Shown: piece after piece, positions 1 through 55,276 of the stretch | Numbering within the stretch: the first letter of the stretch is position 1 | Layout: the number at the start of each line of letters is the position of its first letter | Origin: Acidimicrobiales bacterium | Lineage (GTDB): Bacteria; Actinomycetota; Acidimicrobiia; Acidimicrobiales; SHLQ01 | Length of the DNA stretch: 55,276 bases | Assembly: GCA_020628865.1 (NCBI GenBank) | Contig: JAHDEJ010000030.1 | Location: forward strand, 11,781-67,056 | Reading direction: 5' to 3' | Position numbers and translations under genes: made by a program | Notes under the pieces: generated by a model | Seen by the model: only the letters and a program-made list of their open reading frames with translations | Told to the model about the DNA's origin: nothing | Database searches by the model: none

Positions 1-128
1 GCGCTCCGCATCCATCTCCAGCGATGACGCAATCGATTTTTGTGGCGAGCTGACACATCGTGACGGAGACATGCGACACTGGGCGCCAGCGGCGGGACTC
101 ACCCGCGCCAGAGTGTTGAGGAGTGCCG

Positions 129-1217
129 ATGCGTGCAGCAGTGTGTCGGGAATTTGGCCAACCCCTGAGCGTGGAGGAGGTGGCGCTTCGATCGCTCGGA
201 CCCACCGACGTTCACGTCGATGTTGCGGCGTGCGCAGTGTGTCATTCCGACATCCACTACGCCGAGGGTGCGTGGGGCGGCTACCTCCCTGCCGTGTACG
301 GGCATGAGGCTGCGGGCGTGGTCAAGGCGGTCGGCGCCGATGTCACGCACGCCGCCGTCGGCGACCATGTCGTCGTCACACTGATTCGGTCGTGCGGCGA
401 CTGCTCCCAGTGCTCCCGGGGCAACGAGGTGTTCTGCTCGACGTCGTTCGCTTCGGACGAGCGCCAACGCCTCGAAGGCGCAGACGGAAGCGACATGCAA
501 GCGGCGATGAACTGTGGTGCATTCGCCGACGAGGTCATCATCGACGAGTCCCAGGTCGTCGCGATCCCCTCGGATCTCGGTTGGGAGCAGGCATCCCTGC
601 TCGCCTGCGGCGTGATCACGGGCGTCGGAGCCGTGATGAACACGTCCACGATCGACGACCGGTCGACCGTCGTGGTGGTCGGTGTCGGCGGCGTGGGCCT
701 CAACGCGGTTCAGGGTGCATCCATCGCTGGTGCGCCAGTCGTCATCGCCGTTGACCTCGAGGACGAGAAGCTCGAGACCGCCCGCGCCTTCGGCGCCACC
801 CACGTCGCCAACCCCAAGACCGGCGATGTGCACGCAGCGATCGCCGAGGCGACGGGAAGCGCCGGCGTCAGCCACGTACTCGTCACCGTCGGTTCCGCAC
901 CTGCCATCTCCTCCGCACTCGGCTACCTCGAGCCGGGTGGCGAGCTGGTGATCGTCGGCATGCCGGCGAACGACAATGAGATCGAAATCGACCCGGCCAC
1001 CGTTGCCGCCGTTGGGCATCGCATCGTCGGCTCGAAGATGGGCACATCTCGAATTCGCGAAGACATCCCGCAGCTGATCGAGTGGTACCGAGAGGGGAAG
1101 CTCAAGCTCGATGAACTCATCTCGGGCACCTATCCGCTCGACGACATCAACGACGCAATCGCCGCCGTCGGCGACGGATCCGTCATCCGCAACGTGATCG
1201 TGATGGACACGCCATGA
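129..1217 (+). CDS. Zinc-dependent alcohol dehydrogenase (MDR superfamily)
   Basis: Predicted cytoplasmic NAD(P)-dependent alcohol or polyol dehydrogenase of 362 residues. The catalytic zinc site is visible as Cys38-His39 and His59-Glu60. The structural zinc lobe is Cys89, Cys92, Cys95 and Cys103. A Rossmann GVGGVG motif lies near residue 180. A GTG at 123 is in frame, but GAGGAG at 118-123 sits 5 nt before the ATG at 129, so 129 is chosen. The stop overlaps the start of the next gene by 4 nt (ATGA), which implies translational coupling with an enolase-superfamily dehydratase. I infer oxidation of a sugar or polyol. The exact substrate cannot be read from sequence. Confidence 0.9.
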   Translation: MRAAVCREFGQPLSVEEVALRSLGPTDVHVDVAACAVCHSDIHYAEGAWGGYLPAVYGHEAAGVVKAVGADVTHAAVGDHVVVTLIRSCGDCSQCSRGNEVFCSTSFASDERQRLEGADGSDMQAAMNCGAFADEVIIDESQVVAIPSDLGWEQASLLACGVITGVGAVMNTSTIDDRSTVVVVGVGGVGLNAVQGASIAGAPVVIAVDLEDEKLETARAFGATHVANPKTGDVHAAIAEATGSAGVSHVLVTVGSAPAISSALGYLEPGGELVIVGMPANDNEIEIDPATVAAVGHRIVGSKMGTSRIREDIPQLIEWYREGKLKLDELISGTYPLDDINDAIAAVGDGSVIRNVIVMDTP

Positions 1218-2413
1218 AGTTCACCGATGTCGAGACGTTCGTCGTTCGGAACCCGCCGCCCGGTTACGGCGGCAAGTACTTCGCCTTCGTCAAGCTGAGC
1301 ACCGACACCGGCGCCACCGGTTGGGGAGAGGTCTACTCGCCACCGTTCGAACCGGCCACCGTCTCGGCGATCGTGGCGGACCTCTTCGACCGGCACGTCA
1401 AGGGCACGGACCCGTTCCGGATCGAGGAACGCAGCCGCCTCCTCTACGGCCTGGGTTTCACCCAGCGCCCAGACGTCACGATCGGCGGCGTGTTGAGTGC
1501 GTTCGACATGGCGTCGTGGGACATCGTCGGCAAGGAGACGGGACGCAACGTCACCGATCTCCTCGGCGGGAAGGTTCGGGATCGGGTGCGGTCCTACACC
1601 TACCTGTATCCGGCCGATGACGACGATGGGGAAGCGGTGTACGAGGACGCCGTGCTCGCCGCCGAGCGAGCCGTCGCCTACGTCGACGCCGGGCACACGG
1701 CCATCAAGTTCGATCCGGCGGGCCCCTATCGAGCGGTCGGGCCCCGTCAGCCGAGCATGAACGAGCTCACCCGTTCCGAAGCGTTCGTCCGAGAGATCCG
1801 CAAGGCCGTTGGCAACCGGGCGGACCTGCTGTTCGGCACCCATGGCCAATTCACCCCGTCTGGAGCGATTCGGCTCGCGCAAGTGCTCGAGCCGTACGCC
1901 CCCCTCTGGTTCGAGGAGCCGTGCCCGCCGGACATTCCTGAGGCGATGGCCGAGGTGGCACGCCACACCTCGATTCCGATCGCCACGGGAGAGCGACTCA
2001 CCAGCGTTTCCGAGTTCACCCGACTGCTCACCCTCGGGGCCGCGTCCATCCTGCAACCGAACCTCTCCCGGGCCGGCGGTATCACTGCCGGGAAGAAGAT
2101 CGCCGCCGTGGCCGAGGGCTTCGGCGCCCAGGTCGCGCCACATCTCTACTGCGGTCCGATCACGGGTGCGGCGAACCTCGCCGTGGCCTGCACGATCCCG
2201 AACTTCCTCGTGCTCGAAGGGATCCAGGAGTGGGGCGGGTTCCACGCCGAGATCCTGACCCGACCGGTGCAGTGGGAGGCCGGCCACGTCGTGCCGTTCA
2301 CCGAACCGGGTCTTGGTACCGAGGTGAATGAGGATGTCGCCCGGGCCAACGCCTGGGAAGGTGGGGGACTGCACCTCGCAATGACCACCGACACGGCGGA
2401 CTGGCCCGGCTGA
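1214..2413 (+). CDS. Mandelate racemase / muconate lactonizing enzyme family protein (sugar-acid dehydratase-like)
   Basis: Enolase-superfamily enzyme of 399 residues, the usual length. It has an N-terminal capping domain and a C-terminal barrel with KFDP near 165-168, WFEEP at 232-236, ATGE at 257-260 and APHLY at 308-312. These supply the expected Lys, two Glu metal ligands and His. The strand that normally begins the metal site with Asp reads GTHGQ at 208-212, so the first Asp ligand is Gly208, with His210 nearby. It overlaps the upstream dehydrogenase by 4 nt. Known relatives dehydrate or cycloisomerise sugar acids, so together the pair could oxidise a sugar and then dehydrate its acid. 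Substrate unknown. Confidence 0.85.
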   Translation: MKFTDVETFVVRNPPPGYGGKYFAFVKLSTDTGATGWGEVYSPPFEPATVSAIVADLFDRHVKGTDPFRIEERSRLLYGLGFTQRPDVTIGGVLSAFDMASWDIVGKETGRNVTDLLGGKVRDRVRSYTYLYPADDDDGEAVYEDAVLAAERAVAYVDAGHTAIKFDPAGPYRAVGPRQPSMNELTRSEAFVREIRKAVGNRADLLFGTHGQFTPSGAIRLAQVLEPYAPLWFEEPCPPDIPEAMAEVARHTSIPIATGERLTSVSEFTRLLTLGAASILQPNLSRAGGITAGKKIAAVAEGFGAQVAPHLYCGPITGAANLAVACTIPNFLVLEGIQEWGGFHAEILTRPVQWEAGHVVPFTEPGLGTEVNEDVARANAWEGGGLHLAMTTDTADWPG

Positions 2414-2443
2414 GCCGGGTCGACAACAACGCCGCCGTCCACC

Positions 2444-3349
2444 ATGTCCGTCGCCCGACTGCTGATCGACATCATGGGGCCGGTCGTCCTCATCGTCGGC
2501 GCCGGCTGGTTCGCCGGCCGCCGACTGTCGTTCGACGTCGGAACGCTGTCACGGCTTGCGTTCTGGGTGCTCGGACCCGCCTTCGTCTTCGACGTGTTCT
2601 CGGATGCGGATCTCGAGCGGGACGTGGCGCTCCGGCTGATGGTTGCCGCGCTCGCTGGGATGCTGGCCGCCGGCGTGCTGGGGAGGCTGCTCGGTCGGTC
2701 GCTCGGCCTCGAAGGTGCCCGACGCGACGGACTCACGTTGACGAGCGCCTACGGGAACGTGGGCAACGCCGGTCTTGCGATCAGCGTGTTTGCGTTCGGC
2801 GAGCCGGCGGTCCCGGCCGCCGCGCTGCTGATGGTCGTGATCAACATCTCGGGCATTCTCCTCGGCGTTGCGCTGGCTTCGGCGCGGACCGAAGGGCTGG
2901 GGCCGGCGATCCGACGGAGCCTGAGCGCGCCGATGACCATCGCGGCGGCGATCGCCCTCGCCGTCAACGCCTTCGACACTGCCGTTCCCCTCGTTGCCGA
3001 GCGGGCGATCGGGCTCGGCGCGGGGGCCCTCATCCCGGTCATGTTGTTGACGCTCGGGATGCAGCTGGCGCAGAACGGGGCGCCCGGGCTGTCGGCCGAC
3101 ATCGGCCTCGTCGGCGTGACGAAGCTGTTGGTCGCACCGGTGATGGCCGGAATCGTCGGCTGGCTGCTCGGCCTCGAGGGCGACACCTTCGGGGTGCTGA
3201 TCCTGCAGTCGGCGATGCCGCCGGCCGTCTTCTGTGCCGTCGTTGCGCTCGAGTACGACATGGACCCCGACCGCGTGTCGGCGACCGTTGTGGGAAGCAC
3301 GCTGCTGGCATTGGCCACGCTTCCGATCGCCCTCGTCATCGTCACCTGA
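2444..3349 (+). CDS. AEC family transporter (auxin efflux carrier / malonate permease type)
   Basis: Integral membrane protein of 301 residues with about ten hydrophobic segments along its length and little soluble sequence. The pattern fits the AEC family: a first helix near residues 5-22, the small-residue motif SAYGNVGNAGLA near 103-114, and a C-terminal segment LQSAMPPAVF. AEC permeases move carboxylates and other small anions, usually by secondary transport. It lies 30 nt after the dehydratase gene on the same strand, so it may carry a substrate or product of that pathway. No Shine-Dalgarno sequence is evident before the ATG. Confidence 0.8.
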   Translation: MSVARLLIDIMGPVVLIVGAGWFAGRRLSFDVGTLSRLAFWVLGPAFVFDVFSDADLERDVALRLMVAALAGMLAAGVLGRLLGRSLGLEGARRDGLTLTSAYGNVGNAGLAISVFAFGEPAVPAAALLMVVINISGILLGVALASARTEGLGPAIRRSLSAPMTIAAAIALAVNAFDTAVPLVAERAIGLGAGALIPVMLLTLGMQLAQNGAPGLSADIGLVGVTKLLVAPVMAGIVGWLLGLEGDTFGVLILQSAMPPAVFCAVVALEYDMDPDRVSATVVGSTLLALATLPIALVIVT

Positions 3350-3383
3350 GTCTCGAAACGCCCATCGAGCGTTGACGACCATC

Positions 3384-3389
3384 TAGCGT
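3384..3389 (+). promoter_or_regulatory. Candidate -10 box of leaderless promoter for the aldose epimerase gene
   Basis: TAGCGT lies 6 nt upstream of the ATG at 3396, and no Shine-Dalgarno sequence is present. The spacing places the transcription start on the start codon. It is one of a series of similarly spaced TANNNT boxes in this window. Confidence 0.45.
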
Positions 3390-3395
3390 TTGGGC

Positions 3396-4160
3396 ATGGA
3401 ACTCACTTCGAACCGGGCGGCGGCCACCATCGATCTCGAGGGCGGTCGACTGTCCTCGCTCGTCGTCGACGGCATGGAGTTGCTGGTCACCGAGGCCGAA
3501 AAGCCCACCCGGTGGGGGTCGTTCCCCATGGTCCCATGGGCGGGTCGACTTCCCTTCGGGCTGCTTCGATTCGATGGTGAAACCCACGAGTTCCCCATCA
3601 CGTCGCCACCCCACGCCAACCACGGCACGGCGATGCGATCGACGTGGGTGGAGACCGCCCCCGGGCGCATCGAAACGGAACTCGGTGCGCCCTGGCCGTT
3701 CGGCGGTCGGGTCACCCAGCACTTCGAGCTCACCGACGACGCCTTCACCGTGACGATGGAGATCTTCGCCGATGATCGGCCGATGCCCGCCCAGATGGGT
3801 TGGCACCCGTGGTACCGCCGCCAACTGGACCGGGGCGGTCCGGTCGAGCTCACGTTCGCGGCGGGGCAGATCTACGAGACGGACGACGATCAGATTCCGA
3901 CCGGCACGCTGGTGCCGGTTCCGGAAGGCCCATGGGACGAGACGTTCGTGGACGTCAGCCAGACCCCGATCCTGCACTGGCCCGATGCGCTCACGGTGGC
4001 GCTGACGTCCAACTTCGATCATTGGGTCGTCTTCACGAAACCGGACCACGCCTATGCGATCGAGCCGCAGTCCGGCGCGCCGAACGATCTCAACCGGGCC
4101 CCGCACGTGATCGCTCCGGGCGGCTCGCTCGCTGGTTGGATGAAACTCGACTGGGGCTGA
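3396..4160 (+). CDS. Aldose 1-epimerase family protein (mutarotase)
   Basis: Galactose-mutarotase-like beta-sandwich protein of 254 residues. Motifs include MVPWAGRLPFG near 47-57, ANHGTAMRSTW (a His in the usual catalytic position), GWHPWYRR near 133-140 and EPQSGAPND near 224-232. Family members interconvert alpha and beta anomers of hexoses or modified sugars. A TTG at 3390 is in frame, but the ATG at 3396 is preferred because a TAGCGT box lies 6 nt before it, suggesting a leaderless transcript. It follows a sugar dehydrogenase, dehydratase and transporter, consistent with a carbohydrate oxidation locus. Confidence 0.82.
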   Translation: MELTSNRAAATIDLEGGRLSSLVVDGMELLVTEAEKPTRWGSFPMVPWAGRLPFGLLRFDGETHEFPITSPPHANHGTAMRSTWVETAPGRIETELGAPWPFGGRVTQHFELTDDAFTVTMEIFADDRPMPAQMGWHPWYRRQLDRGGPVELTFAAGQIYETDDDQIPTGTLVPVPEGPWDETFVDVSQTPILHWPDALTVALTSNFDHWVVFTKPDHAYAIEPQSGAPNDLNRAPHVIAPGGSLAGWMKLDWG

Positions 4161-4163
4161 GCG

Positions 4164-5165
4164 TCAGGTGTCGAGGCGGGCGGCAAGCAGGTCGACGACC
4201 TCGATGCCGGGGCCGCCGGCTGACGCCGCCTCCGGCCGGATGTCCTCGCCGAGAAGCGCGCCGATGCTCGCGGCGGTGGAGGCCCCGAGCGCATCGAGGT
4301 CGTAGCCACCTTCGAGGAAGGCGATCACGCGGCCGGAGGGAACCATCGTTCGCAACCGTGCCGTGAGGTCGGCGTGATCGGCCGAGGTCAGACCGAGGTT
4401 GGTGAGCGGGTCGGCCCGGTGGGCATCGAACCCGGCGGAGATGAGCAGCCAGTCGGGATCGAAGGCCTCAATGGCCGGCTCGATCACCCGGTCGAACGCC
4501 TGGAGGTACACATCGCCGGTGGCCCCGGACGGCATCGGCACGTTCAGGGTGTACCCCACACCCGCCCCGGCTCCGGTCTCGTCGACGGCACCGGTACCCG
4601 GGTATTGCGGATACTCGTGCAAGGAGACGAAGAGGACGTCGTCACGCTCGTAGAACACGTCCTGTGTGCCGTTTCCGTGATGCGCGTCGTAGTCGACGAT
4701 GGCGACACGCTGACCCTTCTGAGTCAGCGCATGGGCGGTCACGGCAATGTTGTTGAACAGGCAGAAGCCCATGGACCGGGTTGGCGTGGCGTGATGGCCG
4801 GGCGGCCGCACGAGGCAGAACGCCGAGTCGACCGTGCCGGCTTCCAGGAGCCCGACCGCATCGAGGCCAGCACCCGCCGCCAGCCGAGCGGCGTGCAGCG
4901 ATCCGCTGCTCATGTGGGTGTCCGGATCCAGTCGAACACGGTCCTGTCCGCCCAACGCCTCGATCGTGTCCACGAGGTCCGTGCTGTGCACGCCGAAGAG
5001 GGCTTCCGTCGGGACCGGGGTCGGGGTGTGCCAGGAAACGGCGTCCGCCAGCCCGTGGGCGGCGATGCCCGACAGGGCGGCGTCGTAGCGCTCCGGCCGT
5101 TCGGGGTGCCCGGCCGGCGGCCGGTGATCGAGAACGTGTTCGTCGGCGATGATGGCGATGCTCAT
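4164..5165 (-). CDS. Histone deacetylase family protein (class II-type amidohydrolase)
   Basis: Zinc amidohydrolase of 333 residues in the arginase/deacetylase fold. Active-site signatures are RPPGHHATPTRSMGFCLFNN (the paired His), DYDAHHGNGTQDVFY (Asp/His zinc ligands) and SAGFDAHRADPL (second zinc Asp), with the C-terminal FLEGGYDL. Bacterial relatives deacetylate acetylpolyamines or other acetylated small molecules, or act on protein lysines. The reading frame stays open upstream to 5255, but the ATG at 5165 begins the conserved MSIAIIADE start, so 5165 is chosen. It is divergent from the H-NOX gene and converges on the mutarotase gene with 3 nt between stops. Confidence 0.9.
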   Translation of the reverse strand: MSIAIIADEHVLDHRPPAGHPERPERYDAALSGIAAHGLADAVSWHTPTPVPTEALFGVHSTDLVDTIEALGGQDRVRLDPDTHMSSGSLHAARLAAGAGLDAVGLLEAGTVDSAFCLVRPPGHHATPTRSMGFCLFNNIAVTAHALTQKGQRVAIVDYDAHHGNGTQDVFYERDDVLFVSLHEYPQYPGTGAVDETGAGAGVGYTLNVPMPSGATGDVYLQAFDRVIEPAIEAFDPDWLLISAGFDAHRADPLTNLGLTSADHADLTARLRTMVPSGRVIAFLEGGYDLDALGASTAASIGALLGEDIRPEAASAGGPGIEVVDLLAARLDT

Positions 5166-5314
5166 GGTGGTGGATTCCCCGAATGCGGCTGTGTTGCAGT
5201 CTTCCATCGACCGTCGCGTACTGCTCAACTCACCCTTCCCGGATGTCGATGTCACCCGAAACAGTGTTCAAGCGCGGCGGCTGAAGAATCGCCCGGAGAA
5301 GTGAGGAAACGAAC

Positions 5315-5869
5315 ATGAAGGGTGTGGTCTTCAACGCGGCCCAGGAAGCGGTCATCGAGTTGTTCGACGAGGACACGTGGGATGACCTGCTCGACGCAGC
5401 GGACGTCGACGGCGTGTACAGCTCGGTCGGTTCGTACCCCGATGAGGAGCTCGTTGCGATCGTCGTGGCGGCATCCGAGGCGACGGGCCTCTCGGTCGAG
5501 GACGTGCTCGTGGCGGTTGGACGCAAGGCGCTGCAGCACCTCGCTTCACGAGTTCCGACGCTGATCGGCGGTTGCACGAACGCCTTCGAGATGCTCGGAA
5601 TGATCCACGATGTGATCCACGTCGAGGTGCTCAAGCTCTACCCGGACTCCCGTCCGCCAGAGTTCACCTACGAAGACCTTCCCGACGGTGGTCTCCGCAT
5701 GGGCTATCGCTCGCCGCGGTGTCTCGATGCGCTCGCCGAGGGGCTCATCCTCGGCGTGGGCGACCGATTCGACACCGAACTGCGCGTCGAGCGTCACCCG
5801 ATCTCCGGGAGCGGCGAGGTGTACCTCGACGTGTGGGAGGTCGCAGCCGAACAGACACAGGCTGCATGA
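5315..5869 (+). CDS. H-NOX domain heme-based gas sensor
   Basis: Stand-alone heme-nitric oxide/oxygen binding protein of 184 residues, the normal length for the family. It begins MKGVVFN and carries the expected [26 protein letters not shown] block. The proximal heme ligand is His102, placed 7 residues before the Tyr of [11 protein letters not shown] as in soluble guanylate cyclase. The heme-propionate motif Y-x-S-x-R is YRSPR at 131-135. GAGGA at 5303-5307 lies 7 nt before the ATG. Its stop overlaps the start of a hybrid histidine kinase gene (ATGA), the classic H-NOX/kinase arrangement. It probably binds NO and changes kinase activity. Confidence 0.93.
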
Positions 5870-7608
5870 ACCCGTCCCCGCCGAGCGAAGTCAAGGAAGG
5901 CGACACCCCCACCGTCGCCGACCTGGAGAAGCGCGTCCACCGACTGGAGCGACGGCTCGCACGCGAGCGTGCGGCCCGGGCGACCGCCGAGCAGACGACG
6001 GAAGACCGCCTCCGGGAGACCTACATCGCCAAGCGGGAAGCTGAACGGCACGCCGAGATCGCCGAACGATCGAGCCAGGCGAAGTCGGAGTTCCTGGCCA
6101 ACATGAGCCACGAACTCCGGACGCCGATGAACGGCGTGATCGGAATGACCAGCCTGTTGCTCGACACGGAACTGGATGCCGAGCAACAGGAGTACATGCG
6201 AACGATCCGATCGAGCGGTGAAACGTTGCTCGCCGTGATCAACGACATCCTCGACTTCTCGAAGATCGAGGCCGGGAAGCTCGAGCTCGAAACGTTCCCG
6301 TTCGAGATACGCACGGTCGTGGCCGAGGCGCTCGACCTGACGGTGGTCACCATCGGCGACCGTCCGATCGAGTTGGCGTACGAGGTCGGCGAGAGCGTGC
6401 CCCGCATGCTGCTCGGTGACGTGATTCGGCTGCGGCAGATCCTCAACAACCTGTTGAGCAATGCGGCGAAGTTCACGAAGTCGGGCGAGATCGTCGTGAC
6501 GGTGAGCTCGACGGAGGTCGATGTGGATCGCCATCGCGTGCGCATCTCCGTGCGTGACACCGGCATCGGCATCCCGCCCGATCGTCTGTCCGTGCTTTTC
6601 GATTCGTTCGAGCAGGCCGACACGTCGACGACGCGCCAGTTCGGTGGAACCGGACTCGGTCTCTCCATCAGCCTGCAGCTGGCCAAACTGATGGAGGGCA
6701 CCATCACGGTCACGAGCGAACTCGGTACCGGGTCCACCTTCACGGCCGAACTCGAACTCGATTCCGTCGATGACGGTCGTTGGTCCACGCCGGCCGAACA
6801 GCTGGACGCCCTTCGCGGCCGCAACGTGCTCATCGTCGACGACAACGGAACCAACCTTCGAATTCTCGAACGGCAGCTGGCCAAGTGGGAGATCCACGTC
6901 ACGTCGTGCGCGAGTGGGTCCGAGGCGTTGGCGTCCCTTGCAAACGGCCACGAGTTCGACGCGGCCATCTTCGACATGCAGATGCCGGAGATGGATGGCC
7001 TGGAGCTCACCCAACGGGTGCGCGCACGAAGCGGTCGGCGCTTCCCGATCGTCCTGCTCACGTCACTCGGTCGTCGTGAAGACGGCGATGACCTGTTTGC
7101 GGCGCAGATGTCGAAGCCGGCCAAACCCGACGCACTCCGAGACGTGCTCGTCGGTGTTCTCCAGACGAAGCCGGTCGAGGACGATGCGGAGCCGGCGAAG
7201 CCGGCGTTCGACGGCGACCTCGGATCCTCCCATCCGTTGCGCATTCTTCTCGCCGAAGACAACCCGGTGAACCAGAAGGTGGCCGCAGCGCTGCTCTCCC
7301 GCATGGGGTATGAGGTGGACATCGCGAACAATGGCCAGGAGGCCCTCCAGGCGGTGATGGCCCACACCTATGACCTCGTCCTGATGGACGTCCAAATGCC
7401 GGAGATGGATGGCCTCGCCGCCACTCGCGCCATTCGGACGATGCTTCCCGAGGACCAGCAGCCACACATCGTTGCGCTCACGGCCAACGCGCTCAAGGGC
7501 GACCGCGAGGCCTGCCTCGACGCCGGAATGCACGAGTACGTCACGAAACCGATTCGGTCCGACGAGCTCACCGATGTGCTTCGTCGTGCGCCGAGGCGTG
7601 CGGACTGA
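5866..7608 (+). CDS. Soluble hybrid histidine kinase with two receiver domains, partner of H-NOX
   Basis: Protein of 580 residues with no transmembrane segment. In order: an N-terminal coiled coil (about 15-70), HisKA with phospho-acceptor His82 in SHELRTPMN, HATPase_c with N-box Asn195/Asn199, DTGIG at 231-235 and GGTGLGL at 260-266, receiver 1 (320-430, phospho-Asp370, Lys417) and receiver 2 (458-575, acidic pair Glu464-Asp465, phospho-Asp508, Lys561). No sensory domain and no Hpt domain are present, so the coupled H-NOX protein is the likely input. Output must pass to an Hpt or regulator outside this window. Its start overlaps the H-NOX stop by 4 nt. Confidence 0.93.
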
Positions 7609-7671
7609 ACGGGTCGAGCCGCAATCTGTCGGCCGTCCGAGTCCGGTCGATCACGGCTGGATCGGGTGTGC

Positions 7672-7677
7672 CATGAT
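7672..7677 (+). promoter_or_regulatory. Candidate -10 box of leaderless promoter for the LLM oxidoreductase operon
   Basis: CATGAT lies 6 nt before the ATG at 7684. The first base departs from TANNNT. There is no Shine-Dalgarno sequence, so this three-gene operon may be transcribed from its start codon. Confidence 0.35.
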
Positions 7678-7683
7678 CGGACG

Positions 7684-8550
7684 ATGAAAGCCGGGTTCTC
7701 GCACTTTCCGACCGCGTACTCGATCCCACCGGACGAACTCGGTCCGGTGCTCGAGCGTCATGGTGTCGAGTCGATCTGGGTTGCCGAGCATTCGCACATT
7801 CCGCTTTCGCGGAAGTCGCCGGCGCCGGCCGGGGGTGAACTGGCGCGCCAGTACTACGACACCTATGACCCGTTCGTGTGGTTGACGATGCTCGCCGCGC
7901 ACACGTCGACGCTGAAGCTGGCCACGGGAATCTGCCTGGTGATCCAGCGCGATCCGATCCACACCGCCAAAGCCGTGTCCAGCCTCGATCGTCTGAGCGG
8001 TGGGCGTTTCCTGTTCGGCGTTGGCGCCGGGTGGAACGAGGACGAGATGAACAACCACGGCACCGCCCTCGAGGGCCGGTTCAAGCTGATGCGGGAACGG
8101 GTGGCGGCGATGAAGGCGATCTGGACGATGGACGAGGCGGAGTTCCACGGCGACCTGGTCGATTTCGACCCCATGGTGAGCGAGCCCAAGCCTGTCACCA
8201 AGCCGTACCCGCCGATCCATGTTGGCGGCGTGTTTCCCGGCGGTGCCCGCCGAGCCGTGGAGTGGGCGGACGGATGGATCCCGGTGGGTGGACGCGGGGG
8301 CGCCGCGCTCGGACCGTCGATCCGTGAGATGCGGGAGATGGCCACCGCCGCCGGGCGAGCTCCATCGGAGATCGAGGTCTCGGTGTACAACGCCCCGGCA
8401 ACGGCGGAGGCGTTGGAGGAGTTCGCAGAAGCCGGGGTCGATCGGGTGGCGTTCACGCTTCCGTCGGTCGGGACCGCCCAGGCGATCGAGTCGATTGAGG
8501 CCGCCATGGCCGTGTTCGAGGCATCCGGCCTCAAGGAAGGATCTGCATGA
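7684..8550 (+). CDS. LLM class flavin-dependent oxidoreductase (probable F420-dependent)
   Basis: Luciferase-like monooxygenase superfamily TIM-barrel enzyme of 288 residues. It shows the family blocks VESIWVAEHSHIP, LKLATGICLVIQRDPIHTAKAVSSLDRLSGGRFLFGVGAGWNEDE (two adjoining segments) and PIHVGGVFPGGARRAVEWADGWIP. Relatives in actinobacteria commonly use coenzyme F420, but the cofactor cannot be proven from sequence. The ATG at 7684 is chosen over the in-frame upstream start at 7666 because it begins the conserved domain and sits 6 nt from a -10-like box. It overlaps the downstream SDR gene by 4 nt, so they are probably cotranscribed. Confidence 0.85.
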   Translation: MKAGFSHFPTAYSIPPDELGPVLERHGVESIWVAEHSHIPLSRKSPAPAGGELARQYYDTYDPFVWLTMLAAHTSTLKLATGICLVIQRDPIHTAKAVSSLDRLSGGRFLFGVGAGWNEDEMNNHGTALEGRFKLMRERVAAMKAIWTMDEAEFHGDLVDFDPMVSEPKPVTKPYPPIHVGGVFPGGARRAVEWADGWIPVGGRGGAALGPSIREMREMATAAGRAPSEIEVSVYNAPATAEALEEFAEAGVDRVAFTLPSVGTAQAIESIEAAMAVFEASGLKEGSA

Positions 8551-9347
8551 GCAACCGAATCCAGGAGCTGTTCGGGGTTGCCGGGCGCACCGCCGTCGTC
8601 ACGGGTGGCTCGCGGGGCATCGGCGAGATGATCGCCGAGGGGTTTGTCGATGCGGGAGCATCGGTCATCATCACCGCCCGCAAGGCGGAGGAGTTGCAGG
8701 CCACGGCCGATCGCCTCTCCGAGAAGTTGGCCGACGGTGCGACGGTCACCGCCGTGCCGGGAGATCTGTCGACCGTGGAGGGTGTCACGGCCTTTGCCGA
8801 GGCGGTTCGGGCGATCACACCGACCGTGGACATCCTGGTGAACAACGCCGGAGCGACCTGGGGCGCACCGCTGGACGACTACCCGGAGTCCGGCTGGAAC
8901 AAGCTGATGGACGTGAACCTGCGCGGGGTGTTCTTCCTCACGCAGTCGTTGCTTCCGGAGCTTCGGGCGGCCGCGACGGCCGAACATCCTGCCCGGGTGA
9001 TCAACATCGGCTCGGTCGACGGTCTCCGGGTGCCCGGGATGGAGGTGTACGCCTATTCGGCGTCGAAGGCGGCCGTGCATCAGCTGACTCGGCACCTCGC
9101 CGCCCGGCTCGCCCCGGAGCATGTGCTCGTCAACGCAATCGCACCGGGTCCGTTCGAGTCGAAGATGATGGCGTTTGCGCTCGAAGACGAGCAGATGCGT
9201 GCCGCAGTGGCCGCCGATGTTCCCCTCGGTCGAATCGGAACGCCCGACGACATGGCGGGCACGGCGCTCTTCCTCGCGAGTCGAGCTGGCGCGTATGTGA
9301 CCGGCGCGGTGCTGCCCGTGGGCGGCGGGATCTGGTCGGCGCAATGA
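8547..9347 (+). CDS. SDR family oxidoreductase
   Basis: Short-chain dehydrogenase/reductase of 266 residues. The NAD(P) site is TGGSRGIGE near 19-27, NNAG follows near residue 97, and the catalytic Ser in INIGSVDG is followed by the Tyr-x3-Lys of YAYSASKAA. The C-terminal GGGIWSA is typical of classical SDRs. It overlaps both neighbours by 4 nt (ATGA on each side), so the LLM enzyme, this SDR and the Fe-S protein form one translational unit. The pathway is unknown. Confidence 0.9.
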   Translation: MSNRIQELFGVAGRTAVVTGGSRGIGEMIAEGFVDAGASVIITARKAEELQATADRLSEKLADGATVTAVPGDLSTVEGVTAFAEAVRAITPTVDILVNNAGATWGAPLDDYPESGWNKLMDVNLRGVFFLTQSLLPELRAAATAEHPARVINIGSVDGLRVPGMEVYAYSASKAAVHQLTRHLAARLAPEHVLVNAIAPGPFESKMMAFALEDEQMRAAVAADVPLGRIGTPDDMAGTALFLASRAGAYVTGAVLPVGGGIWSAQ

Positions 9348-10240
9348 GCCTGACGCTGCCGGCGAGCGACGAATCGGTCCGATGCGCGGTCTTCGCAGAG
9401 GAACACCGAATCGACCCCGGCGGCACCGGGTTGGCGCCCGACGTCATCGTGCTCGTGGAGGTTGCGGAGCCGTGGCCGAAACCGGCCGGGAAACACCCGG
9501 ACCTGGTGGACTTCGTGTCGGCTGCGGCGGTGAATCCATCACAGATCCGTCTGTTGGCCGCAATCCCGCACGACCCGTCCAACCCGCGCGTTCTCAGCTT
9601 CCGGCCGGCCGACGGCGGCATGCTTCGGACGGCTGTTGCGCTGGAGGGAGATGCGGTGAGCAACCTGCAGGAGGCGCTCGACGCCGAACCCGACTTCGTC
9701 GCTTCAGGACCCGGCGCACCCCGGACACTGCTGGTGTGCACGCAGGGGTCGCACGACATCTGCTGCGGGGATCAGGGCGTCGCGTTCGCCGACGCGGTCG
9801 AGGCGGGCCGGTCGGACGTGGAGCTCTTCCGGGTCAGCCACACCGGAGGCCACCGATTCGCGCCGACCGCAATGACACTTCCGGACGGCCGGATGTGGGC
9901 GTGGCTCACACCAGCGTCACTCGACTCGATCCTCGATCGATCGATGGAACCGGCTGCTGCGGCAGCGGCCTGCCGAGGATGGTGGGGGACACCGACCGGG
10001 CCACGGCAGGTGGCGGAGCGGGCGGTGTTCGCCGAGCGCGGCTTCGTCGTCGACGATGTCGCTCGCACCGTTCACACGGAGGAGATCGAGGGCGGCCATC
10101 GAGTGACCGTTGAGCTGGCAGGAGAGCCGGCACAGGTGGTCGTCGTCCGCCCCGGCCGCGAAGTTGCGACGATCGCATGCGAGGCGCCCGGTGGTCTGCC
10201 GGTCAAGCCCGGCCGCGAGTGGATCGTCGAGCGCGCCTGA
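9344..10240 (+). CDS. Sucrase/ferredoxin-like family protein (Apd1-like thioredoxin-fold Fe-S protein)
   Basis: Protein of 298 residues matching the sucrase/ferredoxin-like family, which is related to fungal Apd1. The C-terminal thioredoxin-like half has CTQGSHDICC at 132-141 and HTGGH at 166-170. Fungal Apd1 holds a [2Fe-2S] cluster with two Cys and two His in a Cys-x8-Cys and His-x3-His pattern. Cys132/Cys141 and His166/His170 fit that spacing. GGHRFAPTAMTLPDGRMWA is the family signature. The gene overlaps the SDR gene by 4 nt, so it could be an electron carrier for the LLM/SDR pair. That role is inference. Confidence 0.8.
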   Translation: MSLTLPASDESVRCAVFAEEHRIDPGGTGLAPDVIVLVEVAEPWPKPAGKHPDLVDFVSAAAVNPSQIRLLAAIPHDPSNPRVLSFRPADGGMLRTAVALEGDAVSNLQEALDAEPDFVASGPGAPRTLLVCTQGSHDICCGDQGVAFADAVEAGRSDVELFRVSHTGGHRFAPTAMTLPDGRMWAWLTPASLDSILDRSMEPAAAAAACRGWWGTPTGPRQVAERAVFAERGFVVDDVARTVHTEEIEGGHRVTVELAGEPAQVVVVRPGREVATIACEAPGGLPVKPGREWIVERA

Positions 10241-10266
10241 ACCCCGCACCGTCAGCCGGTGCATCG

Positions 10267-10272
10267 TAGGGT
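10267..10272 (+). promoter_or_regulatory. Candidate -10 box of leaderless promoter for the hydroxyacid dehydrogenase-glycosyltransferase-NudC operon
   Basis: TAGGGT lies 7 nt upstream of the ATG at 10280, without a Shine-Dalgarno sequence between them. Confidence 0.5.
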
Positions 10273-10279
10273 TGACCCA

Positions 10280-11203
10280 ATGGAGCGAACGAAGATCGCC
10301 GTCGAACCTGCGACGCGACCGGCGATGAAAACCGCGTTGGAGCACGCCGTCGAATCGGCCGGCGGCGAAGTGGTCCCTCCCGGCGAGGCGAGCGCTCTGG
10401 TCTGGGCGGATCCCGCCGCTGCAGCCGCGTTCCCCGGAGTCGTCGCCGCTGCGCCCGAACTCGAGTGGATTCAGCTGCCCTACGCCGGCATCGAGAACTT
10501 CGCCGAGAACCTCGACCCCGCCCGAACGTGGACGTGCGCAAAGGGCGTGTACGCCGACCCGGTCGCCGAACACATCATCACCCTGACACTCGCCGGCTTC
10601 CGGCACCTGCACACGTCGATCGCCGCACGAAGCTGGCCGGCCCAGGAGGGACGGAACCTGCTCGGCGCACGAGTGACCGTGCTCGGCGGTGGCGGGATCA
10701 CCGAGTCGCTCGCTCGTCTGCTCGAACCGTGGAACACCACACTCACCGTCGTCCGGCGAAGCGACACGCCCTTTCCCGGTGCTGCCCGAACCCTCCCGCT
10801 CGCACGGGTGCACGAGGCGGTCAGCGATGCCGACGTGGTCGTGTTGGCCCTGGCCCTCACCGAAGAGACCCGTGGGCTGGTGGACGCCGCGTTCTTCACA
10901 GCGATGCAGGAACATGCCTGGCTGGTCAACGTGGCCAGGGGCGGTCACGTCGTCACCGACGACCTGGTCGACGCGCTTCGATCCGGGGCGATCGGTGGCG
11001 CGGGGATCGACGTCACGGAACCGGAGCCGCTGCCGGACGGCCACCCGTTGTGGGACCTTCCGAACTGCATCATCACCCCGCACGTCGGCAACACGCCGGA
11101 GATGGGTCTGCCGCTTCTGGCTACCCGGGTGGAAGAGAACGTGGGCCGTTGGATCCGCGGCGAAGAACTGATTGGACCAGTCGACGTGAGAGCAGGGTAC
11201 TGA
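10280..11203 (+). CDS. D-isomer-specific 2-hydroxyacid dehydrogenase family protein
   Basis: NAD-dependent D-2-hydroxyacid dehydrogenase of 307 residues. The cofactor loop is VLGGGGITESLARLLE, a modified glycine-rich motif. The catalytic set is Arg in NVARGGHVV, Glu in DVTEPEPLP and His in ITPHVGNTPE. Family members reduce 2-oxoacids such as hydroxypyruvate, glyoxylate or phosphohydroxypyruvate. It is followed after 1 nt by a GpgS-like glycosyltransferase, so glycerate or a related hydroxyacid is an attractive substrate, though this is only inference. The ATG at 10280 is preferred over the upstream in-frame start at 10259 because of the TAGGGT box 7 nt before it. Confidence 0.85.
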   Translation: MERTKIAVEPATRPAMKTALEHAVESAGGEVVPPGEASALVWADPAAAAAFPGVVAAAPELEWIQLPYAGIENFAENLDPARTWTCAKGVYADPVAEHIITLTLAGFRHLHTSIAARSWPAQEGRNLLGARVTVLGGGGITESLARLLEPWNTTLTVVRRSDTPFPGAARTLPLARVHEAVSDADVVVLALALTEETRGLVDAAFFTAMQEHAWLVNVARGGHVVTDDLVDALRSGAIGGAGIDVTEPEPLPDGHPLWDLPNCIITPHVGNTPEMGLPLLATRVEENVGRWIRGEELIGPVDVRAGY

Positions 11204-11204
11204 C

Positions 11205-12416
11205 ATGGGAGATTTTCATCAGAGCGGGCCGATCGGCACGCTCCATCGCCTGTCGGCACGACCGGTCGAAGAGCTGGAAGCCGACCTCGTCGAGTGGTCG
11301 GCGGAGCGGCCGATGGCCCTCGTCATCCCGGCCCTGTTCAGTGAGCTCGAGGGCGACGCGCTGGGACACATCGTCGACGAGTTGTCGCAGGTGCCGTATC
11401 TCGCCGAGATCATCATCGGAATCGACCGGGCGGATGCCGACCAGTTCGCACACGCCAAGGAGTTCTTCTCCCGCCTGCCGCAGCGGCACCGCCTGCTGTG
11501 GAACGACGGGCCGGCGCTGCGAGGGATCGACGCCGAGCTGCAGGAACTCGGCATCGCTCCGGATCAGCCGGGCAAGGGCCGCAACGTCTGGTACTGCCTC
11601 GGCTACTACCTGGCGAGCCGACGAGCGAGCGCCGTTGCCCTCCACGACGCCGACATCCTCACCTACGACCGCTCGATGCTCGCTCGGTTGCTGTACCCGG
11701 TCACCCATCCGACGTTCGGCTATGCGTTCGCGAAGGGCTACTACTTCCGGTCCGATGGCGAGCGGCTGAACGGCCGGGTGAGCCGTCTGCTGGTCGCCCC
11801 GTTGCTGCAGTCGCTGCGGGTCACCTTGGATCACAGCGATGCGTATCTCGAGTTCCTCCAGAGCTTCCGCTATCCGTTGGCCGGAGAGTTCGCGATGCAC
11901 CAGAACGTGGTCCGGAACCTTCGAATCCCGAGCGACTGGGGTCTGGAGATCGGTGTGATGTCCGAGCTGTATCGCCGCTACACGCCCGAGCGGATCTGCC
12001 AGGTCGACATCGCCGGCGCCTACGACCACAAGCACCAGATCGTGTCGCCCGAAGACAAGCACAACGGTCTCCACAAGATGTCCATTGACATCGCAAAGGC
12101 GCTGTTCCGCAAGGTCGCAATCGATGGAGAGATCCTGACCCCGGAGACCTTCCGGACGATCAAGGCGTCGTACTACCGCACCGCCCTCGACCACGTCGAC
12201 CGCTACCGGAACGACGCATGGATCAACGGCTTCTCGTTCGATCAGCACGCCGAGGAGGAGATGGTCGAGCTCTTCGCCCAGGCGATCATGGAGGCCGGCG
12301 ACACCTTTCTCAACAATCCGATGGAAACACCCTTCATCGCGAGTTGGGCCCGGGTGCAGAGTGCGATGCCGGATGTGTTGCACCGCATCGCCGACGCCGT
12401 GGAAGCGGACAACTGA
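11205..12416 (+). CDS. Glucosyl-3-phosphoglycerate synthase-like glycosyltransferase
   Basis: GT-A fold glycosyltransferase of 403 residues resembling the GpgS group that makes glucosyl-3-phosphoglycerate, precursor of the compatible solute glucosylglycerate. Visible features are the N-terminal GDFHQSGPIGTLHRL, the segment LPQRHRLLWNDGP, the nucleotide-sugar metal site DAD at 148-150 in ALHDADILTYD, and KGYYFRS, RYPLAGEFAMH and PSDWGLEIGV. No transmembrane segment is seen. It lies 1 nt after the hydroxyacid dehydrogenase and 2 nt before NudC, so all three are likely cotranscribed. No GpgP phosphatase is adjacent. A GH13_18 phosphorylase on the opposite strand may degrade the product. Confidence 0.75.
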   Translation: MGDFHQSGPIGTLHRLSARPVEELEADLVEWSAERPMALVIPALFSELEGDALGHIVDELSQVPYLAEIIIGIDRADADQFAHAKEFFSRLPQRHRLLWNDGPALRGIDAELQELGIAPDQPGKGRNVWYCLGYYLASRRASAVALHDADILTYDRSMLARLLYPVTHPTFGYAFAKGYYFRSDGERLNGRVSRLLVAPLLQSLRVTLDHSDAYLEFLQSFRYPLAGEFAMHQNVVRNLRIPSDWGLEIGVMSELYRRYTPERICQVDIAGAYDHKHQIVSPEDKHNGLHKMSIDIAKALFRKVAIDGEILTPETFRTIKASYYRTALDHVDRYRNDAWINGFSFDQHAEEEMVELFAQAIMEAGDTFLNNPMETPFIASWARVQSAMPDVLHRIADAVEADN

Positions 12417-12418
12417 CG

Positions 12419-13252
12419 ATGGACACCGGCGTTCCGATGTTCGGGTTCGAGCCGTTGCACGAGGCACCCGACCGCGCCCGGGGTGAGCACCGGGTGGTGT
12501 TGGTGCACGACGGCCGAATTCTGCTGGATCCGAACGCCGGCGATCGGCTGCCGCTCCTCGCTGAGGTCGAACATCGGGTGGCGCCTTCCCATCCGCTCAC
12601 CCCGATCGGCCGGATCGGTGACCGACATTGGTGGACGGCGGTACACGCGCCGGACACAGACCTCGACGACGGCGAGTTCGCCGACCTCCGTTCGCTGCAT
12701 GCGCGGGTGGATGCGACCGAGTGGAACGCCGCCGGGCGTGGCACCCAGCTGTTGGACTGGCTCCGGGATCATGCGTTCTGCGGTCGTTGCGGCACGCCGA
12801 CCGAGCTCACGCCGGGGGAGCGGGCCCTGCGATGCCCGGTGGACGGCCACACCGCCTACCCCCGACTGTCGCCGGCCGTGATCGTTCTCGTCGAGCGCGA
12901 GGACGGGCGGGCGCTCCTGGCCCGAAGCGGACGCTGGAACGTGCCGATGTTCAGCACGCTCGCCGGGTTCGTCGAGCCGGGCGAGTCGTTGGAGGACACG
13001 GTCCACCGCGAAATCCGCGAAGAGGTCGGTGTCGAAGTCAGCGACATTCGGTACGTCTCGAGCCAGCCCTGGCCCTTCCCCAACAGCCTCATGCTCGGGT
13101 TCACGGCTTCGTGGGCGGGAGGCGACATCGTGGTCGACGGCGACGAGATCGCCGAGGCGGACTGGTACACACCCGACGAGCTCCCGATGTTGCCGCCGCC
13201 GATGTCGATCGCGCGCCGTCTGATCGACGGCTGGCTGGCTCGACAGGGTTGA
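12419..13252 (+). CDS. nudC: NAD(+) diphosphatase (NADH pyrophosphatase), Nudix family
   Basis: Nudix hydrolase of 277 residues with the NudC architecture: an N-terminal domain, a zinc ribbon, a Nudix box GFVEPGESLEDTVHREIREE starting at 183, and the diagnostic SQPWPFPNSLMLGF at 215-228. It cleaves NAD(H) to NMN(H) and AMP, and relatives also remove NAD caps from RNA. The zinc ribbon has Cys121, Cys124 and Cys139, but the fourth position is Asp142 where Cys is usual. It starts 2 nt after the glycosyltransferase stop. Confidence 0.9.
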   Translation: MDTGVPMFGFEPLHEAPDRARGEHRVVLVHDGRILLDPNAGDRLPLLAEVEHRVAPSHPLTPIGRIGDRHWWTAVHAPDTDLDDGEFADLRSLHARVDATEWNAAGRGTQLLDWLRDHAFCGRCGTPTELTPGERALRCPVDGHTAYPRLSPAVIVLVEREDGRALLARSGRWNVPMFSTLAGFVEPGESLEDTVHREIREEVGVEVSDIRYVSSQPWPFPNSLMLGFTASWAGGDIVVDGDEIAEADWYTPDELPMLPPPMSIARRLIDGWLARQG

Positions 13253-13261
13253 GGTTCGGCG

Positions 13262-14929
13262 TCAGGCGACCAGCCAGGCGCAGTCGTAGGCGTCCAGTTC
13301 GATGCGGTCGACGCCGGATCGGCTGTGCAGCAGATCTCGCCAAGCGCCGGGGACGTCGGCGGTGATGGGCGTGTCGCCGAGGTTGCAGAGCACGGTGATC
13401 GACTCGCCGTCGGACCCCCGTCGAATGCAGAGGAGCGCGCCGTCGGCCTCCACCGACTGCGGCGCGTCCGGGTGGAAGGCCGGCTGTCGGCGGCGCTTCT
13501 GTGCGAGATCGAGCATCGATTGCATGAGGACCGCCTGCCAACCCTCGCCGGCACGGACGGGAACGTCGGTGAGCTCGACGGATGAGCGGTTGATGGACCG
13601 GCGAACGCCGTCGGCTTCGACGGCGGCATGGTCGTTCTGCGTACCGAGCAGGCTGTTGATGTAGATGGCCGGGACGCCGGCAAGCGAAAGCACGACCGTG
13701 TGCGCCAGCAGAACCCGGGCGGGCATGTGCGGATCGTCTGGCCCGCCGAAGAGGTCGGGCAACGAGATGTTCAGCTCGTAGGGGTACGGGACGCCGGCGC
13801 GATGGTAGGTTCCGTGGAGCCCGCCGCGGGCGTGGGCGAATTCGACGAGTTCGCCGATCTCATCGTCGGTGAGGAAGCCCTCGGCGGGGCGGACGCCGAT
13901 CCCATCGTGCGATGCGAGGAAGTTGAAGAGCGTCGTTCCGGCCGGCGGAGCGGGTGCGTTCGTCAACCAGTCGGCGAGACGTTCGGCGCGCCCCTGCAGC
14001 ACGCCGTCGACCAGCAGCGGAGGCAACGTGAAGTTGTAGATCAGGTGGGCTTCGTCCCCGTTGCCGAAGTACGACCGGTTCTCCGCGTCGGGAACGTTGG
14101 TCTCGGTCAGGATGGCCACGTGGGGCGCCCGGACGGCGAGAAGGGTTCGGAGCAGCTTGACGAACTCGTGGGTCTGCGGAAGATGCACGCTGGTGGTGCC
14201 TGCTTCCTTCCACAGGAAGGCAATCGCGTCGAGTCGAAGGAACCGGGCCCCATTGCGGATGTAGAGGTCGACGATCTGCAGCATCTCGCAGACGAGGTTG
14301 GGGTTGGACCAGTCGAGGTCGGCCTGGTCGTCACTGAAGGTCGTCCAGACGTGTTTCGGTCCGTCGGCGGTCTCGAACGGCGTCAGCAGCGGAAGCGATC
14401 GGGGACGGACGACGGCGGACAGGTCGTCGTCCGGGTCGGCGGTGAAGATGAAGTCGCGGCCGGGCTCCTCGTGCGCCAGGAACTGCTGGAACCAGTCGGA
14501 CTTCGTCGAGATGTGGTTGGCCACCAGGTCGAACATCAGGTCCACGTCTCGTTCGAGCCGGGCGACATCGGTCCAGCTGCCGAGCGCCGGGTCGACGGCG
14601 CGGTAGTCGATCACGGCGAAGCCGCGGTCGGAGCTGTACGGAGCGAAGGGGAGGATGTGGACGATGCCGAACGATTCGGCCAACCGGTCGTGGACGAGGG
14701 TGGCCAAGGCGGCAAGTGGGGTCCCGTTTCCCCGGATGCTGTCGCCGTAGGTGATGAGCGCGATGTCGCTCTCGGTCCAACGTTCGACGGGGGCGCCGAC
14801 GTCGTTTGGTCGGCCGATGCCGACGGAGGAGATGAGCGCATCGGACAGGCCGGGGTTCGTCGAACCCCAAATCGCTTCGACGTGCTGGTCCACCCGTTGG
14901 GCAAGGGCGCCCCGATCGGCTGCAGCCAT
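13262..14929 (-). CDS. GH13_18 sucrose phosphorylase-family enzyme (glucosylglycerate/sucrose phosphorylase-like)
   Basis: Alpha-amylase superfamily phosphorylase of 555 residues. Key motifs are YGDSIRGNGTPLAAL near 61-75, LPFAPYSSDRGFAVIDY, nucleophile Asp234 in RFLRLDAIAFLW, acid/base Glu276 in LTETNVP, and the transition-state pair His341-Asp342 in ASHDGIG. The subfamily includes sucrose, sucrose-6-phosphate and glucosylglycerate phosphorylases, all releasing glucose-1-phosphate. The gene converges on the operon with the GpgS-like enzyme (9 nt between stops), so glucosylglycerate phosphorylase is my preferred guess. Specificity cannot be fixed by eye. Confidence 0.8.
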   Translation of the reverse strand: MAAADRGALAQRVDQHVEAIWGSTNPGLSDALISSVGIGRPNDVGAPVERWTESDIALITYGDSIRGNGTPLAALATLVHDRLAESFGIVHILPFAPYSSDRGFAVIDYRAVDPALGSWTDVARLERDVDLMFDLVANHISTKSDWFQQFLAHEEPGRDFIFTADPDDDLSAVVRPRSLPLLTPFETADGPKHVWTTFSDDQADLDWSNPNLVCEMLQIVDLYIRNGARFLRLDAIAFLWKEAGTTSVHLPQTHEFVKLLRTLLAVRAPHVAILTETNVPDAENRSYFGNGDEAHLIYNFTLPPLLVDGVLQGRAERLADWLTNAPAPPAGTTLFNFLASHDGIGVRPAEGFLTDDEIGELVEFAHARGGLHGTYHRAGVPYPYELNISLPDLFGGPDDPHMPARVLLAHTVVLSLAGVPAIYINSLLGTQNDHAAVEADGVRRSINRSSVELTDVPVRAGEGWQAVLMQSMLDLAQKRRRQPAFHPDAPQSVEADGALLCIRRGSDGESITVLCNLGDTPITADVPGAWRDLLHSRSGVDRIELDAYDCAWLVA

Positions 14930-14975
14930 CGGAAAACCCTAGGACACGGTCGTCGCGGCTGCGGCGACCAGCGGG

Positions 14976-14981
14976 CAGGAT
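14976..14981 (+). promoter_or_regulatory. Candidate -10 box of leaderless promoter for hrpB
   Basis: CAGGAT lies 6 nt before the GTG start at 14988. The first base deviates from TANNNT. No Shine-Dalgarno sequence is present. Confidence 0.3.
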
Positions 14982-14987
14982 TGTCGG

Positions 14988-17462
14988 GTGAGTCCGTCGT
15001 TGCCCAACACCTTCCTGCCGATCGAGGACGTCGTCGACGATGTGCACGGCGCGTTGGGCGATACGGGCGTCGCTGTGCTGACGGCCGAGCCGGGTGCCGG
15101 AAAGACGACCGTGGTGCCGCTCCGGTTGTTGGATGCCGACTGGTTGGGTGATCAGACGATCCTGGTGCTGGAGCCCCGGCGGGTCGCCGCTCGGGCGGTC
15201 GCCCGTCGGATGGCGTCGTTGCTGGGCGAGTCGGTTGGCGACACGGTCGGCTGGCGAACGCGGGACGACACCCGAATCGGCCCCAACACCCGGATCGAAG
15301 TGATCACGGAAGGCATCCTCACGCGGCGGTTGCAGCGGGATCCCACCCTCCCGGGCGTGGGCGTCGTGATCTTCGATGAGTTCCATGAGCGGAGCGTGCA
15401 CGCGGACCTCGGTTTGGCGCTGACGCTCGAGGTTCGAGAGGAGATCCGTCCGGAGCTGCGTCTGTTGGTGATGTCGGCGACGATCGACGCGGCAGCGGTC
15501 GCCGACCTTCTTGGGAGCGAGGCTCCCGCTCCGGTCATCGAGTGTGCCGGGCGAACGCATCCGGTCGATGTGATCTGGCGGCCGAGGGGCAAACGAGACA
15601 AGCTCGAACCGGCGGTCGTCGCGGCGGTCCGGGAGGCGTTGGAGCACCCCGGCGATGTGCTCGTCTTTCTCCCCGGCGTCGGCGAGATCACGCGGACGGT
15701 CCGGGAGCTGCAGGGGCGCATCGACGCCGAGGTCCGGCCGTTGTACGGCGCGCTCTCATCGAGTGAGCAGGACGAGGCGTTGCAGACGATTCCCGGCCGC
15801 CGTCGGGTGGTGGTGTCGACCGATGTCGCCGAGACCTCGTTGACCGTGGACGGCATCGGATCGGTGGTGGACAGCGGCCTCGCCCGGCGACCGTCGTACG
15901 ATCCGGCCACCGGTCTCTCGAAGCTCGTGACGATCGATCATTCGCAGGCGTCGGCCGCCCAGCGTGCCGGTCGTGCCGGTCGCCTCGGCCCCGGCGTCGC
16001 CATTCGGCTCTGGTCGAAGATGGAACACGCGGCCCGTCGCAAGCACGATGCGCCGGAGATCGCCCAGATCGACATGGCGTCCGTGTTGTTGGAGGCGCTT
16101 GCGTGGGGTGTCGACGGCCCGTCCGGACTCCGGCTGTTGGACCAGCCATCGGCCAAGGCGGTCGAGGAGGCGACCGACGTGCTCCGCATGCTCGGAGCCG
16201 TCGACGAGGACGGTCGCATCACATCGGATGGTCGGGCGATGCTTGCGCTGCCGCTTCACCCGCGCCTCGCCGCCATGGTGGCTGCGGTCGGTGATGGCCC
16301 CCTGGCGTGGCCGGCGTGTGTGCTTGCGACGTTGATGACCGAACGGGATGTGCTTCGTGGCCGGCCGAGCGAACGTCCGGTGGATCTGTGGAGCCGGGTG
16401 CAATTGGTGGTCGACGGCCACGCACCCGGAGTCGAGGAGGACCGTGCCGCGGTTCGGATGGTGCGGTCCCGGGCCAAGGATCTGCTGCGACGCGTGGGCG
16501 GGTCGGAGGGGAACATCGCTCCGGACGATCTGGGTCGGTCGCTCTCGCTGGCCTATCCGGACCGGATCGCGCAGAAGCGGGCCGGCCAGGGTGGCCGGTT
16601 TCGGATGCGCAACGGGATGGGGGCGTCCGTGGATCGGTCCGACCCGCTTGCCCACGAAGAGATGCTCGTGATCGCCGAGGTGACGGGCGACAAGCGCAAC
16701 GTCGCCATCCGGCGCGCCGCTGGCATCGATCGACTCGACGTGGAACTCGGATGGGCGGCCGACATGGAGGAGCGACAGTTCTTCGGTTGGGACGAGGAGC
16801 GCGACGACCTGTTGGAACGGGTCGAGCGACGACTGGGCGCGCTGGACTTCGGAACCCACGAGCGTCGGCCTGAGCCGTCTGAACGAACGACGGAAGCGCT
16901 CGTCGAACGCATCGTGGACACGAAGCTCGAGGTGCTCCGGTGGAGCGAGGCGGCCCGCATGCTGCAGGCGCGGGCTGCGCTCGTGAGCGCCCACGATCCG
17001 ACGTTGCTCGAGGTCGGCCTGTCCGACGACGCACTGATCGAGGCGGCGGGCGAGGTGTTCGGGAGCCGGCTGCACGACGCCACCTCGCGGGCGGACGTGA
17101 AGGCCCTGGACCTCGTGGAGATCTTCCGGACGCGGCTGGGTTGGGATGCGGCGCAACGACTGGACTCGTTGGCCCCCGTCTCGCTCACGCTTCCCCGCGG
17201 TCGAACCGTGCGGATCGACTACCTGGGAGAGGCGCCCAAAGTGTCGGTTCGGGCGCAAGATGCGTACGGGTTGGACGTGACGCCGACGGTCGTCAACGGA
17301 ACCGTCCCCATCGCGTTCGAGTTGTTGTCTCCGGCGAGTCGGCCGATCCAGATCACGTCGGATCTGGCCGCGTTCTGGGCGGGCAGTTGGGCGGAGGTCC
17401 GCAAGGAGATGGCGGGGCGATATCCCAAGCACGACTGGCCCCACGACCCGTCGACCGCCTGA
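14988..17462 (+). CDS. hrpB: ATP-dependent helicase HrpB
   Basis: DEAH-box helicase of 824 residues, the usual HrpB length. Walker A is GAGKTT at 36-41, the DExH motif reads VVIFDEFHERS, motif III is MSATID, and QRAGRAGRLGPG is motif VI. Helicase_C, HA2 and the HrpB-specific C-terminal domain follow, ending near FWAGSWAEVRKEMAGRYPKHDWP, a recognisable HrpB tail. It probably acts on RNA in the cytoplasm. The cellular role of HrpB is poorly known. The GTG start is supported by the domain boundary. The gene is divergent from the GH13_18 gene. Confidence 0.95.
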   Translation: MSPSLPNTFLPIEDVVDDVHGALGDTGVAVLTAEPGAGKTTVVPLRLLDADWLGDQTILVLEPRRVAARAVARRMASLLGESVGDTVGWRTRDDTRIGPNTRIEVITEGILTRRLQRDPTLPGVGVVIFDEFHERSVHADLGLALTLEVREEIRPELRLLVMSATIDAAAVADLLGSEAPAPVIECAGRTHPVDVIWRPRGKRDKLEPAVVAAVREALEHPGDVLVFLPGVGEITRTVRELQGRIDAEVRPLYGALSSSEQDEALQTIPGRRRVVVSTDVAETSLTVDGIGSVVDSGLARRPSYDPATGLSKLVTIDHSQASAAQRAGRAGRLGPGVAIRLWSKMEHAARRKHDAPEIAQIDMASVLLEALAWGVDGPSGLRLLDQPSAKAVEEATDVLRMLGAVDEDGRITSDGRAMLALPLHPRLAAMVAAVGDGPLAWPACVLATLMTERDVLRGRPSERPVDLWSRVQLVVDGHAPGVEEDRAAVRMVRSRAKDLLRRVGGSEGNIAPDDLGRSLSLAYPDRIAQKRAGQGGRFRMRNGMGASVDRSDPLAHEEMLVIAEVTGDKRNVAIRRAAGIDRLDVELGWAADMEERQFFGWDEERDDLLERVERRLGALDFGTHERRPEPSERTTEALVERIVDTKLEVLRWSEAARMLQARAALVSAHDPTLLEVGLSDDALIEAAGEVFGSRLHDATSRADVKALDLVEIFRTRLGWDAAQRLDSLAPVSLTLPRGRTVRIDYLGEAPKVSVRAQDAYGLDVTPTVVNGTVPIAFELLSPASRPIQITSDLAAFWAGSWAEVRKEMAGRYPKHDWPHDPSTA

Positions 17463-17497
17463 CGGTGCCGATCTTCGTGACGGCGGTTCGGGTCTGT

Positions 17498-17503
17498 TAA
17501 AAC
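17498..17503 (+). promoter_or_regulatory. Candidate -10 box of leaderless promoter for the flavodoxin gene
   Basis: TAAAAC lies 7 nt upstream of the ATG at 17511 in a short AT-rich stretch. No Shine-Dalgarno sequence is present. Confidence 0.4.
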
Positions 17504-17510
17504 CTTGGGC

Positions 17511-17939
17511 ATGAACGTTGCCGTCGTATACGAATCCAGAACGGGAACCACGCAGCAGGCCGCTCGCCTTGTCGCCGGCGGCCTCAAGAGCGCCGGTGCC
17601 GACGTGTCGCTCGCGCCCATCGACGACCTCGACTTCGCCGAGCTCGCGCAGGCCGATCTGATCGTCGTCGGCACGTGGACGGACGGTCTGTTCTTCTTCG
17701 GCCAGCGTCCCGGCGGAGCCGGCAAGATCGCCGGCAACCTGCCCGACATCTGGGACAAGCGCACCTGGTCGTTCGTGACCTATGCGAAGAACCCGGGTCG
17801 GAGCCACGAGAAGCTCGGAGAGATTCTGGAGGCGAAGGGCGCTCGCTCGATCGGCGCCGCCGCCATGCATCGGCATCGTCTGCAGGAGGATGCCACCTCC
17901 CTGGTCGACGACATCATCGACCACTTCGCCGCCGCCTGA
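17511..17939 (+). CDS. Flavodoxin family protein
   Basis: Small flavodoxin-fold protein of 142 residues. The FMN phosphate loop is YESRTGTTQQAARL near 8-21, and later loops include VVGTWTDGLFFFGQRPGG and SFVTYAKNPGRS. It is probably a soluble FMN electron carrier or a regulator-like flavodoxin. It stands alone between hrpB and a reverse-strand lipoprotein gene, with no partner reductase in the window. Confidence 0.85.
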   Translation: MNVAVVYESRTGTTQQAARLVAGGLKSAGADVSLAPIDDLDFAELAQADLIVVGTWTDGLFFFGQRPGGAGKIAGNLPDIWDKRTWSFVTYAKNPGRSHEKLGEILEAKGARSIGAAAMHRHRLQEDATSLVDDIIDHFAAA

Positions 17940-17950
17940 GCCGCCTCGGT

Positions 17951-19087
17951 TCAGTTCACGACGATCGACCGGGCGAAGCGCTCTTCGCCGTCGTCGATGT
18001 CGATGAGGCGGTAGGTTCGGCCGCGGGTCTTTCGCGTGTCGGAGTCGATTTCGAGCGGGCCGGACGGGGCCGGGAACTCGACGTCGAGCAGCGCGTCGTT
18101 GAGCCGCTGGGAACCGACGGAGCCGGTGGCGTCGGCCGCGAGGGTCAGCGTCGCAACCGTGTCGAGCACGATGGCGTCGTCGGACGCCCCATCGCCGACG
18201 AACGCATCCACGAGTTGGTCCGGGTCGTCACCATGTCGGCTCGCGGTGGCCACGAGGTGCACGTCATCCAGCTCACCCCAGTCCTCGTCGTCGGCGAACC
18301 ACGGGACCACGATCGGCTGATCCAGCCCGCTGGCCCGGAGTTCGCTGATCAGCGGGCCGATCGTCCCGGGGAGGGCGCACACGGCGAGGACGTCGGCGTC
18401 GGTGGCCGGAGCGGAGACCTCGGTCGACACGTCGGCGACCGGATCGAGGATGCCGGTGAACGTCGTCGAGGAGATGATGGATCCACCGCGGCGGACGAAC
18501 GATTCCTCGAAGTCGCCACAGACCTCGGCGACGTCTCGAAGCAGGTCCGACGAGACCGTTGCCGCAGCGGAGAAGTCTTCTTGCCGGGCCCATGTCGACA
18601 TCGCCTCGTGCACGTGGTCGAGGTTGGCCAGGTCGGCGAAGAGCGGTGAGCGGGGGACGTCGGGGTGGGGGAGGGTGGCGCACCCGGTCACGGTCAGCAG
18701 GGAGCGTTCGGCCGACGCCTCGGCGATGAGCGGCACGGATGCGGTGTCACAGGTGGTCAACAGCACGGTCACGCCGAGCTCGGTCAGCAGGTCGAGGGCG
18801 CCGGGAATGTCGTCGGCTTCGTCGATCGTGGCGACCTCCAGTTGGAGATCGTGGCCGCCGTCGATGAGGGACGCGGCTTCTCGGACACGATCCAGCAGGC
18901 GGGTGTCCCGCTCGATGCTTGGGCTGTTCTGGTCGATGACCGCGCCGACCCGGAGCACGGGCTGACCGGCCCGGCCGGAGTCGACGGCGGATTCGACCGC
19001 GATGGGGTCGCCGATCGACTCGGGGTCTTCGGTGCAGGCGGTGAGTGCCACCGCGGCGGCAAGGACCGCCGCGGTGCGGCTCAGCAC
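17951..19087 (-). CDS. Periplasmic-binding-protein type 1 lipoprotein (branched-chain amino acid ABC-type)
   Basis: Predicted lipoprotein of 378 residues. From the GTG at 19087 the signal peptide runs MLSRTAAVLAAAVALTAC with a lipobox LTAC (Cys18). The mature part looks like a Leu/Ile/Val-binding-protein fold: LRVGAVIDQNSP, GALDLLTELGVTVLLTTCDTASVPLIAEASAERS (two adjoining segments), an inter-lobe VAEVCGDFEESFVRRGG, and SDDAIVLDTVATL. The frame continues upstream to 19222, but only the GTG start gives an export signal. No ABC permease or ATPase is nearby, so it may be a sensor or orphan receptor. Its start overlaps the upstream gene by 7 nt. Confidence 0.75.
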   Translation of the reverse strand: MLSRTAAVLAAAVALTACTEDPESIGDPIAVESAVDSGRAGQPVLRVGAVIDQNSPSIERDTRLLDRVREAASLIDGGHDLQLEVATIDEADDIPGALDLLTELGVTVLLTTCDTASVPLIAEASAERSLLTVTGCATLPHPDVPRSPLFADLANLDHVHEAMSTWARQEDFSAAATVSSDLLRDVAEVCGDFEESFVRRGGSIISSTTFTGILDPVADVSTEVSAPATDADVLAVCALPGTIGPLISELRASGLDQPIVVPWFADDEDWGELDDVHLVATASRHGDDPDQLVDAFVGDGASDDAIVLDTVATLTLAADATGSVGSQRLNDALLDVEFPAPSGPLEIDSDTRKTRGRTYRLIDIDDGEERFARSIVVN

Positions 19088-19446
19088 GTTGCGGGTCCCC
19101 CGTCGGCGGGTGCAGGCCGGTGGAGCACGGCGTCGGAGATCGTGATGCGGAGCGTGTCGTCGACGAGGGAGCCCGTGCCGTCGGCGATGAGGCTGAAGTC
19201 CTCGGCAGCGGCTGCCGGCCACAGGAGTGACAGGGGACCGTCGGCTTCGACGTGGGAGATGACGCCCCGGCCGAAGCCGGTGCAGATCGCCGTCGTTCCG
19301 GTCGGGGAGGTCTCGATCACCGTGTGCACGTGGTTGACCCGTGCCGATCCGTTGCGGCCGGCGTAGAGCAGGTACGGCCGGTCTCCCCGGGGGGTCGCCT
19401 CGGTGGCGAGATCGGCGGGGTCGACGCGGTGGCTCATGAGATCCAT
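19081..19446 (-). CDS. Small protein resembling pyridoxamine 5'-phosphate oxidase-like split barrels
   Basis: Protein of 121 residues from the ATG at 19446, or 118 from the ATG at 19437. Segments such as RPYLLYAGRNGSARVNHVHTV, broken here after VHTV, and later FSLIADGTGS followed by a C-terminal DAVLHRPAP resemble flavin/F420-binding split-barrel proteins common in actinobacteria. I cannot see a decisive cofactor motif. It precedes and overlaps the lipoprotein gene, so the two are likely cotranscribed. Function unassigned. Confidence 0.5.
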   Translation of the reverse strand: MDLMSHRVDPADLATEATPRGDRPYLLYAGRNGSARVNHVHTVIETSPTGTTAICTGFGRGVISHVEADGPLSLLWPAAAAEDFSLIADGTGSLVDDTLRITISDAVLHRPAPADGGPATC

Positions 19447-19519
19447 TTTGCCTGACGTGGGCGCGATGCGGGAGGGCGGATCGCGAGGAAAGCGCCGGAT
19501 CTGACGCGAAGTGACTGTT

Positions 19520-19660
19520 GTCTCACGTTCGGTGCCGTTTTCACGTTTCGTTCGGAATCATGCCAGAATTCCCACGCCTTGTGATCGGGAGAAATTCCCT
19601 GTTTGAAATTCGACCGATCACGGTGAAATACTGACGGAGAAATTCAACGCAGGCAGGGCG
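19520..19660. promoter_or_regulatory. AT-rich intergenic region with inverted repeat and repeated GAAATTC heptamers
   Basis: This stretch is clearly more AT-rich than its surroundings. It holds the inverted repeat GTGATCGG (19581-19588) / CCGATCAC (19614-19621). The heptamer GAAATTC occurs three times, at 19591, 19605 and 19639, two of them inside the inverted repeat. It separates the divergent split-barrel gene and the degenerate-HNH gene and probably contains their promoters and an operator. Confidence 0.4.
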
Positions 19661-20824
19661 TTGAAGGACTCTGAATGGCAATCGGCGGATCAGGTCAGTG
19701 AGCAACAGGTGAGATTTGAGGGCGAACTGCCCCGGGGCAACAACCGTAGAGGTGGCCCCGGCTGGTGGATGGACAACGCAGGGTGTTGGAGGGCTCCGGA
19801 GGAATGGCCGGAGGATGACCCTCCCCTTCCCGGATGGCGTCGCGACGCCTCGGGCCGCTGGTCGGCGCCGGACGGCGACGCCCCGGCGTCGGCACACGAA
19901 ACCCGTTGGGATCGCCACGAAGCCGCCACGACGTCGACGGCCGTTGCGGTCGTCGATCCACCCGATGCCCGCACGTCGCGTCGTTCGCGCCAGGCGCGGG
20001 CGGATCGCCGCGCCATGTTCCTGGTCGCCGGAGCGATCGGTGCTGCACTGCTTCTGCTCGCCGGAGCGCTCATTCTCATCACCCAGGCCGGGGCAAGCCC
20101 GGATCCCGATACCACCGAGGTGGCCGGCCCATCGGTGATCTACGCGGCCGAGACCGAGGCAGACTTCCTGGCGATGCGCGAAGAGGCCGCAGCGAAGCGT
20201 CCGGAGCAGGCCACCGCACGACTCGCTGCCCTGCAGCCGATCCCCGAATCTCCCGACCCGGCCCCCGTCTTCGACGCGGCCGAGTGGACGGCGCCCGACA
20301 CGGGCTGCCTGAGCCAGACCGAGCTGGTGCTCCTCGAGCGTTCCGCCATCGAGGTGCAATTCGCAGACACGCTCGACTGCGTGCCCGCGTCCGGCAGCTG
20401 GACCGATCCGTATCTCGGTCGCACGATCCGCCGGACCATCGACGCCGAGGTCGTGCTGCACGTCAGCGCCGAATTGGCGTGGGCGGCAGGCGGGTTCGCC
20501 TGGACGCCCGAGACGCGCACGGCCTACGTGACCGACACGGCGCACCCCGCCGTCTACCAGGTCGTCTCGGCCGGAGCCGGCCACAACCCTCGGGCGCAGG
20601 GTCCGGCCGCGTGGCGTCCCGCAAATGAGTCCACCTGGTGTGCCTACGCGGTGGACTGGGTCGATGTGCTGCATCGCTGGAACCTCGGCGTGAGCGAAGC
20701 CGACCGCGCGGCGCTGGGCGAGATGCTCGCCACCTGCGACTCGGCCACGAGCAACGGTGCGAACCCGCAGACCTCGAGCTTGCAGGAACCCGCACCGCCC
20801 GCCATCGCGCTGCGCACCGAGTAG
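19661..20824 (+). CDS. Membrane-anchored protein with degenerate HNH endonuclease-like (DUF1524/GmrSD-C type) extracytoplasmic domain
   Basis: Protein of 387 residues. Two tryptophan-rich DUF2510-like units (GPGWWMDNAGCW at 32-43, LPGWRRDASGRW at 56-67) precede a basic stretch and one transmembrane helix (about 119-142). The outer domain (about 210-360) follows the layout of secreted actinobacterial HNH proteins: GCLSQTELVLL, C...SGSWTDPYLG, AWTPETR, an AAWRPANESTWCAYA block and a final EMLATC, with Cys216, Cys240, Cys327 and Cys359. The expected Asp-His pair before AEAW reads V265-L266 (or L266-H267), and the N-R-x-K-G-D motif reads GHNPRAQG near 307-314. A nuclease is therefore unlikely. 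Start is uncertain: TTG 19661 or GTG 19709. Confidence 0.7.
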   Translation: MKDSEWQSADQVSEQQVRFEGELPRGNNRRGGPGWWMDNAGCWRAPEEWPEDDPPLPGWRRDASGRWSAPDGDAPASAHETRWDRHEAATTSTAVAVVDPPDARTSRRSRQARADRRAMFLVAGAIGAALLLLAGALILITQAGASPDPDTTEVAGPSVIYAAETEADFLAMREEAAAKRPEQATARLAALQPIPESPDPAPVFDAAEWTAPDTGCLSQTELVLLERSAIEVQFADTLDCVPASGSWTDPYLGRTIRRTIDAEVVLHVSAELAWAAGGFAWTPETRTAYVTDTAHPAVYQVVSAGAGHNPRAQGPAAWRPANESTWCAYAVDWVDVLHRWNLGVSEADRAALGEMLATCDSATSNGANPQTSSLQEPAPPAIALRTE

Positions 20825-20871
20825 CCGGCCGATTCCCCAGCGGGTTGCATCAGCCCTGCCGCACCGCCGAT

Positions 20872-20877
20872 TAGGTT
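20872..20877 (+). promoter_or_regulatory. Candidate -10 box of leaderless promoter for the GH63-type gene
   Basis: TAGGTT lies 7 nt upstream of the ATG at 20885 with no Shine-Dalgarno sequence. Confidence 0.5.
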
Positions 20878-20884
20878 GGAGCCA

Positions 20885-23485
20885 ATGACCACCACCGAGC
20901 GTCGTCGACTTGCCGACGACCACCAAGCCTGGACCGCGTGGGGGCCGTATCTCGCCGAGCGGGCGTGGGGCACCGTCCGCGAGGACTACAGCGCCAACGG
21001 CGATGCGTGGAACGCCTTCCCCTACGAACACTCGCACCTCCGCGCCTATCGCTGGAATGAGGATGGGCTCGCCGGCTTCTCCGACCGGGACCAGCGGTGG
21101 TGTCTCTCGTTGTCGCTCTGGAACGGCCGGGACGACCACCTGAAGGAACGGCTCTACGGCCTCAACGGCCATCAGGGCAATCACGCAGAAGACCCGAAGG
21201 AGGAGTGGTGGTATCTCGATGCCACGCCCAGCCACTCCTGGGGGCGAATCGCCTATGCCTATCCCCAGCAGGCCTTTCCGTACGGCGCCCTCATCGCCGA
21301 GAACGCCCGCCGCGGCTACGCCGACCGCGAATACGAACTGCTCGACACCGGCATCTTCGACCACGGCTGGTGGGACGTGCAGGTCGATCATGCAAAGGCG
21401 GACGCCGACGATCTGTGCGTCCGCGTCACCGTCACGAACCGGGGACCCGAGCGCGACACCGTCCATTTGGTGCCGACCTTCTGGTTTCGTAATCGCTGGT
21501 CCTGGGGGCGCGAGACGGACCCGAAACCCGAGGTTCGTGCAGCCGCCGATCACGATGGGCTGATCGTCGAGGAAGTCCGGACGGGCACGCTGCACCTCAA
21601 CTGCAGCCCCGGTGCTGAACGGCTGTTCTGCGAGAACGAGACCAACCACGCCGCCCTCGATGGGTCGCAGCCCACCGGTCCGTATCCGAAGAACGGCATC
21701 GGCAGCCACATCGTCGACGGCGAGGCCACGGTCAACCCGGAGGGCCACGGAACGAAGAGCGGTCTCTGGTACCGGTTCGAACTCGATCCGGGCGAGTCGG
21801 CCGAGGTCCGTCTGCGACTGGCTCCGTCGGCGCAGCCCCTCGACGAGGACTTCGCCGAGACGATGGCTGCGCGTGAGCGCGACGCCGACGAGTTCTACGA
21901 CGACCTGCTGCCCGACGGGCTGGATCCGAGCCGCGCGCTGATGGCCCGCCGTGCCCTCGCCGGCATGCTCTTTTCGAAGCAGTGGTACCACTTCGATGTC
22001 GAACAGTGGCTGGAGGGTGACCCGGCGGCACCGGCACCTCCGCCGGCCTCCCGGTGGAACGGCCGGAACACCAACTGGCGCCATCTGAACAACGCCGACG
22101 TGATCCCGATGCCGGACACGTGGGAGTACCCCTGGTACGCCGCGTGGGACACCGCCTTCCACTGCCTGCCGCTGTCGCTGTTGGACCCGGCTTTTGCGAA
22201 GGCGCAGCTCCACCTGCTCGGCCGCGAGTGGTACCAGCATCCGAACGGCCAGCTCCCGGCGTACGAGTGGAGCTTCAGTGACGTCAACCCGCCGGTGCAC
22301 GCCTGGGCGGCGCTGCGGGTGTTCGAACTGGACGGCGGCTGGGACACGCACTTCCTCGAGCGGGTGCTGCACAAGCTGCTGTTGAACTTCACCTGGTGGG
22401 TGAACCGTCGGGACCTCGACGGCAACAACCTCTTCGACGGTGGCTTTCTCGGCCTGGACAACATCGGTCCGTTCAACCGGTCCGAAGGGCTCGGCAAGGG
22501 ACGGCTCGAACAGTCGGACGCCACAGCGTGGATGGCCATGTACAGCCTCGACCTCCTCGACATGTCCCTGCGCCTCACCTCGGAACGGCCGGCCTACGAG
22601 GACCTCGCCACGAAATTCGTGGAGCACTTCGCCTACATCTCCACGGCGATGCACGAGAGCGAACTGTGGCACGAGGACGACGGCTTCTACTACGACGTGC
22701 TCACCATCGGCGATCGTCGGATCCCGGTGGAGGTGCGGTCGATGGTGGGGCTCATCCCGATCTTCGCCACCCGCGTGCTGTCGTCGTCGCTGCGAGCACA
22801 GATGCCGAACTTCACCGAGCACCTCGAGTGGTTCCGGAACAACAAGACCGAGCTCAGCCGGCACATGCACGAGAACGACGCCGGGGACATCATGTTCTCC
22901 CTGGTCAGCCCGGAACGGCTGTGCCGACTCTTGGAACGCGTCCTGGACGAGGACGAGTTCCTCTCGCCTCACGGTGTGCGGGGGCTGTCCAAGGTTCATG
23001 CGGAGGAGCCGTACGTCCTCAATGTGGACGGAGCCGAGTTCTCTGTCGGCTACGAACCGGGCGAATCCATGACCGGCCTGTTCGGTGGCAATTCCAACTG
23101 GCGCGGTCCGGTGTGGTTCCCGCTCAATTATCTCCTCATCGAGTCGTTGCGCCGCTTCCACTTCTGGTCCGGCGGATCGCTCACCGTCGAGTTTCCCAAG
23201 GGCAGCGGCGAGCAGATTCCCATCGGCGCCGTGGCCGACCTCCTGGCCGAGCGCCTCACGACGCTGTTCGTTCCCGGGCCGGACGGGCTGCGCCCGGCGA
23301 TGCCGGAGCATCCGCTCTACGGCCCCGGGGGAGAATGGGAAGACCGGCTCCTGTTCCACGAGTACTTTGATGGCGATACCGGCCGGGGGTTGGGGGCATC
23401 CCACCAGACCGGCTGGACGGCGCTCGTTGCCTCGCTCGCAACGGGTTCCGCAGTTCCCTATGGGCGAAGGAGACACCGGCGATGA
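20885..23485 (+). CDS. Glycoside hydrolase family 63-type glucosidase
   Basis: Large cytoplasmic glycosidase-like protein of 866 residues without a signal peptide. The N-terminal segment (AWGPYLAERAWGTVREDYSAN, split here after YSAN) and DAWNAFPYEHSHLRAYRW are characteristic of a widespread bacterial GH63-like group. A C-terminal (alpha/alpha)6-type region contains PWYAAWDTAFHCLPL, NPPVHAWA and GGNSNWRGPVWFPLNYLLIE (ending there). GH63 enzymes hydrolyse alpha-glucosides. Some shorter relatives act on mannosyl- or glucosylglycerate, but this protein is about twice as long. It overlaps the next gene by 4 nt. Confidence 0.82.
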   Translation: MTTTERRRLADDHQAWTAWGPYLAERAWGTVREDYSANGDAWNAFPYEHSHLRAYRWNEDGLAGFSDRDQRWCLSLSLWNGRDDHLKERLYGLNGHQGNHAEDPKEEWWYLDATPSHSWGRIAYAYPQQAFPYGALIAENARRGYADREYELLDTGIFDHGWWDVQVDHAKADADDLCVRVTVTNRGPERDTVHLVPTFWFRNRWSWGRETDPKPEVRAAADHDGLIVEEVRTGTLHLNCSPGAERLFCENETNHAALDGSQPTGPYPKNGIGSHIVDGEATVNPEGHGTKSGLWYRFELDPGESAEVRLRLAPSAQPLDEDFAETMAARERDADEFYDDLLPDGLDPSRALMARRALAGMLFSKQWYHFDVEQWLEGDPAAPAPPPASRWNGRNTNWRHLNNADVIPMPDTWEYPWYAAWDTAFHCLPLSLLDPAFAKAQLHLLGREWYQHPNGQLPAYEWSFSDVNPPVHAWAALRVFELDGGWDTHFLERVLHKLLLNFTWWVNRRDLDGNNLFDGGFLGLDNIGPFNRSEGLGKGRLEQSDATAWMAMYSLDLLDMSLRLTSERPAYEDLATKFVEHFAYISTAMHESELWHEDDGFYYDVLTIGDRRIPVEVRSMVGLIPIFATRVLSSSLRAQMPNFTEHLEWFRNNKTELSRHMHENDAGDIMFSLVSPERLCRLLERVLDEDEFLSPHGVRGLSKVHAEEPYVLNVDGAEFSVGYEPGESMTGLFGGNSNWRGPVWFPLNYLLIESLRRFHFWSGGSLTVEFPKGSGEQIPIGAVADLLAERLTTLFVPGPDGLRPAMPEHPLYGPGGEWEDRLLFHEYFDGDTGRGLGASHQTGWTALVASLATGSAVPYGRRRHRR

Positions 23486-23937
23486 CCCCCGATGACCGAC
23501 GATTCCTCGATGCGGCGATCGACGAAGCCCGGGCCGGACTCGACGCCGGTGGCATCCCGATCGGCTCCGTGCTGGTGGTCGATGGTGAGATCGTCGGCCG
23601 TGGCCACAATCAGCGGGTGCAGAAGGGCTCACCGATCCTGCATGCCGAGATGGACTGCTTCGAGAACGCCGGCCGGCTTCCCGCCAGTTCCTACGCCCGG
23701 GCCACGCTGTACAGCACGTTGTCCCCGTGCGACATGTGCTCGGGAACGTCCCTTCTGTACGGCATTCCGCGGATCGTCATCGGCGAGAACGACACGTTTC
23801 AGGGGCCGGAGGACTACGTCCGTTCCCGCGGCGTGGAGCTCGTGATGGCCGACGACGCCACGTGCAAAGACCTCATGGCCAGCTTCATCGCCGAGCGTCC
23901 GGAACTCTGGAATGAGGACATTGGCGAAGAAATCTGA
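23482..23937 (+). CDS. Cytosine deaminase-like nucleoside/nucleobase deaminase (yeast Fcy1 type)
   Basis: Zinc deaminase of 151 residues. The active site is His54-Ala-Glu56 plus Cys83 and Cys86 in TLSPCDMCSG. Several blocks look strikingly like the small fungal cytosine deaminase: GGIPIGSVLVVDGEIVGRGHN, broken after GRGHN, then QKGSPILHAEMDCFENAGRL, YGIPRIVIGENDTF, and the C-terminal ERPELWNEDIGE. This suggests free cytosine to uracil, or a related pyrimidine. The ATG overlaps the stop of the glucosidase gene (ATGA), so the two are translationally coupled, a pairing I cannot explain. Confidence 0.85.
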   Translation: MTPDDRRFLDAAIDEARAGLDAGGIPIGSVLVVDGEIVGRGHNQRVQKGSPILHAEMDCFENAGRLPASSYARATLYSTLSPCDMCSGTSLLYGIPRIVIGENDTFQGPEDYVRSRGVELVMADDATCKDLMASFIAERPELWNEDIGEEI

Positions 23938-24032
23938 TCATTTCGGGAACCAGATCAGCCGACGGAACGTGTAACGATCATGGGGACCGGCTGTGCAGGC
24001 GGTACCGCACGGTCACAACGAAAGGATTGCAG

Positions 24033-26138
24033 ATGAGTGGTGGACAGGATTCTGTGGACGAGACGCCAGAGATTGACGTGGTGCCGGCGGCACCCGCGGC
24101 GCCTCGAACAGGGTTGATGCTTGGGGGCGCGATTGCCGTTCTCGTCGTTGCGGTGGTTGGGGCATTCTTCGCTGCCAACGCGCAGGACGAGCCGACCGAG
24201 GTGGACGTGGCTGCGCCCGACGCCGAAGTCGTCGAAGAGACAACCGAGGCCGAGGAATCGGAGGACGACGCCGGCGAGGCGACCGAAGCTCCGGCCGACG
24301 AGGAAACCGACGCCGTCGAGGCCGAGGAAGAAGCGATGGAAGACGAGGCGATGGTGACGGAGTTCGCTGCCGACTCCGCCATCGGCTTTGGCGGACCGAA
24401 CAACATCATCCACACCGCTGACGGCTTCGTGTCGATCGGTTGGGGCCCCGACGGCATGGCCATCTCCCGTTCGGAGGATGGCACCGAGTGGGCGTCGACG
24501 CCGATCGTCGGTCTCCCGCAGGACGCCAACCTGGTGGGTCTGTCCGAGTACTCGGGCGGCTACGTGGCCGTGCTCGAGGTCTGGCCTGTGTACGACGAGG
24601 CTGACGAAGAAGCCATGTTCTTCGGTCACCAGGAGTCGCCGACCCGCCAGCTCGCGACGTCCGCAGATCTGGAGAACTGGGATCTTGCCGACCTTCCGGA
24701 TGTTGCCGTCGAGGAAGGCGGATTCAGCCACATTGCGGGTATGGCCACCAGCGGCGACACGGTCGCAATCCTCGTGCAGGTCGAACCGGCCTACATCGAC
24801 GAGACGCAGGTGCTGTTCGAGGCCGGTCTGCTCACCCCAGCGGACATGGAGAACTACTGCGGCGCCCGCGTCGACGGTCCGAACGATCCCATCATCGTGA
24901 TGAGCTGCGACTGGGAGGCACAGGAGGCCTTCTACATGGAGTTCGAAGCGAAGATGGAGGCCGCAGAGACGGACGAAGAGCGCATGGCGCTCGAGGAGGA
25001 GTACTTCGGTGACGGGTTCGATGTCGAGCCTGGCTCGGAGGAGCTGTTCCGCCTCGAGCCCGGCGATCCGATCCACGCCGCCATCCTCGATGGCTACAGC
25101 CAGGAGCCAGAACCGGTCGCCCCGGTGGTGCTGAGCGGCCCGGTGACGGGCGCCCTCACCCAGACGGCGCTTCCCGTCGAAGGTTGGGCCTCCTCCATCG
25201 CCGGTACAGACGCCGGGTTCATGACCATCGTCAATGACTGGACCAGCGGATCGACCATCTCGCTGGCATCGACCGACGGTGCCGCCTGGAGCGAGACCAC
25301 CTCGTTGGGCTCCGAGCTCGACGTGCAGGGTCTGGCGAGCTCCGGTGATCTGATCATCGCCACCGGCAGCCACTGGGATCAGGCGAACGCCTCCGTCGTG
25401 GTCTGGACGACCAGCGATCTTGGCGCCACCTGGAACGAAGCGAGCATCGGCACGGAGCTGTTCGGCGCCTACGGCATGCCGCTTGCCGGTCCGGCCGGCG
25501 TTGCCGTGTCGCTCGATGGCAGCACGGAGCCGTATCCGGATGAGTTCTTCGGGCCGGAGGTGCTGCTCGTCGAATCCGACGGCTACCAGCTGGAGATCGT
25601 GTTCGAGGACGACGTGATGATCCTGACCGCGCCGGATGGTTCGGTCGTGCACGAGGTGCCCGGCATTGTGAACGAGCCGCCCGAGGGTGGCGTGATCGAC
25701 GGGGTCGTGCGATTCGACGAGTCCTCGTTCGACACCGTCGTGACCTTCCTGGACCCGGCCACCGGCGACGACCTCGTCGCCTTCGGCAACGAGAACTTCG
25801 AGGCCGCCTACGAGTCGAGCTTCGAACCCGACTTCAGCACCGACTGGGAAGAGCCGCCGCGACGCACCGAGCTGTGGTTCAGTGCCGACGGCGTTTCGTG
25901 GGAGCTGCTCGAGGCCTACGACACGGACTGGGAGAGCAACTCGTGGACGAGCATCGCTGCCGTCGGCGACGATGAAGTCCTCGTTCGGACCGAGACCTGG
26001 ACCGAGCCGCCCGCCGAGCTTTGGGCGTTCGAAGAGGAAGGCCGCGACCCGACCGACGAAGAGATGGCTGCGCTCGAGTCGTGGGAGATGGAGAACTACG
26101 CCAACAACGTCGAGTGGCGCCGGATCCCCGTCGGCTGA
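24033..26138 (+). CDS. Large acidic membrane-anchored surface protein, function unknown
   Basis: Protein of 701 residues, not recognised. It has a short cytoplasmic head, one transmembrane helix near residues 29-51, and a very acidic low-complexity linker (about 54-110, dense in Glu, Asp, Ala and Thr). The long extracytoplasmic part contains recurring Ser/Asp-x-Asp-Gly-x-x-W motifs such as SEDGTEWAS, STDGAAWSE, TSDLGATWNE and SADGVSWEL. These Asp-box-like turns suggest a beta-propeller. AAAGGA at 24021-24026 lies 6 nt before the ATG at 24033, which fixes the start. A strong terminator follows. Confidence 0.7.
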   Translation: MSGGQDSVDETPEIDVVPAAPAAPRTGLMLGGAIAVLVVAVVGAFFAANAQDEPTEVDVAAPDAEVVEETTEAEESEDDAGEATEAPADEETDAVEAEEEAMEDEAMVTEFAADSAIGFGGPNNIIHTADGFVSIGWGPDGMAISRSEDGTEWASTPIVGLPQDANLVGLSEYSGGYVAVLEVWPVYDEADEEAMFFGHQESPTRQLATSADLENWDLADLPDVAVEEGGFSHIAGMATSGDTVAILVQVEPAYIDETQVLFEAGLLTPADMENYCGARVDGPNDPIIVMSCDWEAQEAFYMEFEAKMEAAETDEERMALEEEYFGDGFDVEPGSEELFRLEPGDPIHAAILDGYSQEPEPVAPVVLSGPVTGALTQTALPVEGWASSIAGTDAGFMTIVNDWTSGSTISLASTDGAAWSETTSLGSELDVQGLASSGDLIIATGSHWDQANASVVVWTTSDLGATWNEASIGTELFGAYGMPLAGPAGVAVSLDGSTEPYPDEFFGPEVLLVESDGYQLEIVFEDDVMILTAPDGSVVHEVPGIVNEPPEGGVIDGVVRFDESSFDTVVTFLDPATGDDLVAFGNENFEAAYESSFEPDFSTDWEEPPRRTELWFSADGVSWELLEAYDTDWESNSWTSIAAVGDDEVLVRTETWTEPPAELWAFEEEGRDPTDEEMAALESWEMENYANNVEWRRIPVG

Positions 26139-26158
26139 AAACAACCGACAGGTTCGTA

Positions 26159-26196
26159 GCGAAGCCCGGGCCGCTGGCCCGGGCTTCGCCCGTTTT
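26159..26196. terminator. Bidirectional intrinsic terminator
   Basis: A perfect 14-bp stem (26159-26172 with 26176-26189) surrounds a 3-nt loop and is followed by CCGTTTT on the plus strand. It lies between the convergent surface-protein and sulfatase genes and is the clearest terminator in the window. Confidence 0.85.
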
Positions 26197-26201
26197 GCGG
26201 G

Positions 26202-27608
26202 TCAGTCGGGGACCGGGGTGTGGTTGAAGCGAAAGGCGTTGCGGAGCCCGTCGATGCCGCCGTGGGCCTCGATGAGCGCCTCCTGCGAGGCGAACGCCCG
26301 CTGGTTGGCGGCCTCCGGATCGACGATGGACCGGAGCGCCTCTTCGGCGCGGTCCCGTTCGGTGCTGGCCTTCGCCGAGGTTCCGAGGTCGACCAGTTCG
26401 TCGGGGTCGTCGGCCACGTTGTAGAGCTCTGGTGCGTGGTCGACGTGATGGACGTACTTCCATTCGCCGGTCCGGACCGCGAACGATCCGGTGACCGACC
26501 CGCCGTCGTGGTATTCGCTGAAGGCGGGCCGATCGACGTCGTCGGGTTCGGTCGCCAGTTGCTGGAGCGGCCGCCCGGGCAGGGTGTGGTCGATGCCGGC
26601 GGTGTGGAGGATGGTTGGCGCAACATCGATCAGGTTGACGGCGGTGTCGACCACCCGACCGGCGGGAACGTCCGGCCCGTTGAGGATCATCGGCACGGCC
26701 ACCGAGTCCTCGTACATGAACGACTTGGCCCACAGCCCCCGGTTGCCGAGGAGTTCGCCGTGGTCAGAGGTGTAGACGACGAGCGTGTCGTCGCGTTGGC
26801 CTGAAGCGTCGAGTGCGGCGAGCACGCGGCCCACGTTGTGGTCCATCCATGCGCAGAGGGCGAAGTAGGCGCGGCGGGCTTCTCGCGTTCGCTCCTCGTC
26901 GAAACCGGCCCAGTAGCGGAAGTACTGCCGCATCGCCTCGACCGCAGGGTTCGACGCCTCGACCAGAGGAATCTCGGGCGGCGGGACCTCGGCGAGGGGG
27001 ATCCGGTCGGTGAATTCGTCCGGTGCGGAGAGCGGGTAGTGGGGAGCGACCAGCGAGACGAAGGCGACCCACGGGGGACTGTCGTCGCTTCGGGCGGAGA
27101 GCCAGTCGACGGCTGCGTCGGTGATTCGACGGTCGTAGCGGGTGTAGGTCGTCTCTCCGGATCCCACCTCGTCGGCCAACTCCGCCGCTTCGGGATACGG
27201 CAGTGGGTCCCGACGGGGGAGTCCCTGGAGCCATCCGACTCCGCCGGCGATGAACATGGGTTGGATGCGGTCGGTGAAGCCGTCGTCGTCGGCCGCGGAT
27301 CGGTGGTGCAGCTTTCCGAACGACATCACCTGGTGGCCTGCGTTGCGCATGGCGTGCGTCCAACCGGCTGGTTCGCCGGTCCACGCCTGGACGGAATCCC
27401 AGGCGCCGATGTCGTGGACCCAGCGGCCCGTGCCGAACGCGGCGCGTGCCGGGACGCAGATGGGTGACGGCGTCCAGCACCGATCGAACCGGGTTCCGCC
27501 GGCGGCGAGGGCGTCCAGGTGCGGGGTCTGGACGAGCGGGTGCCCGGCGCAGCCGAGAGCTCGTGCCTGGTGCTCGTCGCTCATGACGACGAGGACGTTT
27601 CGAGTCAC
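26202..27608 (-). CDS. Sulfatase (formylglycine-dependent, type I)
   Basis: Sulfatase of 468 residues. The formylglycine precursor motif C-x-P-x-R is Cys51-Val-Pro-Ala-Arg55 in SPICVPARAAFGTGRW. The N-terminal metal site is MSDEHQ (Asp11), and further metal and substrate residues include VVYTSDHGELLGNRGLWAKS (ending there). It needs a maturase to convert Cys51. No signal peptide is seen, so it is probably cytoplasmic. The GTG at 27608 overlaps the TGA of the glutamate-synthase-like gene (GTGA), so the two are cotranscribed. Substrate unknown. Choline- or aryl-sulfate esters are possibilities. Confidence 0.88.
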   Translation of the reverse strand: MTRNVLVVMSDEHQARALGCAGHPLVQTPHLDALAAGGTRFDRCWTPSPICVPARAAFGTGRWVHDIGAWDSVQAWTGEPAGWTHAMRNAGHQVMSFGKLHHRSAADDDGFTDRIQPMFIAGGVGWLQGLPRRDPLPYPEAAELADEVGSGETTYTRYDRRITDAAVDWLSARSDDSPPWVAFVSLVAPHYPLSAPDEFTDRIPLAEVPPPEIPLVEASNPAVEAMRQYFRYWAGFDEERTREARRAYFALCAWMDHNVGRVLAALDASGQRDDTLVVYTSDHGELLGNRGLWAKSFMYEDSVAVPMILNGPDVPAGRVVDTAVNLIDVAPTILHTAGIDHTLPGRPLQQLATEPDDVDRPAFSEYHDGGSVTGSFAVRTGEWKYVHHVDHAPELYNVADDPDELVDLGTSAKASTERDRAEEALRSIVDPEAANQRAFASQEALIEAHGGIDGLRNAFRFNHTPVPD

Positions 27609-29059
27609 GCAGACGGACCGTACTGGAACAGCTCGCGGATCGGGATGTGCTCGTTTGCCCCCAGCCGGATCTCGACGGCGGCCGGATCCACGAGCGTCGG
27701 ATGGGCGGCGCCCATCGCGTTGGACAGACGGATCAGTTCATGGCGGAGCCCGGCGATGTAGTTGGCGACCCGAGCGGCCTTGTCGGTCGGATCGAGGCCG
27801 CGGATGAACCACTTCTGCTGGGTGGCGACGCCGGTGGGGCAGTGACCGGTGTGGCACTTCTGCGCCTGAATGCAGCCGACGGCCAACATGGCTTCGCGGG
27901 CGACGGCGATGCCGTCTGCGCCGAGCGCAAAGGCCACCATCGCCTCGGTCGGGAGGCCGAGGCGGCCGGCACCGATGAACGTGATCTTGTCGTTGAGGCC
28001 GACCCCGGCGAAGGTGCGGTACACCTCGGCGAATCCTTGGCGGAACGGCAGCGCCACGTGGTCGGAGAACGGCAGCGGTGCGGCGCCGGTTCCGCCTTCG
28101 CCGCCGTCGATGGCGATGAAGTCCGGGCCCCGCCCGGAGGCTGCCATCTCGTCCGACAGTTCCCGCCAGAACTGCATCTGACCGACGGCCGACTTGATGC
28201 CCACGGGCAGACCTGAGGCATCGGCGATCCGCTCGACCGTGTCGATGAGGCCTTTCACGTCGTCGAACGAGCGGTGTCGGGCCGGCGAGTTCACGGTGAC
28301 GCCGACTTCGACGCCGCGGGCGGCCGCGATTTCGGGTGTGACCTTGCTGCCGGGCAGCACGCCACCGAGGCCGGGCTTCGCGCCTTGGCTCAGCTTGAGT
28401 TCGATCGCCTCGACCTTGGCGCCTTCCATCGACTCGAGCATCCGGTCGATGCTCAGGCTGCCATCCGGGTTTCGGGCGCCGAAGTATCCGGTGCCGAGCT
28501 GGAAGATCAGTGAGCCACCGTGGCGATGATGGGCCGAGATCCCGCCTTCGCCGGTGTTGTGGGCGCAGTTGGCCATCGCCGCGCCGCGGTTCATCGCTTC
28601 GACGGCGGCTCCGGAGAGGGAGCCGAAACTCATCGCCGAGATGTTGACCACCGAGGTCGGTGCGTGGGCGTGGGTGCGACCCCGCCATTCGCCCATCACT
28701 TTGCGCATGGGAAGGTCGTCGGGGTGCTCGGGCTCGGGGTGGGGGAAGGCGTGATGGCGGAGCAGCACGTAGCCGGGCTTCGTGATGTCGTTGTCGGTAC
28801 CGAAGCCGAAGTACGAGTTCTGCTGCTTTGCTGTCGCATACACGAAGCGTCGCTCGTCGCGGGAGAACGGCCGTTCCTCGTCGTTGTCGGCAACGATGTA
28901 CTGACGAAGTTCCGGGCCGGCCTTCTCCAGCAGGTAGCGAAGGTGGCCGACGATCGGGAAGTTGCGAAGGATCGCATGCTTCTTCTGTGTCACGTCGTGG
29001 ATGAACACGCCGATGAGGAAGACACCGACGACGACAAGGATCCACAACCACCATGACAT
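27605..29059 (-). CDS. FMN-binding glutamate synthase family protein (GltB2-like)
   Basis: Protein of 484 residues related to the FMN/Fe-S domain of glutamate synthase. One N-terminal transmembrane helix (about 3-22) anchors it. The barrel shows AMSFGSLSGAAVEAMNRGAA, IELKLSQGAKPGLGGVLPG, IDGGEGGTGAAP, and the cluster motif Cys-x5-Cys-x4-Cys in CIQAQKCHTGHC. Such single-domain proteins lack the glutaminase part and their physiological substrate is uncertain. The frame extends to 29125, but the ATG at 29059 begins the membrane helix. It is divergent from the PmbA-like gene, with 25 nt between starts. Confidence 0.88.
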   Translation of the reverse strand: MSWWLWILVVVGVFLIGVFIHDVTQKKHAILRNFPIVGHLRYLLEKAGPELRQYIVADNDEERPFSRDERRFVYATAKQQNSYFGFGTDNDITKPGYVLLRHHAFPHPEPEHPDDLPMRKVMGEWRGRTHAHAPTSVVNISAMSFGSLSGAAVEAMNRGAAMANCAHNTGEGGISAHHRHGGSLIFQLGTGYFGARNPDGSLSIDRMLESMEGAKVEAIELKLSQGAKPGLGGVLPGSKVTPEIAAARGVEVGVTVNSPARHRSFDDVKGLIDTVERIADASGLPVGIKSAVGQMQFWRELSDEMAASGRGPDFIAIDGGEGGTGAAPLPFSDHVALPFRQGFAEVYRTFAGVGLNDKITFIGAGRLGLPTEAMVAFALGADGIAVAREAMLAVGCIQAQKCHTGHCPTGVATQQKWFIRGLDPTDKAARVANYIAGLRHELIRLSNAMGAAHPTLVDPAAVEIRLGANEHIPIRELFQYGPSA

Positions 29060-29071
29060 GTCTGGAGATCG

Positions 29072-29077
29072 TAGGCT
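29072..29077 (+). promoter_or_regulatory. Candidate -10 box of leaderless promoter for the pmbA/tldE-like gene
   Basis: TAGGCT lies 7 nt upstream of the ATG at 29085 with no Shine-Dalgarno sequence. Confidence 0.5.
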
Positions 29078-29084
29078 GGCGGCG

Positions 29085-30425
29085 ATGACCACGTTGCTCC
29101 AGATTGCGGAAAAAGTCGTGAACACTGCCCAGCCGGGCGAGCAGCTGGAGGCCTACGTCTCCCGAGGCAGCTCGACCGAAGTGAAGGCGTACGGTGGCGA
29201 GGTCGAATCGTTCACGTCGGCATCGTCGGCGGGCATCGGCATCCGCGTGATCGTGGACGGCCGGGTCGGGTTCGCCCATGCCGGCACGCTTGACGAGGAC
29301 GTCATCGCCGAAACGCTGCAGGAGGCGCGGGACAACCTCACGTTCTCCGAGGCGGACGAGTGGGTTGCGCTCGCCGAACCCGATGGCGGCACGCCGATCG
29401 TGCACGACCATTGGAACGAATCGGTTGCCACGATGCCGACCGAGCAGAAGGTCCAGATGGCAATCGACCTCGAGGCCCGCACGCTCGGGATCGACCCACG
29501 GGTCACCGGCATTCGAACCTCCACCTACAGCGACAGCTCGGGGGAGATGGCGCTGGCCACCTCGACCGGCGTCCGGGCAACCGACCGTGGCACGGGGGCG
29601 CACGTCTCCGTTTCGGCGCTCGCCATGGACGGCGACGAAACGCAGATCGCCGGCGGCTACGACGTGAACTTCGGCCCGGAACTCCTCGACATCGAGGTTG
29701 CCGCGCAGGACGCCGTCGAGCGGGCCACGCGCCTGCTCGGTGCCACCCAGCCGAACTCGCAGCGCCTCACCATCGTGCTGGAGCCGCGGATGGCCGCCAG
29801 CATCATCGGGATCACGGTGGGCATGCTCAACGGTGAGCGAATGCTGAAGGGCCGGACACCCTTCCTCGACCGTGTGGGCGAACAGATCGCGTCGCCGCTG
29901 CTCACCGTCACCGACGACCCGACCGATGCCCGTTCGTTCGGCGCCACGTCCGTGGACTCGGAGGGGCAGACCTGTCGTCCCATCGAGCTCATCTCGGCCG
30001 GCGTGCTGGGCGGATTCCAGCACAACACGTACACGGGTCGACGGTCCGGAGAGGGCACGACGGCAAACGCCGTGCGTGGCTATCGGTCGTCACCCGGTGT
30101 CGGCGCCCACGCCATCGTCATGACGCCCGGGTCGGGTTCTCTGGCCGACGTGATTGCGTCGGTCGACAACGGATTGTTGGTCACGTCGATGAGTGGTCTG
30201 CACTCGGGCGTCAACGGCATTTCTGGCGACTTCTCGGTCGGGGCCGAAGGCTTGATGATTCGCAACGGCTCTCTGGCGGAGCCCGTGCGCGAGGCCACCA
30301 TCGCCTCGACGCTCCAGAAGATGCTGACCGACATCGTTGCCGTCGGCGATGAAGTCGAGTGGCAGCCGGGCGGCTCCGGTGCCGTCCCGATCGCCATCGG
30401 CGATGTGTCGCTCAGCGGCGCCTGA
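29085..30425 (+). CDS. TldD/PmbA family protein (TldE/PmbA type)
   Basis: Protein of 446 residues with the two-domain TldD/PmbA layout: an N-terminal domain with SRGSSTEVKAYGGEVESFTS and a C-terminal part with GGFQHNTYTGRR and TPGSGSLADV, ending near VAVGDEVEW. The HExxxH metalloprotease motif of TldD is absent, as expected for the TldE/PmbA subunit. In known systems TldD and TldE together trim peptides, for example in microcin maturation. No TldD partner is found in this window, so it may lie elsewhere. Confidence 0.88.
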   Translation: MTTLLQIAEKVVNTAQPGEQLEAYVSRGSSTEVKAYGGEVESFTSASSAGIGIRVIVDGRVGFAHAGTLDEDVIAETLQEARDNLTFSEADEWVALAEPDGGTPIVHDHWNESVATMPTEQKVQMAIDLEARTLGIDPRVTGIRTSTYSDSSGEMALATSTGVRATDRGTGAHVSVSALAMDGDETQIAGGYDVNFGPELLDIEVAAQDAVERATRLLGATQPNSQRLTIVLEPRMAASIIGITVGMLNGERMLKGRTPFLDRVGEQIASPLLTVTDDPTDARSFGATSVDSEGQTCRPIELISAGVLGGFQHNTYTGRRSGEGTTANAVRGYRSSPGVGAHAIVMTPGSGSLADVIASVDNGLLVTSMSGLHSGVNGISGDFSVGAEGLMIRNGSLAEPVREATIASTLQKMLTDIVAVGDEVEWQPGGSGAVPIAIGDVSLSGA

Positions 30426-30460
30426 CCTTTACGTCCTCGTTCGGAAGCCGAAGGAACACT

Positions 30461-31408
30461 GTGAACATGCTCTCTCAGCCCTCGACGCGTCGCGCCTGGC
30501 CGGCTGCGGTCGTTGCGATGATCGTCACCGTCCTGTGGGCCACCCCCGCCGGCGCCGCCTTCCAGGACTCCTCCGGTTCGGAGCTGTCTGTTCTCGAGGC
30601 GGTCATCCTCGGTCTGGTCGAAGGACTCACCGAGTATCTGCCGGTCTCGTCGACCGGTCATCTGCTCGTCACCAACACGCTCCTCGGCCTCGACGAATCC
30701 CCAGCCGTCGAAGAAGCGATCGAGACCTACGCCATCTGCATTCAGCTCGGCGCGATCATCGCCGTCGTGTTCCTCTACTGGGGTCGACTTCGTCAGATGC
30801 TCGACGGGTTGCTCGGCCGTGACGCCGACGGCCGCCGCATTCTGATCGCCGTCATCATCTCGTTCGCCATCACGGTGGCCATCGCCCTGCCGGCCGAGGA
30901 CACCATCAAGGCTCGGCTGTTCGGCGTCGGGCCGATCGCCGCTGCGTGGATCGCCGGCGGCATCGTGATTCTCGTGCTCTCACGGCGAGGCTGGTTCGAC
31001 AAGGTCGGCGAAGAGTTGGCGACGATCACCACTCGTCAGGCCGCCATCATCGGTGTGATGCAGGCGATCGCCATGTGGCCGGGCGTCAGCCGTTCGATGA
31101 TCACGATCATCGCCGCCGTGCTGGTCGGACTGTCACTTCGAGCCGCCGTGGAGTACAGCTTCCTGCTCGGTCTGATCACGCTATCGGCCGCCACGGCGTA
31201 TGAAGGCCTGCAGGGCGGCGATCAGCTGATCGACACCTTCGGCTGGACGACGCCGCTCATCGGACTGTTTGTCGCCTTCGTCTCGGCGATGGCCGCAGTC
31301 AAGTGGATGGTGACCTGGCTGAACGAGAAGGGCTTCGAGATCTTCGGCTGGTACCGCGTGGCCGTGGGCGTGCTTGCGTTCGTCCTGCTCGCCGTCGGCG
31401 CGATCTGA
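30461..31408 (+). CDS. uppP: Undecaprenyl-diphosphatase
   Basis: Integral membrane phosphatase of 315 residues that recycles undecaprenyl pyrophosphate for cell-wall synthesis and confers bacitracin tolerance. The active-site motif EGLTEYLPVSSTGH is at 54-67, and PGVSRSMITI lies in the second half near 206-215. About eight hydrophobic helices are seen. The N-terminal 35 residues add a signal-peptide-like helix ending TPAGAA, longer than most homologues. AAGGA at 30451-30455 is 5 nt from the GTG at 30461 and 11 nt from the in-frame ATG at 30467, so the GTG is preferred. Confidence 0.93.
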   Translation: MNMLSQPSTRRAWPAAVVAMIVTVLWATPAGAAFQDSSGSELSVLEAVILGLVEGLTEYLPVSSTGHLLVTNTLLGLDESPAVEEAIETYAICIQLGAIIAVVFLYWGRLRQMLDGLLGRDADGRRILIAVIISFAITVAIALPAEDTIKARLFGVGPIAAAWIAGGIVILVLSRRGWFDKVGEELATITTRQAAIIGVMQAIAMWPGVSRSMITIIAAVLVGLSLRAAVEYSFLLGLITLSAATAYEGLQGGDQLIDTFGWTTPLIGLFVAFVSAMAAVKWMVTWLNEKGFEIFGWYRVAVGVLAFVLLAVGAI

Positions 31409-31421
31409 TCGATCGCTCGGC

Positions 31422-31991
31422 TCAGGTGAGCCGGAGAACCAGAAGCGAGAACAGCACGAGGACGGCGACCGCCCACAGGATGGCGTGGTTGTTGGCCATC
31501 CTCGCCGTGGTGTTCGGCATCTTGAACTCGCGAGCCGGCGTGGTCCGCTCGAGCATCACCTGCGGCGTGCGATCTGCGGTCGTGATGGAGTCGACCAGCC
31601 GTTGTTCATCGATCCAGTCGATCAGTCGGTGGGCGCCCTCGTGGTTGGACTGAATGGCGATCGCACGGTGCGCTTCGGCCCGTGCCGCCTTCCACGTACG
31701 ATCCCGGAAGTGCGTGTGCTCTCGACTGGCCCGCTGAATCAGCAATTGCGCCAACTCGACTCGCATGGAGGGGTCGAGCGGTGCGAGCTCGGCGGCCTGC
31801 CGCATGGATTCGACGGCGCTGTCGACGTCGTTCTTGGCAAGGAGCAACCGAGCCCACTGACGGTGCGCGTTCGCGTCGTTCGGGTTCATGGCGAACATCG
31901 TGGCGATCATGTCGGCCGCGCTGGCATGATCGCCTCGCTCGATGGCTGCCGCAGTCAGCTGTCGGAGGTCGTACGTCGTGGAGGAGTCCAT
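31422..31991 (-). CDS. Tail-anchored TPR-repeat protein
   Basis: Protein of 189 residues. The N-terminal half forms tetratricopeptide-like helices (for example GDHASAADMIATMFAMNPND and NAHRQWARLLLAKNDVDSAV). A single C-terminal hydrophobic helix (about 168-188) ends the protein, suggesting a tail anchor with the TPR domain in the cytoplasm. The frame is open to 32087, but the ATG at 31991 precedes the first helix. It converges on uppP with 13 nt between and diverges from the PoNi-like gene. Confidence 0.7.
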   Translation of the reverse strand: MDSSTTYDLRQLTAAAIERGDHASAADMIATMFAMNPNDANAHRQWARLLLAKNDVDSAVESMRQAAELAPLDPSMRVELAQLLIQRASREHTHFRDRTWKAARAEAHRAIAIQSNHEGAHRLIDWIDEQRLVDSITTADRTPQVMLERTTPAREFKMPNTTARMANNHAILWAVAVLVLFSLLVLRLT

Positions 31992-32086
31992 GTCCCGAGG
32001 GTGCCACTCGTGCGCCCGGTCGGGGAGAGCTTTTCGACCCATTCCGACAACCGCTGAATGTATTCGACGGATGAGAAGTGGCCACA

Positions 32087-32092
32087 TACAGT
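32087..32092 (+). promoter_or_regulatory. Candidate -10 box of leaderless promoter for the PoNi-like gene
   Basis: TACAGT lies 6 nt upstream of the ATG at 32099 with no Shine-Dalgarno sequence. Confidence 0.5.
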
Positions 32093-32098
32093 GGTTTC

Positions 32099-32905
32099 AT
32101 GGCACTGCGGCGGTTGTTCGGTGAACGGGAATCCTGGTCCGGTGATGCTCGATCCTGGACCGAGTACCAGCCCGATGATGCGTGGGAACTTCGCGACAGA
32201 AACCGCTCCCAGGCGTATTTCCTCAACCTGATCGCAGTCGAGGCCGAGTCACGTGTCCGGTTGAGCGGCCTCGTCGGCCCCGGGAAGCACGCCACCCGTC
32301 AGGCCCCGCAGGTGCAGGTGCATGTCTGGAAGTCCGAACTTCGCTCGTTCTTCGCCCGCTATTCGTTGGGGGAACCCGTTCGGCTCCTGGCGCCGGCCTT
32401 CTCCGCCCTGGTGCGCGGGCGCGCCGCGCTGCTCACCCACGGTTTCGACAAGCCCGCGGAAGAGGCCATCCAGCTGTGTGCGCTGGCGGCCCTCTTCCAA
32501 GACGTCGAGGCGGCGACCGTGCTCGGCTTCCTTCGTGAACGCGACGGGTTGGACGACATGGTCGCCGACCTCTGCCTTGCACGCCTCGCCCCGAGCTCCA
32601 ACCGATCACGGACACTCCAATTGCCGGAGTGGCACGGCGGTCTGTTCGAGATCATCGAGCATGCGATCGGCGGTCGTCCCGGGGCCGCACGAGATCGACT
32701 CGTCCGCTACATCGAAGACGAGTGGTACGAGGCCCACGGCGGCGAGCGTCGGGCCTGGTGGTACGACACGCACATCGCAGGCACCGACTACGTCGGGTAC
32801 TGGGCATGGGAGGCGGCGGCGATCGCCCGTGTGTTCGAGGTCGACGATTCCGACCTCTACGGCCACCCGAACTATCCCGGCGACCTCGCCGAGTACGCAC
32901 GCTGA
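32099..32905 (+). CDS. PoNi-like (DUF1910/DUF1911) immunity-type protein, orphan
   Basis: Soluble helical protein of 268 residues. The C-terminal third matches my memory of the PoNi immunity family: RYIEDEWYEAHG, WWYDTH, YVGYWAWEAAAIARVFEVDD and HPNYPGDLAEYAR. The N-terminal half is helical and consistent with DUF1910. PoNi proteins neutralise PoNe DNase toxins delivered by secretion systems. Here no toxin, secretion gene or second immunity gene is adjacent, and the gene has its own leaderless-type promoter. It may protect against toxins of neighbouring cells or have a housekeeping role. Confidence 0.72.
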   Translation: MALRRLFGERESWSGDARSWTEYQPDDAWELRDRNRSQAYFLNLIAVEAESRVRLSGLVGPGKHATRQAPQVQVHVWKSELRSFFARYSLGEPVRLLAPAFSALVRGRAALLTHGFDKPAEEAIQLCALAALFQDVEAATVLGFLRERDGLDDMVADLCLARLAPSSNRSRTLQLPEWHGGLFEIIEHAIGGRPGAARDRLVRYIEDEWYEAHGGERRAWWYDTHIAGTDYVGYWAWEAAAIARVFEVDDSDLYGHPNYPGDLAEYAR

Positions 32906-33001
32906 ACGACCGGCACCCGGCACCCGACGCACCACGCTTTGCCGGTGACTAGGATCTTCTGAACACTTCCCCCGTGTCGCGTCACCCGAAGGTCACGCAT
33001 C

Positions 33002-33697
33002 ATGCGTTCTGTACGAAGTGGTTCCCGTCGATCCGGATCGCCCCGGCGTCGGCGAAGCGGACGGTTGATCGTGCCGTTTCCGATCCGTCTCCGTGTCGCC
33101 CGGCTACGGGCAGTCGCCGTACGTCACCGCCTGCTCCGGCGCGTCGTCGGCGCGGGTCTCATCCTCGCCGTTGCGGTGGTTCTCACTTCGGAGCAGCAGG
33201 AGGCCCGTCTTGCGCTGGAACGGTGGGGGCAGACGGTCGACGTGGTCGTCGTGGCGGAAGCGGCTGCGGCCGGGGATCGGGTTGGCGATCTCGAGCTGAC
33301 CGTTCAGGCGATGCCAACAGCGGCCGTTCCCGACGACGCGCTGCGGCAGGTTCCGGCGGACGACGAGCTCGTCGTCGTTCCCCTGTACCCGGGGGAGGTG
33401 CTGGTGTCCCGCCACGTCGCCTCGATGCGGGCGGGCAGGCTCGAGGTTCCGGCCGACACCCGTGCGATCGGGATCCCGGTGGACGCAACCACGCCCATCG
33501 TTCACATCGGCGATCTGGTCGACGTGATCCTGGTGGCCGACCCCTTCGACCCGGAAGGCCGATCGGTTGCGCTACGGCCCGCCGCCGTGGTCGTCGATGC
33601 CAACGACGAAACCATCACACTTGCGGTTGCACAGGATGTGGTGGCGAACGTGGTGACGGCTCGGTCAGCCGGGCGTGTGTCGCTGGCCGTCAGATGA
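33002..33697 (+). CDS. SAF domain-containing protein (CpaB-like)
   Basis: Protein of 231 residues. A very basic N-terminus is followed by one transmembrane helix (about 46-63). The outer part has an SAF-like segment PTAAVPDDALRQVP then LYPGEVLVSRHVAS, then RAIGIPVDATTPIVHIGDLVDVILV, broken here after VDVILV, as in Flp pilus assembly protein CpaB. CpaB acts in the secretin region of type IVb pili, but no other pilus gene is present in the window. GAAGGT lies about 10 nt before the ATG. It converges on the FmdB-like gene with 5 nt between. Confidence 0.72.
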   Translation: MRSVRSGSRRSGSPRRRRSGRLIVPFPIRLRVARLRAVAVRHRLLRRVVGAGLILAVAVVLTSEQQEARLALERWGQTVDVVVVAEAAAAGDRVGDLELTVQAMPTAAVPDDALRQVPADDELVVVPLYPGEVLVSRHVASMRAGRLEVPADTRAIGIPVDATTPIVHIGDLVDVILVADPFDPEGRSVALRPAAVVVDANDETITLAVAQDVVANVVTARSAGRVSLAVR

Positions 33698-33702
33698 GCG
33701 AG

Positions 33703-34020
33703 TCAGTCGGAGCTCGAGGAGCTCTTCGAGCTCGAATCCTTCTTCGACCCCGCATCTTTCGTCGAGCTGGAGTCGGACGAGCCCGAGTCGGACGAGGAAC
33801 TCGACGAGGAGGATCCCGAGGAACTGCCCTTCTTGCCGTGGTCGTTCTTGTAGAAGCCGTCGCCCTTGAAGCTGATGCCAACGGCGCTGAAGATCTTGGA
33901 GATGTTCTTCTTCGAGCGGGTGCCGCAACCCGGGCACTTCGGGGTCGAGTCGTCGGAGAATGATTGGACCTTCTCGAATTCCTCACCGCAGTTGCTGCAT
34001 CGGTACTGATAGGTAGGCAT
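33703..34020 (-). CDS. FmdB family zinc ribbon protein with Ser-rich tail
   Basis: Protein of 105 residues. The N-terminal 40 residues are a typical FmdB/CxxC_CxxC_SSSS zinc ribbon: MPTYQYRCSNCGEEFE with a second pair in PKCPGCGT. After a conserved segment (SKIFSAVGISFKGDGFYKND) the last 40 residues are almost only Ser, Asp, Gly, Lys and Thr. Zinc binding is likely. The function of the family is not established, with regulation and nucleic acid binding proposed. The ATG at 34018-34020 begins the conserved domain. Confidence 0.85.
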   Translation of the reverse strand: MPTYQYRCSNCGEEFEKVQSFSDDSTPKCPGCGTRSKKNISKIFSAVGISFKGDGFYKNDHGKKGSSSGSSSSSSSSDSGSSDSSSTKDAGSKKDSSSKSSSSSD

Positions 34021-34167
34021 GTCTGGTCTGTCCCTGTGTGCTTCGTGTGGGTCCGATCCGTCCGGCGGAGCCACCAAAGCAGTATCGAACCGAAGCTGTG
34101 CAACAACAACCCGGGCGACCGTGTTCCCGCCGGGACGTGTCGTTCCGACAGTTCGGCGGCTTCGGCG

Positions 34168-34173
34168 TAACAT
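34168..34173 (+). promoter_or_regulatory. Candidate -10 box of leaderless promoter for plsY
   Basis: TAACAT lies 6 nt upstream of the GTG at 34180 with no Shine-Dalgarno sequence. Confidence 0.45.
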
Positions 34174-34179
34174 GATGCG

Positions 34180-34767
34180 GTGTCCGAACCCCTCATAGGT
34201 CTGCTCCTGATCGTCGCGGGGTACTTCGCGGGCAGCTTTCCGACCGCACGCATCATCGGGATGCTCTCGGGGCACGATCATTCGAAGGAGGGTTCCGGCA
34301 ACCCCGGGGCCTCCAACGTGTACCGGACCTCCGGGGCCGCCTACGGCCTGCTCACGTTCTTCGTCGACGCGGCGAAGGGGTTCATCCCCGTGTTCCTCAC
34401 CCTTCTGGTGTTGGACCGACGGTGGGCCGCCGTGGTCTGGGTGGCGGCCACCGCTGGCCACATCCTCCCGTTCGCCCGCTTTCTCCGCGGCGGCAAGGGT
34501 GTGGCGACGGGTGCGGGCGGGTCCTTCCCGCTGTTCCCCTGGATCGGCTTGCCGCTGGTCGCACTGTTCCTCGTGCTGGTTCGTCAGACCCGAACCGCAT
34601 CGGTCGGTTCGCTGGTCATCACCGTCCTGATGCCGCTCCTGGTGATCTTCCGATACCAACACTGGATCGAGCTCATCGCCACATTCGTGGTCAGTGGTCT
34701 GATCCTGTTGCGCCATCGTGCGAACATCAAGAGGCTCGTGAGCGGGAGCGAGAACACCGTTCGCTGA
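34180..34767 (+). CDS. plsY: Glycerol-3-phosphate acyltransferase PlsY
   Basis: Integral membrane acyltransferase of 195 residues. It transfers acyl groups from acyl-phosphate to glycerol-3-phosphate, the first step of phospholipid synthesis. Family motifs are GSFPTARI near the first helix, GSGNPGASNVYRTSGAAYG (the glycerol phosphate loop) and GHILPFARFLRGGKGVATGAG, split here before the final residues. Five or so hydrophobic helices are present. The GTG start at 34180 gives the normal N-terminus. galU follows 75 nt downstream with its own ribosome binding site. Confidence 0.93.
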   Translation: MSEPLIGLLLIVAGYFAGSFPTARIIGMLSGHDHSKEGSGNPGASNVYRTSGAAYGLLTFFVDAAKGFIPVFLTLLVLDRRWAAVVWVAATAGHILPFARFLRGGKGVATGAGGSFPLFPWIGLPLVALFLVLVRQTRTASVGSLVITVLMPLLVIFRYQHWIELIATFVVSGLILLRHRANIKRLVSGSENTVR

Positions 34768-34842
34768 CAGGCAACGAATCCTTCAGGATTCCGCGAATGC
34801 GCCGATGGTTCTCTGTTCGTTTCTCTCGGAGGTCTCCCCGAA

Positions 34843-35730
34843 ATGCCAGCTCCAGTTCGCAAAGCCGTCATCCCGGCAGCCGGTTTGGGTACCCGCTTCC
34901 TGCCCGCGACCAAGTCGCAGCCCAAGGAAATGCTGACCATCGTCGACAAGCCGGCGATCCAGTACGTGGTGGAGGAGGCCGTCGAGGCTGGCATCGAGGA
35001 TGTGCTCATCATCACGGGCACGGCCAAGAAGGCGCTCGAGGATCACTTCGATCGCAACTTCGAGCTGGAAACCCTGTTGGAGCGCAAGGGCAAGACCGGA
35101 CCGCTGCAGGAGATCATCGACATCACCAACATGGCGAAGTTCCACTTCACCCGTCAGGGTGAGCCGCTGGGACTGGGTCATGCGGTGCTCCAGGCCGAGC
35201 AGCACATCGGCGACGAGCCGTTCGTGGTGCTCCTGCCGGACGAGATCATGTGCAACGGCGGCCAGACCGTGCAGGCCATGGTCGACGCCTACCAGGAGAC
35301 CGGCAGCTCGGTCGTGGCCCTCCGCGAGGTTCCGATGGAGGAGATCTCCAGCTACGGATGCGCGGCTGCCGAGCCGGTGTCTGAGGGCGTCGTGAAGATC
35401 CCCCACATCGTCGAGAAGCCGGCGGCCGACGTGGCACCGTCGAACCTGGCCGTGATGGGTCGCTATCTGTTCACCGCCGACATCTTCGAGCACCTCCATC
35501 AGGTGACGCCGGGTGTGGGCAACGAGATCCAGCTCACCGACGCCATGGCGATGATCGCCGGCGACGGTGGCAGCGGCCTCTACGGCACGGTCGGCGACAC
35601 CGGCAGTTGGGATGCCGGACAGAAGCTCGACTTCCTTCGGGCGCAGGTCGAGATCGGTCTCGACCATCCCGAGCTCGGCGGCCCGTTCGCCGACATGCTC
35701 CGCGACCTCATGAAGCGCCGCGAAATCTGA
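34843..35730 (+). CDS. galU: UTP--glucose-1-phosphate uridylyltransferase
   Basis: Nucleotidyltransferase of 295 residues making UDP-glucose from UTP and glucose-1-phosphate. The signature AAGLGTRFLPATKSQPKEML starts near residue 11, followed by DKPAIQYVVEEAVEAG. Later blocks are VLLPDEIM and the C-terminal QLTDAMA. GGAGGT at 34828-34833 lies 9 nt before the ATG. UDP-glucose is needed for cell envelope glycans and could feed the GpgS-like enzyme earlier in the window. A tandem repeat array lies immediately downstream. Confidence 0.95.
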   Translation: MPAPVRKAVIPAAGLGTRFLPATKSQPKEMLTIVDKPAIQYVVEEAVEAGIEDVLIITGTAKKALEDHFDRNFELETLLERKGKTGPLQEIIDITNMAKFHFTRQGEPLGLGHAVLQAEQHIGDEPFVVLLPDEIMCNGGQTVQAMVDAYQETGSSVVALREVPMEEISSYGCAAAEPVSEGVVKIPHIVEKPAADVAPSNLAVMGRYLFTADIFEHLHQVTPGVGNEIQLTDAMAMIAGDGGSGLYGTVGDTGSWDAGQKLDFLRAQVEIGLDHPELGGPFADMLRDLMKRREI

Positions 35731-35782
35731 CGCAAGACCTCGCTCGCGACGCAACCGGCGAACCGAGCGCGAACAGGAAACA

Positions 35783-35954
35783 GAAGCCCGCCCATGACAG
35801 GCCGTGACGCCGGCCTGGCGTGACCGATCGCGTTGGAAAGTGAAGCCCGCCCATGACTGGCCGTGACGCCGGCCTGGCGTGACCGATCGCGTTGGAAAGT
35901 GAAGCCCGCCCATGACAGGCCGTGACGCCGGCCTGGCGTGACCGATCGCGTTGG
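35783..35954. repeat. 59-bp tandem repeat, 2.9 copies, each with a nine-codon mini-ORF
   Basis: Copies start at 35783, 35842 and 35901. The third stops 5 nt short. They differ by a single base (a to t in copy 2). Each contains the dyad AGGCCG-6 nt-CGGCCT (perfect in copies 1 and 3) and an overlapping ACGCC/GGCGT. Each also carries ATG...TGA encoding MTGRDAGLA (35794-35823, 35853-35882, 35912-35941). The only base change is synonymous for Thr. A decayed partial copy seems to precede at about 35749-35782. The array fills the gap between convergent galU and Nudix genes. Confidence 0.9.
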
Positions 35955-35957
35955 GAG

Positions 35958-36494
35958 TTAGGGCAGTCGTCCGACGTGGGCGAGGGCCCGACGCACGAGC
36001 TTCTCGTGTCCCGGTGAGAGCTCGGCGGCAACGGTCGGGCTGACGACCTCATCTGGACGGAGCCAGACCAGATCGAGCGCGTCCTGGCTCGGTTCGCAGT
36101 CGCCCTCGACCGGGACGACGTAGGCGAGGCTCACCGCGTGCTGTCGCGGATCGTGGAAGCCGGTGATGTCCGGGTTGGGGAAGTACTCGGCGACCGTGAA
36201 CGGCTGGGGCGACGGCGGGATGCGCGGCAGGGCCAGCGGGCCGAGGTCCTTCTCCAAGTGGCGAAGGAGGGCATCGCGCACGCGCTCGCCGTAGAGGATG
36301 CGTCCGGCGACGATTTCGCGGTTGACCGACCCATCGGCGCCGAGCCGCAGCAGCAGCCCGATGTGCGTGACGATGCCAAGATCGTCCGTCAGGACCGGGA
36401 TCGCGTTGATGTAGATGACGGGCATCTTGCCCCGCATCGTGGCCAGTTCGTCCTCGGACAGCCAGTTGCTCTGGGTGTCGGTGATGTCGCTCAT
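35958..36494 (-). CDS. DUF4916/Nudix-like protein with degenerate Nudix box
   Basis: Protein of 178 residues with a Nudix-like fold: IYINAIPVLTDDLGIVTHIGLLLR and a loop GRILYGERVRDALLRHLEKD starting at Gly64, split here before LG. The usual R-E-x-x-E-E-x-G core of the Nudix box reads R78-H-L-E-K-D-L-G85, so key catalytic Glu residues are changed. It may bind rather than hydrolyse nucleotides, or use other residues. The ATG at 36494 starts MSDITDTQSNWLSEDELATM, an actinobacterial DUF4916-like beginning. It is divergent from the MscS gene. Confidence 0.75.
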   Translation of the reverse strand: MSDITDTQSNWLSEDELATMRGKMPVIYINAIPVLTDDLGIVTHIGLLLRLGADGSVNREIVAGRILYGERVRDALLRHLEKDLGPLALPRIPPSPQPFTVAEYFPNPDITGFHDPRQHAVSLAYVVPVEGDCEPSQDALDLVWLRPDEVVSPTVAAELSPGHEKLVRRALAHVGRLP

Positions 36495-36642
36495 GGCGGG
36501 CTCCGTCGGGTGGGCGGCGGAACTGACGATAGACGAGCACGCACGGTGGCCTGAGCATGCCGACGTGAATCTGCGAGACGGTCCCCGGCGACGTCGCATG
36601 CCCCGGCAAAGATGTGGAGACGCAACTGCGGGAAGGAGCGCC

Positions 36643-37626
36643 GTGACCCTGACTGACGCCTGTGGTGAGGAGCCGAGGCTCGTCTGCGAACAGGTCTTCG
36701 AATGGACCGGCAACGAGACCTTCACCCGAGTGGTGGACTGGACGCTCGATGCGCCGCTGCGCATCCTGGTCATCCTCGTGCTTGCGTGGTTCGCATCGCG
36801 GATCGGCCGCCAGATCGTCGAACGATTTGCCGAGGAGGTCGCCGAGCGTGGCATCCGGGCGAAGGACGAGGAGTCCAGTCCGGTCTGGGGAAGCGTGCGT
36901 CGGCTTGCGATGCTCGACGAGCAGGAGAAGCGGTCGAAGCAGCGGGCGTTGACCCTCGGCGACGTCCTCGGAAGCGTCGTGTCCATCGTGGTGTGGACGG
37001 TGGCCACGTTCCTCGTGTTGGGGGAGCTGTCGATCAACCTGGCGCCGCTGATTGCGAGCGCCGGTGTGGCCGGCATCGCCATCGGCTTCGGTGCGCAGTC
37101 CGTCGTACGGGACTTCCTCGCCGGGATCTTCGTGATCGTCGAGGATCACTACGGCGTCGGGGATGTCGTTGACCTGGGCGAAGCTGTCGGCACCGTCGAG
37201 GAAGTCAGTCTGCGGACGACCCGCCTGCGGGACGTGGGTGGCGTGATGTGGGTCGTGCCCAACGGCGAGATCCAGCGGGTCGGCAACTTCTCGCAGCTGT
37301 ATTCGAAGTCGCGGATGGAGTTCGAGGTTGCCTACGACACCGACGTCGACAAGGCATCGCTGGTGATCAAGCGGGTGCTCGACGAGATCTGGCAGGAGAA
37401 TCGGCAGGAGGCGACGATCACCGAGGAGCCAGAGGTGCTGGGGGTCGAGGCGTTCCGCGAGAGCGCGGTCGTCATCAGTGCGACGGTGCGGACCGAGCCG
37501 GCGGAACAATGGGCGGTGGCCCGGCTGATTCGGGCCCGCATCAAGAAGGCGTTCGACGAGGAAGGAATCGAGATTCCGTTCCCGCAGCGCACGGTGTGGG
37601 TGCGCAACGACGAACCGGTGCAGTAA
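36643..37626 (+). CDS. Mechanosensitive ion channel family protein (MscS)
   Basis: Small-conductance mechanosensitive channel of 327 residues. Helices lie near 38-55 and 106-128, with the pore helix TM3 from about 135. TM3 includes GVAGIAIGFGAQSVVRDFLA, then GIFVIVEDHYGVGDVV. The cytoplasmic beta domain (VPNGEIQRVGNFSQ) and vestibule follow. A charged insert between the first two helices (about 63-100) is notable. GGAAGGAG at 36631-36638 lies 4 nt before the GTG at 36643, which decides the start. It releases solutes on hypo-osmotic shock. Confidence 0.92.
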   Translation: MTLTDACGEEPRLVCEQVFEWTGNETFTRVVDWTLDAPLRILVILVLAWFASRIGRQIVERFAEEVAERGIRAKDEESSPVWGSVRRLAMLDEQEKRSKQRALTLGDVLGSVVSIVVWTVATFLVLGELSINLAPLIASAGVAGIAIGFGAQSVVRDFLAGIFVIVEDHYGVGDVVDLGEAVGTVEEVSLRTTRLRDVGGVMWVVPNGEIQRVGNFSQLYSKSRMEFEVAYDTDVDKASLVIKRVLDEIWQENRQEATITEEPEVLGVEAFRESAVVISATVRTEPAEQWAVARLIRARIKKAFDEEGIEIPFPQRTVWVRNDEPVQ

Positions 37627-37675
37627 GCCGGTCGACGCTTGGGCGGCCCGTCCCGGCCCGGCCTCGCGCCGGCGG

Positions 37676-37681
37676 TAGCGT
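37676..37681 (+). promoter_or_regulatory. Candidate -10 box of leaderless promoter for the proline racemase-family gene
   Basis: TAGCGT lies 6 nt upstream of the ATG at 37688 with no Shine-Dalgarno sequence. Confidence 0.5.
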
Positions 37682-37687
37682 AGCCTG

Positions 37688-38746
37688 ATGCGCGAGTTCA
37701 TCGATCGTCTGACCGCTGTCGACGTCCATGCCGAGGGCGAACCCGGCCGGGTGATCACCGCCGGGGTGCCGGATCTTCCGGGCGACACGATGCTCGAGAA
37801 GATGCAGTGGATGGAGGCGAACGCCGACGACATCCGGCTGCGCATGCTCCGTGAGCCGAACGGGTATCCCGGCCTGTGCTGCAACGTGATCGTTCCGCCG
37901 ACCGACCCGGCCGCCGATGCCGGGTTCATCATCATGGAGCAGACCGAGTATCCGCCGATGTCGGGCAGCAACACGATCTGTGTGACGACGGCGTTGCTCG
38001 AGACGGGCATCGTGCCGATGGTCGAACCGGTCACCGAGCTCGTGCTGGAGTCCCCGGCCGGACTGATTGGCGTACGTGCGGACTGCGCCGACGGGAAGGT
38101 CACGCGGGTCAACTTCCGGAACGTCCCGGCGTTCGTATTGCACCTCGACGTGCCGGTGCAGGTGCCGACACTCGGGGAGGTCATGGTCGACATCGCCTGG
38201 GGCGGGATGTTCTATGCGATCGCCGATGCCGATGCGCTCGGCGTGTCGTTGGATGCCGACAACGGCGCGGAGATCGCGCGAGTGAGCGAGATGATCCGTG
38301 TCGCAACCCACGAGCAGGTTCCGGTGGCGCATCCGATCCATCCGGAGCTGACCGGGCCCACCATCTCGCAGCTGTCCGGCGCTCCGAGCGTCGCTGGAGC
38401 GCATCGACGAAACGCCGTGACGGTGGCGACCGGCGAGCTCGATTGGGACCGGCCCGAGACCTGGGGCGGCGCGCTCGATCGCTGCCCGTGCGGAACCGGG
38501 ACGTCGGCGAAGATGGCGGTCCTCCATGCACGTGGGGAGCTGGGCGTGGGTGAGGAGTTCGTGCACGAGGGCCCGCTCGGCACCACGTTCACCGGGCGGA
38601 TCCAGGAGGAGACGACGGTGGCCGGCATCCCGGCCGTGGTTCCGGAGATCGGCGGGCAGGGATGGATCACCGGCTTCGCCGAGTACGTCCTCGACCCCAC
38701 AGATCCGTTCCCGGCCGGCTACACCATCGGCGACATCTGGCCCTGA
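37688..38746 (+). CDS. Proline racemase superfamily protein (4-hydroxyproline epimerase / trans-3-hydroxyproline dehydratase-like)
   Basis: Cofactor-independent racemase-family enzyme of 352 residues. The second catalytic Cys is Cys268 in [11 protein letters not shown]. The first catalytic position, usually Cys in MCGHxxI, is Ser92 in MSGSNTIC. Family literature groups members by Cys/Cys, Ser/Cys or Cys/Thr pairs, and Ser/Cys proteins are usually assigned to hydroxyproline or related substrates. The N-terminal [16 protein letters not shown] is conserved. No proline or hydroxyproline pathway genes are adjacent, so the substrate is open. Confidence 0.87.
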
Positions 38747-38819
38747 GCTGCTGAGCCGCTGGGCGGCTGCGAGGCGCTCGCGGTACGGTTTGCAGCAAGG
38801 GGACAACCGAGGGGGACGC

Positions 38820-40460
38820 ATGGCGTTGGCACACGACCACGGGAGCACCGATGTGGTGCTCATCGACGACACGATCGGCAACGTGCTCGATGCGACCGTC
38901 GAGCGGTTCCCTGATCGAGAGGCGCTCGTCGTTCCTCACCAGGGCATCCGTCAGACCTGGACGGAGTTCCGTTCCACCGTCGACGAGGTCGCCCGTGGGC
39001 TCATGGGGCTCGGCATCGAGGCCGGCGATCGTGTCGGCATGTGGAGCCCGAACTACGCCGAGTGGATCTACATCCAGTTCGCGACCGCCCGCATCGGCGC
39101 CGTGCAGGTCAACGTCAACCCGTCGTACCGGACGAACGAGCTCGAGTATGCGCTGACGCAGTCGGGGGCGCGGCTGCTCGTCACCCGCACCGCCTACCTC
39201 ACCTCCGAGTACAAGGCGATGGTGGACGAAGTGGCGCCACGGGTGCCGACGCTTGAGCGCACGATCTGCTTCGACACCGGCGACTGGGCCGACCTGCTCG
39301 CCGCCGGCAGCGACGTGAGCGACGAACAGCTCGCCGCCCGCGCGGCGTCGCTGCAACCGAACGACCCGATCAACATCCAGTACACGTCGGGCACGACGGG
39401 CTTCCCCAAGGGCGCCACGCTCAGCCACAACAACATCCTGAACAACGCCAACTTCCTCGGCCTGCAGTGCGACTACGACGAGACGGATCGCGTCTGCATT
39501 CCGGTGCCCTTCTACCACTGCTTTGGAATGGTCATGGGCAACCTGGCATGTGCCGTGTACGGGTCGACCATGGTGATTCCGTGCCCCACGTTCGACCCGG
39601 CGGCGGTGCTCGAGACGGTTGGCGCAGAACGCTGCACGTCGCTTTACGGCGTGCCCACCATGTTCATCGCGCAGCTGGGTCACGATTCCCTTGCCTCGAC
39701 CGATCTGTCGTCGCTGCGGACCGGGATCATGGCGGGCTCTCCGTGCCCGATCGAAGTCATGAAGCGGGTGATCGACGAAATGAACATGTCGGAGGTGACG
39801 ATCGCTTACGGCCAGACCGAGACCAGCCCGGTGTCGACCCAGACCAGCACGACCGACTCGGTGGAGCTGCGGGTCTCGACGGTCGGTCGGGTGCTTCCGC
39901 ATGTCGAGTCGAAGATCATCGACCCCGAGACGGGGGAGACGGTGGCCCGAGGCGAGAGTGGCGAGTACTGCACCCGTGGTCCGCACGTGATGCTCGGCTA
40001 CTGGAACGACGACGAGAAGACGGCCGAGTCGATCGATGCCGACGGCTGGATGCACTCGGGCGACCTGGCCACGATGGACGACGCCGGCTACGTGAACATC
40101 GTCGGCCGGATCAAGGACATGATCATTCGCGGTGGCGAGAACATCTACCCCCGCGAGATTGAAGAGTTCCTCTACACGCATCCCTCGATCGCTGATGCAC
40201 AGGTCATCGGGGTGCCGGACCTGAAGTACGGCGAGGAGATCGCGGCCTGGGTGCAGCTCGAGACGGGCGAGTCGCTCGAGGCCGAGGAGCTGCAGGAGTG
40301 GTGTCGTGGCCAGATCGCCCACTTCAAGATCCCGCACCACATCATGTTCGTCGACTCGTTCCCCATGACGGTGACGGGCAAGGTCCGCAAGGTCGAGATG
40401 CGGGAGAAGTCGATCGCCGACCTCGGTCTCCACGAGGCGGCCCGCACCGAGATGGCTTAG
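38820..40460 (+). CDS. AMP-dependent acyl-CoA synthetase (fatty-acid--CoA ligase)
   Basis: ANL-superfamily ligase of 546 residues. The P-loop is [11 protein letters not shown] at 188-198, the second motif is [10 protein letters not shown], and the hinge region has [20 protein letters not shown] then [17 protein letters not shown]. The C-terminal catalytic Lys lies in [14 protein letters not shown]. It activates a fatty or short-chain carboxylic acid to acyl-CoA through an acyl-adenylate. The ATG at 38820 follows a GGGGG-containing ribosome binding site. Chain-length preference cannot be judged. Confidence 0.9.
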
Positions 40461-40945
40461 ACCGGGGTCCGCTCGGGGAGTGGGCAGGCGGCCAGCTGAT
40501 AGGTCTGCAGACGGGTGCGCAGCGCCCACCGCACGAGGCCGATGGCGAGCGCTCCGACGAACGGCTGCACCGGGGCCCACCAGCTGAGCGCACCGGATGT
40601 GCCGAGCAGTGCCACGACGGCCTGGTTGCAGACCGGGCAGCCGACGGCCATGAAGGAGAACCAGCCGCCCCACATGGTTCGGGTTTCGTTGCGTTCGCTC
40701 GCGTCGACGACGTCCTCCGAGGCGTCGGCGGGCATCCGGATTGCGAACACCAGCCCGATCAGCGCCGACGTGATGGTGAGAATGACGTAGTCGATCGGTC
40801 GGGTGTCGACCGGCCGGCCGAAGATCGGATTCTCGATCAGGTCGGACGGGATGCCGATCAGCAGCGCCGCAAGCAGCGCAATCGGAATCGCCCGAATCCA
40901 CGTGACAGGCGGAAGCGCCCGGAGCTCATCGATCACAGGAGACAC
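40457..40945 (-). CDS. Conserved membrane protein with CPVCN motif
   Basis: Integral membrane protein of about 162 residues with helices near residues 15-35, 50-70 and 105-145. A segment [31 protein letters not shown], of which CPVCN is the core, carries a Cys-x2-Cys pair at a membrane edge, suggesting a redox or metal role. Function unknown. The start is uncertain: the frame is open to 40981 (TTG), and GTG 40945 or GTG 40936 are possible. GTG 40945 is chosen as the upstream part is highly basic. It converges on the acyl-CoA synthetase gene with a 4-nt overlap of the stops. Confidence 0.65.
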
Positions 40946-41093
40946 CTTCGCATATCGCCGCCTCCATCGATAGCCGCACAACGGTGCCAGTCACCATCGG
41001 ATCGGATTGTGGGAGGATCGCAGAAGGGCAATGCGAGTGAGGGGGCGACACTGTTCACACCTCCCGAGGAGCCGCCGGGGCCGGCCGTGGCGG

Positions 41094-41525
41094 TCAGCAG
41101 GCGTCCTTCGTTCGGCTCCGTCGTTCGTTGATGCCGATGGCGATAAATGCCCCGCCGAAAGGCAGCAGTATCGACGCGCCGAAGAGACTCCCGTCGCGGA
41201 GCTTTGCCATGCCCGCCGCATCGATGACCACGCTGACGTGTTCGCCGCGGCGGCTGGGCCCAGTTGCCGTTCGGTGGTCGGCGACGAATGTCTCGGCCTG
41301 ACCCGTGTCGGGATCGGTGTAGGCGATCACGAGCTGGGGTGGGAACCTGTTGCCGAACGATCGCTGGCTTCCGGCGACCTCTCCCGGAACCACGCGTTCT
41401 GAACCGATGATGAGCCAGTCGTTCAGGCTGTGCGCGCCGAAAAGCACCAGGCAGGCGCCGATGAGGAGCGCGAGGTTTCGTTGTACCCAGCGCTGCGTTC
41501 TGCTCTGGTCCGCGCGTACCGTCAT
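41094..41525 (-). CDS. Small two-helix membrane protein, DUF3592-like
   Basis: Protein of 143 residues with one hydrophobic helix near 18-35, an extracytoplasmic domain with PPQLVIAYTDPDTGQAETFV and RRGEHVSVVID, and a second helix near 110-130 followed by a basic tail (ERRSRTKD). The arrangement resembles DUF3592 proteins. A GTG at 41534 is an alternative start. The ATG at 41525 is chosen. No function is assigned. It is separated by 72 nt from the ACC deaminase gene upstream on the same strand and could be at the end of that transcript. Confidence 0.6.
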   Translation of the reverse strand: MTVRADQSRTQRWVQRNLALLIGACLVLFGAHSLNDWLIIGSERVVPGEVAGSQRSFGNRFPPQLVIAYTDPDTGQAETFVADHRTATGPSRRGEHVSVVIDAAGMAKLRDGSLFGASILLPFGGAFIAIGINERRSRTKDAC

Positions 41526-41597
41526 GGTTCTCACGTCGGATCAGCAGTTCCAATGTTGACGAAGTTCGCCGTGGAACGGTGCCAGGCGCCTCGTGAA

Positions 41598-42647
41598 TCA
41601 GTGCGCCGTGATTTCGCGTTCGGGGGCGCCGAGGCCGGGGTAGCCGGCGTAGGCGGGGAGCGCGGTCTGGCCGCCGAGATGGGCGTAGAGCACCTTGGAG
41701 CCGGCGGGGATTTCGCCGGAGCGGATCATGCCGATGAGGCCGGCCATGGACTTTCCTTCGTAGACCGGGTCGGTGAGCATGCCTTCCTGGCGGGCGGCCA
41801 TGTGGATGGCTTCGACGGTGCCCGCGTCCGGGAGGCCGTAGGCGGGGCCCTCGTAGCCGGGGATGACGGTGATTTCGTCGTCTCGTAGCGTGCGGCCGAC
41901 GCCGATCTGGTCGGCGGTGTTCTGTGCGATGCGGGTGACCTGATCGATGGCCTGGTCGAGTGTGCCGCTGGCGTCGATGCCCACGACCCGTCGGTCGTCG
42001 CGGTCCTCGAGGGCGAAGCCGGCGATCATTCCGGCGTGGGTCGAGCCGGTGACGGTGCAGACGATGATGTGGTCGAAGAAGATGTCGCGCTCGGCTTCCT
42101 GCTGGCCGACCTCGACCGCCCAGTTGGCGAAGCCCATGCCGCCGAGTGGGTGGTCGGATGCTCCCGCTGGGATGGCGTAGGGGGTGCCGCCGTCGGCGAT
42201 CACCGAGTCGAGGGCCCGCTGCCAGCTGTCCCGGAAGCCGATGTCGAAGCCGGCCGGGTCGACCCGTGGGTCGCCTCCCATGATTCGGGTGAGCTGGATG
42301 TTGCCGACCTTGTCGTACGCAAGGTCGTGGTAGTCCACCCAACCCTCCTGCACCGTCACGGCCTTCATGCCGAGGTGGCAGGCCACGCCGGTGACCTGGC
42401 GGGTGTGATTGGACTGGATTCCGCCGATCGAGACGAGCGTGTCGCAGCCGGTGGCGATGGCGTCGGCGGCCAGGTATTCGAGCTTGCGGACCTTGTTGCC
42501 GCCGAAGGCGATGCCGCTGTTGCAGTCTTCGCGTTTGGCCCAGATCTCGACCTCGCCGCCGAGCGCTTCGGAGAGGCGGGGGAGCGGATGGATGGGAGAT
42601 GGTCCGAACAGCAGCGGGACCCGGTCGAAGTCGGCAAGTGTCGTCAT
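41598..42647 (-). CDS. acdS: 1-aminocyclopropane-1-carboxylate deaminase
   Basis: PLP enzyme of 349 residues in the ACC deaminase / D-cysteine desulfhydrase family. It converts ACC to 2-oxobutyrate and ammonia. The PLP lysine is Lys52 in [10 protein letters not shown], and [15 protein letters not shown] is the nucleophile region (Ser79). Residues that separate true ACC deaminases from desulfhydrases are Glu297 in VYEGKSM and Leu324 in AHLGGQ. Both have the ACC deaminase identity. The ATG at 42647 is separated by 66 nt from a divergent GntR gene, with a palindrome between them. A 2-oxoacid dehydrogenase E1 follows the regulator, fitting 2-oxobutyrate use. Confidence 0.88.
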
Positions 42648-42672
42648 GAACCGCACCGTAGCGGATTCCATA

Positions 42673-42684
42673 ATCGTATACAAT
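42673..42684. promoter_or_regulatory. Palindromic operator candidate for the GntR regulator
   Basis: ATCGTATACAAT is a near-perfect palindrome with one mismatch and a GTATAC core, like sites bound by FadR/UxuR-type GntR proteins. It lies in the 66-nt gap between acdS and the divergent regulator gene, where it could control both. Confidence 0.55.
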
Positions 42685-42713
42685 CGCGAAATGACGCAGA
42701 AGAAGACTCGCTG

Positions 42714-43352
42714 ATGTCGACCGTCGACGAGGTCCAACAGGCCGTGATGGAGCGGATGCTGCGCGGCGAGCTGGCGCCCGGCACCTGGCTGCGGCAGGAC
42801 GACCTGGCCGCACAGCTGGGCGTGAGCAAGATCCCGGTTCGAGAAGCCCTGCACCGGCTGGCGGCGAGCGATCTGCTTCGATTCGAGAACAACCGCGGTG
42901 TCGTCGTGCCGATGCTGACTGCGGAGGACGCCGCCGAGACGTACGGGCTCCGGTTGGCGATCGAGCCGGAGCTGCTTCGCCGAGCGGTGCCCAAGCTGAC
43001 GATCGTGCACCTTGCCGAAGCCGAGATGGCACTTGCCGCGAGCGACGTGCAGGGGGCGAGCGTGCCCGAGGCGAACTGGGCCTTCCACGCTGCGCTGTAC
43101 GGGGCGGCCGGATGGCGGCGCGGCATGGCCATGGTGCAGTCGCTCCACGCAGCCGTTGCCCCGTACGTTGCCCTCTACACTCAGGACCTCGGCGGTGCCG
43201 CCACGTCCGACGAAGAGCATCAGCGCATCCTCCAGGCCTGTCGTGATGGTGATGCCGAGCGAGCGTGTTCGCTCCTCGAGGTGCATCTGCGCGAAGCTGC
43301 GGCAGCACTCGATCACGTCTTCACGGAGGACACCGATGCCGGAACACGGTAA
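42714..43352 (+). CDS. GntR family transcriptional regulator (FCD/FadR subfamily)
   Basis: Regulator of 212 residues. The N-terminal winged helix-turn-helix (about 4-68) includes [20 protein letters not shown] then [18 protein letters not shown]. The C-terminal all-helical FCD domain ends in [20 protein letters not shown] then LLEVHL with the usual metal-binding Glu/His pattern. It probably senses a small carboxylate and binds the palindrome just upstream. The likely ligand is ACC or 2-oxobutyrate, which is inference from the neighbours. The start codon overlaps the stop of a possible seven-residue leader ORF at 42691-42714. Its end overlaps the E1 gene by 17 nt. Confidence 0.88.
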
Positions 43353-45708
43353 GTCTGCCGAGCTGAGCGCCACCGATCTCGACGTCCTGCATCAGGTCGA
43401 GCAGCGAGTCCTGTGGCTGGCCATGCGCATCGTCGACGCGGCCAATCGTCGCGATGGGGGCGAGGTCAAGGTCGGTGGCCACCAGGCGTCCAGTGCGTCG
43501 ATGGTGTCGATCATGACGGCCCTCTGGTTCGCCCACCTCAACGGCGAGGACAAGGTGGCCGTGAAGCCGCACGCCTCACCCGTCTACCACGCCATCAAAT
43601 ACCTGACCGGCGAGCTCGACCGCAGCTACCTCACGACGCTGCGCCAGCGCGGCGGACTGCAGGCGTATCCGTCGCGTACGAAAGATCCTGACGTCTCGGA
43701 CTTCTCGACCGGATCGGTCGGGCTCGGTGCGGTGGCGCCGTTGTTCTCTGCGCTCACCCGCCGCTATCTCGACAACCATTTCGGTGATCAGCCGAAGGCT
43801 CGCTTCTATGCGCTGGTCGGCGACGCCGAGCTCGATGAGGGCAACATCTGGGAGGCCATCGCCGATCCCGCAACGCAGGGTCTCGGCAACTTCACGATGG
43901 TGGTCGACCTGAATCGGCAGAGTCTCGACCGGGTGATTCCGGACATCGCCGCCATCCGGTTGCAGCGGTTCTTCGAAGACGCCGGCTGGCATGTCGCCGA
44001 AGCCAAATACGGGGCCCTGTTGCAACGGGCGTTTGCCGCGCCCGGCGGCACGGCGCTCAAGCGTCAGATCGATGCGCTCACCAACGAGGCCTACCAGGAG
44101 CTGTTCGCGCTGCACGGCGCGGCCTTCCGGGAGAAGTTCCTCGTGGGCGCAGACCCGGAGGCGAAGGAGTTCATCTCCCAATTCACCGACGACCAGGTGC
44201 GCATGTTGGTCACCGACCTCGGCGGCCACGACATTCCCGAGTTGCTGCGCGCCTACCGCGACTGCGATGCGGTCACGGATCGCCCGAGCGTGCTGTTCGC
44301 CTACACGATCAAGGGCTGGAACCTGCCGTTGGCCGGCGACCCAATGAACCATGCGGCGTTGCTCTCCCCGGAGCAGATCGACGAGCTTCGCAATCGATCC
44401 GGCCTGACACCGGAGACGGAGTGGGATCGCCTCGACCCGGCCACGGCTGCCGGCCAGTTGTGTGAAGCGGTGGGCGGCGACATCAACAATGCGAAGCCCA
44501 CGCCCCGTCCGCACCTGCCGATCCCGGCGTCGACCCGGTCGCCCGTCACCAACGGGTCATCGTCGTCCCAGGCCGCCTTCGGGCGGGTGCTGACGAGCCT
44601 CGGCGACATCGAGGGTGTTGCGGAACGGATCGTGACGACGGCGCCGGACGTGTCGATCTCGACCAACCTCGGCGGGTGGATCAACAAGACCGGCGTGTAC
44701 TCGCCCGAGGAGCGCGACGACCACGGTGGCGCCGAGCGCCTTCTGAAGTGGGCGCCGTCGCCGACCGGTCAACACATCGAACTCGGCATCTCCGAGATGA
44801 ACCTCTTCATGCTGCTGGGCCAGCTTGGACTGAGCCACGATCACCACGGCGAGCACCTCCTGCCAATCGGCGCGGTCTACGACCCGTTCGTCCTGCGCGG
44901 CCTCGATGCGTTCATCTACGGCACCTACAACGCGGGCCGCTTCATCGTGGCGGGCACGCCGTCCGGAGTGAACCTCGCGCCGGAAGGCGGCGCACATCAG
45001 TCCACGATCACGGCGTCCGTCGGCGCAGAACTTCCCGGCGTTCACTACTGCGAGCCGGCGTACGCAACCGAGGTGGATTGGCTGTTGTGCGACGCACTCA
45101 AGCAGCTGGGATCGGAGGACGGCGAGAGCACCTATCTGCGGTTGTCCACGCGCCCGCTGGACCAGACGCCGTTCGCCGCAGCGGTCGAGCGCTTCGGCGA
45201 AGACACGCTGCGCACGCTCGTGCTCGCCGGCGGCTTCCGCTTGCACGACGGCCCGCCGGACGGTCGCCCCGGAGTCACGATCGTCACCACTGGTGCCATG
45301 GCGCCCGAGGCGCTCCTCGCCGCGGCCGAGCTGGATGAGGAGGGGGTGCAGGCCACCGTCGTACATCTGAGCAGCCCGGACCGGACCTACCGCAGCTGGC
45401 AGCGAACCTTCGCCGCCTCGGCGCAATCGGCCGCGGTGGTGCGTCGCCCGAGCCATCTGCATCGCCTCGTCCCGCAGGCCGAACGGCGACGCCCGGTCGT
45501 CAGCGTGCACGACGCATCGAGCCACAGCCTGGCGTGGATCGGTTCCGCGCTCGGGACCCGTCAGTACAACCTCGGCGTGGACCGGTTCGGGGAGTCGGGA
45601 ACGATCGCCGACCTGCACGACATCGTGGGGATCTCGGCCGGGAGCATCGTGAACGCTGCGCTCATCGCCGTCTACGAAGACGAAACGCCCGAAGAGCTCG
45701 ACGACTGA
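43336..45708 (+). CDS. Homodimeric 2-oxoacid (pyruvate/2-oxobutyrate) dehydrogenase E1 component-like protein
   Basis: Thiamine-diphosphate enzyme of 790 residues with transketolase-like N-terminal, pyrimidine-binding and C-terminal domains, related to AceE but about 100 residues shorter. The ThDP/Mg site is GDAELDEGN at 162-170 with Asn193 in [25 protein letters not shown] and [20 protein letters not shown] are AceE/MdeB-like. GGAGG at 43325-43329 is 6 nt before the ATG. MdeB-type relatives prefer 2-oxobutyrate. Being coupled to the GntR gene next to ACC deaminase, this enzyme may convert 2-oxobutyrate toward propionyl-CoA. No E2 or E3 gene is in the window. Confidence 0.82.
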
Positions 45709-45709
45709 G

Positions 45710-46459
45710 CTAGTCCCAGACGGGACGGAGGCGCTCGCTGCGTCCCCGACGATGGTCGTCGAGGGCCTGGCGGCCGGCTTTGAGCAGCGGGCTCATCGTG
45801 AGGACGAAGAACACGGTGGCAGGGCCGAGATCGCCGCCGAGGGCCACGCCGAGTGCGACGATGCCGATCTCGAGCCAGCGCCGCACCACGAACGGATCCC
45901 GGCCGCGATCCTCCGCAGCATTCATGAGGAGCTCGATGGCGCCGCCGGTGAGCCCGGCGTGCACGACGAGGGCGACCCCGGAGGCGATGGAGATCGTTCC
46001 GAGCAGCACGAAGACCATGCGGACACCGAGCTGGTTGGGGTCCCGGATCAACGCCATGAAGACGTCGACGGACACGCCATTGGCGAACACCCACAGCAGG
46101 CCGCTCAGGCGAGGCCGGCGGCCGAGCGCGGTGGCGATGAGCATGAGGATGCCGGTGAAGAGCCATGCCGCCTGTCCAAGGGAGATGCCAAGATGATCTC
46201 GGATGGCGGTCAACATGACGTCGTAGGCGGGTACGCCGAGCCGTCCGTGCACGAAGAGGGCCACGCCCAGTCCGATGAGCGTCGATCCCATGAGCAGGCT
46301 GGCGGTTTGGCGGGCCGTGGTGCGGGTCGAGCGCTTCTGGGCGAACCGTTCCGCGGCGACGACACCGTGGCGCGAGATGCCGCTGAACCAGCGCGCGGAG
46401 TGGCTTGCCGCTGTACGGCCGGACACTGCAGCATGACGCATCGGATTGCGAACTCTCAT
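45710..46459 (-). CDS. YczE/YyaS/YitT family membrane protein
   Basis: Integral membrane protein of 249 residues with about five helices. The segments GSTLIGLGVALFVHGRLGVPAYDV, broken here after AYDV, then GLLWVFANGVSVDVFM and GVALVVHAGLTGGAIELLM match the YczE-like family, in which two similar halves each carry a G-x-G-V-x-L-x-V-x-x-x-L-G pattern. Function unknown, transport suspected. The first 45 residues are basic and hydrophilic, so a later start such as the ATG at 46441 is possible. It ends 1 nt from the convergent E1 gene. Confidence 0.75.
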   Translation of the reverse strand: MRVRNPMRHAAVSGRTAASHSARWFSGISRHGVVAAERFAQKRSTRTTARQTASLLMGSTLIGLGVALFVHGRLGVPAYDVMLTAIRDHLGISLGQAAWLFTGILMLIATALGRRPRLSGLLWVFANGVSVDVFMALIRDPNQLGVRMVFVLLGTISIASGVALVVHAGLTGGAIELLMNAAEDRGRDPFVVRRWLEIGIVALGVALGGDLGPATVFFVLTMSPLLKAGRQALDDHRRGRSERLRPVWD

Positions 46460-46550
46460 GTCCTCAGTAACGTCCGAATTCGGTCAGAAATGTCGTCAGG
46501 AAGGGTGTGCAGGCGTCACATCGGCGTGGTCGGATGTCACGCTTCGCCGC

Positions 46551-46581
46551 ATGACAGTTCCATGACGAAAACGACTGTCAT
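46551..46581. promoter_or_regulatory. Inverted repeat upstream of the GGDEF-EAL gene
   Basis: ATGACAGT (46551-46558) and ACTGTCAT (46574-46581) form perfect 8-bp arms around 15 nt, ending 9 nt before the first possible start of the GGDEF-EAL gene. A second palindrome, CCGAATTCGG, lies at 46484-46493. Both sit in the divergent promoter region and may be operators. Confidence 0.4.
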
Positions 46582-46590
46582 TCAGTACGG

Positions 46591-48696
46591 ATGGCCATGG
46601 GCCGATCGACCCATATGGACTCCTCGACCGACGGGCTCGACGACGCGCATCTGCGTGCGCTCGTTGACGCGCTGCCGGTCGTGGTTTTCGCCAAGGATGC
46701 CGACGGCAAGTTCATCTATGGCAACCGAGCGAGCCTTGCGAGCCTCGGCCTCGAAACAATCGATCAGTTGCTGGGCCGCACGGACGCCGACTTCTTCACT
46801 GCGGAAGAGGTGGAGGGGTACCGGCTCGATGATGCCCGTGTGCTCAACGGCACGACGCAGTGGAGCAAACCCGAACGGCAACAGCGAGCTCGCCTCGGCG
46901 CTGACCTGCTTCGGACGACGAAGATGCCGATGCGGGACGCCTCGGGCCGTGTGGTGGGCATCGCCGGGTTCAGTGTCGACGAGACGGAACCGGCGCGGAT
47001 GGCCGATGAGTTGTTGCGTAGTGAGGAGCGCTATCGGCTGGCGCTCCAGGCGTCGCGCGACGGCGTTTGGGACTTCGACCTCCGTACAGGAAACGTGGAG
47101 CTCAGTGCGCAGGCACTGCGAATGCTCGGCCTTCCGCTCGACACGCCGCAGGTTCCGGCGGAGCAGTTGCGCACGCTGATTGGCACGCAGGACGACCGTC
47201 GGTTCGAAGCAGCCGCGGAGCAACTGCTTCGCCAGCCCGGGCGAGCGGTCACCCTCCGCCACGACTTCGAGCACGAGGGAGCGACGTACGTCTACGAGAC
47301 GAGGATGGCTGCGCTCGCCGAACGGGGAGAGCCGGTCCGAATCGTCGGCGTGGTCGCCGACGTGACCTCGGCGGTCAACCATGAACGGGAACTGCAGCGA
47401 CAGGCCACGCATGACGACCTCACCGGGTTGCTCAACCGCCGCGGCTTTCGAGCCGCGACCGAGTCGTTGGCTACGGACAACCGGTGGTTCACCGTTCTCT
47501 ATCTCGATCTGGACGACTTCAAACTGATCAACGATTCGCTCGGTCACCATGTCGGCGATGACCTGCTCGTGGCCGTGAGTGAGCAGTTCCGCAGCCTGGA
47601 AAACGCCCCGGACGAACTCGCCCGTTTGGGCGGCGACGAGTTCGCCCTGCTCTTCTGCTCTGGGGACGACGGCGCACGAGCCGCAGCGGCGGCGAAGGAG
47701 ATACATCGGGTCCTGACCCAACCGATCTCGCTCGGTGACTACGAGGTGTACACGAACGCGAGCATTGGCATGGCGCGGAGCGACGGCCAACAGACGCTCT
47801 CCGACACCTCGATCATTCGCAGCGCGGACATGGCCATGTACGCGGCGAAGGCGGCCGGAAAGGGTCGGACGCGTGTGTTCGAGGACGGGATGCGCCGCCG
47901 GGCTCACGAGGGTCTGGAACTGCACAACCGCATCCGTCGAGCGGTGGACAACCAGGAGTTCTCGCTGCACTACCAACCGATCTGGCACGGCAACGGCACG
48001 GACATTCGTGGGGTCGAGGCCCTGTTGCGCTGGGAGGCGCCCGGCCAGATGATCTCGTCGCCGGGGGTGTTCCTGCCGTACCTCGAGGAGACAGGTCTGA
48101 TCGTCGAGGTCGGGCGTTGGGTCTTCGACGAGGCCTGCCGGCAGCTCGCCGAGTGGCGCCGCGAACATCCCCAGCTCGCGGAGCTCGTTATGAGCGTGAA
48201 CCTCTCCCGGGTGCAGCTCGCCGACCGCGACCTCGTCCCGGCGATCACCGACTCGCTGGCTCGCCACGACATCCCGGTCGATCGGGTGGAGCTCGAGGTG
48301 ACGGAGACAGCGATGGCGACCGAGGCTCGGGTCTCGGACCGGCTCGAAACGCTCCGCACGGCAGGCGTTTCGATTGCGATCGACGACTTCGGCGTGGGGC
48401 AGTCCTCACTGAGTGCGCTGCAGGAGCTTCCCTTCGACGTCCTGAAGATCGACCGCGCCTTCGTCTCCAAGATCACGGCCTCGGGCCGAAACCCGCTGCT
48501 GGACGCCGCCTTCGGAATCGCCCGGTCGTTCGGCTCCGACATCGTCGCCGAGGGAGTGGAGACGACGGAACAGCTGCAATGGCTGCGTGACCGGGGCTGC
48601 GACCTGTTGCAAGGCTTTCTGCTCGGCCGTCCCGCCCGTCCCGAGGTTCTGATTGCCTCGATCACGGATGGTGATCACGCCGAGCGCGCCGCCTGA
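46591..48696 (+). CDS. PAS-PAS-GGDEF-EAL bifunctional c-di-GMP enzyme
   Basis: Cytoplasmic protein of up to 701 residues. Two PAS domains (about 18-140 and 146-265) precede a GGDEF domain with intact GGDEF at 347-351 and no RxxD inhibitory site just before it. An EAL domain follows with EALLRW at 476-481, DDFGVGQSSL and AEGVETTEQL. Both synthesis and hydrolysis motifs appear intact, so it could act as cyclase, phosphodiesterase or both under PAS control. Starts at 46591, 46597 and 46615 are all ATG, and no ribosome binding site decides between them. There is no membrane segment. Confidence 0.9.
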   Translation: MAMGRSTHMDSSTDGLDDAHLRALVDALPVVVFAKDADGKFIYGNRASLASLGLETIDQLLGRTDADFFTAEEVEGYRLDDARVLNGTTQWSKPERQQRARLGADLLRTTKMPMRDASGRVVGIAGFSVDETEPARMADELLRSEERYRLALQASRDGVWDFDLRTGNVELSAQALRMLGLPLDTPQVPAEQLRTLIGTQDDRRFEAAAEQLLRQPGRAVTLRHDFEHEGATYVYETRMAALAERGEPVRIVGVVADVTSAVNHERELQRQATHDDLTGLLNRRGFRAATESLATDNRWFTVLYLDLDDFKLINDSLGHHVGDDLLVAVSEQFRSLENAPDELARLGGDEFALLFCSGDDGARAAAAAKEIHRVLTQPISLGDYEVYTNASIGMARSDGQQTLSDTSIIRSADMAMYAAKAAGKGRTRVFEDGMRRRAHEGLELHNRIRRAVDNQEFSLHYQPIWHGNGTDIRGVEALLRWEAPGQMISSPGVFLPYLEETGLIVEVGRWVFDEACRQLAEWRREHPQLAELVMSVNLSRVQLADRDLVPAITDSLARHDIPVDRVELEVTETAMATEARVSDRLETLRTAGVSIAIDDFGVGQSSLSALQELPFDVLKIDRAFVSKITASGRNPLLDAAFGIARSFGSDIVAEGVETTEQLQWLRDRGCDLLQGFLLGRPARPEVLIASITDGDHAERAA

Positions 48697-48704
48697 CGAG
48701 ACGG

Positions 48705-48728
48705 CCGGTCAGCCGGTCAGCCGGTCAG
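48705..48728. repeat. Three tandem copies of an 8-mer
   Basis: CCGGTCAG is repeated three times in a row between the convergent GGDEF-EAL and arfB genes. The last copy includes the arfB stop codon. Probably a slippage product. Confidence 0.7.
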
Positions 48729-49132
48729 TCGTCGTGGCGGGGACGCTGCCGCAGACGCTTCGTCTGTGAGTCTCGCCGCTTTCCCTCCACCCGGCGCCGT
48801 TGCGAACTGCGGCTCGGGCGGGTTGCACGCCGCGGCTTCGCGACGACGAGGGCTTCACGAATCTTCTGGGCGAGTCGCTGTTGGGCGATCTCGCGGTTGC
48901 GCGCCTGCGACCGCTTGTCGTCGGCCACGATGCGCACCGTCGGCCCGAGCGCCCGCAGGAGCAGGCGGCGATCGGCGTCGGTCAGCACGACGCTCGACTC
49001 GACGTCCCACGTGAGTTCGACTCGTGTACTCGCCTTGTTCGCATGCTGGCCGCCCGGCCCACCGGACGCGCTGAACCGTTCGACGAGCTCGGCGTCGGGG
49101 ATCACGATGCGGGAGTTGACGGTCAGGTCCAC
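48725..49132 (-). CDS. arfB: Alternative ribosome-rescue factor ArfB (peptidyl-tRNA hydrolase domain)
   Basis: Protein of 135 residues. The catalytic GGQ motif is GGPGGQ at 24-29 in SASGGPGGQHANKASTRVEL. The basic C-terminal tail (PRRATRPSRSSQRRRVEGKR onward) is the part that enters the empty mRNA channel in ArfB/YaeJ. It releases peptides from ribosomes stalled without a stop codon. The GTG at 49132 is the only reasonable start near the domain. It is divergent from the TauD-like gene. Confidence 0.9.
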   Translation of the reverse strand: MDLTVNSRIVIPDAELVERFSASGGPGGQHANKASTRVELTWDVESSVVLTDADRRLLLRALGPTVRIVADDKRSQARNREIAQQRLAQKIREALVVAKPRRATRPSRSSQRRRVEGKRRDSQTKRLRQRPRHDD

Positions 49133-49177
49133 CCGTCGATGTTCGCAGAAGCAGCTGCCCGGCGTGGTGCGCGCCGC

Positions 49178-49183
49178 TACTCT
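49178..49183 (+). promoter_or_regulatory. Candidate -10 box of leaderless promoter for the TauD-like gene
   Basis: TACTCT lies 6 nt upstream of the ATG at 49190 with no Shine-Dalgarno sequence. Confidence 0.45.
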
Positions 49184-49189
49184 TCGGTC

Positions 49190-50095
49190 ATGTCGATGCA
49201 GAACATCTGGGCCCTGCAGACCGAGGCGCAGAACACGGCGCCGCTCGAGACATCGCTCGATGTGCAGCCGGTGTCGGGTGCGCTCGGGGCGTATGTCCGT
49301 GGTCTCGACATCGCCTCGATCGACGACGCCGGCCTGGGCGAGCTCCGGTCGTTGCTGCACCGGCACAAGACGGTGATGTTGCGCGGGCAGTCGCCCGAGC
49401 TGACCCACGCCGCCTATGCGGCGTTCGGCCGCCGGTTGGGCGAGCTCGCCATCGATCCCTACGTGGAGCCACCGATCCCCGAGCACCCGGAGATCATGGG
49501 GTTGGTCCGTGAGGCGGACGCCACGCACTACAACTTCGGTGGCGACTGGCACTCCGACGGTTCCTACCTCGCCCAGCCGGGCGGGCTCACCGTGCTCTGG
49601 GGGAAGGACATCCCGCCGTATGGAGGCGACACGATCTTCTCCAACATGGAGCTGGCGTGGGAGATGCTGTCGCCGGCTTTCCGGGAGATGCTGGACGGCC
49701 GCCGCTGCCTGCACTCCGCCACGGGTCTCGGCACGAAGAAGCCCATCGCTCGCAAGGGCGACTACGCGGCGATCAACTTCGGGCACGAGCTCGAGGTGAT
49801 CGAACACTTCCATCCGATTCGGCGAACGCACCCGGAGACCGGTGCGCACTCGCTGTACGTGAACCAGGCGTACAGCGTCCAGATCGAAGGGTGCACGGAG
49901 GACGAGAGCGCCGGCATTCTCAAGTTCCTGTTCGACTGGGCGGCGTCGCCGGCGTTGACGTGCCGCATGGTGTGGGAACCGAACACGATCCTGATCTGGG
50001 ACAATCGAAACACGGTGCACTACGCGGTCGGCGACTACGGCGGCTTTCGCCGGGAGATGTACCGTCTGGCGGTGACCGGGGAGGAGCCACGATGA
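49190..50095 (+). CDS. TauD/TfdA family Fe(II)/2-oxoglutarate-dependent dioxygenase
   Basis: Dioxygenase of 301 residues. The iron triad is His121-x-Asp123 in GDWHSDGSY and His277 in NRNTVHYAV. The 2-oxoglutarate Arg is in GGFRREMYRLAV (Arg287 or Arg288). TVLWGKDIPPYGGDTIFSNM is the family core strand. It hydroxylates an unknown substrate with succinate and CO2 as coproducts. Its stop overlaps the start of a class II aldolase gene (ATGA), so hydroxylation may be followed by carbon-carbon cleavage or epimerisation. Confidence 0.88.
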   Translation: MSMQNIWALQTEAQNTAPLETSLDVQPVSGALGAYVRGLDIASIDDAGLGELRSLLHRHKTVMLRGQSPELTHAAYAAFGRRLGELAIDPYVEPPIPEHPEIMGLVREADATHYNFGGDWHSDGSYLAQPGGLTVLWGKDIPPYGGDTIFSNMELAWEMLSPAFREMLDGRRCLHSATGLGTKKPIARKGDYAAINFGHELEVIEHFHPIRRTHPETGAHSLYVNQAYSVQIEGCTEDESAGILKFLFDWAASPALTCRMVWEPNTILIWDNRNTVHYAVGDYGGFRREMYRLAVTGEEPR

Positions 50096-50844
50096 CGGCC
50101 GAACAGAAGCTGTGGAACGCGCCGCAGACGGAGCGGGATGCTCGCGTCGAACTGGCGGCCGCCTACCGGATGGCCCACGATCTCGGTTGGACCGACCTCG
50201 GGGCCACCCATTTCAGCCTTGCCGTTCCCGGCGAAGACGCATACCTGATGCTCGAGTTCGGCCTGTTCTTCAACGAGGTGACGGCCAGCAACCTCGTGAA
50301 GATCGGTGTGGACGGCGAGATTCGCTCCGGTCGGCCGGGGGCGATGGTGAACCGGGCCGGGGTCACGATCCATTCGGCGATCCATGAGCGCCGTCCGGAC
50401 GTGCGGGCAGCCCTGCACACGCACACGCCGGCGGGCGTGGCGGTGACCAATCATCCTGACGGGATGCTGCCGCTCTCCCAGCACGCGCAGCGGTTCTACG
50501 AAGGCCACGGGGTCCATGAGTACGAGGGTGTTGCGCTCGACGAGAACGAGGGCCCGCGGCTGGCGGAGGACATCGGCGATCACGAACTGCTGTTGCTGCG
50601 GAACCACGGTCTGCTCGCCGTCGGGCCGGACATGCCGCAGGCGTTCAGCGCGCTGTACTACGCCGAGATGGCGGCGGCGATGCAGGTGGCCACGCTGTCG
50701 ACGACCACGGACCCGGTACTCCCTCCCCACGAGGTGAGCGCCCACACGCGCAAGCAGTTCGATGCGAGCGCCGGCTACACCTATCGGGACTGGATGGGCG
50801 TGGTTCGTCAGGTGGAACGCAACCACCCGGGCTTCGACGACTGA
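50092..50844 (+). CDS. Class II aldolase/adducin family protein
   Basis: Protein of 250 residues in the L-fuculose-phosphate aldolase / ribulose-phosphate epimerase fold. Zinc ligands are His109 and His111 in ALHTHTPAGVA, plus His in LLRNHGLLAVG. The conserved N-terminal LAAAYRMAHDLGWTDLGATH has His in place of the usual Asn of G(N)xS. Members cleave or epimerise sugar phosphates, and several are of unknown substrate. It overlaps the dioxygenase gene by 4 nt and converges on the esterase gene 13 nt away. Confidence 0.87.
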   Translation: MTAEQKLWNAPQTERDARVELAAAYRMAHDLGWTDLGATHFSLAVPGEDAYLMLEFGLFFNEVTASNLVKIGVDGEIRSGRPGAMVNRAGVTIHSAIHERRPDVRAALHTHTPAGVAVTNHPDGMLPLSQHAQRFYEGHGVHEYEGVALDENEGPRLAEDIGDHELLLLRNHGLLAVGPDMPQAFSALYYAEMAAAMQVATLSTTTDPVLPPHEVSAHTRKQFDASAGYTYRDWMGVVRQVERNHPGFDD

Positions 50845-50857
50845 CCGTCGGCGGAGC

Positions 50858-51760
50858 TCAGCGCAGGGCGGTTCGCGCTGCTCGCGCGATCTGACGGATC
50901 GAACGCCCGCCGGCATCGGTGTACGGGCCGAGTTGGAAGAAGACGTGGACCTGGCCGTCGTAGTTGGTGAGTTCGACCGGAACGCCGGCGGCCCGGAGGC
51001 GGTCGGCGTAGGCCTTGCCCTGGTCGCGGAGCGGGTCGAATTCGGCGGTGATGATCGTTGCCGGAGCGAGGCCCTCATGGGAGTCGGCCCGGAGCGGTGA
51101 CGCTCGCCAGTCCTCGCCGTCGGGGGCGTAGTGGGCGATGAACCAGTCGATGTTCTCGCGGGTGAGGATGTAGCCGGAGGCGTTCTCGGTGAGGGATGGC
51201 GAATCGTCGAGCATGTCGACGCTCGGGTAGATCAGGAGTTGGGCGGCGATGTCCACGCCTGCATCGCGGGCCATCAGCGCGAGTACAGCGGCAAAGTTGC
51301 CGCCGGCCGAGTCGCCGGCGACGGCGATCCGGGTGTCGGGTCCGTAGGCGTCACGGTTCTGGTCGAGCCATTCGATGACGGCCCAACTGTCGTCGATACC
51401 GGCAGGGAAGGGGTGTTCGGGGGCGAGGCGGTAGTGCACGGAGATGACCGTGGCGCCGCTCTCGAGTGCGAGGTGGCGGCAGGCGAGGTCGTGGGTGTCG
51501 AGGTCACCCTGGACCCAGCCGCCACCGTGGAAGAAGACGAGCACGCCTTCGGGGTCGGGTTCGGCGTAGCTCCGCACGGGCACACCGGCGATGGTTCCAT
51601 CCTCGACCACGGCGACCTCCGGCCCCGGCCCGGTGAGGACGGCGAGCGCAAGGTAGGCATCCCGCCGTTGCGTCGGGGTCTGTTCGCTGAGCGGCGGGGC
51701 ACCGGCCGCCGTGGCGTTGACGAGGTCGACGAGCGGCTGAATCTGCGGATCGATCGGCAT
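50858..51760 (-). CDS. Alpha/beta hydrolase, hormone-sensitive lipase-type esterase
   Basis: Esterase of 300 residues. The oxyanion motif HGGGW is at 78-82, the nucleophile Ser151 lies in GDSAGGN, and the catalytic acid and base are expected in ITAEFDPLRDQG and GQVHVFF. This is the HSL (bacterial family IV) group, which hydrolyses short-chain esters. No signal peptide is present. It follows a DUF3995 gene after 34 nt on the same strand and may be under the TetR operators upstream. Confidence 0.92.
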   Translation of the reverse strand: MPIDPQIQPLVDLVNATAAGAPPLSEQTPTQRRDAYLALAVLTGPGPEVAVVEDGTIAGVPVRSYAEPDPEGVLVFFHGGGWVQGDLDTHDLACRHLALESGATVISVHYRLAPEHPFPAGIDDSWAVIEWLDQNRDAYGPDTRIAVAGDSAGGNFAAVLALMARDAGVDIAAQLLIYPSVDMLDDSPSLTENASGYILTRENIDWFIAHYAPDGEDWRASPLRADSHEGLAPATIITAEFDPLRDQGKAYADRLRAAGVPVELTNYDGQVHVFFQLGPYTDAGGRSIRQIARAARTALR

Positions 51761-51794
51761 CGGGCGACCTTACCTGTCGTTGGCGCCGAGAGCT

Positions 51795-52556
51795 TCAGAG
51801 CAGCAGGGCGCCGGTGGTGCCGAGGGCGAGGAACACACAGAGCGGCGTGAAGAATCGGTCGTCGGCTTCGGCGAACGTGGTTCCTCGGACGGTCTTGGTG
51901 AACCCGGCGACCTTCGTGTCGCCGATGGCCCGGATGGCGAAGATCGCAGCAGCCGAGATGGCCATCCAGCGAACGAGCGTCGGCGCACCGGCCATCACCC
52001 ACCCGACGACTCCGGCACCGATCACGAGCAGGCCGGCGACGAGCAGCGTCAGCGCCGGGCCGGGGGAGAACTCGCTGGTGCTGTCGGGGTCCACGGGGAG
52101 TGCGGCGTCGAGTCCCCACGTGCCTCCGAACGCCCACCACACGTGGAGGATTGCGGCGGCGGCCAGTGCGAGGACGGCGACGGCGGCTCCCGCTTGCAGG
52201 AGCGGGCCGGGCAGGGGTGTGTGCGCGTGGAACGCGGCCAGCCCGCCGACGAGGAAGATCGGCCAGGCGAGGTGGCCGCGCAGCATCACGAAGATGATGG
52301 CCGCCGAGACGAGCATCATGGCGCCGATGACCGGGAGCGCTGGTACGTCGAGGGCGATGAGCGCGAGGGCCACCCACGTGACCGAGGTGAGGTGCCATGC
52401 GAAGCGGAGAATTCGCTCGGTCGCCCAGCGGGGCGTGGTGGTGATGGTCCACTCTGCCGAGAACAGCGGCTTGAGGATGTCGGCCTCGCCGAGGGCGCTG
52501 TGGGCGGCGGCGAGGATGAGGAAGGCTCCTGCGGTGAGGAGTTCGGCGATGGACAT
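51795..52556 (-). CDS. DUF3995-type integral membrane protein
   Basis: Polytopic membrane protein of 253 residues with about eight helices in two similar halves. One begins LLTAGAFLILAAAHSALGEA and the other includes ALAAAAILHVWWAFGGTWG. The second half, with LHVWWAFGGTWG and FFTPLCVFLALG, resembles DUF3995 membrane proteins. Function unknown. The frame is open to 52604, but the ATG at 52556 begins the first helix and leaves the two palindromes outside the gene. It faces a divergent TetR gene and precedes the esterase gene. Confidence 0.78.
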   Translation of the reverse strand: MSIAELLTAGAFLILAAAHSALGEADILKPLFSAEWTITTTPRWATERILRFAWHLTSVTWVALALIALDVPALPVIGAMMLVSAAIIFVMLRGHLAWPIFLVGGLAAFHAHTPLPGPLLQAGAAVAVLALAAAAILHVWWAFGGTWGLDAALPVDPDSTSEFSPGPALTLLVAGLLVIGAGVVGWVMAGAPTLVRWMAISAAAIFAIRAIGDTKVAGFTKTVRGTTFAEADDRFFTPLCVFLALGTTGALLL

Positions 52557-52576
52557 GACCTGCTCCGTTTCTCGAA

Positions 52577-52596
52577 ACCATACGGTTCCGTATGGT
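52577..52596. promoter_or_regulatory. TetR operator candidate 1
   Basis: ACCATACGGTTCCGTATGGT is an inverted repeat with perfect 9-bp arms and a 2-nt centre, placed between the divergent DUF3995 and TetR genes. Confidence 0.75.
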
Positions 52597-52599
52597 CGT

Positions 52600-52624
52600 A
52601 CCATAACGTACGGTACCGTATGGT
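52600..52624. promoter_or_regulatory. TetR operator candidate 2
   Basis: A second, related dyad begins ACCATA and ends TATGGT around the palindrome ACGGTACCGT. It shares the CCGTATGGT half-site with operator 1, only 3 nt away, so two regulator dimers could bind side by side. Confidence 0.7.
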
Positions 52625-52662
52625 GTGAAGGGGTTTGGGACGGATGTCACGGAGTGGTTGTG

Positions 52663-53214
52663 ATGGCGCAACGCAGAACGAAGAGCGAGTGGGTCGATGG
52701 AGCGTTGGCCGCGTTGTGTGCCGCCGGCATCGATGGCGTGCGGGTCGAACCGCTCGCACGCTCGCTCGGGGTCACGAAGGGCAGCTTCTACCACCACTTC
52801 GACAATCGCCGAGCGCTCCACCTGGAGATGCTCTCGGAATGGGAGCGGTTGGGTACGTCGATGATCATCGACGTCGTGGATGAGGCGGCCGACGACCCGG
52901 AAGCGCGCCTGCGGTTGCTGATGATGAACACCTACGGCGCCGACGACGTGGCGGATGCCATCGAGGCCGCGATTCGGGCGTGGGCGGCCGGTGACGAGGT
53001 GGCGTCCGAGGCGGTACGGCGAGTCGACGACCGGCGGGTTGGGTACGTGGCGAAGCTGCTCTCCGAGGCGGGCATGACACCGGCCCAGGCGACCCGTCGA
53101 GCCCGGCTGATGTATCGCCATCTGATCGGCGAGTTCATCTGGCGCACGAGTGGTGGCCCGGCGTCCACGAGGCGCGAGCTCAATGAGATGGCGGACCTGC
53201 TCCTCGTGCGATGA
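52663..53214 (+). CDS. TetR/AcrR family transcriptional regulator
   Basis: Regulator of 183 residues. The N-terminal helix-turn-helix spans VEPLARSLGVTKGSFYHHFD near 27-46, a textbook TetR motif. The rest is helical and forms the ligand-binding and dimer domain. GGAG at 52651-52654 is 8 nt before the ATG at 52663. In-frame GTG codons at 52654 and 52660 are less likely. Two CCATACGG-type palindromes directly upstream suggest it represses itself and the divergent DUF3995-esterase pair. Ligand unknown. Confidence 0.9.
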   Translation: MAQRRTKSEWVDGALAALCAAGIDGVRVEPLARSLGVTKGSFYHHFDNRRALHLEMLSEWERLGTSMIIDVVDEAADDPEARLRLLMMNTYGADDVADAIEAAIRAWAAGDEVASEAVRRVDDRRVGYVAKLLSEAGMTPAQATRRARLMYRHLIGEFIWRTSGGPASTRRELNEMADLLLVR

Positions 53215-53221
53215 TGAGTCG

Positions 53222-54397
53222 ATGGCCGACCCCCATGACCTGATCGACGTCGACCGGCTCGTGGCCCGGACGGTCGAGCTCGTGCAGATTCCGAGCGTCA
53301 ACCCGTTCGACGAACCGATGGGAGAGGGCGAGGGCGAAGACGCTGCAGCGGCGTGGCTTCATGGTCATCTCGAGCGCCTCGGTCACGACATCGCCACCGA
53401 GGCGATCGCCGACGGCCGTCCGAACGTGATCGGCGTCGGCCCTGGCGGCGATGGTGATGTGGTCTGTCTCGCCGGGCACCTCGACACCGTCGGCGTCGTC
53501 GGTTACGACAACCCGTTCAGCGGCGAGGTGCGGAACGGTCGGGTGTATGGCCGGGGAACCTGCGACATGAAGGGTGCGCTCGCTGCGTTCGTGGAAGTTG
53601 CCGACGTGCTCGCCGCCTCTGGCACCAGCCTCGACGGCCGCCTGATGATCGCCGGGATCGCCGACGAGGAACATGGGATGGTGGGCTCTGCGCTCGCCGG
53701 CGCCACGGGCCCGATCGCCGATCACCTCATCGTCGGCGAGCCGACGAGTCTCGCTGTGTGCCCCGCGCACAAGGGTCAGTACGCCTTCCCGATTCGCACG
53801 GAAGGTCGGGCCGTGCATTCGAGCATCAAGCACGAGGGCGTCAACGCAATCGAGCACATGATGGAGATCATGCGGATGCTCGGCGACTACGAGGCCGAGC
53901 TTCGCTCGAACGAACCCCACGACCTGCTCGGCCTGGCATCCGTGAACCTGGGCGTGATTCGAGGCGGCGACATGGTCTCGATCGTTCCCGATGCCTGCGA
54001 ATTGCACGTGGACCGCAGGCTCGTTCCGGGGGAGACGTCTGCCGACGTGCGGGCTGAGCTCGAGCGCCGAATCGCGGCCATCTCGGATGATCGGGGCGGG
54101 TTCGGCTGGAGTATCGGCGATCCGATGGTCGACGCCCGCCCGCTCGACACCGAACGCGATGCTCCGGTCGTGGTCGCCGCGCAGCAGGCGATGCGGGGTC
54201 GGGGCCTTTCGGATCGGTTGGAAGCCTGCACCGGTTCGACCGACGCTCCGAACCTCGGTGGTCCGGCGATCATCTGGGGGCCCGGCTCACTCAGCCAGGC
54301 GCACACGATCGACGAATGGCTCGACATCGGCGAGCTCGAAGCCGCCGCCCACCTCTACCTGGACGCGGTGCTGGCGTTGGCGGGCGGAGTGCGCTGA
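53222..54397 (+). CDS. M20 family metallopeptidase (ArgE/DapE/carboxypeptidase-like)
   Basis: Zinc hydrolase of 391 residues. Metal ligands and catalytic residues are His86 and Asp88 in AGHLDTVGVV, Asp115 in GRGTCDMKGALAA, and Glu149-Glu150 in DEEHGMVGS, with a dimerisation domain in the middle and His in SQAHTIDEWLDI. Members deacylate amino acids such as acetylornithine or succinyl-diaminopimelate, or cleave dipeptides. No arginine or lysine biosynthesis gene is adjacent, so the substrate is not assigned. It starts 7 nt after the TetR stop. Confidence 0.9.
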   Translation: MADPHDLIDVDRLVARTVELVQIPSVNPFDEPMGEGEGEDAAAAWLHGHLERLGHDIATEAIADGRPNVIGVGPGGDGDVVCLAGHLDTVGVVGYDNPFSGEVRNGRVYGRGTCDMKGALAAFVEVADVLAASGTSLDGRLMIAGIADEEHGMVGSALAGATGPIADHLIVGEPTSLAVCPAHKGQYAFPIRTEGRAVHSSIKHEGVNAIEHMMEIMRMLGDYEAELRSNEPHDLLGLASVNLGVIRGGDMVSIVPDACELHVDRRLVPGETSADVRAELERRIAAISDDRGGFGWSIGDPMVDARPLDTERDAPVVVAAQQAMRGRGLSDRLEACTGSTDAPNLGGPAIIWGPGSLSQAHTIDEWLDIGELEAAAHLYLDAVLALAGGVR

Positions 54398-54444
54398 CGG
54401 ACCCGACCCACGGAGGAGGATCGAGCCCGTCAGCAGTTCCTGAT

Positions 54445-54603
54445 TCAGCGAGCGGCTCGAACGCCCATGCGGGCGTCGCTGAGGCGCTGGTGCGAGCGGA
54501 AGAGCTCGGGAATCGACGCATCGCTCCGGCGGAGGTCGTCGTGGGCTCGCCAAGTGCGGAGAAGCTGGTCGATCGAGGCGTGTTGTGCGTTTGACAGGGG
54601 CAT
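54445..54603 (-). CDS. Small protein divergent from the Lrp/AsnC regulator
   Basis: Protein of 52 residues: MPLSNAQHASIDQLLRTWRA, then a basic helical remainder ending ARMGVRAAR. AAAGGA lies 7 nt before the ATG at 54603, a good ribosome binding site, and the gene sits head to head with an Lrp-type regulator. These two facts make it credible despite its size. No fold or function is recognised. A short helical DNA- or protein-binding role is possible. Confidence 0.6.
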   Translation of the reverse strand: MPLSNAQHASIDQLLRTWRAHDDLRRSDASIPELFRSHQRLSDARMGVRAAR

Positions 54604-54691
54604 GGCGAGGTCCTTTCTGTTCGCTCTACAGAGATCATCGCCGGTTTTCGGCCGTGCATGGCCCTGTTCTCTGCCCTCTCGTGCACCTTGT

Positions 54692-54708
54692 ACAGTGGAA
54701 ACCACTGT
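54692..54708. promoter_or_regulatory. Operator candidate overlapping the Lrp/AsnC start
   Basis: ACAGTGGAAACCACTGT is a perfect 7-bp inverted repeat with a 3-nt centre. It covers the GGAAA ribosome binding site and the first bases of the start codon, so binding of the regulator there would shut off its own gene. Confidence 0.65.
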
Positions 54709-55141
54709 GATCGATGATTTGGACAGAGAAATACTCGGGGCGCTGCAATCGAACGGCCGATTGACGCAACGCGAGCTGGGTCGGAAGGTCGGATTGAGCC
54801 CGAACGCGGCCGGGGCGCGAGTGCAGCGGCTGGTGGATCGCGGCATCATCCGGGGGTTCCAGGCGCGGGTCGATCATGCCGCCCTCGGTCGCCCGATGGA
54901 GGCATCGATCGACGTGTGGCAGAAGGACGACCACGATCGCACGGCGTTCATCGACCTCGTGGCGGACGACGACCGCATCGTCGAGTGCTTTCACCTCACC
55001 GGGCCGCTCGACTTTCGCATCCGAGCGCGGGTCGCCTCGACCGAAGATCTCAACGACCTGCTCGGCCGGATGCATCGAGAGGGAGGCGTCCGCACCACCG
55101 ACAGCCGGCTGGTACTCGAACAGATTCCGGTCACCCGCTGA
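54707..55141 (+). CDS. Lrp/AsnC family transcriptional regulator
   Basis: Regulator of 144 residues. The N-terminal helix-turn-helix (about 2-50) is LDREILGALQSNGRLTQREL then GRKVGLSPNAAGARVQRLVD, with an unusual Ala-rich recognition helix. The C-terminal RAM ligand-binding domain includes FIDLVADDDRIVECFHLTGP then LDFRIRARVASTEDLNDLLG. The GTG at 54707 has GGAAA 5 nt upstream. A GTG at 54695 is an alternative. It probably senses an amino acid and regulates itself and the divergent small gene. Confidence 0.9.
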   Translation: MIDDLDREILGALQSNGRLTQRELGRKVGLSPNAAGARVQRLVDRGIIRGFQARVDHAALGRPMEASIDVWQKDDHDRTAFIDLVADDDRIVECFHLTGPLDFRIRARVASTEDLNDLLGRMHREGGVRTTDSRLVLEQIPVTR

Positions 55142-55162
55142 TTGCGTCGGGAATACCAGAGG

Positions 55163-55191
55163 TTGCTGGCTGTTGAAGGCAGCTGTACAGT
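55163..55191 (+). promoter_or_regulatory. Possible promoter of the initiator tRNA gene
   Basis: TTGCTG (55163-55168) and TACAGT (55186-55191) are separated by 17 nt, ending 12 nt before the tRNA. Both hexamers are weak matches. Confidence 0.3.
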
Positions 55192-55203
55192 TCTACTTTC
55201 CAC

Positions 55204-55276
<73 letters not shown>

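Follow-up and report, generated by a model that had tools for sequence, protein, structure and literature searches.

The locus described here raises the question of what a nuclease domain may do at the bacterial surface once its cutting residues are gone, and of whether such a domain is still maintained. The gene lies in a stretch of DNA of 55,276 nucleotides (the window), which is part of contig 7 of a 5.36 Mb genome in 113 contigs. The initial annotation had described it as encoding a secreted-HNH scaffold deprived of its catalytic residues and placed behind tryptophan-rich units and a membrane helix. The landmarks on which this proposal relied (SGSWTDPYLG, AWTPETR, WRPANESTWCAYA and four Cys) are all present in the open reading frame, and the strong preservation of the domain despite the lost cutting residues makes it probable that it has been recruited to a binding or signalling role in the envelope.

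Layout of the gene and of the protein

The open reading frame opens with a TTG at 19661 (387 amino acids), an in-frame alternative start. The start common to three orthologues (L004, L008 and L009) is the GTG at 19709 (MRFEGELP...), length-matched ATG starts being found in others. Position 19520, where the feature had been made to begin, is non-coding, and the feature is hence trimmed here. Starting from its N-terminus, the protein consists of the double Trp-rich unit, a linker that varies, a basic segment, a membrane helix and, outside the membrane, a further helix and the domain with four Cys, the corresponding features being the following:

19603-19632, + strand: candidate promoter-like site, TTGAAA-18-AATACT with a TG preceding the -10, located 77 nt upstream of the GTG start (one match in a consensus scan, 0.0 being expected)
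19709-20824, + strand: pseudo-nuclease coding sequence, 371 amino acids, GTG start, stop at 20822-20824
19754-19870, + strand: double Trp-rich cytoplasmic unit, residues 16-54, GPGWWMD..G.WR.PEEWPED.PPLPGW.RD..G.W..P
19979-20014, + strand: basic juxtamembrane stretch RRSRQARADRRA, residues 91-102, cytoplasmic side, positive-inside pattern in 9/9 aligned orthologues
20024-20080, + strand: single transmembrane helix, core residues 106-124, mean Kyte-Doolittle 2.64
20135-20224, + strand: extracytoplasmic helix (AAET...) that runs into the domain, residues 143-172, predicted with high confidence by AlphaFold2 (H6-30 of the model)
20270-20743, + strand: degenerate GmrSD_C/HNH domain, residues 188-345, with four Cys, from an alignment with about 100 relatives
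20453-20458, + strand: former catalytic D-H, now V249-L250, from the alignment to paralogues keeping IDH...N.AK
20579-20590, + strand: former metal-binding N..K helix, now the loop G291-H-N-P294, invariant in 9/9 orthologues

A Kyte-Doolittle scan of the protein gave no second transmembrane candidate above 1.2. The helix is flanked by arginines on its N-terminal side and by acids on its C-terminal side in all nine aligned orthologues, pointing to an N-in/C-out topology. Anchoring by one helix, as initially proposed, is thus borne out by hydropathy and by the charge pattern. Regarding the outer part, the AAET segment is kept by most orthologues and the four Cys of the ectodomain are residues 200, 224, 311 and 343.

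The N-terminal units had been called DUF2510-like, which overstated their likeness: compared with DUF2510 (PF10708; PGWY.DP.G...RWWDG..WT), the N-terminus gave no Pfam match and an hhalign probability of 12%, and the gene is not among the seven DUF2510 matches of its own genome. The first half of the unit resembles the GPGWWxASDGxWYPP tag, which is N-terminal on other proteins, some with membrane helices, and the whole appears to be a genus-specific double version of this tag. Across 14 proteins, 18 of its 52 columns are invariant, and among the genomes searched it occurs at full length only in this genus, with two proteins in the window's own genome. The second of them (locus L003:1330-2782, contig 113) is a short membrane protein with the double Trp-rich unit and without the outer domain, its counterparts being found at L013, L018, L020, L021, L023, L024 and L025; one short Trp-rich paralogue has a weak CwsA match (E 6e-4, below the cut-off).

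Descent of the outer domain and fate of its catalytic site

Taken directly, the window protein matches no Pfam family up to E 10, PF07510 (GmrSD_C/DUF1524) included, a PDB sequence search returned no solved relative, and the single NCBIfam match, to the SCO2400 family (NF049861), is sub-threshold (20.2 bits for a cut-off of 55). Its ancestry is read from its relatives. Indeed, the window domain is alignable end to end, all four Cys included, with the genus paralogues L015-L017 from other genomes, which read IDH...N.AK, and with the own-genome paralogue L002; the Pfam match of L016 to GmrSD_C is above the cut-off (E 3.5e-5), those of L002, L015 and L017 being below it. A 105-copy profile alignment also covers the domain and includes PF07510-matching members such as L016 and L093 (E 2.5e-11). 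Active relatives are 26-36% identical to the window domain, with which they share, besides the four Cys, the landmarks GxWxD, WCxYAxDW, KxRW and ML.TC. On these alignments, the ectodomain belongs by descent to the GmrSD_C/DUF1524 (HNH, ββα-Me) superfamily, in line with the actinobacterial HNH ancestry first put forward. It differs from the actinobacterial secreted HNH proteins of this superfamily in having all of D, H, N and K replaced, in the missing catalytic helix of its model, in having no Pfam match of its own, and in standing on a membrane helix behind a cytoplasmic unit, whereas those proteins are secreted or lipoproteins. Of note, L002 (L002:1162-2202, contig 81) reads INHMVPL...D.GKGD, its metal-site residues being apparently swapped (N replacing D ahead of the His, and D replacing N within the helix), possibly as a compensated active site.

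In GmrD, the residues D113, H114, N169 and N178 are expected for structure and catalysis, with the motif (I/L/V)(E/D)H (PMC4619093). The window protein is devoid of this motif of the ββα-Me core and of the Asn (and Lys) of the catalytic helix; when it is aligned to intact paralogues, D-H corresponds to V249-L250 and N..K to G291..P294, so that the claimed replacement of the catalytic residues holds. Both sites are lost in the nine full-length proteins of the genus and in a tenth copy broken by a contig end (L014), that is, in 10/10 genus genomes where the gene was found, no copy having been found in the eleventh, incomplete genome (G003). D/E-H stands at the catalytic columns of no genus copy, and no orthologue has the active motif. 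A loss shared by all ten genomes rules out chance or sequencing error. In the nine orthologues, the former D-H columns read VVTTTSERR and LLLPPSPSH and lie at the 88th and 75th percentiles of variability within the domain, while the place of the former catalytic helix is held by the invariant GHNP.

The AlphaFold2 model of residues 145-371 (15 sequences) reached a pLDDT of 92.3 and a pTM of 0.89, and an intact HNH triad, sought in it, is absent. Its strand 139-143 (model numbering) runs into a loop at the place where the model of the active sister L036 (pLDDT 83.4) has a helix (149-155), and the catalytic helix is thus predicted to be absent from the window domain; the remaining elements have the same order and type in both models. 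The L036 model matches Endonuclease I/Vvn with Z of 8.9-9.2 and many Cas9 HNH domains at lower Z. Its closest solved fold is that of these periplasmic nucleases (PDB 2vnd, 2g7e, 1ouo), Endonuclease I giving Z 9.2 and 3.2 Å over 129 residues at 12% identity. The window model itself misses them (Foldseek, VIA): its sole Foldseek match is a tRNA ligase (E 6.6), and among solved HNH structures only a PsCas9 row at Z 2.2 was obtained (VIA). Preservation of the whole fold hence rests on homology and on the order of the elements.

Among the 297 genomes searched across the order, 89 have the domain; the profile used in this survey and in that of the phylum was built around this family and finds its nearest relatives best. 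Nearly all the genomes of the analysis are MAGs, some 67-90% complete, which makes absences soft; every named record is an uncultured Acidimicrobiales MAG. In the other families of the order, D/E-H is conserved in about 75 copies that cover the site, N and K accompanying it in nearly every case. In a phylum sample, a few of whose 67 copies belong to the window's order, D-H, N and K are kept in 63 (an added reference not counted), three more having N-H, S-H or E-H, each with N and K. In the last copy, L253 (G425, outside the order), both sites are disrupted, with D-D and a disrupted helix, perhaps through a frameshift or a separate loss. Apart from it, fixed dead copies occur only in the window's family (those of the genus, L037, L054, L055, L060, L050, L052 and L061). 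A maximum-likelihood tree of 79 domains, computed with the catalytic columns removed, groups 16 of the 17 dead copies into a single clade within this family (bootstrap 89, SH-aLRT 82; branch not starred), L061 being on a very long branch outside it; a tree constrained to unite all 17 is not rejected (p-AU 0.32). The loss of catalysis in the window's family would most simply be one event. Moreover, most active copies of the order look secreted or lipoprotein-like, whereas a cytoplasmic N-terminus followed by a membrane helix is seen in many of those close to the dead clade (L002, L015-L017, L038, L039, L071). From the tree and from hydropathy, gene starts being uncertain, anchoring therefore seems older than the loss of catalysis.

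Maintenance of the domain and its possible roles

The pseudo-nuclease domain is under strong purifying selection and the protein is maintained for some role. Indeed, dN/dS is 0.054 for the outer domain and 0.076 for the whole protein between the window and G006, and 0.066 and 0.064, respectively, between G007 and G005, distant pairs near synonymous saturation being left out. With the confident model (pLDDT 92), these values agree with the initial view that a folded domain has been kept. Having lost its catalytic residues and having catalytic relatives, the protein can be classed as a putative pseudoenzyme, its lack of activity being predicted. That the gene is simply decaying or reflects a sequencing artefact has a close to negligible probability: the former D-H columns do vary freely, but the frames are intact in nine genomes, domain dN/dS is 0.05-0.07, many columns are invariant and the gene position is fixed. 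Decay and sequencing error are ruled out by the orthologues and by dN/dS.

Relatives carry other modules on the cytoplasmic side. L050 (L050:97-2250) combines in one protein FHA (E 4e-12), a membrane helix and a dead GmrSD_C domain, that is, a phosphothreonine reader and a dead outer nuclease; it has lost D-H and still has N and K. Bactofilin-like repeats, a membrane helix and a GmrSD_C domain are found in L037 (L037:7269-8726), L054, L055, L060, L061 and L038, the domain being dead except in L038; the bactofilin Pfam matches are sub-threshold (E 0.08-0.2, L037 and L061) and the other fusions were recognized by eye. The FHA protein and the bactofilin-like L037, L054, L055 and L060 share with the window protein the dead-domain clade and the transmembrane layout, and differ from it by their cytoplasmic module and by the lack of a GHNP loop, several having an excalibur-like C-terminus. 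L039 and L071, from the same order, have like the window protein a Trp-rich cytoplasmic N-terminus, one membrane helix and the same outer domain. Unlike in the window protein, D-H, N and K are intact in both, and L039 has a true DUF2510 by Pfam (E 4e-10) and an excalibur-like tail.

The reading we favour, with a probability of about one half, is that of a membrane-spanning surface protein whose outer pseudo-nuclease domain would bind without cutting and be connected through the membrane to exchangeable cytoplasmic modules, the whole acting as a receptor or a scaffold of the envelope. The topology pattern, homology, residue loss, selection and differing cytoplasmic modules are established by sequence analysis. 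A GmrSD_C-type HNH domain, found elsewhere in the order mostly on secreted or lipoprotein-like nucleases, is linked in this branch to cytoplasmic modules through a membrane helix. Within the branch, most simply in one event, the domain lost D-H and usually N and K too; the catalytic helix was lost as well in this genus, and purifying selection has since kept the dead domain. Its scaffold, probably held by two disulfides formed from the four Cys, would offer a binding platform outside the membrane, on which the invariant GHNP loop, located where the catalytic helix used to be, may contribute to a new surface for a ligand or partner; the membrane helix would couple this platform to the Trp-rich unit, as to the FHA or bactofilin-like domains in relatives. 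Only tentatively, and with some doubt, can this be extended to one conversion in one family, from a nuclease to a general-purpose surface receptor with FHA, bactofilin-like and Trp-rich readouts and, here, a new ligand site at GHNP. Among kinases, phosphatases and other enzymes, dead members turned regulators are well known. Our literature search returned no paper on dead HNH/DUF1524 domains that form a fixed clade under selection at the bacterial surface, and no experimental work on the window protein or its close relatives. If the reading is true, one order would hold a series from secreted nuclease to anchored nuclease to anchored dead domain with varied cytoplasmic modules, which would allow the loss of catalysis and the gain of a binding role to be tested in parallel.

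The DNA-uptake, adhesion and inhibitor roles suggested in the initial annotation are speculation. A surface receptor that holds extracellular DNA or RNA uncut, and so serves adhesion, the uptake of DNA or the scavenging of nucleic acids, would fit a nuclease ancestor, and the only other own-genome protein with the full Trp-rich unit adjoins a secreted SNase-LTD nuclease. However, the catalytic helix is gone in the model, none of the ten neighbouring genes examined is a competence gene, and the link to the SNase is part of a block that is conserved in general, which leaves this role unlikely. The ectodomain is also acidic (net -17 over 227 amino acids), a weak point since active relatives are acidic too, net charge being hence uninformative on DNA binding.

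It is quite unlikely that relocated residues have given the domain a new catalytic function, which would make it an altered enzyme instead of a pseudoenzyme. Migrated catalytic residues are noted in some apparent pseudoenzymes (PMC10211241), and G291-H-N-P294 is invariant at the place of the former catalytic helix, but it supplies one invariant His, the other nearby His (251) occurs in 3/9 aligned orthologues, and the dead copies of other genera are without GHNP. As for an inhibitor or decoy of active HNH/GmrSD_C nucleases, its own or those of competitors, acting by mimicry of a partner surface, dead paralogues as regulators are a known theme (PMC5106787), and active paralogues occur in 4/10 genus genomes (L015, L016, L017 and the own-genome L002). 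The six other genomes with the dead protein, which are incomplete MAGs, show no active copy, so that dead and active proteins are not an obligate pair and inhibition of the own HNH paralogue is weakened; moreover, dead and active genes are on different contigs and not adjacent, and the FHA and bactofilin-like fusions suit a scaffold better. We consider this role very unlikely.

Gene neighbourhood

The pseudo-nuclease gene belongs to a block (amylase, HrpB, flavodoxin, periplasmic binding protein, 121-amino-acid protein, pseudo-nuclease, MGH1-like glycosidase) kept genus-wide wherever the contig reaches, except for the amylase in one genome. From its stop to the start of the glycosidase gene there are about 0-90 nt, making co-transcription possible. 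In the family's other genera, HrpB was not found to have these neighbours. The neighbourhood being conserved across the genus as a whole block, it points to no pathway; a function from synteny was rejected, nothing linking the pathways of the block genes. An anti-phage defence role was also rejected, no PADLOC family having been found for the window protein.

Regarding the short Trp-rich membrane protein, its gene is directly downstream of that of the SNase-LTD nuclease at 8/8 genus loci found and is followed, where the contig reaches, by a NUDIX gene. This may hint at nucleic-acid processing, weakly, because genus neighbourhoods are conserved in blocks. In G007, G008 and G010, the searches found neither this short protein nor the SNase-LTD neighbour.

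Within the window, the alpha-amylase-like gene (13262-14929, - strand, recognized by eye) and the MGH1-like glycosidase gene (20888-23485, + strand, Pfam), both in the conserved block, possibly take part in the metabolism of glycosylglycerate or a similar solute. Finally, the periplasmic-binding-protein gene (17951-19141, - strand) is fast-evolving, with 30-39% identity across most of the genus compared with 66-73% for HrpB and the glycosidase.
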